Both the position numbers and the translations under genes were made by a program. The notes under the pieces are model-generated. The model was not told the DNA's origin and ran no database searches. It saw only the letters and a program-made list of their open reading frames with translations. A DNA stretch of 36,528 bases from Candidatus Neomarinimicrobiota bacterium (GTDB lineage Bacteria; Fidelibacterota; UBA8477; JABMPR01), in NCBI GenBank assembly GCA_034716895.1, contig JAYEKW010000124.1:1-36528 (forward strand), read 5' to 3'. This document shows, piece after piece, positions 1 to 36,528 of the stretch; the first letter of the stretch is position 1; every line of letters starts with the position of its first letter.

Positions 1-125
1 CATTTCGACAGGCTCAATGCAACGCTCTGCGCGCTCTGCCTGTGCGGCGAAGCTTGTAGAGCGTAGACGTGCGAGAGGGACTTTTTGCGAAGGCGTCAAT
101 TTTGAATGGCATGTGTTTTCCTGAA
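1..125. other. Non-coding window edge with dispersed motif
   Basis: This stretch lies downstream of the minus-strand lipoprotein gene and I see no gene in it. Its first 19 bases contain TTTCGACAGGCTCAATG, which closely matches CTTCGACCAGGCTCAGTG near 21194 in another intergenic gap. The rest is rich in GCG and CGT words. No T-run hairpin is visible on the minus strand, so the terminator of the lipoprotein gene, if any, is not evident here. Confidence 0.5.
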
Positions 126-1154
126 TCAATACACAAAGACATCGTACTGTATGGGAGCATATCTCAAAGCACTGGTAATGCGGACTTTATTTCTACCTTT
201 TGAATCGATATGATACAAAAAATAATCGTCTCCATTTTCCAGTGTATAGATCAGAAAGTCATCACCGGGAAAGAATTGTGGGCTGTGAGCCACCAAGCCC
301 TGTTTGGTCAATTGAAGGGGTGTGCTAAGGGCCACGTTGCCTACGAAGATCTCCACTCCTTTAGTCGCTGAAGAGTACGCTGAGTAACCAATTTGCATAC
401 CATCACCAGAAAGAATTGGTCTACCATTAAAGCCTGTGCTAAAAGTCAGAGAATTAATAAAATCTCCATCCTGACTCATGAAATAATAGGAGTAACTACT
501 AAGATGGTCCGGTCTGCTCCAAACAATGAACCTTTCTCTTTCAGCCGCAATAGCGATAATCCATGAGCTGGGAGCAGCCGTTGTGATCTCAAGTGTATCC
601 GCACTGCCAATAGTCACTTTTCTAATGTTTCGGGATCCCTCTGAGTTAAGCAGAATGACCGCGTCGCCATGGTCAGTATAGACCGGGTCATAACCGCGAG
701 TCAGCAAGTTTAGGTTTTGACCATCTATATTAATCTCATAAACTTGTGACCGTCCCCCAACATCATCAACAAAAACCAGCTTGTCTCCCCGAGGTGATAC
801 GTCATAGCTACTGATCCAGCGATCAGTGGTCAGTTGGATAGAGGCAGTGCCGGCAGTATCTAAATAAAACAGATCCCGATCCCCTCCAGCGGTGGAAATA
901 TAGAAGATGCCACTACCATCCTTGTTAAAGCGTGGTTGATACTCATTACTGGTCTCAGATACCAAAACCCGTTCACCCTCACCATCAAAGTCAGTTAGCC
1001 AGATATCATAATCAGAACGCCCTGATCCACTATTTCGAATATCGTAAGCCACCAGGATATTTCTGGTAACCTCTTCATCAGGTGCAAAGATTGAGCATTG
1101 ATTCAAGAGGAGTGATAGAATGAATAGCAAATAGAGTTTGGTGCTTTTGTTCAT
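126..1154 (-). CDS. TolB/WD40-like beta-propeller lipoprotein
   Basis: A 342-residue protein with a hydrophobic N-terminal signal ending in LLLNQC, so it is probably a lipoprotein. The residue before the Cys is Gln rather than the usual Gly, Ala or Ser. The body consists of repeated PD40-type blades of the form D-x-W/L-x-x-x-x-G followed by P-x-F-x-x-D/G-x-x-I-x-Y, for example QPRFNKDGSGIFYIS and YDVSPRGDKLVFVDD. Such propellers resemble the C-terminal domain of TolB, but the TolB N-terminal domain is absent, so this is not TolB itself. I chose the ATG at 1154, nine codons inside the longest frame, because GAGGAA lies just upstream of it. It is transcribed away from the TPR gene. Its ligand or partner cannot be read from the sequence. 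Confidence 0.8.
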   Translation of the reverse strand: MNKSTKLYLLFILSLLLNQCSIFAPDEEVTRNILVAYDIRNSGSGRSDYDIWLTDFDGEGERVLVSETSNEYQPRFNKDGSGIFYISTAGGDRDLFYLDTAGTASIQLTTDRWISSYDVSPRGDKLVFVDDVGGRSQVYEINIDGQNLNLLTRGYDPVYTDHGDAVILLNSEGSRNIRKVTIGSADTLEITTAAPSSWIIAIAAERERFIVWSRPDHLSSYSYYFMSQDGDFINSLTFSTGFNGRPILSGDGMQIGYSAYSSATKGVEIFVGNVALSTPLQLTKQGLVAHSPQFFPGDDFLIYTLENGDDYFLYHIDSKGRNKVRITSALRYAPIQYDVFVY

Positions 1155-1468
1155 GTTCAGTTCCTCAAAAATAAGGTTCACACTTTAAATTCTTTGAATG
1201 CTGAAAATCTAGGCGCTGGACACCTGAAATGGTATTGATTTATGGTGTTGAGAAAAACATCTGTTTATGAAGAACGTTATATTTATGGATTGATTGGGTT
1301 CAATAAAATCAATGACAAAAGTAAGCACACCGTCTATATTGCTCGCCACTTGAGAGTAAGTCTCAAGTGATGGTGTCGGTCTTTGATCGATGGAATTGGT
1401 GACCGCTTGTTGGGTCATCAGATCAGGACATTTGAAAAGTATGATATTTTTTTAAGGAAGCATGAAGC
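1155..1468. other. Divergent intergenic region with two hairpins
   Basis: This 314-base gap separates two divergent genes and should hold both promoters. It contains an ATTGATT/AATCAAT inverted repeat (1289-1313) and a perfect 9-bp stem CACTTGAGA/TCTCAAGTG with a 5-base loop (1347-1369). Neither is followed by a T-run on either strand, so they are more likely operators or RNA structures than terminators. A TATGAT at 1440-1445 could be a -10 box for the TPR gene, but I see no matching -35. A 69-codon minus-strand frame here has no ribosome binding site and is not called. Confidence 0.45.
1347..1369. promoter_or_regulatory. Perfect 9-bp inverted repeat, possible operator
   Basis: CACTTGAGA and TCTCAAGTG flank the loop GTAAG. 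The dyad lies about 100 bases upstream of the TPR gene and about 190 bases upstream of the divergent lipoprotein start. No T-run follows, which argues against a terminator. A regulator binding site is an inference from symmetry and position only. Confidence 0.35.
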
Positions 1469-2689
1469 ATGAAAAAGTTTGCTATAGTCACCTGTTTATT
1501 AATCTCAATCTTTGGCCAATTAATGGCACAATATCCAGATGAACTGGTAGATCAGGCACGTGAAGCGATCAAGAATTTTGATATTCCCACCGCTGACAAC
1601 GCCTATAAGTCAGCAATGAAAGCAGTGGATGAAGACGAGTATAAGACTATTCAGGCTGAGTGGCAGGTATTGGAAAAGATCAATATTCTACTTGCCGATG
1701 CACGCCGTTCCATGGATCGTTCTGAATATTCTGAATCCCTTAAAAAGTATAATGAAGCTATCGCCAAAATGGATGCCTCGCCCCATGATATTTGGGGTAT
1801 GGTTAAAGGTGAGACATACTACAGCATGGGCATGGTCTATTATCGACAGGCAGAACCGATCAAAGCTGCCGATAACTTTCGCAATGCCATGACCTTTGAT
1901 CCTGTAGAAACCAAATATGGCAAAGCCATTGAGATGGTAAGAAACAAACACTATAGCGAGGGACACAAATATTTCAGGCGTAAGGACTATGCTTCAGCTC
2001 GCATCGAATACGAGAAGGCTGTGGCTGTGGATCCGTCATTTGCCAGTGGTTTTTATCAATTAGCCCTGATTGCGAAAAAAGATGGGGATCTTAAACAGGC
2101 AGAAAATTTCTACCGCGATGCTGTTACCAGTGATCCGACCCACTATAAATCATGGTACGGTCTGGGTACGCTCTACAGTGGAATGGGTAATAATAAAAAA
2201 GCCATTGAATCACTGAAGATGTCCATCTCCATCAATGCCAGCTATGAAAAAGCTTACTATGTGCTGGGCAGGGTCTATGAAAGCCAGAAGAACAACAGCC
2301 TGGCCATTCAGAACCTTAAAAAGGCTATTGAAGTCAATAAAAAATACACCAGAGCCTATGAGCTGTTGGGCAAGATCTATGTTGATCAGGAAAAGTACAA
2401 TTCGACTATCTCATTATTGAAGGGCTTAACTGGAAAAGCAGCTTCTTACAAGACGAACTATCGTTTGGCTCAAGCTTATAATGGCTCCGGGAATCATTCA
2501 GCTGCTCTCACGGCAGCCTCGAAGTCCCTGGCTAAGAAAAAGAATTGGGCTCCTGCTTTGATTGAAAAAGGGGATGCCTTGAAGGGTCTGGAGCGTAATA
2601 AAGAGGCGATCAATGCCTGGCGTGCTGCTACCAAAGATGCCCGTTGGAAATCCATGGCTCAACATCGTATTGATGAACTGACCAAGTGA
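1469..2689 (+). CDS. Secreted TPR-repeat protein
   Basis: A 406-residue protein with an N-terminal signal peptide (MKKFAIVTCLLISIFGQLMA, cleavage likely after Ala20), so it is exported to the periplasm. The rest is helical and made of about nine to ten tetratricopeptide repeats. Examples are the segment AENFYRDAVTSDPTHYKSWY and later units ending AIESLKMSISIN and AIQNLKKAIEVN. TPR proteins usually act as scaffolds for protein complexes, and no catalytic domain is visible. AAGGAAG lies about 8 bases upstream of the ATG. It is a single-gene unit closed by the terminator at 2726-2755. The specific role is unknown. Confidence 0.85.
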   Translation: MKKFAIVTCLLISIFGQLMAQYPDELVDQAREAIKNFDIPTADNAYKSAMKAVDEDEYKTIQAEWQVLEKINILLADARRSMDRSEYSESLKKYNEAIAKMDASPHDIWGMVKGETYYSMGMVYYRQAEPIKAADNFRNAMTFDPVETKYGKAIEMVRNKHYSEGHKYFRRKDYASARIEYEKAVAVDPSFASGFYQLALIAKKDGDLKQAENFYRDAVTSDPTHYKSWYGLGTLYSGMGNNKKAIESLKMSISINASYEKAYYVLGRVYESQKNNSLAIQNLKKAIEVNKKYTRAYELLGKIYVDQEKYNSTISLLKGLTGKAASYKTNYRLAQAYNGSGNHSAALTAASKSLAKKKNWAPALIEKGDALKGLERNKEAINAWRAATKDARWKSMAQHRIDELTK

Positions 2690-2725
2690 AGGTAAATAGG
2701 CGCTTCTTGCAATAGAAAAAGACTT

Positions 2726-2755
2726 AAAAGGCTGTCCGTGTGGCAGCCTTTTTTT
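2726..2755 (+). terminator. Intrinsic terminator after TPR gene
   Basis: The stem AAAAGGCTG/CAGCCTTTT (9 bp) encloses a 9-base loop and runs straight into a stretch of seven Ts. It lies 37 bases after the TPR stop codon and separates that gene from the acpS operon. Confidence 0.85.
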
Positions 2756-2912
2756 ATGAGCACTATGGTTTCCCCCAATATTTGATCCTGAGAATCTCTG
2801 CCAGTTGGCAACAAAGATTCGTACATTTTGTCAAATTCGTGGCAAAAAAAGATGAAAAATGAATCAAAATTTCCACTTTTCCCCTAGACACACCGGTATA
2901 AATTAAGCACCC

Positions 2913-3272
2913 ATGGCAATCAAAGGAATAGGCAATGATATCGTAGAAGTCAGTCGCATAAAAAGACTGCGTGAAAAGTATGGAAGTCGCTTTTTGGTGA
3001 AGGTTTTCACCAAAGGTGAGATTGCCTACTGCGAATCAAAAGAACATCCAGAAATTCATTTTGCCGGTCGTTTTGCCGCCAAAGAAGCCATTGCTAAAGC
3101 GATCTATCAAAGTGGCCATAACGAGGTGATCTCCTTTTCTCACATCGAGATCCTGAATGATGCTGAAGGCCGCCCCCAGGTTTCTTTCTTGATTCATATT
3201 AAAGGAAATTGCCTGGTCACCATCTCACATGAACACAGTATGGCCATCGCTTTTGCGGTTGTGGAGTCCTGA
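2913..3272 (+). CDS. acpS: Holo-[acyl-carrier-protein] synthase
   Basis: A 119-residue AcpS-type phosphopantetheinyl transferase. It moves 4'-phosphopantetheine from CoA to the serine of apo-ACP, activating ACP for fatty acid synthesis in the cytoplasm. The two family motifs are present: GIGNDIVEV with the Mg-binding Asp9, and FAGRFAAKEAIAKA with Glu58, both at the usual positions. Length is normal for AcpS. It is the first gene of a long plus-strand run. The ATG has no clear Shine-Dalgarno, and a TATAAATT about 10 bases upstream is too close to the start to be called a promoter with confidence. The stop is followed 4 bases later by the GTG of the nnr fusion. Confidence 0.95.
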   Translation: MAIKGIGNDIVEVSRIKRLREKYGSRFLVKVFTKGEIAYCESKEHPEIHFAGRFAAKEAIAKAIYQSGHNEVISFSHIEILNDAEGRPQVSFLIHIKGNCLVTISHEHSMAIAFAVVES

Positions 3273-3276
3273 TCGA

Positions 3277-4827
3277 GTGAAACCATTCCTTAGTATGGCC
3301 GCCAACCGGGCTGTCGATGACTATGCCATCAATACCTGTGGTATTCCCGGGGCAACATTGATGCAACATGCCGGACAGGCTCTGATCCAGGAAATGGAAA
3401 GCATGGGCTTCCTGGAAAATGCTCCCCAAGTCCTCATCTTAACTGGAAAAGGCAATAACGGCGGGGATGGATACGTTATCGCCACCGGCCTGCATCAGCA
3501 GGGAGTTCCTGTTGCTCTTATTACGGTGGCAGATGAATCGCAGATACACGGAGATGCCTTGATTCACTATCAAATCCTGCAAAAATTGGATCTAAGTATT
3601 GAGGTTTGGCAGGACACTGTTGACCAACACAAATTGATCCAGGAAGCAGATATCATTGTGGACGCATTGCTGGGGACTGGCATCAGTGGTGCCCTGCGTT
3701 CCCCTTACCCGGAAATCATTAAGGCCTGCAATCACAGCAAGGCTCGTATTGTTGCTGCTGATGTTCCTTCTGGCGTGACCGGTGACCTGGGCGATATACT
3801 GGAACCCTGTATCAAAGCTGATCTCACCATCAGCATGGGCTTTGGCAAGCAGGGCTGTCTCTTTGAACCGGCCCGAAGCCATTGCGGAAAAACAATTCCA
3901 GTGGATATCGGATTTCCTGAGAATAGTCTGGAACAGGTAGAAGATATCACTCTGCACAAGTTCGAAAAGGGTGATTTTTCCCCCGAAACTTACACAAGAT
4001 CTGCTGCTGCTCACAAATATTCAGCTGGGAAAGTCTATATCATGGCTGGTTCACGGGGATTCACCGGGGCAGCCCTGTTATCCGCCACTGCAGCTTTGAG
4101 ATCGGGTGCCGGTCTGGTTAAACTGGCTTTACCGAAGTCTTTGGGACAAATCGGCGAGACAGCCTCACTGGAAACCATTGTGGAGTACCTGCCTGAGACT
4201 CCAGAACAGAGTTTCGCCTCTGGAGCCCTGCCACTTTTGGAAGCCGGCTGTAAATGGGCTGATACGGTTGCCATAGGACCAGGACTTGGTCGAGATCCAC
4301 AAACCTTAGATCTTGTAAGAAAGTTTATCGAGAGCTGTCCGAAACCCCTGGTCATCGATGCCGATGCTCTTTTTGCATTGATCGATCATCTGGAGATATT
4401 GAAAAAAAGAACGGCACCCACGATTTTGACACCCCATCTAGGTGAATTCAAACGTCTTCTGGGTTTTGCCGATACCCCTGTACCATCCTGGCAGGATGCC
4501 CTGAAATTTTCAGGAGAGTATGATGTCTATGTGCTCCTGAAAGGTGCTCCATCCATTCTGGCTGCTCCCACAGGAATGGTTTCAGTGAATGCTTCGGGCT
4601 ATTCCGGAATGGCTACTGCCGGCAGCGGTGATGTCCTTACCGGAGTGATCGCCTCACTCTGGGCTCAATGGACCAAAATCCCTGAAGTGCTGGATTTTGC
4701 CATGTACATTCATGGACAGGCAGCTGATCTGAAACGGCCGGAAAAAGGTGTGTTGGGTCTGATCGCCAGTGATATTGTTGATGCACTTCCATCTGCCCTC
4801 AAGGAGTATGGTGAATTACCAACTTAA
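3277..4827 (+). CDS. nnr: Bifunctional NAD(P)HX epimerase/dehydratase
   Basis: A 516-residue fusion of NnrE and NnrD that repairs hydrated NAD(P)H. The epimerase interconverts R- and S-NADHX, and the ADP/ATP-dependent dehydratase regenerates NAD(P)H. The N-terminal YjeF_N domain (about 1-215) carries GKGNNGGDGYV near residue 57. The carbohydrate-kinase-like dehydratase domain (about 245-510) carries GPGLG near 334, VIDADAL, LTPHLGEF and AGSGDVLTG with the likely catalytic Asp452. I chose the GTG at 3277, 16 codons inside the longest frame. It follows the acpS stop by 4 bases with GGAG just upstream, and it gives the family-typical N-terminus MKPFLSMAANRAVDDYAI. Pairing with acpS is common in bacteria. 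Confidence 0.93.
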   Translation: MKPFLSMAANRAVDDYAINTCGIPGATLMQHAGQALIQEMESMGFLENAPQVLILTGKGNNGGDGYVIATGLHQQGVPVALITVADESQIHGDALIHYQILQKLDLSIEVWQDTVDQHKLIQEADIIVDALLGTGISGALRSPYPEIIKACNHSKARIVAADVPSGVTGDLGDILEPCIKADLTISMGFGKQGCLFEPARSHCGKTIPVDIGFPENSLEQVEDITLHKFEKGDFSPETYTRSAAAHKYSAGKVYIMAGSRGFTGAALLSATAALRSGAGLVKLALPKSLGQIGETASLETIVEYLPETPEQSFASGALPLLEAGCKWADTVAIGPGLGRDPQTLDLVRKFIESCPKPLVIDADALFALIDHLEILKKRTAPTILTPHLGEFKRLLGFADTPVPSWQDALKFSGEYDVYVLLKGAPSILAAPTGMVSVNASGYSGMATAGSGDVLTGVIASLWAQWTKIPEVLDFAMYIHGQAADLKRPEKGVLGLIASDIVDALPSALKEYGELPT

Positions 4828-5206
4828 ATATTTTGCTCCTGCTGTTCTGTATGTCGCGTTGATCATTGCTTTGTCAAGCCTGAATCAACGTGTGGTAACC
4901 AATCTTTCCTGGGGAATCCAGGATTTCATTCTGCATAGTCTGGAATACCATTTTTACGGGGTCACCCTGATCTGGGCTTTTCTCAGAGAAAAACCCAGGG
5001 CTGAGCTGAAAATATCCTACCGTTTGGCTGTCAGTGTGGGCGCCCTCTCTGCCATTGCTGATGAATTCTATCAATCATTCATCCCCAGTCGGTACTCCAC
5101 AGTGGAAGATGTGGTCGCTGACATATTCGGGGTTATTCTCTCTTTAATTACCTTTTCCCTGTTGATGAAGATACCTGCATTGGAGCGTTTCAGACAAAAT
5201 GCTTAA
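4808..5206 (+). CDS. VanZ-family membrane protein
   Basis: A small integral membrane protein of about 132 residues. Hydrophobic segments lie near YFAPAVLYVALIIALSSL, LEYHFYGVTLIWAFL, the Ala/Val-rich stretch after residue 75, and the C-terminal IFGVILSLITFSLL. The VanZ signature DEFYQSFIPSR followed by VEDVVADIFG is clear. VanZ-like proteins are widespread and apart from teicoplanin resistance have no settled function. The start lies inside the nnr gene (20-base overlap). AAGGAG at 4801-4806 is very close to ATG 4808, so GTG 4811 is an equally good start. The 3' end overlaps recN by 8 bases, suggesting translational coupling. Confidence 0.82.
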   Translation: MVNYQLKYFAPAVLYVALIIALSSLNQRVVTNLSWGIQDFILHSLEYHFYGVTLIWAFLREKPRAELKISYRLAVSVGALSAIADEFYQSFIPSRYSTVEDVVADIFGVILSLITFSLLMKIPALERFRQNA

Positions 5207-6890
5207 AACGCTACATATTGAAAATTTTGCCATTGTAGATGAAGCCAATGTCAGTTTTGACAACGGCTTGAATATTATCACCGGGGAAACTGGTGTGGGG
5301 AAATCACTCATTGTGGACGCACTGAGCATTGCTTTGGGGGAACGGGCCTATAAGGACTTTATCCGTGAGGGTTATTCCAGCGCTATTGTGGAAGCGGTTT
5401 TTGAAGTGAAACGAGCCGTTTTACCCAGATTGACCAGCTTGGGTATTGATTCAGTTACCATATCCGTTAAACGGGAAATCAAACTACAGGGCAGCTCAAA
5501 AGTTTGGATCAATGGCCAGCTCAGGTCGGCTCAGGAACTTAAGGAACTGGGCGACCGTCTGGTAGATCTCCATGGTCAACATGAACACCAGTATTTACTC
5601 AATGAAGAACATCACATAAATTTTCTGGATCAATATGCCGAAATAGAACTGTTCCTGGGTGAAATATCCCAAAAATACCAGCTCCTCACATCCCTGAAAC
5701 GTGAACTGCGGGAACGGGTGCAGGATGCCACCAGTCGGCAGGAACAGTACCAGCTATATGCTTTTCAATTGCAGGAACTAAATGATGTAAATCCACAGCC
5801 CGATGAACTGGACAATCTTGAAAAAGAACGTCGCATCCTGGAGAATGCCCAGACCATTAGTGAACAGGCTTCTGCCCTGTATCAGGAAACGGAGGCTATT
5901 GAGGGCTCTGCTATCCAGCGTTTGAATCAGATCATCAGCCAATTGGAAGGATTAAGCCTTTACACTGATACAGCAGCCACTTTTTTGCCGGAAGCACTGG
6001 CTGCCAGAGTATCACTCCAGAGTATTGCTGACTTCGCTACTGAATATGAAAAAGAAGTGCGATCGGACCCCCGGCGACTAAGTGAGGTAGAAACCCGGTT
6101 GAAAACCCTCAATCGTCTCTGCCAAAAATATAACAAGACCTATCCTGAACTATTGATCTACTGGCAGAAGATCGGAAGCCGGCTGGATCAGCAGAATGAT
6201 CCGGATTGGAGCAGGGAAGAGCTGTTGCGGTCTATCAAGACTGCCACTGAAACCTACTCTCAGGATTGTCAACTATTGACAAATATCCGCCAAAAGGAAG
6301 CTCAGATTCTCACCAGTGCCATTGTAGAGAAATTAAGTCACCTCGGGATGCCCAAGGCTCGTTTTCGAATAGAAGTTGAACAAATCGAGCTGGAAAATGG
6401 TTCTGTTGAATTGGCTGGTAAAAGGTTCAGAGGTGATGAGACAGGCATGGATCAAGTGACATTCTGGATGCAGGCCAATCCTGGTGAACCTCTGCGTCCC
6501 TTGGCCAGGACTGCTTCCGGAGGTGAGATCAGCAGGATCATGTTGGCCATTAAATCGGCCATGTCCGGAAAAGATGGCATCGGAACAGTGATCTTTGATG
6601 AGATTGACACCGGTATCTCTGGTCGCATAGCCCGGGTGGTGGGTAATGAGCTCAGGGATCTGGGTCAGCATCATCAATTGATCAGTATCACCCATTTACC
6701 TCAGATCGCCAGTTTGGCAGATAACCATTTTCGGGTGGAAAAACATTACATCAACGGTCGTACAGTTACCAGGGTCAAGCGTTTGAGCGAAGAAGAGCGG
6801 ATCACTGAGATCGCCACGCTCATTGGCGATGGTGCGGCTGGTGAAGCCACACAGCTGGCTGCCAAAGAATTACTTAACCAAGAGGATTGA
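5199..6890 (+). CDS. recN: DNA repair protein RecN
   Basis: A 563-residue SMC-like ATPase that acts in double-strand break repair, holding DNA together during recombination. The Walker A motif GETGVGKS is at 29-36, and the RecN-typical DLHGQHEHQYLL follows near 125. The middle of the protein (about 160-370) is a predicted coiled coil. The ABC signature ASGGEISRIMLA is near 438-449 and Walker B with D-loop VIFDEIDTGISGR near 465. The ITHLPQIAS switch His is present. Length is normal for RecN. It overlaps the upstream vanZ-like gene by 8 bases and is followed 6 bases later by a lipoprotein gene. Confidence 0.96.
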   Translation: MLKTLHIENFAIVDEANVSFDNGLNIITGETGVGKSLIVDALSIALGERAYKDFIREGYSSAIVEAVFEVKRAVLPRLTSLGIDSVTISVKREIKLQGSSKVWINGQLRSAQELKELGDRLVDLHGQHEHQYLLNEEHHINFLDQYAEIELFLGEISQKYQLLTSLKRELRERVQDATSRQEQYQLYAFQLQELNDVNPQPDELDNLEKERRILENAQTISEQASALYQETEAIEGSAIQRLNQIISQLEGLSLYTDTAATFLPEALAARVSLQSIADFATEYEKEVRSDPRRLSEVETRLKTLNRLCQKYNKTYPELLIYWQKIGSRLDQQNDPDWSREELLRSIKTATETYSQDCQLLTNIRQKEAQILTSAIVEKLSHLGMPKARFRIEVEQIELENGSVELAGKRFRGDETGMDQVTFWMQANPGEPLRPLARTASGGEISRIMLAIKSAMSGKDGIGTVIFDEIDTGISGRIARVVGNELRDLGQHHQLISITHLPQIASLADNHFRVEKHYINGRTVTRVKRLSEEERITEIATLIGDGAAGEATQLAAKELLNQED

Positions 6891-6896
6891 TCCAAC

Positions 6897-7382
6897 ATGC
6901 GTTTCAGATATTTCATACCCCTGCTTATTTTGATCCTGTTCAACTTTTGCTCCAAACAAAGTCCTGAAGTTCAACTGAGTGACCCGGGTTTTGGCGTGGT
7001 AGAGACCCATATTGACGTTGATAAAGTTGTCGACCTTCCGGTTTTGATCAAATTTGATCAGGTCATCAAAGGCATCCAGTTCACCTTGACCTGGGATACG
7101 GCAATTGTCAAAGTTGGTCAGCCCGAACTAACTGAACTAAATTCGGGTTTTACGGTCAGCACCAGTAAGGGGACAGGAGGTGAAATGAAAGTTTTGGTCT
7201 TCAGTATGACTGGGGACGTGTTGAACACCTCTGAACCTGAGATTCTGTCAATTCCCATAAGTGTTCTCGATTCCCTGGCGGACCAGGTCTCTCTCCTGTT
7301 TGACAAGGCAGTGTTTGCCGGACCAAATGCCCTGTCCTATGATATCCCTGTTACACACGCTAATTTGACTGTCAGAAAATAA
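6897..7382 (+). CDS. Small lipoprotein with cohesin-like domain
   Basis: A 161-residue protein with the N-terminal signal [18 protein letters not shown], so Cys18 is probably lipidated, although the lipobox is not canonical. The remainder looks like a single cohesin-type beta-sandwich. It begins with VDLPVLIKF, continues [15 protein letters not shown] and ends with strands such as [10 protein letters not shown]. Cohesin domains bind dockerins in cellulosomes but also occur singly in non-cellulosomal bacteria, so a role in surface protein assembly is only a guess. It sits 6 bases after recN, and its TAA overlaps the next ATG by one base (TAATG). The coupling to recN and a threonine aldolase looks organisational, not functional. 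Confidence 0.7.
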
Positions 7383-8401
7383 TGATCGATCTTCGTTCGG
7401 ATACAGTCACCAGACCCACTGCGGCTATGCGCAAGGCTATGTATGCTGCTGATGTAGGGGATGATGTCTATGGTGAAGATAATCTGATGAATCAATTGCA
7501 AAGCCGGGTTGCTGATTTGTTAGGTAAGGAAGCCGGTCTGTTTATTCCTTCGGGAACCATGAGCAATCAACTGGCTATTCGTAGTCATACTCAGCCTGGT
7601 GATGAGGTGATCTGCGACTATAATGCCCATATTTTTAACTATGAGGGGGGCGGACCAGCCCTGTTAAGCGGAGTTCAATTGCACCTGCTCCCAGGTGATC
7701 ATGGAATCTTGGATCCAGACCAGATTGGTTCAGCTTTGAGACCAGCAGATCATCATTACGCTCAAACCCGCTTGATTGCCCTGGAGAATACTCATAACCG
7801 GGCAGGTGGAGTGGTTTATCCGCTTACGATGATCGAGTTGGTGGCAGAAATAGCCCGTAAACAAGGTCTTCTCATGCATCTGGATGGGGCACGGCTTATG
7901 AATGCTGTGATCGCCACGGGAATTGATCCAGCAGCCTATGCTGCTCCCTTTGATTCGGTGAGTCTCTGTCTATCAAAAGGGCTGGGTGCTCCGGTTGGTT
8001 CGATTCTGGTGGGTAATGCGGATTTTATTGATAGAGCCCATCGGTTTCGGAAAATATTTGGTGGCGGTATGCGCCAGGTCGGCAGTTTGGCAGCCGCAGG
8101 TCTGTATGCATTGGATAACAATCTGGAGCGCTTGGCTGAAGATCATCAACGGGCTAAAGCTTTGGCTGAAACCTGTCTGGAATTGGGAGTATTGGAAGAC
8201 GATATCGCCTGGACCCAGACCAATATCGTACTTCTGGCTTTTCCTGCAGGAAATACAGCTGCATTGGAAGCCGAATTCAAGCAAGCGGGTTTACTGGTAT
8301 CTGTTGTGAATGACCAGCGGATCCGACTCGTGACCCATCTTGATTTTGGGGATGAACAACTTATCCAGGCCAGGGAAATTTTGAAAAAAGTGTTAGGTTA
8401 G
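7382..8401 (+). CDS. ltaE: Low-specificity L-threonine aldolase
   Basis: A 339-residue PLP enzyme of fold type I that cleaves L-threonine or L-allo-threonine to glycine and acetaldehyde in the cytoplasm. It opens with the hallmark [13 protein letters not shown]. It has the GDDVYGEDN segment, the cofactor-binding [16 protein letters not shown] with the PLP-contacting Asp, and the Schiff-base Lys199 in [14 protein letters not shown]. Length and lysine position match LtaE. It starts on the ATG that overlaps the stop codon of the lipoprotein gene, and trkA begins 3 bases after its stop. Confidence 0.93.
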
Positions 8402-8404
8402 GGC

Positions 8405-9757
8405 ATGAAGAAAAAAATTGTGATAGTTGGTGCTGGTAGCGTTGGGTTCTATTTGGCAAAAACCCTGGCAGAATTGGGAAATGATATCAGTATCATCGAT
8501 ATTGATGCTGAAAAAGTACACCGGGCCAAACAGGAACTGGATGCTCTGGCCATTGAAGGCCATGGTGCCCAATCCAGTACTTTGGAGGAAGCTCAAGTTG
8601 GATCAGCTGATCTGTTCCTGGCCGTGACGAGGATCGATGAGATCAATATCGTGGCTTCCATGAAAGCCCGCAAAATGAATCCTAACGCCAAGATCCTGGC
8701 TAGAGTTCGCAGTGGTGATTATCAAAAAAAGGATGCCCTGCTGGATTTGAAAGAGCTGGGGATTGAAAAAGTGATAAATCCTGAGGAAATTGCCGCCCGC
8801 GAAATTCAGCATCTGGTTCAACATGCTACTGCCCAGGAGATTATGACCTATAATCACGATCGGGTCTATATGGTCGCTCTGACCCCTACCAATCAGTGTG
8901 AATTGATGAACAAATCTTTACGGAACCTGGGCGAAACTTATGCTCAATTACCTTTTCGTACAGTGGCGATCGACCGTGACGGCGAAACCATAATTCCTGA
9001 TGGAGATCATGTTTTTGAGCCGGGTGATAAGATATTTGTAGTTTGTCTGAAAGAAAAACTCAAGGAAATGTATCGTCTTTGTGGATTCAAACAGAAGAAA
9101 ATGATCAAGACGGTCATTATTATGGGTGCCGGAAAGTTGGGCCGGATCGTCGCCCGTAATCTGAAAGATCAATTCAATGTTCGCCTGGTGGACCATCGCA
9201 AGGATAAGCTACTCAAGGCTGCCAAAGAACTCCCTGATGTGCTACTGCTGCATGCTGATGGCTTGGATATTGATTTCCTTGAAAGTGAGGGGGTCAGCGA
9301 CTTTGATGCACTGATTACTCTCACAGATGATGAGACCACCAATCTATTTGCTGGCTTGATCGCAAAAAAAGTGGGTGTCGATAAGGTAATCGTCCATATC
9401 AATTCACCTGATTACATCCCGCTGGTTAAAGGATTAGGGATAAATTCAGTTGTCAGTAAAAACCTATCCACTGTGGATGCCTTTATGCGTTATGTGGTTC
9501 GTGGGGAAGTTCATTCCGTGATGATGTTGGAAGGGATCGACACAGAAGTGATCGAGTTATCCCCATCACCAGAAAGTAAGATCGTTGGAGTTCCTCTACA
9601 GAATATTGATTTTCCACCAGATGCTGTTGTTGGGGGCATTATTCATCCTGATGGTGAGGAGATCGCTATTGGCCGGAGTGTGATCAATGTTGGGGATCGA
9701 GCCATTGTGTTTGCCAGAGCAGCCAGAGTAAGTGATGTCGAAGCACTTTTCAACTAA
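8405..9757 (+). CDS. trkA: Trk potassium uptake regulatory subunit TrkA
   Basis: A 450-residue cytoplasmic NAD-binding protein that gates the TrkH potassium channel. It is the usual duplicated form, with two Rossmann RCK-N domains each followed by a TrkA-C domain. The first nucleotide-binding loop is IVGAGSVGFYLA (residues 7-18) and the second is IIMGAGKLGRIV (about 238-249). Acidic residues after the second strand (SIIDIDAEK) point to NAD(H). It lies immediately upstream of, and overlaps, trkH, so the complete K+ uptake system is encoded together. Confidence 0.95.
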   Translation: MKKKIVIVGAGSVGFYLAKTLAELGNDISIIDIDAEKVHRAKQELDALAIEGHGAQSSTLEEAQVGSADLFLAVTRIDEINIVASMKARKMNPNAKILARVRSGDYQKKDALLDLKELGIEKVINPEEIAAREIQHLVQHATAQEIMTYNHDRVYMVALTPTNQCELMNKSLRNLGETYAQLPFRTVAIDRDGETIIPDGDHVFEPGDKIFVVCLKEKLKEMYRLCGFKQKKMIKTVIIMGAGKLGRIVARNLKDQFNVRLVDHRKDKLLKAAKELPDVLLLHADGLDIDFLESEGVSDFDALITLTDDETTNLFAGLIAKKVGVDKVIVHINSPDYIPLVKGLGINSVVSKNLSTVDAFMRYVVRGEVHSVMMLEGIDTEVIELSPSPESKIVGVPLQNIDFPPDAVVGGIIHPDGEEIAIGRSVINVGDRAIVFARAARVSDVEALFN

Positions 9758-11228
9758 ACGCTTCAGTCTGCTGCCCACCCTTAACGTGCTGGCAGCACTG
9801 ACCCTGATTATCGGGGTTTCCATGGGTTTATCCCTCCTGGTTTCATTAGGCTATGGAGATGGAGATGCTTCAGCCCTTTTTGAAGCCATGATCATCACCT
9901 TATCAGTTGGGGGTGTCGGCTACATCTTTACCAGGCATAACCATGTATTGGCACCTCGCCAGGTCTTTCTCAGTGTGAGCTTGAGCTGGATATCAGCCTC
10001 CCTGTTTGGTGCTTTGCCCATGTTCTTTGCCACAGAAATCTCCTATACAGATTGCTTTTTTGAAGCCATGTCAGGCTTTACTACTACGGGAGCCTCAATC
10101 CTGAATGACATTGAGAGCCTGCCCCATGGCATTTTGTTTTGGCGAAGCTTTACTCACTGGCTGGGTGGTATGGGGATCATCGTTTTCACGGTTACTGTAA
10201 TGCCTTTGGCTGGTAGAAGTGGGACTTTACTTTTTGCTGCAGAAGCTCCGGGACCTGTTAGTGACAAGATCACCCCCAGAATGTCTGAAACGGCCAAGAT
10301 ATTATACTATGTTTATGCTCTTATTTCACTGGTTGAGTTTCTCTTACTGTGGTTGGGACCAATGGATTGGTTCGATTCAGCCTGTCATACATTCGGCACC
10401 ATGGCAACAGGTGGCTTCTCCACAAAGAATGCCTCAGTAGCTCATTATCAAAGTGCCTATGTTGATTGGGTAATCATTATTTTTATGGTGATGGCCGGTA
10501 CTAATTTCTCCCTCCATTATTTCGGTCTTCACGGCAAATTCATTAGCTATATCAGAAGTCGGGAGTGGCAGTTCTGGATGAGTATTCTGGGCACGGCCAT
10601 CGTTCTGTTGGTTGGTGATTTGTACTTTTCAAATTACTATCGATCCAATATTGAAGCGGTTCAGGCTCTCAAAGCAGAGCCTCTCCGCCAAATTGTTTTT
10701 CAAGTTGTCTCGATCATCACCACAACAGGTTTTGCCACTGCCGATTTTGAACAATGGTCCACCTATGCTCAATTCTTGCTTTTTGGACTCATGTTCATAG
10801 GCGGTATGGCCGGTTCAACCGGTGGTGGTATCAAAGCCATCAGAATCCTGCTTTTCACAAAAATGGCCATTACAGAATTACGGCGTATGATTCATCCCCG
10901 GGCTTATTTGCCCATAAAGCTTCGCAATCAATTCGTGGATGATAATGCAGTTCGCAATACCACGACCTTCTTGCTGTTTTTCATGGTCATTTTCGTGGGT
11001 CTTGCCTTTTTTCTTACCGGATTTGGACATGATCTGGTCACGAGTACCACTGCTTCTGTATCCATGCTTTGTAATATCGGCCCAGGGTTGGCAGACGTAG
11101 GTCCCACAGATAATTACTCATTTTTCAGTGATCTTGAAAAGTGGGTCATGGCTTTTGTGATGATGCTTGGTCGCCTGGAAGTACTCACAGTGGTTGTTCT
11201 TTTCAATAGACATTTTTGGAGGTCATAA
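9735..11228 (+). CDS. trkH: Trk potassium channel subunit TrkH
   Basis: A polytopic inner-membrane K+ transporter of about 497 residues from the TrkH/KtrB superfamily. All four pore-loop filter regions are visible: SGFTTTGAS (about 113), MATGGFSTK (about 223), ITTTGFAT (about 328) and CNIGPGLADVG (about 446). GGMGIIVFTVTVMPL and GSTGGGIKAIRI are further family motifs. It overlaps trkA by 23 bases. The ATG at 9735 and a GTG at 9732 are both possible and neither has a strong ribosome binding site. The TAA overlaps the next gene's ATG by one base. Confidence 0.94.
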   Translation: MSKHFSTKRFSLLPTLNVLAALTLIIGVSMGLSLLVSLGYGDGDASALFEAMIITLSVGGVGYIFTRHNHVLAPRQVFLSVSLSWISASLFGALPMFFATEISYTDCFFEAMSGFTTTGASILNDIESLPHGILFWRSFTHWLGGMGIIVFTVTVMPLAGRSGTLLFAAEAPGPVSDKITPRMSETAKILYYVYALISLVEFLLLWLGPMDWFDSACHTFGTMATGGFSTKNASVAHYQSAYVDWVIIIFMVMAGTNFSLHYFGLHGKFISYIRSREWQFWMSILGTAIVLLVGDLYFSNYYRSNIEAVQALKAEPLRQIVFQVVSIITTTGFATADFEQWSTYAQFLLFGLMFIGGMAGSTGGGIKAIRILLFTKMAITELRRMIHPRAYLPIKLRNQFVDDNAVRNTTTFLLFFMVIFVGLAFFLTGFGHDLVTSTTASVSMLCNIGPGLADVGPTDNYSFFSDLEKWVMAFVMMLGRLEVLTVVVLFNRHFWRS

Positions 11229-12004
11229 TGGAATTTGTTCGGTTGGAAATCAACGAGGGAATCGCCAGAGTCACCATTGATCGGCAGAGTAAATTGAATG
11301 CGTTGAATGCGCAGGTTCTGGATGAGTTGGAGACCTGTTTTCTGAGTTTGAAGAAGCATTCAGAAGCACAGGTTATCATGATAACCGGTGCCGGTGAAAA
11401 ATCTTTTGTAGCAGGTGCGGATATCAGTCAATTTCCCTCCCTGTCACCAGAAGAGGCACACACTTTTTCACTGCGGGGACAAGCTGTATTCTCACTTATA
11501 GAAGCAAGTGTAAAGCCGGTGATTGCCGCTGTGAATGGTTTTGCCCTGGGTGGTGGCTGTGAACTGGCCCTGGCTTGTCATCTTCGATATGCCTCTGAGA
11601 ATGCTTTATTTGGTCAACCCGAAGTTAAGCTGGGTGTGATCGCTGGATATGGCGGTACCCAACGTCTCCCCCGCCTGATCGGGACAGGATATGCTCTTGA
11701 TCTGCTGTTGTCTGGCAGGATGGTTTCTGCAGCAGAAGCACTTGGAATGGGTCTGGTTAATGGCGTTTTCACTCAAGCAGAACTCTTATCTAAAGTAGAA
11801 GAACTGGCGGGGACTATCCGGGATCAGGGACCACAAGCGCTGGCATTTACCCTGCAAGCAGTATTTGAGGGTGCCGGTAAACCACTGAAAGATGGTCTGG
11901 ACATTGAAGCAACTGCTTTTCGTGATGTCTTTAAGACTGATGACCGAGTAGAAGGTGCGACTGCTTTTCTGGAGCATCGCTCTCCTGACTTTAAGAACCG
12001 TTAG
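11228..12004 (+). CDS. Enoyl-CoA hydratase (crotonase family)
   Basis: A 258-residue crotonase that probably hydrates trans-2-enoyl-CoA in fatty-acid or amino-acid breakdown. The oxyanion-hole motif AGADISQF is at 62-69. Both catalytic glutamates of true hydratases are present: Glu112 in GGGCELALA and Glu132 in GQPEVKLGVIAGYGGTQRL. Exact chain-length preference cannot be read from the sequence. The start at 11228 is supported by GGAGG five bases upstream and by the TAATG junction with trkH; the longer frame from 11216 lacks such support. A perfect palindrome follows its stop codon. Confidence 0.92.
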   Translation: MEFVRLEINEGIARVTIDRQSKLNALNAQVLDELETCFLSLKKHSEAQVIMITGAGEKSFVAGADISQFPSLSPEEAHTFSLRGQAVFSLIEASVKPVIAAVNGFALGGGCELALACHLRYASENALFGQPEVKLGVIAGYGGTQRLPRLIGTGYALDLLLSGRMVSAAEALGMGLVNGVFTQAELLSKVEELAGTIRDQGPQALAFTLQAVFEGAGKPLKDGLDIEATAFRDVFKTDDRVEGATAFLEHRSPDFKNR

Positions 12005-12007
12005 ATC

Positions 12008-12025
12008 GAATCATTATAATGATTC
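12008..12025. promoter_or_regulatory. Perfect 18-bp palindrome over dgcN start
   Basis: GAATCATTATAATGATTC reads identically on both strands. It starts 4 bases after the hydratase stop and includes the ATG of the next gene (12019-12021). As RNA it could form a 7-bp stem with a 4-base loop that pairs the start codon, and no Shine-Dalgarno precedes that start. It could be an operator or a translational switch. Neither is proven. Confidence 0.45.
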
Positions 12026-13062
12026 ATCCCAAACGCAGATTTGCACTCTATGCTCAAGATCATTTACATTCATTGGGGAGCAAAACTGCCAATGGTTTGA
12101 TCCTGTTCCGGCCAGATGAGGTCGCAGTTATTATTGATCGTAGCAAGGCGGGCCAAACCGCCCAGGAGGTCTTGGGCTATGGTGGGGCCATACCCATTGT
12201 TGCTCACATGAACGATGCGCTGAAATATCAACCCGATGTTCTGGTCATTGGAATTGCTCCCATCGGTGGAGCCACAAAATTAGCCTGGTTTCCTGAATTA
12301 AAGATCGCTTTGGATGCTGGCTTGGAAGTCTGGGCCGGACTTCATCAATTTTTAGCTGATTTTGATGAGCTTAGATCCTATGAAAATCAAATATGGGATG
12401 TTCGCAGACCCCCAGCAGGTCTGAAAGTCGCTCAAGGCTCCTGGAAGAAGCGCCAGTCAAAAGTTATCCTCACTATAGGCTCAGATTCTAATGTGGGTAA
12501 AATGACAACCGCTCTGACCCTGAAGCGGCATTTACAGGGAATTGGCCTTGATTCAATATTTGTCGGTACTGGACAAACCGGTATCATGATTTCTGGAGGT
12601 GGTGTTGCTGTTGATGCCGTGATCTCTGATTTTGTCAATGGCGCTGTGGAAGCTGAGATCGATAAAGTCGATGGCCAGGCTCCCCTGATCATTGTTGAAG
12701 GTCAGGGAGCTATTACCCATATTGGATACAGCGGTGTCACTCTGGGTCTGATTCATGGTGCCATGCCAGATGCATTCATCCTCGCTCACCAGCCCAGCCG
12801 ACTTGTCGATGACTATGACCACCCTTTGCCAGGATTGAAATCCGTGATCGATCTGCATGAATCATTAATGGCACCCTTTAAACATAGCCCGGTACTCGGG
12901 ATAAATATGTATTCCAAAGATTTGAGTGTGGAAGCCAGTCAGCATGAATGCCAACAGATCTACGAGCAAGTCGGCTTGCCCGTTGAAGACATGGTTCGAG
13001 TCCCCAAAAGGATCGTTGCTGAAAATGTGATCAGGACCCTTTTTCCTGACCAACCAGGCTAA
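12019..13062 (+). CDS. dgcN: DUF1611 protein, likely D-Glu N-acetyltransferase DgcN
   Basis: A 347-residue DUF1611 protein. An N-terminal Rossmann-like part (about 1-130) with VLVIGIAPIGG is followed by a P-loop domain with GSDSNVGKMT at 154-163 and later GTGQTGIM and IIVEGQGA. DUF1611 proteins beside an enolase-superfamily racemase have been described as DgcN, which acetylates D-glutamate so that DgcA can racemise it. That name rests on family resemblance plus the neighbouring gene, not on a substrate-specific motif. The start codon lies inside a perfect palindrome and has no clear ribosome binding site, so translation may be coupled to the upstream hydratase gene 14 bases away. Confidence 0.75.
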   Translation: MIHPKRRFALYAQDHLHSLGSKTANGLILFRPDEVAVIIDRSKAGQTAQEVLGYGGAIPIVAHMNDALKYQPDVLVIGIAPIGGATKLAWFPELKIALDAGLEVWAGLHQFLADFDELRSYENQIWDVRRPPAGLKVAQGSWKKRQSKVILTIGSDSNVGKMTTALTLKRHLQGIGLDSIFVGTGQTGIMISGGGVAVDAVISDFVNGAVEAEIDKVDGQAPLIIVEGQGAITHIGYSGVTLGLIHGAMPDAFILAHQPSRLVDDYDHPLPGLKSVIDLHESLMAPFKHSPVLGINMYSKDLSVEASQHECQQIYEQVGLPVEDMVRVPKRIVAENVIRTLFPDQPG

Positions 13063-13094
13063 GTATAATATAATTATGATTATGAGGAAATAAA

Positions 13095-14117
13095 ATGGGA
13101 CTGACTTTGAAATGGTCTATCAAACGGATCACTACCAAATTTGAATTTAAAATAGCCCGGAGTGCTGAAAGCTATTACGATGTGGTTATTCTGGAATTAA
13201 GCGATGGCGTTCATACAGGCTACGGTGAAGCAGCTCCTTCAAAGCGTTATGAAAAGGGTCCTGAAGCAATTCTGAATTTTTTGGAAGGTCATCAATCTCA
13301 GATTCTGGAATTGCCCTTATCGGATTATGAAAACCGTCAGGCCGCTCTGGAACAAATATTTCCTGACAGCTATTCACTTCAGGCCGCTTTGGATACAGCA
13401 TTTTGGGATTTGTATGGTCAGCAAGCTGGACAAGCTCTGTGGCAACTATTTGGAGCTGACAAGGATTTGGCCATCTCAACCTATACCATCGGTATTTCTG
13501 ATCTTGGTGTTATCCCGGATAAAATTGCTGAAGCAGCACCCTACCCGCTACTCAAGATCAAACTGGGTACGGATTATGATCACGAGATCATGCGTGCCAT
13601 CCGCGCTGAGACTGATAAAGTGCTGCGAGTAGATGTAAATGAGGGCTGGAAAACTCTTGATGATGCCAAACGAGGCACTGAATGGTTGGTCCAGGAAAAT
13701 GTAGAATTCCTTGAGCAACCCATGCCTGCAAATCAGCTTGATGATATTGCAAAATTAAGAGAATTCTCACCCTTACCCCTGGTTGCTGACGAAAATTCTG
13801 TTCGACCAAAGGATATTCCTGGTCTGGTAGGGGTTTATGATGGGATCAATATTAAATTGATGAAATGCGGTGGTCTGAGCAATGCCAAGAAGATGGTTGA
13901 ATTAGCCCAAAAACACCAGTTTGATATCATGCTAGGCTGTATGGTTGAAACCTCAATTGGTATTTCAGCCATGTCACAGTTGGGCTCCTTTGCACGCTGG
14001 TTGGACCTGGATGGAAATGTTCTCTTGGCAGATGATCCATACATTGGCGTTGGAAATGAAGCAGGGAAGATATTGTTACTGGATAAACCTGGTCTGGGCG
14101 TTGAAATTAGAAACTAG
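13095..14117 (+). CDS. dgcA: N-acetyl-D-Glu racemase DgcA or dipeptide epimerase
   Basis: A 340-residue enolase-superfamily enzyme of the muconate-lactonising subgroup. Catalytic lysines are Lys156 (in LKIKLG) and Lys254 (in NIKLMKCGG), and metal ligands are Asp180, Glu207 and Asp232. GCMVETSIG and LADDPY near the C-terminus are typical of L-Ala-D/L-Glu epimerases and of DgcA. The adjacent DUF1611 gene favours N-acetyl-D-glutamate racemase, while a murein-peptide (L-Ala-D-Glu) epimerase is the main alternative. Both would recycle cell-wall D-glutamate. GAGGAA sits about 7 bases before the ATG, and the 32-base gap upstream is AT-rich with a TATAAT at 13064-13069. Confidence 0.78.
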   Translation: MGLTLKWSIKRITTKFEFKIARSAESYYDVVILELSDGVHTGYGEAAPSKRYEKGPEAILNFLEGHQSQILELPLSDYENRQAALEQIFPDSYSLQAALDTAFWDLYGQQAGQALWQLFGADKDLAISTYTIGISDLGVIPDKIAEAAPYPLLKIKLGTDYDHEIMRAIRAETDKVLRVDVNEGWKTLDDAKRGTEWLVQENVEFLEQPMPANQLDDIAKLREFSPLPLVADENSVRPKDIPGLVGVYDGINIKLMKCGGLSNAKKMVELAQKHQFDIMLGCMVETSIGISAMSQLGSFARWLDLDGNVLLADDPYIGVGNEAGKILLLDKPGLGVEIRN

Positions 14118-14135
14118 AAATTGGTGGAGACAACT

Positions 14136-15653
14136 GTGAGATCTTTTAATAAAACAATATTGAGTAGCCTATTCCTCATAGCATTCTTAGGTTGTAGCAC
14201 CCAAACGCCCGCTACAGCAACATTATTCCCTAAACAAGCTTTCAGACGGACTCCCCAACAGCAGGTTGCCTTTGAGATCGATACTTTGTTAAATCAGGCT
14301 GCTACCGAGATGGGGTGGTGGGGTGTCAAAATCCAATACGCAAATTCCGGGGAAGTGATCTACGAGCGGAACACCGCAAAAATGTTTATGCCGGCTTCCA
14401 ATATGAAGATGTATACGACAGCCGCTGCACTATGTTTGCTGGGTCCCCAATATCGTTACGAGACTGATTTTGCAACGAATGGTTTCATCGACACAGAGGG
14501 CGTGCTTTCAGGAGACCTGATCATAAATGGAAGCGGTGACCCCTCCTGGTCCTGGCGCTTTTATGATAACAACTATGATTCTGTAATGGTCCGCTTCGTA
14601 GATTCTTTAAAAGCACAGGGAATCACTCAGATCCAGGGTAACATTATTGGAGATGACGATGTGTTCGACGATGTAGCACTGGGTTATGGGTGGTCCTGGG
14701 ATGATGAGGTCTATTATTATGCGGCTCAATTATCAGGACTTTCCTATAGTGAAAATTATATCGACTACACCCTAATTCCCGATTCGTTGAAACTTGGAAA
14801 CCCCGTTATTATTGAACCACATCCTCAAACGGCATACATGAATTTACGCAATGACCTAAAGACCGTTAGCAGCGACACAGCTACTGAATGGGATTATGGT
14901 CGGGATCTGGGAACCAATGATGGGTGGTTTGAAGGGGATTATCGGATTGAAAAGGGTGAGACTGAAAGAACAATTACCATTCATAATCCCACCCTGTATA
15001 CGGCCCATGTATTGAAGGAACGCCTCGAAGAAGCCGGGATCATGGTAAGCGGGCAACCTGTAGATGCAGATGATCTGCCAGATTCGCTTAATTATTCCAC
15101 CACAACAAAGATCTTTACCTATTTTTCTCATCCCCTGTCTGATATTATCAGCAAAGTGAATCGTCCGAGTCAAAATTTTATTGCTGAAACCCTGCAAAAA
15201 ACCTTGGGTGCAGAATTTGGTAAAGAGGGGTCATCCCGGGAAGGCCGTAAAGTTCAGATGGCCCTCTATGATTCTTTGGGTATGGATACTCGTAATCTAA
15301 AGCTTCGGGATGGTTCAGGATTATCCCGTCATAACCTGGTATCTCCCAATACTTCGAATTCCCTGTTGCAGATGATGTGGGATCATCCCTATCGATCGTA
15401 TTACATCGAGTCGTTTCCGCTGGCCGGTGTTTTCGGAACTCCCAGAAAGCTGACTCTGGGTACCAGTGCTGAGGGCAATGTACGGGCCAAGACCGGTACT
15501 ATTGGTTATGTGCGGGCTTTTAGTGGATATACCTGGACCCAATCCGGGGAACCCATCATCTTCTCATTGATGGTGAACCACTATACAATTTCCACCTCGC
15601 AGGTAAATCAGCTTCTTGAACAAATCGTGGCTCATCTGTCAGATATGGAGTAA
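14136..15653 (+). CDS. dacB: D-Ala-D-Ala carboxypeptidase/endopeptidase (PBP4, S13) lipoprotein
   Basis: A 505-residue peptidase family S13 protein that trims or cleaves peptidoglycan cross-links in the periplasm. The three active-site motifs are in order: SxxK as S88-N-M-K91, SxN as S345-Q-N347 and KTG at 452-454. The N-terminus ends in IAFLGC, so Cys20 is probably lipidated, whereas E. coli DacB is soluble. I chose GTG 14136 because GGTGGAG lies 6 bases upstream; the longest frame begins at TTG 14121. It starts 18 bases after the racemase gene, and a wall peptidase beside D-glutamate handling genes suggests a link to peptidoglycan turnover. Confidence 0.9.
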   Translation: MRSFNKTILSSLFLIAFLGCSTQTPATATLFPKQAFRRTPQQQVAFEIDTLLNQAATEMGWWGVKIQYANSGEVIYERNTAKMFMPASNMKMYTTAAALCLLGPQYRYETDFATNGFIDTEGVLSGDLIINGSGDPSWSWRFYDNNYDSVMVRFVDSLKAQGITQIQGNIIGDDDVFDDVALGYGWSWDDEVYYYAAQLSGLSYSENYIDYTLIPDSLKLGNPVIIEPHPQTAYMNLRNDLKTVSSDTATEWDYGRDLGTNDGWFEGDYRIEKGETERTITIHNPTLYTAHVLKERLEEAGIMVSGQPVDADDLPDSLNYSTTTKIFTYFSHPLSDIISKVNRPSQNFIAETLQKTLGAEFGKEGSSREGRKVQMALYDSLGMDTRNLKLRDGSGLSRHNLVSPNTSNSLLQMMWDHPYRSYYIESFPLAGVFGTPRKLTLGTSAEGNVRAKTGTIGYVRAFSGYTWTQSGEPIIFSLMVNHYTISTSQVNQLLEQIVAHLSDME

Positions 15654-15657
15654 CGCA

Positions 15658-16062
15658 ATGAAAGTTAACAAGATCAGCCATATTGCGATCGCCGGAGATG
15701 ATCCTGAACAGAGTCGAATTCTATATGAAGATATTCTGGGATTGGACTACACAGGGTCAGAACCTGTGGAACGGGAAGGGGTAACAACTCATTTCTTTGG
15801 AGTGGGGGAGTCCAGTATCGAGATGTTGGAGCCGCTGTCAGAAAATTCACCAGTTGGTAGATTTCTGAGCAAAAGAGGTCCCGGTCTCCATCATATTGCA
15901 TTGGAAGTGGAGGGGCTGGATGATTATGTGGTAAAGCTTAAGCGAGCGGGCATCACCCTTCTGCAAGAGGAACCCAAAATGGGTGCCCACAATATGCGAA
16001 TCATTTTCATTCACCCAAAATCCACAGGCGGCGTGTTGATCGAGTTGTGCGAAAAGGTTTAA
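15658..16062 (+). CDS. mce: Methylmalonyl-CoA epimerase
   Basis: A 134-residue glyoxalase-fold metalloenzyme that interconverts (S)- and (R)-methylmalonyl-CoA, linking propionyl-CoA breakdown to succinyl-CoA. It matches the family throughout: ISHIAIA with His8, SSIEMLEPL, FLSKRGPGLHHIALEV with His78/His79, MGAHNMRIIFIHPKSTGGV and IEL with Glu129 as a metal ligand. The start at 15658 follows the dacB stop by 4 bases with GGAG upstream; the longer frame from 15616 would run deep into dacB. It is the last gene of the plus-strand run and converges on the MATE gene. Confidence 0.94.
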   Translation: MKVNKISHIAIAGDDPEQSRILYEDILGLDYTGSEPVEREGVTTHFFGVGESSIEMLEPLSENSPVGRFLSKRGPGLHHIALEVEGLDDYVVKLKRAGITLLQEEPKMGAHNMRIIFIHPKSTGGVLIELCEKV

Positions 16063-16109
16063 TGCCAATTCACTTCCATTTGCGCGTTCCAAGTAATTCT
16101 GTCAGTGTG

Positions 16110-17495
16110 TCATCGTCTTTGCGAGGACTGTAAAGACTGCTTGACCTTGCTGATACGAATTGATAGCCAGACAAGAGAGGTACTGGCTGCCACGATAATT
16201 GCCACGATAGAACTGTACCAAACCCACTCACAGGGTTTCCCTAAAATAACCGCAAAATAATAAGCCAGTGGACCACTGACCAGGGCTACTCGGATAGCGG
16301 TGGTTACCATGGAGGGGATTCCGGTTCCCAGTCCTTGCATGGAACGACCTGATATCATTCCAATGGCAATCAACCAATAAAAAGGTGCAAAGGTTCGAAT
16401 AATGCTAATGGCAACCTCATTTACGACGGGATCATCGGTAAATATTCGGAAGACATAGGGTGCAATGAGGTAAAAGATAATACCTGAACCTACACCGATC
16501 ATGATCCCATAACGCAAGCCATCCTTGATCACCTGTTTGATCAGGTCAGGACGTTGAGCACCATAAAACATACCGACCAAGGTGACCAGGGATCCGGCAA
16601 TGGCCATAACCGGGAGAAAGAAGATCTGATCCAGACGGCCGGCGATCTGATAACCCGCAACAACATCAGCCGAATAATGCACCAGGATCCAATTGAACAG
16701 AGCGCCACCCATGGACATGATGATCATGGAGACAGAGGCGGGTAACCCGATCCTGAAGATATCCTTGAAGTAGCTGAAGTCTAAATTAAAGGCGTTGAAA
16801 TTGAGCTGAAGCAGGGTTGCTTTTTTTATCAGGATGACCCTCGAATACATGGCTACAGCCACCAGCATACTGAGAACCGTTGCCCAGGCCGCACCACGAA
16901 TACCCATATCCATCCCAAAGATCAAGATAGGATCCAGGATTATATTTACAATCGTGCTGGTAATTTGGATCTTGACAGGAGTTTTTGTATCGCCTTCTCC
17001 GCTGAAAATGGATCGCAGGAAAATTCCGGTGATCATAAAGATGAAACCGCCGGCAATCACGTGAAAATAATCCAAGGTGTCGACTATCAGATTCTCCGGA
17101 GTTCCCAGGAGCAAAAGTATCTCTTCGCCGAAGATCAACCCACCTATGCTGAAAAATCCGCCAAAGACCAGCCCCAATACCAATCCATGTTCGGCTACAT
17201 TGGTTGCAGCCTCATGATCCTTGGCTCCAATGAAACGAGCGATCACAGCTGTCACACCCGTTCCAAGACCGAAGCTGATGCCCATGGCCAACCAGAATAG
17301 TGGCAAGTTAAAAGCCAAAGCAGCAATGGCATTCACAGAAATACGAGCCACAAACAACATATCGACAATGCTATAAAGAGTCTGGACTGCCATACCCATC
17401 ATAACTGGTAATCCCAAAGTCCAAATTGCTTTGCGTGGATTTGCGATAAATGAATCCAGGCGAGAGCTCTTCAATTGGGTGACAGTATGCTTCAT
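16110..17495 (-). CDS. MATE-family efflux transporter
   Basis: A 461-residue membrane protein with about 12 transmembrane segments in two related halves, typical of Na+- or H+-coupled multidrug and toxin extrusion. The N-terminal half has PVMMGMAVQTLYSIVDMLFV and the ALAFNLPL segment, and the second half has GLPASVSMIIMSMGGALFN. The substrate is unknown. I chose the ATG at 17495 (MKHTVTQLK) because it begins 16 bases after the menE stop. The longest frame would run 113 bases into menE and adds an atypical N-terminus. It is probably cotranscribed with menE, but a direct role in menaquinone synthesis is not implied. Confidence 0.88.
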   Translation of the reverse strand: MKHTVTQLKSSRLDSFIANPRKAIWTLGLPVMMGMAVQTLYSIVDMLFVARISVNAIAALAFNLPLFWLAMGISFGLGTGVTAVIARFIGAKDHEAATNVAEHGLVLGLVFGGFFSIGGLIFGEEILLLLGTPENLIVDTLDYFHVIAGGFIFMITGIFLRSIFSGEGDTKTPVKIQITSTIVNIILDPILIFGMDMGIRGAAWATVLSMLVAVAMYSRVILIKKATLLQLNFNAFNLDFSYFKDIFRIGLPASVSMIIMSMGGALFNWILVHYSADVVAGYQIAGRLDQIFFLPVMAIAGSLVTLVGMFYGAQRPDLIKQVIKDGLRYGIMIGVGSGIIFYLIAPYVFRIFTDDPVVNEVAISIIRTFAPFYWLIAIGMISGRSMQGLGTGIPSMVTTAIRVALVSGPLAYYFAVILGKPCEWVWYSSIVAIIVAASTSLVWLSIRISKVKQSLQSSQRR

Positions 17496-17511
17496 ACTGA
17501 CTAAATAAGGA

Positions 17512-18951
17512 TTATGATAGTGAGTGCAAAGGTTTGTTTCTATCAAGAATGTGTTTTGACAGAGCCAGACGGGATAGTTTGAGCGACCCATCCAATAATT
17601 CCTCTGGTATAAGGAAATATGCAACAGGAATCATATAGGCAGGTAGAGTCCTCTTTAATCTCTCAACGATATTTTCCAGGTTTGGAGCTGCTTTATCTAT
17701 TTGAAGATAGGCTACTGGTCGGAATCCGAATTCAGAATCTTTTTGAGCGAGTACCAGCGCCTGTGTGATACCGGGAATATTGGTCAGTACCAGTTCGATG
17801 TGTTCCGGTTGAATATTTTCACCACCTGAGATAAACTGGCTGTCAATTCGTCCGGTAACAGTTAAGGCACCCTGAACATCCAGATATCCAACATCAGTGG
17901 TATGAAACCAGCCATCAGTATCTCTTAGATCAATCAGGCCCTTACCCCCTCTATATCCCATCGCCAGGGTTGGTCCTTTGACCAGTATCTCTCCCTTATG
18001 TGAAATGATCAGGTCGCGTCCAGTCAACAGTTTTCCTGAATTGGTGAGTGCTGCCGATCGATCATCCGGGCTGGTGGTTGTGATCTGCGAAGCCATTTCA
18101 GTCGAGCCGTAAGTGACCAGAATGGGTAATCCCAGATCCAGTGCATTTTGAATAAGCGTTTTGGGAAGTGCACTTCCGCCCAACAGGATAGCTTGCATTT
18201 GGCGGAGAATCCTGGCGGCTCCTGGTTCATCAAGTATGCGTTGTAGCTGAACAGCGACCAATGAGATATGGGTTATCTCCTTATTTGAGATGCTTTTCAG
18301 AGTCGTACTTGCTGCGGTTGATACGACAATGGCAGCTCCGGCCTGCGCCGTTCGGTACAGGATCGAAAGACCCCCGACATGATAAAGGGGCAGTGTAAGC
18401 AGCCACTTATCTCCTGGTTTCAGTGCGATGTTCCTGTTTGAACCTAAGGCACTTGACCAGTGATTGTGATGACTATGTTGAACGATCTTGGATGATCCGC
18501 TGGAGCCGGAGGTCATGAGCAGGCTTGCTCCTGCTGTGGCATCATATCCTGCAATTTCCACGGTTATTGGATCTGCATTGGATCCTATAAGGGCTTCATA
18601 GGAGATACTCAATTCAGATACCAGTTGCCGCTGGGAAATGATCAGAGTGGGCTGTATCTCAGAAAATATTTTAAGCAGAGCAGTTTTTGGAAAACGAGTA
18701 TTCACAGGAAAAGCAATATAGTTTCCCAGAGAACAGGCCCAGAGGATCACCAGCATTGCATCTTGCGAATTCTGATCCAGGACTATTATGTCTCCCGACT
18801 TGAGACCCCTTTTAACCAGATTACCGAGCACAAGCTGAGCTCTTTCTAATAGTTCGCTGTAACTGAGTGAAAGCCGGTCAGTGATCAACGCTGTATGGTG
18901 TGAAAAGTTTTTGGCGGCATTGAGCAGGGGATGAGTGATTGAAGGATTCAT
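17512..18951 (-). CDS. menE: o-Succinylbenzoate-CoA ligase
   Basis: A 479-residue adenylate-forming enzyme. In menaquinone synthesis MenE activates o-succinylbenzoate with ATP and CoA. The AMP-binding P-loop MTSGSSGSSK is at 147-156, followed by VTYGSTEMAS, TDVGYLD and the hinge region TGRIDSQFISGGENIQP. The C-terminal lid domain is present, and length is normal for MenE. The specific assignment rests on its place between menC and the end of the men cluster, because the fold alone fits many acyl-CoA ligases. There is a 56-base gap from the menC stop and no clear Shine-Dalgarno. Confidence 0.9.
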   Translation of the reverse strand: MNPSITHPLLNAAKNFSHHTALITDRLSLSYSELLERAQLVLGNLVKRGLKSGDIIVLDQNSQDAMLVILWACSLGNYIAFPVNTRFPKTALLKIFSEIQPTLIISQRQLVSELSISYEALIGSNADPITVEIAGYDATAGASLLMTSGSSGSSKIVQHSHHNHWSSALGSNRNIALKPGDKWLLTLPLYHVGGLSILYRTAQAGAAIVVSTAASTTLKSISNKEITHISLVAVQLQRILDEPGAARILRQMQAILLGGSALPKTLIQNALDLGLPILVTYGSTEMASQITTTSPDDRSAALTNSGKLLTGRDLIISHKGEILVKGPTLAMGYRGGKGLIDLRDTDGWFHTTDVGYLDVQGALTVTGRIDSQFISGGENIQPEHIELVLTNIPGITQALVLAQKDSEFGFRPVAYLQIDKAAPNLENIVERLKRTLPAYMIPVAYFLIPEELLDGSLKLSRLALSKHILDRNKPLHSLS

Positions 18952-19007
18952 TTAGATCACTTAGAAGATCATATCGTTATGAGCTCGGTAGTCTCTGCAA
19001 CCAGGAC

Positions 19008-20171
19008 TTAGCTTTGATAGAGCAATTCACAAGAACTGAGATCCAGATCCTGGGTAGTCAGGGTGCGTACAGGCATCCAGCCATTTTGAATGGATGAAGG
19101 TTTTTTAACCGTTCCAGAAGTCAGTGCTGACCGGGTGTCCAGACCCACTGCCAGGTCTTCTCCCGTGATGGAACCAGCCAACTGTGCCAAGGCGGCCAAG
19201 CCTACATCACTCTCATAGCTGGAAGACAGAACCGGTAATATATTTTGGTCTTTAGCCTGGTTGACCAAACTGATAAACCGGGCAGTGCAACCGATCAGAG
19301 TTGGCTTTAATACAAGGGCTTTTAACCCGGTATAGGAATCAAAAGAGATGGTAGGATCAGAAATATTGTGAAGGGTCTCATCAAAAGCAAAGTGAACCCC
19401 ACAGCCATCATAGAAACGAGGCAGATCAGCCGGGTTTTCGATAGGTTCTTCGATATATTCAATATTTTCTGAAGCTACTATTTTTCCAAATTCAAGTGCT
19501 GTTTCTAGATCCCATGAACGATTCGCATCAAGCCTTAGTTTAATACCCGGACCAGCGAATTGTCGAATTTCCTGGATTCCTCGCGCTTCCAGGATCGGAT
19601 TAATCCGGCCAACTTTGATCTTGAGAGTCGAATAGCCCTCATTTATTAAATAATCGGCTTCCGGCACCCAGTGGGATATTGAACTTCTGATCAAGCCGTT
19701 GATGGGGATCTTGTTGCTGGAATGCCCATACAGCATTGCTCCCAGCGATATGCTCCTGGCGTTTGCCAACAGAGCCAGCAAGGCAGTTTCAATACCAAAA
19801 TAGACAACTGATGGAGCTGTCCGTTTTTCCCAATTGAGGTTAGCCCGTGAGTATTGGTGTGAGGTGAATTCACCGAAATTAATAATTCTGTCAACCAGCA
19901 TGGTGGTCTTGTAAACTGCAGTTTCAATCGTTTCACGGCTGTAACCCGGTAGTGGGCTGATCTCGCCAAAACCAACATGACCAGATGTATCCGTTAAGAT
20001 CAGTATAAGGCCCTCTCTATATTTCAGCGTGGTATGCTTGAGCTCTAATTCATGCTTCAGGGGCAGGCTGAATTTATACAGACGGGCTGATCTCAACTCC
20101 AGCGAAACATTCTGAAATTGAGGTGCTAGCCTGATTCCGGCAAAATTTGGTGCATTCATTCCCATATTCAT
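19008..20171 (-). CDS. menC: o-Succinylbenzoate synthase
   Basis: An enolase-superfamily dehydratase of about 387 residues that converts SHCHC to o-succinylbenzoate. The catalytic lysine pair is in TLKIKVG and LVLKPTLIG. Metal ligands lie in LRLDANRSW, YIEEP and FDETL. These features, plus linkage to menA and menE, separate it from the dgcA-like enzyme elsewhere in the window. The start is uncertain: the longest frame begins at a TTG inside menA, while ATGs at 20171, 20165 and 20159 all follow the menA stop. I report 20171. The first 30 or so residues are not conserved-looking, so a shorter protein is possible. Confidence 0.9.
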   Translation of the reverse strand: MNMGMNAPNFAGIRLAPQFQNVSLELRSARLYKFSLPLKHELELKHTTLKYREGLILILTDTSGHVGFGEISPLPGYSRETIETAVYKTTMLVDRIINFGEFTSHQYSRANLNWEKRTAPSVVYFGIETALLALLANARSISLGAMLYGHSSNKIPINGLIRSSISHWVPEADYLINEGYSTLKIKVGRINPILEARGIQEIRQFAGPGIKLRLDANRSWDLETALEFGKIVASENIEYIEEPIENPADLPRFYDGCGVHFAFDETLHNISDPTISFDSYTGLKALVLKPTLIGCTARFISLVNQAKDQNILPVLSSSYESDVGLAALAQLAGSITGEDLAVGLDTRSALTSGTVKKPSSIQNGWMPVRTLTTQDLDLSSCELLYQS

Positions 20172-20181
20172 CTGACCAGTT

Positions 20182-21066
20182 TTAAATGACCCATGTGACA
20201 GCAAAGATGATCGTGAAAATCGCTTGTAATTTAGCAGTCATCTTTAAAACAGCCAGTAACTCTTTGGGCTCCTCATAGTTTGCTGTTATTCGTACTGCGT
20301 ATAAAGCCATAAAACCTGTCAACGAAGTGAGTCCGACCAGGCTGTGTTCCGGTGTCAGAAGGATCAGGGTCAGGGGGGCTAAAGTTGCAGCCAGTATTGA
20401 TAATCCATACTCATATACTCCGAAGTCTCTGCCAAAAACAGCTACCAGAGTATGCTTACCTACTGTTCGATCCTCCTGATAGTCTCTCAGATTATTGATG
20501 GATAACAAAGCCATGGAGAAAAACCCGGCTGAAGTACCGGCTATGATCGCTGCCGAACTCCAGCTGCCGATCTGGACATAGGTTGTGGTGGCACTGGCAA
20601 TGGGACCGAAAAATAGAAATGCAGGTAATTCTGCTAATCCATGATAGGCCAGGGGAAAAGGACCTCCAGTATAGATCACACCAAAAAGGAGCGCCAGAAG
20701 ACCGATGATCACAATGGGCCATCCACCCACATAAACCAGATATATCCCGACGAGAAAAGCAATCCCAAAACAAGCGATAAAGCCATTGCGAACGGTTTCA
20801 GGAGCAACCAACCCTGCCTGGGTAACGCGCTGGGGACCGATCCGCGTAGCCGTGTCAGCTCCTTTTTTAAAATCAAAATAATCGTTGGCCAGATTGGTTC
20901 CGATCTGGATCAGAATCCCTCCCAAAAATGCAGCCAGAGCAGCCGGCCACCGAATTCCACCTTCTGTATGGGCGATAATTGTTCCCATCAGGATGGGGGA
21001 GATAGCCACTCCCAGCGTCCAGGGGCGAGCCGCCTGGATCCATAGTCCAATTCCAGTCGTTCTCAT
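20182..21066 (-). CDS. menA: 1,4-Dihydroxy-2-naphthoate polyprenyltransferase
   Basis: A 294-residue UbiA-superfamily membrane prenyltransferase. It attaches the isoprenoid tail to DHNA, giving demethylmenaquinone. The first Asp-rich motif is NDYFDFKKGAD at 61-71 and the second is NNLRDYQEDRTVGK near 191-204, both needed for Mg-diphosphate binding. About eight to nine hydrophobic helices are visible. It is the first gene after a roughly 210-base gap from menB and lies 10 bases upstream of menC. The expected substrate comes from MenB through a thioesterase that is not encoded in this window. Confidence 0.95.
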   Translation of the reverse strand: MRTTGIGLWIQAARPWTLGVAISPILMGTIIAHTEGGIRWPAALAAFLGGILIQIGTNLANDYFDFKKGADTATRIGPQRVTQAGLVAPETVRNGFIACFGIAFLVGIYLVYVGGWPIVIIGLLALLFGVIYTGGPFPLAYHGLAELPAFLFFGPIASATTTYVQIGSWSSAAIIAGTSAGFFSMALLSINNLRDYQEDRTVGKHTLVAVFGRDFGVYEYGLSILAATLAPLTLILLTPEHSLVGLTSLTGFMALYAVRITANYEEPKELLAVLKMTAKLQAIFTIIFAVTWVI

Positions 21067-21277
21067 GCCTTCTCGAATCCTTCAGGTCGGCACAAAGCTT
21101 CGCTACTTGACCCTGGGATATAAGAGTGAAAAATAGTTAATCGTTTAAGCGGCATAAATAGTTGATGTCCCTGCATAAAGAAACTGAGAACCCTTCGACC
21201 AGGCTCAGTGATCACCCCAGTAAAACACGTCAGCGATTTCTCTCGGTAAGTTTTTTGGACCGTCAGACGATAGGCTC
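21067..21277. other. menB-menA gap with dispersed motif and hairpin
   Basis: This 211-base gap lies inside the men cluster and has no gene I can support. It contains ACTGAG/CTCAGT arms (21183-21209) around a loop holding CCCTTCGACCAGG, and this resembles the motif at the window start. A GACCGT/ACGGTC stem spans the menB stop, but its neighbouring T-run is on the wrong side for a menB terminator. The gap may hold a separate promoter for menA-menC-menE. Confidence 0.45.
21183..21209. repeat. Dispersed intergenic stem-loop motif, copy 2
   Basis: The six-base arms ACTGAG and CTCAGT surround a loop with CTTCGACCAGG, and GTGATCAC follows directly. The core matches TTTCGACAGGCTCAATG at 3-19 of the window apart from a few changes. 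Similar short intergenic words recur in many environmental bacterial genomes, but I cannot verify copy number here. Confidence 0.45.
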
Positions 21278-22099
21278 CTACGGTCTCCATGGGTATTTCT
21301 TAAAATCAGGTTTACGCTTTTCATTGTAGGCATTGCGACCTTCCTGAGCTTCTTCAGACATATAGTAAAGCAAGGTAGCGTTTCCGGCCAGTTCCTGAAG
21401 ACCGGTCTGTCCGTCAACATCTGCATTGAAGGCAGATTTCAGCAGACGGATGGACAGGGGGGAGTGTTCCAGAATTCTTTCAGCCCAGGCCACCGTCTCA
21501 GTTTCCAGATCAGCATAGGGGACCACGGTATTAACAAGACCCATATCCAATGCCTCTTGAGCGCTGTACTGTTTGCAGAGATACCAGATTTCACGGGCTT
21601 TTTTCTGACCCACGATGCGAGCCATATAGCTGGATCCATAGCCACCATCGAATGATCCAACCTTGGGACCGGTCTGGCCAAAGATCGCATTATCTGCTGC
21701 AATGGTCAGATCACAGACCAGGTGCAGGACATGACCACCCCCAATGGAGTACCCGGCAACCATGGCGATAACTGGTTTTGGCAAAGTGCGAATCTGGCGC
21801 TGTAGATCCAGGACGTTTAAGCGGTGAACTCCCTCGCCATCTTTGTAGCCGGTATCACCTCGAATGGATTGATCTCCTCCAGAACAAAAGGCTTTTTTAC
21901 CTGCTCCCGTGAGGATGACCACCCCGATCTTTGGATCTTCACGGGCATCTTCAAAAGCTTTGATCATTTCCTGGACGGTCAGGGGACGAAACGCGTTGCG
22001 TTTTTCCGGTCTGTTGATGGTAACTTTGGCTATTCCATTATATTTTTGATAGCGGATGTCGGTGAATTCACCAGCTGTTTCCCATTTTATTGATGTCAC
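21278..22099 (-). CDS. menB: 1,4-Dihydroxy-2-naphthoyl-CoA synthase
   Basis: A 273-residue crotonase-fold enzyme that cyclises o-succinylbenzoyl-CoA to DHNA-CoA. Diagnostic segments are [38 protein letters not shown] and [18 protein letters not shown], and the C-terminus has EKRKPDF. The GQTGP motif with an Asp in SFDGGYG separates MenB from ordinary enoyl-CoA hydratases such as the one at 11228. I chose GTG 22099: AAGGAG lies 6 bases upstream and it sits 1 base after the menH stop. The longest frame begins at a TTG inside menH. Confidence 0.95.
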
Positions 22100-22100
22100 A

Positions 22101-22916
22101 TTACTCTCCTTCAATTGTTTCGCGCAGAAATTGCTTTATCAGATGGGCAGTTTCCAATGGTTTTTCCAAATGAAAGGCATGATCTCCACCATCCAATATC
22201 TGGTGTTGAGCATGCGGCAATTGGGTTGCCATTTCATGATTCAATTCACTATACTTTTGATCTAGAGCGCCACTGAGCAAAAGTATCGGGAGCTCCATGT
22301 CAGGTAAACTCCCCCACAGTGATGGCAGAGACCCGCTACCCAGGTGTTGGAGAGCTCTACTCAACTGTTCAGGGTCATTATCAGAGCGGGTGGTCATTAA
22401 CCAGAAGATCTGCTTATCATTTTTATAAATGGATTGAAATAAGGGAAGCTCATACCACTCTTTCAGAAAGGTGGTGAACCCCACACGATCCAAGCGATGC
22501 ATTAGCTCTGTGTCTGAATTTATGCGTTGCTGACGTTCCTGCGCTGTTTTCAATCCAGGTGCTGTGGATAAACCAACCAATGCTGGGATACTCTCGGGAA
22601 AGTGTTGTTGAAGGTGCAGGGCGAATCGGCCACCCATGGAGTATCCGATGGGAACAAAAGATTGATAGCCGGCCAGAGAAAGTTGCTGTTTGAGTCGCTC
22701 TAATAGCTCGGGGTATTCCAAGTTTTCGGGTAGGTAAGTATGTCCATGACCGGGCAGGTCCACCAGGATATTACAGTATTCTCTGAAATGTTCGTTCACC
22801 AGGGTCCTCCAGTCATCGGATGACCCCATAAAGCCATGCAGCCAGAGAAGAGGGAGTCCGGTTGAATTGCCGGAAACCTGTAAATACCAGTTTAAATTCG
22901 AGGTATCAGGACTCAC
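22101..22916 (-). CDS. menH: SHCHC synthase (MenH-type alpha/beta hydrolase)
   Basis: A 271-residue alpha/beta hydrolase. MenH removes pyruvate from SEPHCHC to give SHCHC. It has [11 protein letters not shown] (oxyanion region), DLPGHG, the nucleophile elbow GYSMGG with Ser93, GALDQKY with the Asp, and [11 protein letters not shown] with the catalytic His. The start is a GTG that overlaps the last 11 bases of menD, so translation is probably coupled. Its position between menD and menB makes MenH much more likely than another hydrolase. Confidence 0.9.
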
Positions 22917-24648
22917 GGATAGCTTTGAAGATAGCCTGATGGTTCAGGTGGTTTTGAGCACGATCCGTCTGGATTTCAATGATCATTGATCTATCTCCCG
23001 TGAGACTTGCTGAGTAGACCTGTTGGAAATCGATCAAGTCCTTTGGTTTCGCATATTCAAGGGCAAACATCCCGGCCACCTTGTCAAAGGTCCAGCCATG
23101 AGGAGTTCCAAAGAAGGACTCGAAAATATCAGTCTCCGATCGAACGGGCAGAAAGCTGAAAATGCCACCCCCGTCATTGTTGATCAGTACAATGATAATG
23201 GGGTGTTTGGACTTTGATATTAATGACAATGAGTTCAGGTCATGGAGGATTGCCAGGTCACCAATTAACAGGGTCAGCGCTTTACCTGAACCAGCCTGGA
23301 ACCCAGCTGCTGTAGCACATAATCCATCAATCCCGCTGGCTCCCCGGTTGGCGAAAATACGACCTCCGAACTTGTTCAAAGCACCAAACATTTCCATCTC
23401 CCGAACGGCCATACTATTGGCTACCATCAGGTCATGGTTATTGGAAATCGATCTTGATAGTTGGTAGCTAATGCCAGGTTCACTTAATGTCTCGTCTTGA
23501 TCAAATTGGTCCTGGATGATTTTGGAAACTTGGGCTTCAGCTTTATTCCAGGATTTGATCCAACCCTCATTATTATTCTCTGTATCAATGGATATACAGA
23601 ATTCACCCACATCCATCTGAAGAACCAGATCAACTTGATGATTTGGATCTATCTGTTCTGGTGTTTTCCTGACTGAGATATAATAACTGTCTGAATCATT
23701 AAGATACGTCAATAACCGTTTTGAAGTATAGGGTCCACCCAAATGGATCACCATGTCAGGTTTTTCCGCGTTCATCTCATCTTTCAGAAGGACCAGGTCG
23801 AAATGATTGATCAGATCAGGATGTTGGGTGAAGCGAAGTCTGGATTGAACATCAGGGAAAATGGGCCAGTTAAGGGATTCAGCAAGATTCAGGATAGCTT
23901 TCTCATACTGAGCATCTACTGAGCGTCCAACGATGATGAGTCCTTTTGGACAATCCATGATCTGCTTTGTGATCAACTCCAGTTGCTCTACAGGTAAAGG
24001 AGGGTGCGGTGTTGGTTGGCTCTCACCTTTAACAGCATGTTCCACGTGCTCAGTTTTTTCGAAGTTTAACCCATCCGTTTTCGTTGGGATATCTGTATGA
24101 TCGGGGTTGTCAGTCAATGCAGGCAACAAGGGTTCCCGAAATTGGCAATTCAAGTGTACTGGTCCAGGTCTTGAACCAGTTGCAGCATGATAAAGTTCTG
24201 TTACAAGGGTCGAAACTTGCTCAGAGTCAGTGTTTGATCTGGGTGGCTCTAAATTTTTGAATAAACGAGGATAATTACCGTAGATGTTATCCTGAAAAAT
24301 AGCCTGGTTTGCTCCGACGCCAATCAACTCAGGGGGGCGATCTGCACTCAAAATGATCAGGGGAATATTATCCATGGAGGCTTCCACCACTGCCGGGAAA
24401 TAATTGGCTACTGCTGTCCCTGATGTACAGATAAGAACCGCTGGTTTTCCAGTGGCTTTCGCATGACCCAGAGCAAAAAAAGCTGCTCCGCGTTCATCAA
24501 AATGGGTAGTCGTTTTTGCCTGGGGATTGCGAGCGACAGCAACAGTAAGCGGTGTTGATCGAGAGCCTGGAGAAATCACAAACCGGGTGGCATCCAAACC
24601 GATCAGTTCTTCAATGATCCATTCACTGATAGCCAGGTTGGTTGTCAT
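22906..24648 (-). CDS. menD: SEPHCHC synthase
   Basis: A 580-residue thiamine-diphosphate enzyme that joins 2-oxoglutarate to isochorismate with loss of CO2, the first committed step of menaquinone synthesis. The N-terminus has FVISPGSRSTPL and HFDERGAAF with the cofactor-activating Glu52, followed by CTSGTAVANY. The C-terminal ThDP-binding region has GDLAILHDLNSL and LINNDGGGIFSFLP. Length is normal for MenD. A GGAG lies about 12 bases upstream of the ATG. The gene is separated from menF by about 270 bases that contain a long palindrome. Confidence 0.96.
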   Translation of the reverse strand: MTTNLAISEWIIEELIGLDATRFVISPGSRSTPLTVAVARNPQAKTTTHFDERGAAFFALGHAKATGKPAVLICTSGTAVANYFPAVVEASMDNIPLIILSADRPPELIGVGANQAIFQDNIYGNYPRLFKNLEPPRSNTDSEQVSTLVTELYHAATGSRPGPVHLNCQFREPLLPALTDNPDHTDIPTKTDGLNFEKTEHVEHAVKGESQPTPHPPLPVEQLELITKQIMDCPKGLIIVGRSVDAQYEKAILNLAESLNWPIFPDVQSRLRFTQHPDLINHFDLVLLKDEMNAEKPDMVIHLGGPYTSKRLLTYLNDSDSYYISVRKTPEQIDPNHQVDLVLQMDVGEFCISIDTENNNEGWIKSWNKAEAQVSKIIQDQFDQDETLSEPGISYQLSRSISNNHDLMVANSMAVREMEMFGALNKFGGRIFANRGASGIDGLCATAAGFQAGSGKALTLLIGDLAILHDLNSLSLISKSKHPIIIVLINNDGGGIFSFLPVRSETDIFESFFGTPHGWTFDKVAGMFALEYAKPKDLIDFQQVYSASLTGDRSMIIEIQTDRAQNHLNHQAIFKAIRES

Positions 24649-24918
24649 ACGGAGTGAAGCTCCCCAATTTGTTCTTCATTGATCGTGTACATCACACCAA
24701 TCTAATCAGAATGGCCATTCTGGACAATGCGGAACCCTGACATTTGGAATCGATTGTTCAGCTAGTTTGAAAAATGATCTATAGTTCTGACGATCTGACG
24801 TTGCTCAAGGTGCGAAGCAGGAAGTCGTCGAATATCGAATAATGAATATTGAACTCCGAAGTTAATGACTTCGACATTCTGCAATCCTTGTTCGCTATTC
24901 AATTGTTCACAGAGGGGC
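24649..24918. other. menF-menD gap with long palindrome
   Basis: This 270-base gap between two genes of the same pathway has no supported gene. Its main content is a 75-base imperfect palindrome at 24828-24902. I see no T-run terminator for menF and no consensus promoter for menD. Confidence 0.5.
24828..24902. repeat. 75-bp imperfect palindrome
   Basis: The two 35-base arms pair at 25 positions around a centre at 24865. The core CGAAGT-TAATG-ACTTCG is perfect. The left arm is built of GAATAT and GAATAA words and the right arm holds their complements. It could be a palindromic repeat element, an RNA hairpin between menF and menD, or a processing site. Confidence 0.55.
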
Positions 24919-26286
24919 TTATAAATCCAGGGCTTTCAGGAATTTACTGATCTTATCCTCGATCTCCTGCCATTCTTCGTCGGGATCAGATCCTGGAACG
25001 ATACCAGCTCCGGAATACAACGAGACCCGTTCCTGTTCGATGAGAGCTGAGCGAATGCCAACCACAAATTCGGTGTGATCATAGCCAACAAAACCGATCG
25101 GTGCCGCATACCAACCCCGCTTGAAAGGCTCCAGAGATTCGATGGCCTCCAGGGCAATAGCAGTGGGAAAACCACCCATTGCCGGAGTGGGGTGTAGATC
25201 GTTAATGAGATCCGCGTCATTTGTATCTATATCAAGCTTACCCGAAAAATGTTTGCAGAGGTGTTGGACATGAGAGAGACGGGTGATCTGAACATCTTCG
25301 TCAACTGTAAGTTCTTCACAACGCTGTTCCAGGACGCTTCCGATGGCATCAACCACGATGGCATGTTCACGTAATTCCTTGTCAGAATTGAGTAAAGCTT
25401 TGGTGTAACGTTGATCATCGCGGGTGGTTTTTCCCCGGGGACGTGTCCCTGCAATTGCCTCAGTACGGATCAACCGACCCTGCCTTTTGAACAGCCGCTC
25501 GGGAGTAGCTCCCAGGAAAGCGTGATCTTGATCAGTTTGGAAGTAAAAGTTAAAAGTCTCTTCTGACATTCGCCTTAATCGAAGCAGATAAGCAGTCGGA
25601 TCAACCGGGTCACTGAAGGTTAAAGTAGCTTTTCGAGCCAAAACCACCTTCTCATACTTCCCCTGATCCATATCGGCCAATGCAGTTGTGATAGAGTTGG
25701 TCCAGGTGTTTTTATCCGGAACATCCTGGCGATGCAGGATAGCGCGCTCACCCCATTCGCTTAAGGTTACTTCAAATTGGAGCTCATCCAATTTTTCAAT
25801 TAACTCATCCAGGCTGTTATCATGGTTGACCTGATAATGATAATTGCAGACCAGAAAGGTTCCCGATGGTGAACGGTGGATCTCAAATTGGGGTATAATG
25901 AACCGGTAGGCACCAAAACTACTCCACTCCGGAGCGACTTTGGTATCTCTCTCGAATTGGAACCCGCCGTAGTAACAGAGATCCGGATATCGGGCATCCA
26001 GTAAAACGTGTAACTCACTAAAAAGACTTTCCAGATCAGGCAGCACCTGCCCGGATATTTCATGAGCGATACCAACACCGGCCATCTTGAATTCCTGGTT
26101 TCGATTGGCCCAATAGGTTTTTACTGGAGCGGGCTGACAGGCGAGCCACTGCATGGCCGCCCCACTTTCAACTTCTACCTTACAGCGAATAATACGGGAA
26201 GAAGTGGCGTTGTTCAGCTCTGTACATGAGTGTTGTAGTTGTTCAAGCAGTCGTTGTTTTGCAGATGAAAGTGCCAGTGGATCCAT
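24919..26286 (-). CDS. menF: Isochorismate synthase
   Basis: A 455-residue chorismate-binding enzyme that converts chorismate to isochorismate. The C-terminal catalytic domain has ATPERLF, RTEAIAGTRPRG, ELREHAIVVDAI, LHPTPAMGG, RGWYAAPIG and the C-terminal GAGIVPGSDPDEEW. These fit MenF/EntC; salicylate synthases and anthranilate synthase share the fold, but the men linkage decides it. The ATG at 26286 is four codons inside a longer frame that begins with TTG. No Shine-Dalgarno is visible. It is the first gene of the cluster and divergent from the NlpC/P60 gene. Confidence 0.93.
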   Translation of the reverse strand: MDPLALSSAKQRLLEQLQHSCTELNNATSSRIIRCKVEVESGAAMQWLACQPAPVKTYWANRNQEFKMAGVGIAHEISGQVLPDLESLFSELHVLLDARYPDLCYYGGFQFERDTKVAPEWSSFGAYRFIIPQFEIHRSPSGTFLVCNYHYQVNHDNSLDELIEKLDELQFEVTLSEWGERAILHRQDVPDKNTWTNSITTALADMDQGKYEKVVLARKATLTFSDPVDPTAYLLRLRRMSEETFNFYFQTDQDHAFLGATPERLFKRQGRLIRTEAIAGTRPRGKTTRDDQRYTKALLNSDKELREHAIVVDAIGSVLEQRCEELTVDEDVQITRLSHVQHLCKHFSGKLDIDTNDADLINDLHPTPAMGGFPTAIALEAIESLEPFKRGWYAAPIGFVGYDHTEFVVGIRSALIEQERVSLYSGAGIVPGSDPDEEWQEIEDKISKFLKALDL

Positions 26287-26351
26287 ATTCAATAACAAAA
26301 ATTACAAATTAATAATTAGCGGTGGCCATTAACATATAGAGGAAAAACACC

Positions 26352-26380
26352 ATAATCACACAGCTGGAAAAAAAGGACAA
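26352..26380 (-). promoter_or_regulatory. Possible menF promoter
   Basis: On the minus strand TTGTCC (26380-26375) and GATTAT (26357-26352) are spaced by 17 bases, each matching four of six consensus positions. It lies about 65 bases upstream of the menF start. This is a weak match and only a candidate. Confidence 0.25.
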
Positions 26381-26424
26381 TGGTTTTGAAATGATCCTCT
26401 GACATGGCGACTATTTACTGCAAA

Positions 26425-26460
26425 GCCCGATAGAGGGCAAACAAATTCTCTTAAAGAATT
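26425..26460 (+). promoter_or_regulatory. Tandem small hairpins in NlpC/P60 leader
   Basis: GCCC-GATAGA-GGGC (26425-26438) is followed by AATTCT-CTTAA-AGAATT (26444-26460). Both lie about 100-135 bases before the likely TTG start of the peptidase gene. They may be part of a leader RNA or an operator. There is no T-run. Confidence 0.3.
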
Positions 26461-26559
26461 AATAGGCCCGCCTTGAAGTTCAATTGGCATAAATGGTCTG
26501 TGCAAACCTTGTTTCACCTGTTTCACCGATTAAATTCCGCATCGCAAAGGAGGGATATA

Positions 26560-27351
26560 TTGACAGCCAAATTATTAACTAATGTCAGTATTGCTTTTGT
26601 ATATAAAAAAGCAACATATGGATCAGAGACTATTTCCCAAACTCATTTAGCAGAGACGCTTGAGATTCTTGAGGAACAGGATGATTGGGTTCGGGTTCGC
26701 CAGGAAGATCAGTATGAGGGTTGGGTATCCCGTTCGTTCCTGGTTGAAAAGCCTGACCACTGGACGGATCATGAAACCTATTATCCGGCCGATCAATTAA
26801 ATTGGATCTATCAGAGCCCGGATCGAAATTCTACAACGGTTCGCGACATGACCATACTGTCTGGCCTACCCGTTTTGAAAAGGCAGCCTGGCTGGATTCA
26901 AGTCCTGCTTCCTGATGGTCAATCCGGTTGGATGGAAAATCATCCCCGCCAGCTGGTGAATTCAGTAGATATCGAGCAACTGATTCAGACTGCCTTTGGT
27001 TTCCTGGGGATCCAATATTTTTGGGGTGGACGCTCTCCCAAAGGTTTTGATTGTTCAGGCTTTACTCAAACTTGCTTTGCCCTTAACGGACTCCAATTGC
27101 CGCGGGACGCCTATTTACAAGCCGAAAAGGGTACCCTGATAGAAGGAGATTACAAATCCTGGCAAGTAGGTGATCTGCTTTTCTTCTCAGAAAGACCAGG
27201 TCATATCACTCACGTTGCGATTTCACTGGGAGATGGAGATTTTATCCACGCATCAGGTTTTGTAAAACTGAACAGTCTTAACCCGCAGCACCAGGAACTT
27301 TTTATTAAAAGATATGCCGGAATCTTTACCAAGGCTACCCGCATCCTTTAG
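26560..27351 (+). CDS. NlpC/P60 peptidase with SH3-like domains
   Basis: A protein of about 263 residues with two N-terminal bacterial SH3-like parts (about 1-140, including DDWVRVRQEDQYEGWVSRSF and PGWIQVLLPDGQSGWM) and a C-terminal NlpC/P60 domain. The catalytic Cys165 lies in GFDCSGF and histidines are in GHITHVAIS and FIHASG. This architecture matches YkfC-like gamma-D-glutamyl-L-diamino acid endopeptidases, which release L-Ala-D-Glu from murein peptides. There is no signal peptide, so a cytoplasmic recycling role is likely. I chose TTG 26560 because AAAGGAGGG lies directly upstream; a longer frame starts at TTG 26473 without one. It may feed the dgcN/dgcA-type enzymes. Confidence 0.85.
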   Translation: MTAKLLTNVSIAFVYKKATYGSETISQTHLAETLEILEEQDDWVRVRQEDQYEGWVSRSFLVEKPDHWTDHETYYPADQLNWIYQSPDRNSTTVRDMTILSGLPVLKRQPGWIQVLLPDGQSGWMENHPRQLVNSVDIEQLIQTAFGFLGIQYFWGGRSPKGFDCSGFTQTCFALNGLQLPRDAYLQAEKGTLIEGDYKSWQVGDLLFFSERPGHITHVAISLGDGDFIHASGFVKLNSLNPQHQELFIKRYAGIFTKATRIL

Positions 27352-27368
27352 CATTAGAAACCATTATT

Positions 27369-28394
27369 ATGAACGAAGCACAAAAAGTAAAAAAACCAAT
27401 TCTACTTTCAGGTATTCAACCCTCCGGCCAACTTGCCCTGGGGAATTATGTGGGTGCCATGCGTAACTGGGTAAACCTGCAACAGGACTATCTCGGGATA
27501 TTTATTGTTGTGGATATGCATGCTATTACGGTCAGGCAGAAACCGGCTGATCTACGTAACCGCTGTCTCTCTTTTGCTGCTCAGTATCTGGCAGCCGGGA
27601 TCGATCCTGAAGAGAATGTCATTTTCATACAGTCCCATGTTCCCCAACATGCTGAGCTTGCCTGGGTGCTGAATTGTTATACCTATATGGGTGAGCTGAA
27701 CCGTATGACCCAGTTTAAGGATAAGTCTCAGCGACATCAGGATAATATTAATGCCGGTCTATACACTTATCCCGCTCTGATGGCAGCTGATATACTGTTG
27801 TACCAATCGGATCTGGTGCCAGTCGGGGCAGATCAGAAGCAGCATCTGGAACTCACTCGAGATATTGCCAATCGGTTTAATAATACATACAGCCCGACAT
27901 TTAAGGTTCCTGAACCTTTCATCCCCAAGGCAGGTGCCCGTATCATGAGTCTCCAGGAACCGGCTAAAAAGATGTCAAAATCTGACAGCAATGAAAATAA
28001 TTTTATCGCTTTGCTCGATCCACCGGATGTTCTCAGGCGTAAGATCAAACGAGCCGTTACTGATTCCGCCAGGGAGATCACGCCGGAGTCGGTCAATAAC
28101 CCGGGCATCGGGAATTTGTTGACCATCTATTCAATACTGAATGACGTAAGCATTGAAGCCGTTGCCAGTCAATTCAGCGGTCAACAGTACAGGGTCTTCA
28201 AGGGAGAGTTAGCTGATTCATTGGTGGGCTTTCTGGAGCCTTTTCAACAACGCTACAATAAGATCGTGGCTGAAAAGGGCTATTTAACCGGCATCCTGGA
28301 TGAAGGTGCTAATCGGGCTCGCTATATGGCCACCAGGACATTAAGTAAGGTCTATCGCAAGCTGGGGTTTGTGGCACCCGGACGCGCTAAATGA
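27369..28394 (+). CDS. trpS: Tryptophanyl-tRNA synthetase
   Basis: A 341-residue class I aminoacyl-tRNA synthetase that charges tRNA-Trp in the cytoplasm. The HIGH-like signature is PSGQLALGNYVGAM near residues 18-31, and KMSKS is at 201-205. Other TrpS features are TYPALMAADILLYQSDLVPV and GADQKQHLELTRDIA. Length matches bacterial TrpS. The ATG has no clear Shine-Dalgarno and lies 17 bases after the peptidase stop. Its stop overlaps the scpA start (ATGA). Confidence 0.96.
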   Translation: MNEAQKVKKPILLSGIQPSGQLALGNYVGAMRNWVNLQQDYLGIFIVVDMHAITVRQKPADLRNRCLSFAAQYLAAGIDPEENVIFIQSHVPQHAELAWVLNCYTYMGELNRMTQFKDKSQRHQDNINAGLYTYPALMAADILLYQSDLVPVGADQKQHLELTRDIANRFNNTYSPTFKVPEPFIPKAGARIMSLQEPAKKMSKSDSNENNFIALLDPPDVLRRKIKRAVTDSAREITPESVNNPGIGNLLTIYSILNDVSIEAVASQFSGQQYRVFKGELADSLVGFLEPFQQRYNKIVAEKGYLTGILDEGANRARYMATRTLSKVYRKLGFVAPGRAK

Positions 28395-29122
28395 TCCTTC
28401 GGTCACATCGTATTGATCTGGAAATGTTTGAAGGTCCCCTGGATCTGCTGCTATTCCTCATCAAACGTGACGAATTGAATATTTATGATATCCCCATTGC
28501 CCAGATCACCAGAGATTTTCTTGACTATGTAAAGCTGGCGAAAGAGCTTAAGCTGCATTCTGCCGGCGACTTTGTACTGATGGCTGCTACGCTTATGAAG
28601 ATCAAAGCACGCATGTTACTACCCATAGAGGCTGATGGTGATGAAGAGATCGAAGATCCACGTTCTGAGCTGATGAATATGCTCCTTGAGTATAAACGTT
28701 ATAAGGAAGCTGCCAGTGCGTTGGAGGGTATTGAACGCAATGAACGGCCACACTATTATCATATTCCGTCTGCCTGGGATCCGCAACAGGAAGATCAAAC
28801 TGCTATTCTTGAAGATGTGAAGTTATACGATATTATGTTAACCTTTCAATATCTGCTCAAGAATTACGAAGAGCCGGTCACTCATTCAGTTGCTGTTGAA
28901 GAAGTAACAATGGCCGAGCAGATTGGCTTTGTTGATGGCTTGCTTCGGGCAAATACGAACCTTAGTTTTTCAAATATGCTGAATAAGTTTGAATCACGAC
29001 TGATTATTGTTGTAACCTTTCTGGCTATCCTGGAGATGCTGCGCAGCCGACAGATCAAGGTGAAGCAAACAGCATTATTTGATGATCTACTTCTATCACG
29101 AGGTGCAAAATTTGGAAATTAA
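28391..29122 (+). CDS. scpA: Segregation and condensation protein A
   Basis: A 243-residue kleisin that bridges the SMC heads in the bacterial condensin and helps compact and segregate the chromosome. It shows the conserved N-terminal FEGPLDLLLFLIKRDELNIYD, the helix with LMKIKARMLLP and the C-terminal winged-helix region with FLAILEMLRSRQIKVKQ. The ATG overlaps the trpS stop by 4 bases. It is directly followed by scpB, as is usual. No SMC gene is in this window. Confidence 0.94.
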   Translation: MILRSHRIDLEMFEGPLDLLLFLIKRDELNIYDIPIAQITRDFLDYVKLAKELKLHSAGDFVLMAATLMKIKARMLLPIEADGDEEIEDPRSELMNMLLEYKRYKEAASALEGIERNERPHYYHIPSAWDPQQEDQTAILEDVKLYDIMLTFQYLLKNYEEPVTHSVAVEEVTMAEQIGFVDGLLRANTNLSFSNMLNKFESRLIIVVTFLAILEMLRSRQIKVKQTALFDDLLLSRGAKFGN

Positions 29123-29666
29123 TGAGTTAAAACAGATCGTTGAAGCTCTGCTGATCGCAACACCTGATCCTTTAACTGAAGCCCGTTTTAGGGCTTGTCT
29201 GGGGGAGAACGCGGTGGAAGTACAGCTCCAGGAGATCATCGATGTGCTACAAAGTGAATATTCGGCTTCTGATCGGGCCTTTTTTATCAAGGAAGTAGCT
29301 GGCGGCTTTCAATTGGTTACCAAAGCTGAGTTTGAGTACTATATCAAAGGACTCTTCTCCAAGGCCGGTAAACTCCGCCTATCCCAAGCTGCCCTGGAAA
29401 CCCTGGCAATTGTGAGTTATCGACAACCCGTTACCCGGAATGATATTGAAGCCATTCGAGGTGTCAGTTCGGACTCATCACTAAGAACCCTTTTAGATCG
29501 GAAATTGTTAGAGATCAGAGGTCGTGAAGATGGTCAGGGTCGAGCACTGCTCTATCGAACCAGTACTGAGTTTCTGCAGTATTTTGGATTGAAGACTGTC
29601 AGGGATCTGCCCAAACTTCGCGAAGTTGAAGATATTCTCAGCGAAGATCCAGGCGAACTGGTTTAA
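29112..29666 (+). CDS. scpB: Segregation and condensation protein B
   Basis: A winged-helix protein of about 184 residues that dimerises and binds ScpA in the SMC complex. Conserved segments are ELKQIVEALLIATPDPLTE at the N-terminus, FEYYIKGLF, LSQAALETLAIVSYRQPVTR, IEAIRGVSSD and the later LLYRTSTEFLQYFG. The start is uncertain. TTG 29112, with AGGTG upstream, gives a family-like N-terminus and overlaps the scpA end. ATG 29082 and GTG 29103 are alternatives. Confidence 0.92.
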   Translation: MEINELKQIVEALLIATPDPLTEARFRACLGENAVEVQLQEIIDVLQSEYSASDRAFFIKEVAGGFQLVTKAEFEYYIKGLFSKAGKLRLSQAALETLAIVSYRQPVTRNDIEAIRGVSSDSSLRTLLDRKLLEIRGREDGQGRALLYRTSTEFLQYFGLKTVRDLPKLREVEDILSEDPGELV

Positions 29667-29680
29667 AAAGATGTGCTGGT

Positions 29681-29703
29681 GAGATGTAGCATTGACACAT
29701 CTC
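29681..29703. other. Small hairpin between scpB and rluB
   Basis: GAGATGT and ACATCTC form a 7-bp stem around a 9-base loop in the 44-base gap. No T-run follows, so it is not a typical intrinsic terminator. It may be an RNA processing or attenuation structure. Confidence 0.3.
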
Positions 29704-29710
29704 TACGAAT

Positions 29711-30466
29711 ATGATGACAATGACAGATAATCCCTCAGAGCTTATTCGTTTTAATCGCTTTCTGGCTATGGCTGGACTGGGGTCTCGACGGGTTTGCGAT
29801 GAACTTATCCAGAAAAACTTAATTACCGTGAATGGTCAGGTGGAGCAAAACCCGGCCGTTCGGATCGATCCAGACCGGGATGAAGTAGTGTTCCAGGGAA
29901 AGACTATTCGATTAGAACCCCGCTATCATTATTACTTGCTCAATAAACCAGCCGGCGTGATCACCACCACCAACGATCCTTTTGGTCGAAGGACTATAAT
30001 AGATCTTTTACCGGATCGGGAACGAGTCTATCCGGTGGGTCGCCTGGATTATGATACAACCGGGGCAATTCTGGTGATCAATGATGGTGAACTGGCCTAC
30101 CGCTTGACCCATCCCAAGTTTCAAATCCCCAAAACCTATACAGTACGCGTGTTGGGACAGGTCAGTCAGGCTGATCTGGCGCGCTTGCCTCTTGGCATAA
30201 ATATTGAAGCTAAGACCCCAGCAATTGCCGAGGTTCTAAATCACAGTTATTCTGATCGGTTTACCGATGTAAGACTGGTATTGAGAGAAGGACGCAAACG
30301 CGAGATCAAAAGAATTTTTATGGCTCTTGGACACAAGGTGATCAAACTACACCGAGAGCAATTTGCATTTTTAAGAGTGGATGACCTTGCCGCGGGAAAG
30401 TTCCGGGAATTGTCAAGCTCAGAGATCACAAAATTGAAGGAATTAGCGCATGGATATCAAGGGTAA
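29711..30466 (+). CDS. rluB: Pseudouridine synthase, RsuA/RluB family
   Basis: A 251-residue enzyme with an N-terminal S4 RNA-binding domain (about 12-60, with LGSRRVCDELI) and a pseudouridine synthase domain. The catalytic Asp113 is in GRLDYDTTGAI. It also has YYLLNKPAGVITT and the C-terminal LREGRKREIKRIF. It isomerises uridine to pseudouridine in rRNA. RluB (23S) is most common beside scpA/scpB, but RsuA or RluE/F specificity cannot be excluded from the sequence. Several ATGs are clustered at the start (29711, 29714, 29720). Its end overlaps the next gene by 17 bases. Confidence 0.92.
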   Translation: MMTMTDNPSELIRFNRFLAMAGLGSRRVCDELIQKNLITVNGQVEQNPAVRIDPDRDEVVFQGKTIRLEPRYHYYLLNKPAGVITTTNDPFGRRTIIDLLPDRERVYPVGRLDYDTTGAILVINDGELAYRLTHPKFQIPKTYTVRVLGQVSQADLARLPLGINIEAKTPAIAEVLNHSYSDRFTDVRLVLREGRKREIKRIFMALGHKVIKLHREQFAFLRVDDLAAGKFRELSSSEITKLKELAHGYQG

Positions 30467-32159
30467 ACGAGTCATGATATTTGGTGGTTGGGGCCTGGTT
30501 GGCTCTGCCATTGCAAAGCAGTTATTGGAAGAGCAACCTTCAGAGATTGTCGTTACTTCACTGCGCGAACATGAAGCGAATGAGATACGAGTCATTCTGG
30601 AAGAGCATCCCTTGAATCATGGCACGAAAATTTTTGCAGTGCATGGTGATCTTTTTGTGCGGGATGAGCTATCCGGTATACCCAAGGCTGATATCTATTC
30701 AAATCCAGAGCAGGTTGACCTGTTGATCCATGATATCTATGACGATCTTGGAAGTGATGTCGTTCAGAGTTCTCAATTATTTCAGGTTATGGATACTTAC
30801 AAACCACAGATCCTCATTGATTGCATCAATACTGCCACAGTGTTTGCCTATCAGAATGTCTATCAGATCGTGGCAGAACTTCGGGCTGAGATCAATCAGA
30901 TCCGCAAGGGGAAGGACTCCAGCGATGACCTGATCGAAACCGTAGAAAAGATCATCTCCACCCTCTATATCCCGCAACTCATTCGTCACGTTCAGATCTT
31001 GATCGAGAGTATGCGACAGGCTGAGACCATCCTGTATTTAAAAGTGGGCACCAGTGGAACAGGTGGCATGGGCTTTAATATTCCCTACACTCATTCAGAG
31101 GACAAACCCTCCAAAATGCTCATGAGTAAATCTTCCCTGGCAGGCGCTCAAACCATGTTGCTCTGGCTGTTGGGGCGTACTCCCAATGCTCCTGTGATTA
31201 AGGAGATCAAACCCACAGCAGCTATTGCCTGGAAAAAGATTGGTTATGGGAAAGTAGTACGGCGTGGTAGTCACATTCCGCTGTATGATGCCTTGCCAGG
31301 TGTGAACACGCTTCTTGGTGTTGAGTTGGTCAAAGCACCGGAGGAAACCTGGGAGCGGCTTGGGAATGAGTATCTGGAGTCGGTGTATATTGATGCCGGA
31401 GAAAATGGGTATTTCTCAGCAGGTGAGTTCTCGGTTTTAACTGGTGAAGGACAGATGGAGTTTGTGACCCCTGAGGAAATAGCCGACCTGACTTTGTTGG
31501 AGCTCAAGGGAGGTAACACAGGTAATGATATTATTTCCAGTCTGGATGGGTCGGTTCTGGCACCATCATACCGTGCCGGTGTAATTCGCAAGGATGCCCT
31601 GGAAAAGATGAAAGCCCTGGAAGAAGAAACCGGTAAAGACAGCGTTGCTTTCGAATTATTGGGACCGCCCAGATTAACCAAATTGTTATACGAGGTTTAT
31701 CTTCTAAAACGTCTTAAGGGTACTATCAAAGCTGTTATAGAAGCAGATCCGGTAGAATTGGCTGCCCAGATGGAGCGTGAGATACAGGAAAATCAGGAGC
31801 TGCGGGCAACCATTCTCTCAGTCGGAACCCCCATTCTGCTCGTAGATGGAAAAACCTTTCTCCGCGGACCTGATATGTCAGTACCAAATTTCGAAGGGCG
31901 TACAGTTCTTGACATAAATGCTGAAAATATTAATAAATGGACCAGCGATGGTTGGCTGGATTTGCGCGTGGCCAATATGGAAAAATGGCAACAGCGCCTG
32001 GTGGATCTTCACGCGGATATGGAAAAAGAGACCAAGCAGGATTACAGCTCATATTATTTCAGAAATAGACGTTTTCTGGGTGGTACCCGGAGAATGGATA
32101 TTGGTCTGATCGTCAATTGGATCCTGGAATACGAAGACATGGGTTACCGTATTAAATAA
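30450..32159 (+). CDS. Rossmann-fold protein of unknown function
   Basis: A 569-residue protein with an N-terminal NAD(P)-binding Rossmann motif IFGGWGLVGSAIAKQLL (residues 10-26), resembling NAD-dependent epimerases and dehydrogenases. The family YxxxK catalytic pattern is not obvious. The middle contains Gly-rich GTSGTGGMGFNIPYTHSE (about 200-217) and KPTAAIAWKKIGYG. The C-terminal third has helical, charged stretches and ends DIGLIVNWILEYEDMGYRIK. It is about twice the length of ordinary short-chain dehydrogenases and I cannot name a substrate. AAGGAA lies about 8 bases before the ATG, which is inside rluB, so the two are translationally coupled. A hairpin terminator follows. Confidence 0.8.
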   Translation: MDIKGKRVMIFGGWGLVGSAIAKQLLEEQPSEIVVTSLREHEANEIRVILEEHPLNHGTKIFAVHGDLFVRDELSGIPKADIYSNPEQVDLLIHDIYDDLGSDVVQSSQLFQVMDTYKPQILIDCINTATVFAYQNVYQIVAELRAEINQIRKGKDSSDDLIETVEKIISTLYIPQLIRHVQILIESMRQAETILYLKVGTSGTGGMGFNIPYTHSEDKPSKMLMSKSSLAGAQTMLLWLLGRTPNAPVIKEIKPTAAIAWKKIGYGKVVRRGSHIPLYDALPGVNTLLGVELVKAPEETWERLGNEYLESVYIDAGENGYFSAGEFSVLTGEGQMEFVTPEEIADLTLLELKGGNTGNDIISSLDGSVLAPSYRAGVIRKDALEKMKALEEETGKDSVAFELLGPPRLTKLLYEVYLLKRLKGTIKAVIEADPVELAAQMEREIQENQELRATILSVGTPILLVDGKTFLRGPDMSVPNFEGRTVLDINAENINKWTSDGWLDLRVANMEKWQQRLVDLHADMEKETKQDYSSYYFRNRRFLGGTRRMDIGLIVNWILEYEDMGYRIK

Positions 32160-32166
32160 CGATTTA

Positions 32167-32201
32167 GTCGAGGCAGGTCAGTGATCTGCCTCGACAATTT
32201 T
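32167..32201 (+). terminator. Hairpin terminator after 569-aa gene
   Basis: GTCGAGGCAG and CTGCCTCGAC form a perfect 10-bp stem with a 9-base loop, starting 7 bases after the stop codon. It is followed by AATTTT, a short T-run, so it is a probable intrinsic terminator that separates this operon from the cmk-rpsA gene. Confidence 0.7.
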
Positions 32202-32335
32202 CACTCCATTATTCTACATAAAATTCAATTATTTAGGTCCGCTCTTCGGGGTTGTGTTGGCCTATGCCGTCAGCTATATTGCGCCGCTTTGGAAGGGCTA
32301 GATAACATATTGTCAATAATTACGGTATTTGAAAT

Positions 32336-35300
32336 ATGATCATTGCTATTGATGGTCCTGCCGCTTCCGGGAAAAGCTCAACTGCTCATGGAGTAGCTGA
32401 ACGTCTGGGATTTCGGCACATCGATACAGGTGCCATGTACCGGGCGATCACTCTAAAGATAATCAATGAAAAAGGTGATCTCGCTCAAACTGATAAGCTG
32501 CAAGATATATTGGACACACTAGATCTTAGAGTCGAATTTACAGGCAATTCGCAGGATCTTTTCCTTGATGGAGAATTGCTGGGAGATCAGATTCGTTCCC
32601 CTGAAGTTACCGAGTTGGTGGCAGATGTCAGCGCGCTGGCGTGTGTCAGGCAACGTTTGTTGGGACTTCAGCATGATGTGGCAGAAGCTCACGATGTTGT
32701 TCTTGAAGGTCGTGATATTGGGACAGTGGTTTTTCCTGATGCCGAGATCAAGATTTATATGATTGCCGATATCATGGTTCGCGCCCAACGTCGGCAGAAG
32801 GACTTTCATCAGCAGGGAGTTGAAAAATCACTTGAGGAGCTTAGCGCAGAAATTCTGGCCAGAGATGAGCACAATGCCCAACGTGAACTCGCTCCCATGA
32901 AAGCGGCTGAAGATGCAATTACACTCGATACCACCGAATTAAGTATCGAAGATCAAATAGAATTTATTGTCTCCAAGGTGGAGACAGCGAAGTCAAACGG
33001 AGGAAACTTAATGACCAAGAAACAAGACATGGATGCTAAAGTCGAAGCAAGTGAAGAAACACCTGTTGAAACGACTGGTGAAGCGATTGAGGTATCTGCT
33101 GAATCCCAAGACGCCGTCGAGATGACGCCCGCCGAGGAAACGATAGACACTGCTAGTGAAGCCCCTGCTGAAGCAGCAAAGGTTGAAGAAGCAGTAGGTG
33201 AAGCGCCTGGAATTGAAGCCCCTGCTGAAGAAACAAAGGTTGAAGAAGCAGTAGGTGAAGAGCCTGTAGTTGAAGCCCTCGCTGAAGCAGCAAAGGTTGA
33301 AGAAGCAGTAGGTGAAGAGCCTGTAGTTGAAGCTCCTGCTGAAGAAACAAAGGTTGAAGAAACAGTAGGTGAAGAGCCTGTAGTTGAAGCCCCTGCTGAA
33401 GCAGCAAAGCTTGAAGAAACAGTTGCAGAAGAACCTGTCGCTGAAACTCCTGTCGAAGACGAAAAATCTGCCCCTGAAGCTAAGGACATGTCCCAGGGTA
33501 AACGGGCATTGATGAACGATCTTTTTGCCAGTATTAAAGTCTTGAAGAAAGATGAATTACCGGAAGAGCAGGAAGTCTTAAGCAAAGAATCGGTTGCCTA
33601 CCAGGATCTTCTGGATCACGCAGTTATCGATCTGGATCAGCAGTCATTGGTTCAGGGTCGTATCATATCTGTAGGTGATCGCGAGATCATGGTTGACTTT
33701 GGATTCAAATCCGAAGGAGTTGTGGCTCGTCATGAATTTGATGAGGATGAAATACCACAAGTTGGTGATTCAATAGAGCTATTCCTGGAACGCATCGAGG
33801 ACAAGGTTGGGCAGGCTGTTTTGTCCAAACGTAAAGCTGAATTCATGCGCGTTTGGGATAATGTTAAACAAAAATATGCCGATGGTGAAACTGTTGAGGG
33901 AACTATCTCTCGCCGGATCAAAGGTGGCATGGTTGTCAATATCCTGGGAGTTGATGCCTTCTTGCCTGGTTCTCAGCTGGACGTGCGACCCATCAGGGAT
34001 TTTGACGCGTATGTTGGAAAATCTTTCGAATTCAAGATCGTTAAGGTCAATGAGTTTCGTAAAAATATAGTTGTCTCCCGTAAAGAATTGCTCGAAGAGA
34101 GTCTCAAAGAACAGCGTAGTAAGTTGCTTGAAGAGATTGAGGTCGGACAAATTCTAGAAGGCCGGATCAAGAATATCACAGATTTTGGTGTTTTTGTGGA
34201 TCTGGGTGGCATCGATGGTCTGCTACATATTACTGACCTCTCATGGGGTCGCGTAAATCATCCTTCTGAAGTAGTTGGACTGGATGAAGATATTATAGTA
34301 AAAGTCATTGATTATGATACAGCCAAACAACGGGTTTCTCTGGGTTTAAAACAGCTGAAACCGCATCCATGGGAAAGTGTTGTTGAGAAGTACCCAGAAG
34401 GGACTGTTGTAAAAGGCAAGGTAGTCAGTCTGGCTAACTACGGTGCTTTTATTGAACTCACTGCTGGTGTAGAGGGTCTCGTTCATATCTCAGAGATATC
34501 CTGGACTCAACACATCAAACATCCTTCTGATGTCTTTACCGTTGGTGATGAGATCGATGCTGCTGTTCTGTCTGTTGACGCTGAAAACCATAAGATCTCT
34601 CTTGGTGTTAAGCAATTGCAGCCCGATCCCTGGACCACAATAGAAGAAAAATACCTGGTTGGATCCGTCCACGAAGGGACTGTTCGCAACCTGGCTCAGT
34701 TTGGTGCATTTATCGAACTTGAAGAAGGCATTGATGGTCTTGTGCATATCTCAGATCTGTCCTGGACCAGCAAGGTTCGTCATCCAAAAGAGATCGTTAA
34801 TCGTGGTGATAAGATCGATGTTAAGATTCTTGATATTTCTCAGAGTGAACGGAAAATATCGCTTGGGATCAAGCAAGCCCAAGAAAACCCCTGGCCTGAG
34901 CTGAAAAACCGCTTTGCCATTAACTCGGTTCAAAAAGGTACGGTCATCAAATTGCTTGAAAAGGGTGTCATCCTTGGTTTTGCTGATACTGATGTAGAAG
35001 GAATTATTCTACTTGGTAGTTTCCGCAAAAATGAACGCAAGGATATCCTGGATAAGTTCGAAGTTGATGCTGAAGTTGAAGTAAAGGTCGTTGAAGTTGA
35101 TGCAACTGAGAAAAAAGTTGTGGTCAGCCATGAAGCGGCTATCAAGGATAAAGAACGGGCAGAGATTGATGAGTTCATCCGCGGTCAGGATGATGTTAGC
35201 GATAAGCTCCAGATCCCGGACTCTATCGTCAACCAGATCCGCGAGGCAGAGGAAGCAGCTGAAGTAAAGACTGTAAAAAAACCTGCCAAGAAAGCGGCTG

Positions 35301-35518
35301 CTCCTAAAAAGAAAAAACCGGCAGCGGCAAAAGCAGCACCCAAGTCTAAAAAGGATGCTGAAAGTGAAGAAGCTCCTGAAGCCGAGGCAGTTGCAGAAGT
35401 TAAAGAAGCTCCTGAAGCCGAAGCAGTTGCTGAAGGTAAAGAAACCCCTGAAGCCGAGGCACCTGTTGAAGTCGAAGAGGCTCCAGAGGCAGCTGGTGAA
35501 GAAGAAGAGCAAAAATAA
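32336..35518 (+). CDS. cmk-rpsA: Cytidylate kinase fused to ribosomal protein S1
   Basis: One uninterrupted 1060-codon frame. Residues 1-225 are a full-length cytidylate kinase (CMP/dCMP to CDP/dCDP): P-loop GPAASGKSS at 7-15, DTGAMYRA, EGRDIGTVVFP and RDEHNAQRELAPMKAAEDA. Residue 226 onward is S1, which binds mRNA on the 30S subunit. It has an acidic extension (226-420) with five 19-residue repeats, then six S1 domains starting near 434, 516, 603, 690, 776 and 862. The middle three are canonical, with FGVFVDLGG, YGAFIEL and FGAFIEL. A Lys/Ala-rich tail (about 975-1002) and acidic repeats follow. GGAGG at 32999-33003 with ATG at 33011 (residue 226) allows free S1 to be made. cmk and rpsA are neighbours in many bacteria, and I recall a similar fused annotation in Treponema. 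Confidence 0.92.
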   Translation: MIIAIDGPAASGKSSTAHGVAERLGFRHIDTGAMYRAITLKIINEKGDLAQTDKLQDILDTLDLRVEFTGNSQDLFLDGELLGDQIRSPEVTELVADVSALACVRQRLLGLQHDVAEAHDVVLEGRDIGTVVFPDAEIKIYMIADIMVRAQRRQKDFHQQGVEKSLEELSAEILARDEHNAQRELAPMKAAEDAITLDTTELSIEDQIEFIVSKVETAKSNGGNLMTKKQDMDAKVEASEETPVETTGEAIEVSAESQDAVEMTPAEETIDTASEAPAEAAKVEEAVGEAPGIEAPAEETKVEEAVGEEPVVEALAEAAKVEEAVGEEPVVEAPAEETKVEETVGEEPVVEAPAEAAKLEETVAEEPVAETPVEDEKSAPEAKDMSQGKRALMNDLFASIKVLKKDELPEEQEVLSKESVAYQDLLDHAVIDLDQQSLVQGRIISVGDREIMVDFGFKSEGVVARHEFDEDEIPQVGDSIELFLERIEDKVGQAVLSKRKAEFMRVWDNVKQKYADGETVEGTISRRIKGGMVVNILGVDAFLPGSQLDVRPIRDFDAYVGKSFEFKIVKVNEFRKNIVVSRKELLEESLKEQRSKLLEEIEVGQILEGRIKNITDFGVFVDLGGIDGLLHITDLSWGRVNHPSEVVGLDEDIIVKVIDYDTAKQRVSLGLKQLKPHPWESVVEKYPEGTVVKGKVVSLANYGAFIELTAGVEGLVHISEISWTQHIKHPSDVFTVGDEIDAAVLSVDAENHKISLGVKQLQPDPWTTIEEKYLVGSVHEGTVRNLAQFGAFIELEEGIDGLVHISDLSWTSKVRHPKEIVNRGDKIDVKILDISQSERKISLGIKQAQENPWPELKNRFAINSVQKGTVIKLLEKGVILGFADTDVEGIILLGSFRKNERKDILDKFEVDAEVEVKVVEVDATEKKVVVSHEAAIKDKERAEIDEFIRGQDDVSDKLQIPDSIVNQIREAEEAAEVKTVKKPAKKAAAPKKKKPAAAKAAPKSKKDAESEEAPEAEAVAEVKEAPEAEAVAEGKETPEAEAPVEVEEAPEAAGEEEEQK
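32999..33013 (+). promoter_or_regulatory. Internal ribosome binding site and ATG for S1
   Basis: GGAGG is followed after 7 bases by an in-frame ATG at 33011 inside the cmk-rpsA frame. It is among the best ribosome binding sites in the window and lies exactly where cytidylate kinase should end. The preceding codon is TTA, one base from TAA. It suggests that S1 is also translated alone, or that the stop codon was lost recently. Confidence 0.7.
33161..33445 (+). repeat. Five 57-bp tandem repeats in S1 extension
   Basis: Five head-to-tail units of 57 bp encode 19-residue acidic repeats of the type APAEETKVEEAVGEEPVVE. Units start at 33161, 33218, 33275, 33332 and 33389. Units alternate between EAAK and EETK variants, so a 114-bp dimer is the likely duplicated block. 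The high DNA identity points to recent expansion and possible copy-number variation. Confidence 0.9.
35369..35515 (+). repeat. 36-bp acidic repeats at S1 C-terminus
   Basis: Three 12-residue units of the type EAPEAEAVAEVK start at 35369, 35405 and 35441. A diverged fourth (EAPEAAGEEEEQK) runs to the stop. They follow the Lys/Ala-rich segment, so the tail is basic then acidic. Confidence 0.85.
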
Positions 35519-35575
35519 ACGCTCTTTAGATCACCTCCAGCAGGGTCGCTTCACTTATGCGATCTGAATAATATG

Positions 35576-35611
35576 GCGATGCACCAATTCTATTTGGTGC
35601 ATCGCTTTTTT
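35576..35611 (+). terminator. Strong intrinsic terminator after cmk-rpsA
   Basis: GCGATGCACCAA and TTGGTGCATCGC form a perfect 12-bp stem with a 6-base loop, followed by six Ts. It lies 57 bases after the stop codon and is the best terminator in the window. Confidence 0.92.
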
Positions 35612-35658
35612 ATCCCCCCAAACCACTCGCTGGTCCTGGTAATCCAAAGCGGATGGGG

Positions 35659-35687
35659 TTGCAATCCATCTACACAGTTGCTATAAT
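35659..35687 (+). promoter_or_regulatory. Sigma70-type promoter upstream of ybbR
   Basis: TTGCAA (35659-35664) and TATAAT (35682-35687) are separated by exactly 17 bases. The -10 is a perfect match and the -35 matches four of six. Transcription would start about 170 bases before the YbbR gene, leaving a long leader. Confidence 0.6.
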
Positions 35688-35863
35688 GGATAAATTCCAA
35701 CCCTTCATCCCTTAATTCGGGAGATCGCCGTGATCATTACACTCTCTCGCGAAGACGCGACGTGCGTGGCTTGAAAATCAATTGGTATTAGACAACTCTA
35801 AACACTTCTCTCAATCGCCTTCGTTCCGTTTCCTAATTCACGATTACTAATTATATTGACCAG

Positions 35864-36528
35864 ATGTTAAAGAAGCTTTTTACGCGTGATATTCAGATCA
35901 AACTAGGTTCCTTGTTCCTGGCTATTTTATTGTGGTTCTTTGTGGCGACGGATATTGAATATTATTTTGATATTGAGATCCCACTGCGTATCAAAGGTCT
36001 ATCCGATGAAAAAGCCTTCAATAATGAGATCCCCGAACTGGTCACTGCCAAATTTCGAGGAAAGGGGCATACGTTGCTCTGGGCTAATATGACCATGCCT
36101 CTGTCCGAAACAGGTCTGGTTTTAGATCTTGTGAAAACGAAGAATACCCAGGTTTATTACCTTAACGATTATTTTACTGAACACCCCGATCAATTTATTC
36201 TGCCTCGAGACTATTCACTGGATCTGATCCACATTGTTGAGCCGGAATCAGTCTGGGTTAGTGTCGAATCCATGACCAGTAAGGAATTGAATGTGAAGGT
36301 GCAGGCCAATATTGCGCCTGCTTTGGGCTATATGCTGGTAGGGGATATTACAGTTGACCCAACCAAAGTCATGGTGCATGGACCGGGTTCATTATTAAAA
36401 GAGATGACCAGCATCACCGTTCCGCTTGTTGTATTACAGGATGTTGATGCTGATGTTTCACTATCTTTACCACTCTCACTTGAACCAAAACAGTTATTTG
36501 GTCTGGACGTAGAAATGGTCACGGTAAG
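35864..36528 (+). CDS. YbbR-domain membrane protein, 3' end cut off
   Basis: This frame starts at ATG 35864 and is open to the window end, giving 221 codons of an incomplete gene. The N-terminus MLKKLFTRDIQIKLGSLFLA leads into one transmembrane helix (LAILLWFFVATDI), and the rest is outside the cytoplasm. The YbbR pattern is visible twice. The first domain begins YYFDIEIPLRIKGL. The second contains GYMLVGDITVDPTKVMVHGP followed by ITVPLVVL. YbbR proteins such as CdaR bind and regulate the diadenylate cyclase CdaA in Firmicutes, where the genes are linked, so a cdaA or glmM neighbour outside the window would fit. No clear Shine-Dalgarno is present. Confidence 0.85.
   Translation, partial: MLKKLFTRDIQIKLGSLFLAILLWFFVATDIEYYFDIEIPLRIKGLSDEKAFNNEIPELVTAKFRGKGHTLLWANMTMPLSETGLVLDLVKTKNTQVYYLNDYFTEHPDQFILPRDYSLDLIHIVEPESVWVSVESMTSKELNVKVQANIAPALGYMLVGDITVDPTKVMVHGPGSLLKEMTSITVPLVVLQDVDADVSLSLPLSLEPKQLFGLDVEMVTV

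Follow-up and report, generated by a model that had tools for sequence, protein, structure and literature searches.

A cytidylate kinase–ribosomal protein S1 gene fusion in Candidatus Neomarinimicrobiota that retains an internal S1 start signal and carries a candidate RNA element

The cmk-rpsA locus and its open frame

The window, that is, the whole stretch of 36,528 nucleotides analysed here (contig JAYEKW010000124.1), carries a locus at which the cytidylate kinase gene, cmk, runs into the gene of ribosomal protein S1, rpsA, without a stop (Table 1), just as a preliminary description of this DNA had reported; the positions it gave for the GGAGG motif, the TTA codon and the ATG that follows (33011-33013, codon 226 of the fused frame) proved exact. 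The hosts of the fused gene are a group of uncultured marine bacteria.

Table 1. Features of the cmk-rpsA locus, in window positions
Feature	Position	Strand	Basis
Single open frame, Cmk-S1 fusion, 1060 aa	32336..35518	+	No internal stop over 1060 codons
(d)CMP kinase domain, residues 1-216	32336..32983	+	PF02224, TIGR00017, alignment to solved Cmks
Candidate hairpin A, 8-bp GC-rich stem TGTCTCCA/TGGAGACA, RGG triloop	32968..32986	+	Genus only
Internal Shine-Dalgarno GGAGG for S1	32999..33003	+	-9.5 kcal/mol to anti-SD
TTA codon; TGA at the same place in G017	33008..33010	+	Congener alignment
Nested frame of predicted free S1 (835 aa), its S1 domains preceded by an acidic linker	33011..35518	+	Start homology to unfused relatives, synonymous constraint
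Candidate RNA stem P2	33031-33036 with 33092-33097	+	Anchored pair counting, RNAalifold
Candidate inner stem P2b, covarying	33040-33043 with 33085-33088	+	Anchored pair counting
Candidate RNA hairpin P3, CGUCG-NGA-YGACG plus flanking pairs, core GCCGTCGNGAYGACGCCC	33106..33137	+	Near-invariant at rpsA, 19 species

The N-terminal domain of the fused product is classed as a (d)CMP kinase by TIGR00017 (219 bits against a curated cut-off of 135.55), and its residues 3-216 match Cytidylate_kin (Pfam PF02224) at 222 bits against a cut-off of 26. Its catalytic motifs GPAASGKS, DTGAMYR and GRDIGTVV are intact, and it matches solved Cmks end to end (e.g., 2h92), with the P-loop and the substrate (CMP-binding) motifs present. 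C-terminal to the kinase domain lie five Pfam S1 stretches, and alignment to 30S S1 models places the S1 core at approximately residues 406-964. Two of these models were passed (NF004952, 678.7 vs 524; NF005208, 557.7 vs 368) and two were narrowly missed (TIGR00717, 567.4 vs 577; NF004953, 716.8 vs 720), so that the fusion, having several S1 domains and exceeding a 30S S1 equivalog cut-off, is classed as ribosomal protein S1. The 3.45-Mb assembly (G000:C124) carries one cmk, and a second multi-domain S1 was not found in the genome, the sole other match to the fusion being a one-domain S1 hit within a separate frame of 737 aa; the fused gene is thus the genome's sole source of both Cmk and S1.

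Positions 33050-33480 encode an acidic, repeat-rich linker (GEEPVVEAPAEETKVEE units) that separates the S1 domains from the S1 start and whose length is highly variable among species, and the C terminus of S1 forms a second, acidic/lysine tail. Upstream of cmk-rpsA, positions 30450-32159 encode a 569-aa protein whose sole Pfam match is marginal (PF02719, 20.5 bits).

The internal S1 start and the history of the junction

Ranked by Shine-Dalgarno (SD) energy, the S1 ATG stands second among the 188 in-frame internal ATGs of the window's ORFs of at least 150 aa, and the motif GGA GGA AAC TTA ATG recurs in congeners assembled independently, which together argue against a start that arose by chance. 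The canonical 16S 3' end, GGATCACCTCCTT, was found within genuine SSU rRNA genes of the congener G017 and of G021. A stronger SD (-10.9 kcal/mol) than that of S1 precedes another in-frame ATG, at 7185, inside an ORF of 161 aa (6897-7382); the apparent start of this ORF may be wrong, or the ATG may be a nested start.

In all fused loci examined, the junction holds a start codon preceded by an SD, with a mean duplex energy of -8.9 kcal/mol at the S1 start compared to -2.9 kcal/mol at the cmk start, and with the weakest junction SD, in f28g61, at -5.6 kcal/mol. The codon phase of this SD varies (GGA GGA in f1, GAG GAG in f2, AAG GAG in f6g7 and AAG GAA GGA in f23), the motif being conserved between families as DNA despite the shifted phase and the altered amino acids. 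The S1 start of unfused relatives is homologous to the nested-frame start at 33011.

Synonymous diversity among 13 fused congeners averages 0.43 and reaches its minimum, approximately 0.06 among 820 windows of codons, in windows that begin at codons 208-213, reaching across the internal start, and at codons 256-258, the second minimum lying about 40 codons past the internal start at the P3 block. The lowest synonymous windows of fused f2g3 likewise lie at the internal S1 start, and those of the unfused clades f3, f11 and f9/f12/f13 at the genuine S1 start. In fused f6g7 (L027-L029, L031, L032 and L176), synonymous variation is lowest about 7-22 codons past the internal S1 start, which suggests that another element occupies the corresponding position there.

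An SD at every fused junction examined, its independence of codon phase, the synonymous minimum and the same footprint in unfused clades indicate that the internal start, proposed in the preliminary description, behaves as a real one; the locus has the makeup of a nested in-frame gene, namely an internal ribosome-binding site and start under selective constraint. Judged by these sequence signatures, it would function like a genuine S1 start, and a protein initiated from it is predicted.

Related genomes were searched for single-frame cmk-rpsA, as the preliminary description had proposed, and the frame was found open in 13 of the 14 loci of the genus that were aligned over the junction, as well as in several further Neomarinimicrobiota families. 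The sole unfused congener, G017, carries separate genes (GGA GGA ACT AAC TGA ATG). Elsewhere the fused junction reads TGG ATG (f1g2), TTC ATG (f2g3), AAA GTG (f4g5), TTG or TTC ATG (f6g7), TTA ATG (f6g22 and f23g35) or AAA ATG (f28g61). In genus f6g17 the genes are in phase but separate (GGA GGA AAA TGA ATG), and separate cmk and rpsA, often out of phase, occur in many other families of Ca. Neomarinimicrobiota. Origin of the fusion by loss of a stop codon, suggested earlier from this one sequence, agrees with the relatives: immediately ahead of the aligned ATG, G017 and genus g17 have TGA, and others have TGG or TTA there. The stop that they show is TGA and not the predicted TAA.

In the mechanism that we propose, an ancestral cmk-rpsA operon would have had the cmk stop directly before the S1 start (TGA ATG), and in this lineage the stop would have become the sense codon TTA. 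Ribosomes starting at cmk would then read on into S1 and make Cmk-S1, the cell's sole Cmk, and those starting at the retained SD and ATG would produce free S1 (835 aa). S1, unlike Cmk, is required in amounts that match the ribosomes, and so free S1 would probably be the bulk of the S1. Given how strongly the S1 start signal is preserved inside the joined gene, the cell probably makes both Cmk-S1 and ordinary free S1. Our favoured reading, held with fairly good confidence, is that the internal start would yield most S1, that the full-length protein is the only Cmk, and that the candidate RNA element described below probably regulates S1 initiation. The earlier idea that a fused form brings the kinase to the ribosome in a fixed ratio finds no support: with the internal start kept, S1 output would no longer be tied to that of Cmk, and the S1 SD is far stronger than the cmk SD.

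Whether the fused form serves any purpose is a separate matter. An alternative to which we give even chances is that stop codons at the cmk-rpsA boundary appear and vanish neutrally, Cmk tolerating a C-terminal S1 tail, S1 always coming from its own start, and the fused form having no special role; it has the nested-start mechanism in common with our preferred explanation and differs from it only on purpose. The Cmk+S1 tree (67 loci, 31 of them fused; a quick tree with some long branches) speaks for this alternative, since the fused or unfused label needs at least seven changes on it, at least four of them forced by well-supported branches, and G017, with its TGA, groups with the fused G002. 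With so many gains and losses the stop must have been lost or regained repeatedly: its loss looks recurrent, and at least once it was apparently regained. Against neutral drift stands the frame itself, which is open across the genus and its order and may therefore be maintained by selection.

The candidate RNA element

The stems P2 and P2b and the hairpin P3 form a candidate structure common to 19 species of one order. Counted from the A of the start codon, P2 begins exactly 20 nt downstream, and its distance to P3 is constant throughout these species; the loop of P2b differs widely in length. Over the whole structure 93.8% of cells are paired, a value that falls to 23-54% when the partners are slid. 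Two-sided changes were observed at eight pairs, compared to 3.5 in shuffles, with none of 500 shuffles reaching eight, these being controls that ignore relatedness, and related sequences inflating such counts. Three of the eight pairs belong to hairpin A and stem from stray pairs in non-genus rows, and so the real weight falls on P2b, P2 and the near-invariance of P3, whose core is present at rpsA, nearly always exactly, in every f1/f2 genome whose locus covers that part.

Hairpin A lies in the 3' end of cmk, 12 nt upstream of the S1 SD, and its stem is invariant within the genus save for U-G wobbles. In single-species folding its predicted probability is 0.68-0.95 in 14 of 15 genus sequences and 0.00 in the window's own sequence, whose minimum-energy fold favours a long-range pairing instead. 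RNAalifold run on the alignment recovered P2 and P3 and did not recover hairpin A. The long-range pairing, which joins two frozen blocks, was set aside, having support in a minority of species only.

A covariance model of the structure matches the genome strongly at a single place, the cmk-rpsA locus, and no Rfam family scores above its gathering score in 32200-33600, where a 15-bit chance match was the only hit. P3 was rejected as a dispersed repeat, since it occurs once in the window's genome. Outside the order, matches to P3 with one or two mismatches are about as frequent as in controls, and those inspected, three in number, lie in other genes; weak covariance-model matches in f6g17, f8, f9 and f23 fall mostly on the start region or linker and have broken pairs, and an extension of the element beyond the order was likewise discarded.

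The conserved blocks past the start could instead owe their conservation to amino-acid or codon-ramp constraint and not to a folded regulatory RNA. Start-proximal regions are often codon-biased, and low synonymous change at the S1 start is seen in the unfused clades too. The P3 nucleotides, however, are kept while the amino acids change (GAGATG/GAGACG/GTGACG/GCGACG), and compensation is two-sided both in P2 (G-C/A-U in G017) and in P2b (A-U/G-C, C-G/U-A and U-A/C-G; anchoring was used to align this stem, which falls in the acidic repeat-rich linker), at constant spacing from the ATG and P3. We thus regard such constraint as an unlikely explanation of the blocks.

Read as a folded RNA, the structure inside the coding sequence, around and just past the internal start, would most simply be a translational operator that probably tunes S1 initiation, and feedback by S1 would be the most likely form of regulation, a leading guess by analogy with gamma-proteobacteria. 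We put forward more tentatively, as a possibility that we rate somewhat below even, that it constitutes a new class of cis-regulatory RNA which lies wholly within a fused coding sequence, spans the internal S1 start and sets the ratio of free S1 to Cmk-S1, possibly by binding either protein, so that one frame would give two proteins in a regulated ratio.

Known systems and the meaning of the fusion

Enzyme-S1 fusions are established in the form of the IspH-RPS1 'Rosetta stone' proteins, and a CMP kinase-IspH-RPS1 triple fusion occurs in Candidatus Arthromitus (PMC4746011). As in IspH-RPS1, the gene described here places a housekeeping enzyme at the N terminus of S1 with no separate gene copies, and, as in the triple fusion, Cmk is the first domain (PMC4746011). 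It differs in that the enzyme part is Cmk and not IspH (NF000907 matches only in the S1 part, at 504 bits vs 624), in the direct linkage of Cmk to a full-length S1, in belonging to an unrelated phylum, and in that its nested S1 start is conserved; the word 'internal' is absent from the IspH-RPS1 paper (PMC4746011).

These precedents bear on the reading in which the fusion protein alone is made, a ribosomal S1 carrying a Cmk domain, as IspH-RPS1 may carry its enzyme, with GGAGG and ATG left as relics or held by protein-coding constraint. IspH-RPS1 is present in hundreds of bacteria that lack any other S1 gene, and the purified protein is active (PMC4746011). On the other side, synonymous sites near the internal start are frozen, f2 and f6g7 retain the SD in another codon phase with other amino acids, and G017, with its TGA, sits among fused congeners, all of which make a fusion-only product improbable in our judgement. 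As for an assembly or sequencing error (TAA to TTA), the difference is of a single base, but the identical TTA ATG recurs in many species assembled independently, other codons bridge the junction in the f2, f1g2 and f6 lineages, and the frame is open throughout the congeners and families listed above, leaving error a negligible chance.

The nested-start mechanism that we favour has a parallel in Cas11, a nested in-frame product of a CRISPR large-subunit gene (PMC11899642); in both cases internal in-frame translation gives (here, is predicted to give) the C-terminal part as a separate protein, whereas what is nested in cmk-rpsA was once a gene of its own and encodes a ribosomal protein. The autoregulated rpsA initiation region of gamma-proteobacteria resembles the present locus in having structured RNA around the rpsA start, here a candidate structure, but has no canonical SD, and addition of one abolishes control (PMC10931766). 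The fused gene has a strong GGAGG, and so any mechanism here must differ; most of its candidate structure falls within coding sequence past the start. NCBIfam also describes bifunctional Cmks fused to other partners (pantoate--beta-alanine ligase/Cmk, EPSP synthase/Cmk and Cmk/Der), and none of its models among the 25 best matches describes Cmk-S1.

No Cmk-S1 fusion was found outside Neomarinimicrobiota among the listed loci that hold both genes and are readable, and we found no paper in the open-access literature on a direct Cmk-S1 fusion, in this phylum or otherwise, or on S1 in the phylum. Enzyme-S1 fusions and nested in-frame products being known, what is new is the recurrent, direct fusion of Cmk to S1 with a strictly retained nested S1 start, plus the candidate RNA element.

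Free S1 would be missed by gene callers that report one long protein. The repeated fusions of the same two genes, with the downstream start always kept, form a natural series, which allows a test of whether S1 'Rosetta stone' fusions reflect function or arise as by-products when a stop is lost and the former start continues to work. If confirmed, the RNA element would represent a mechanism of rpsA control that retains a strong Shine-Dalgarno sequence.
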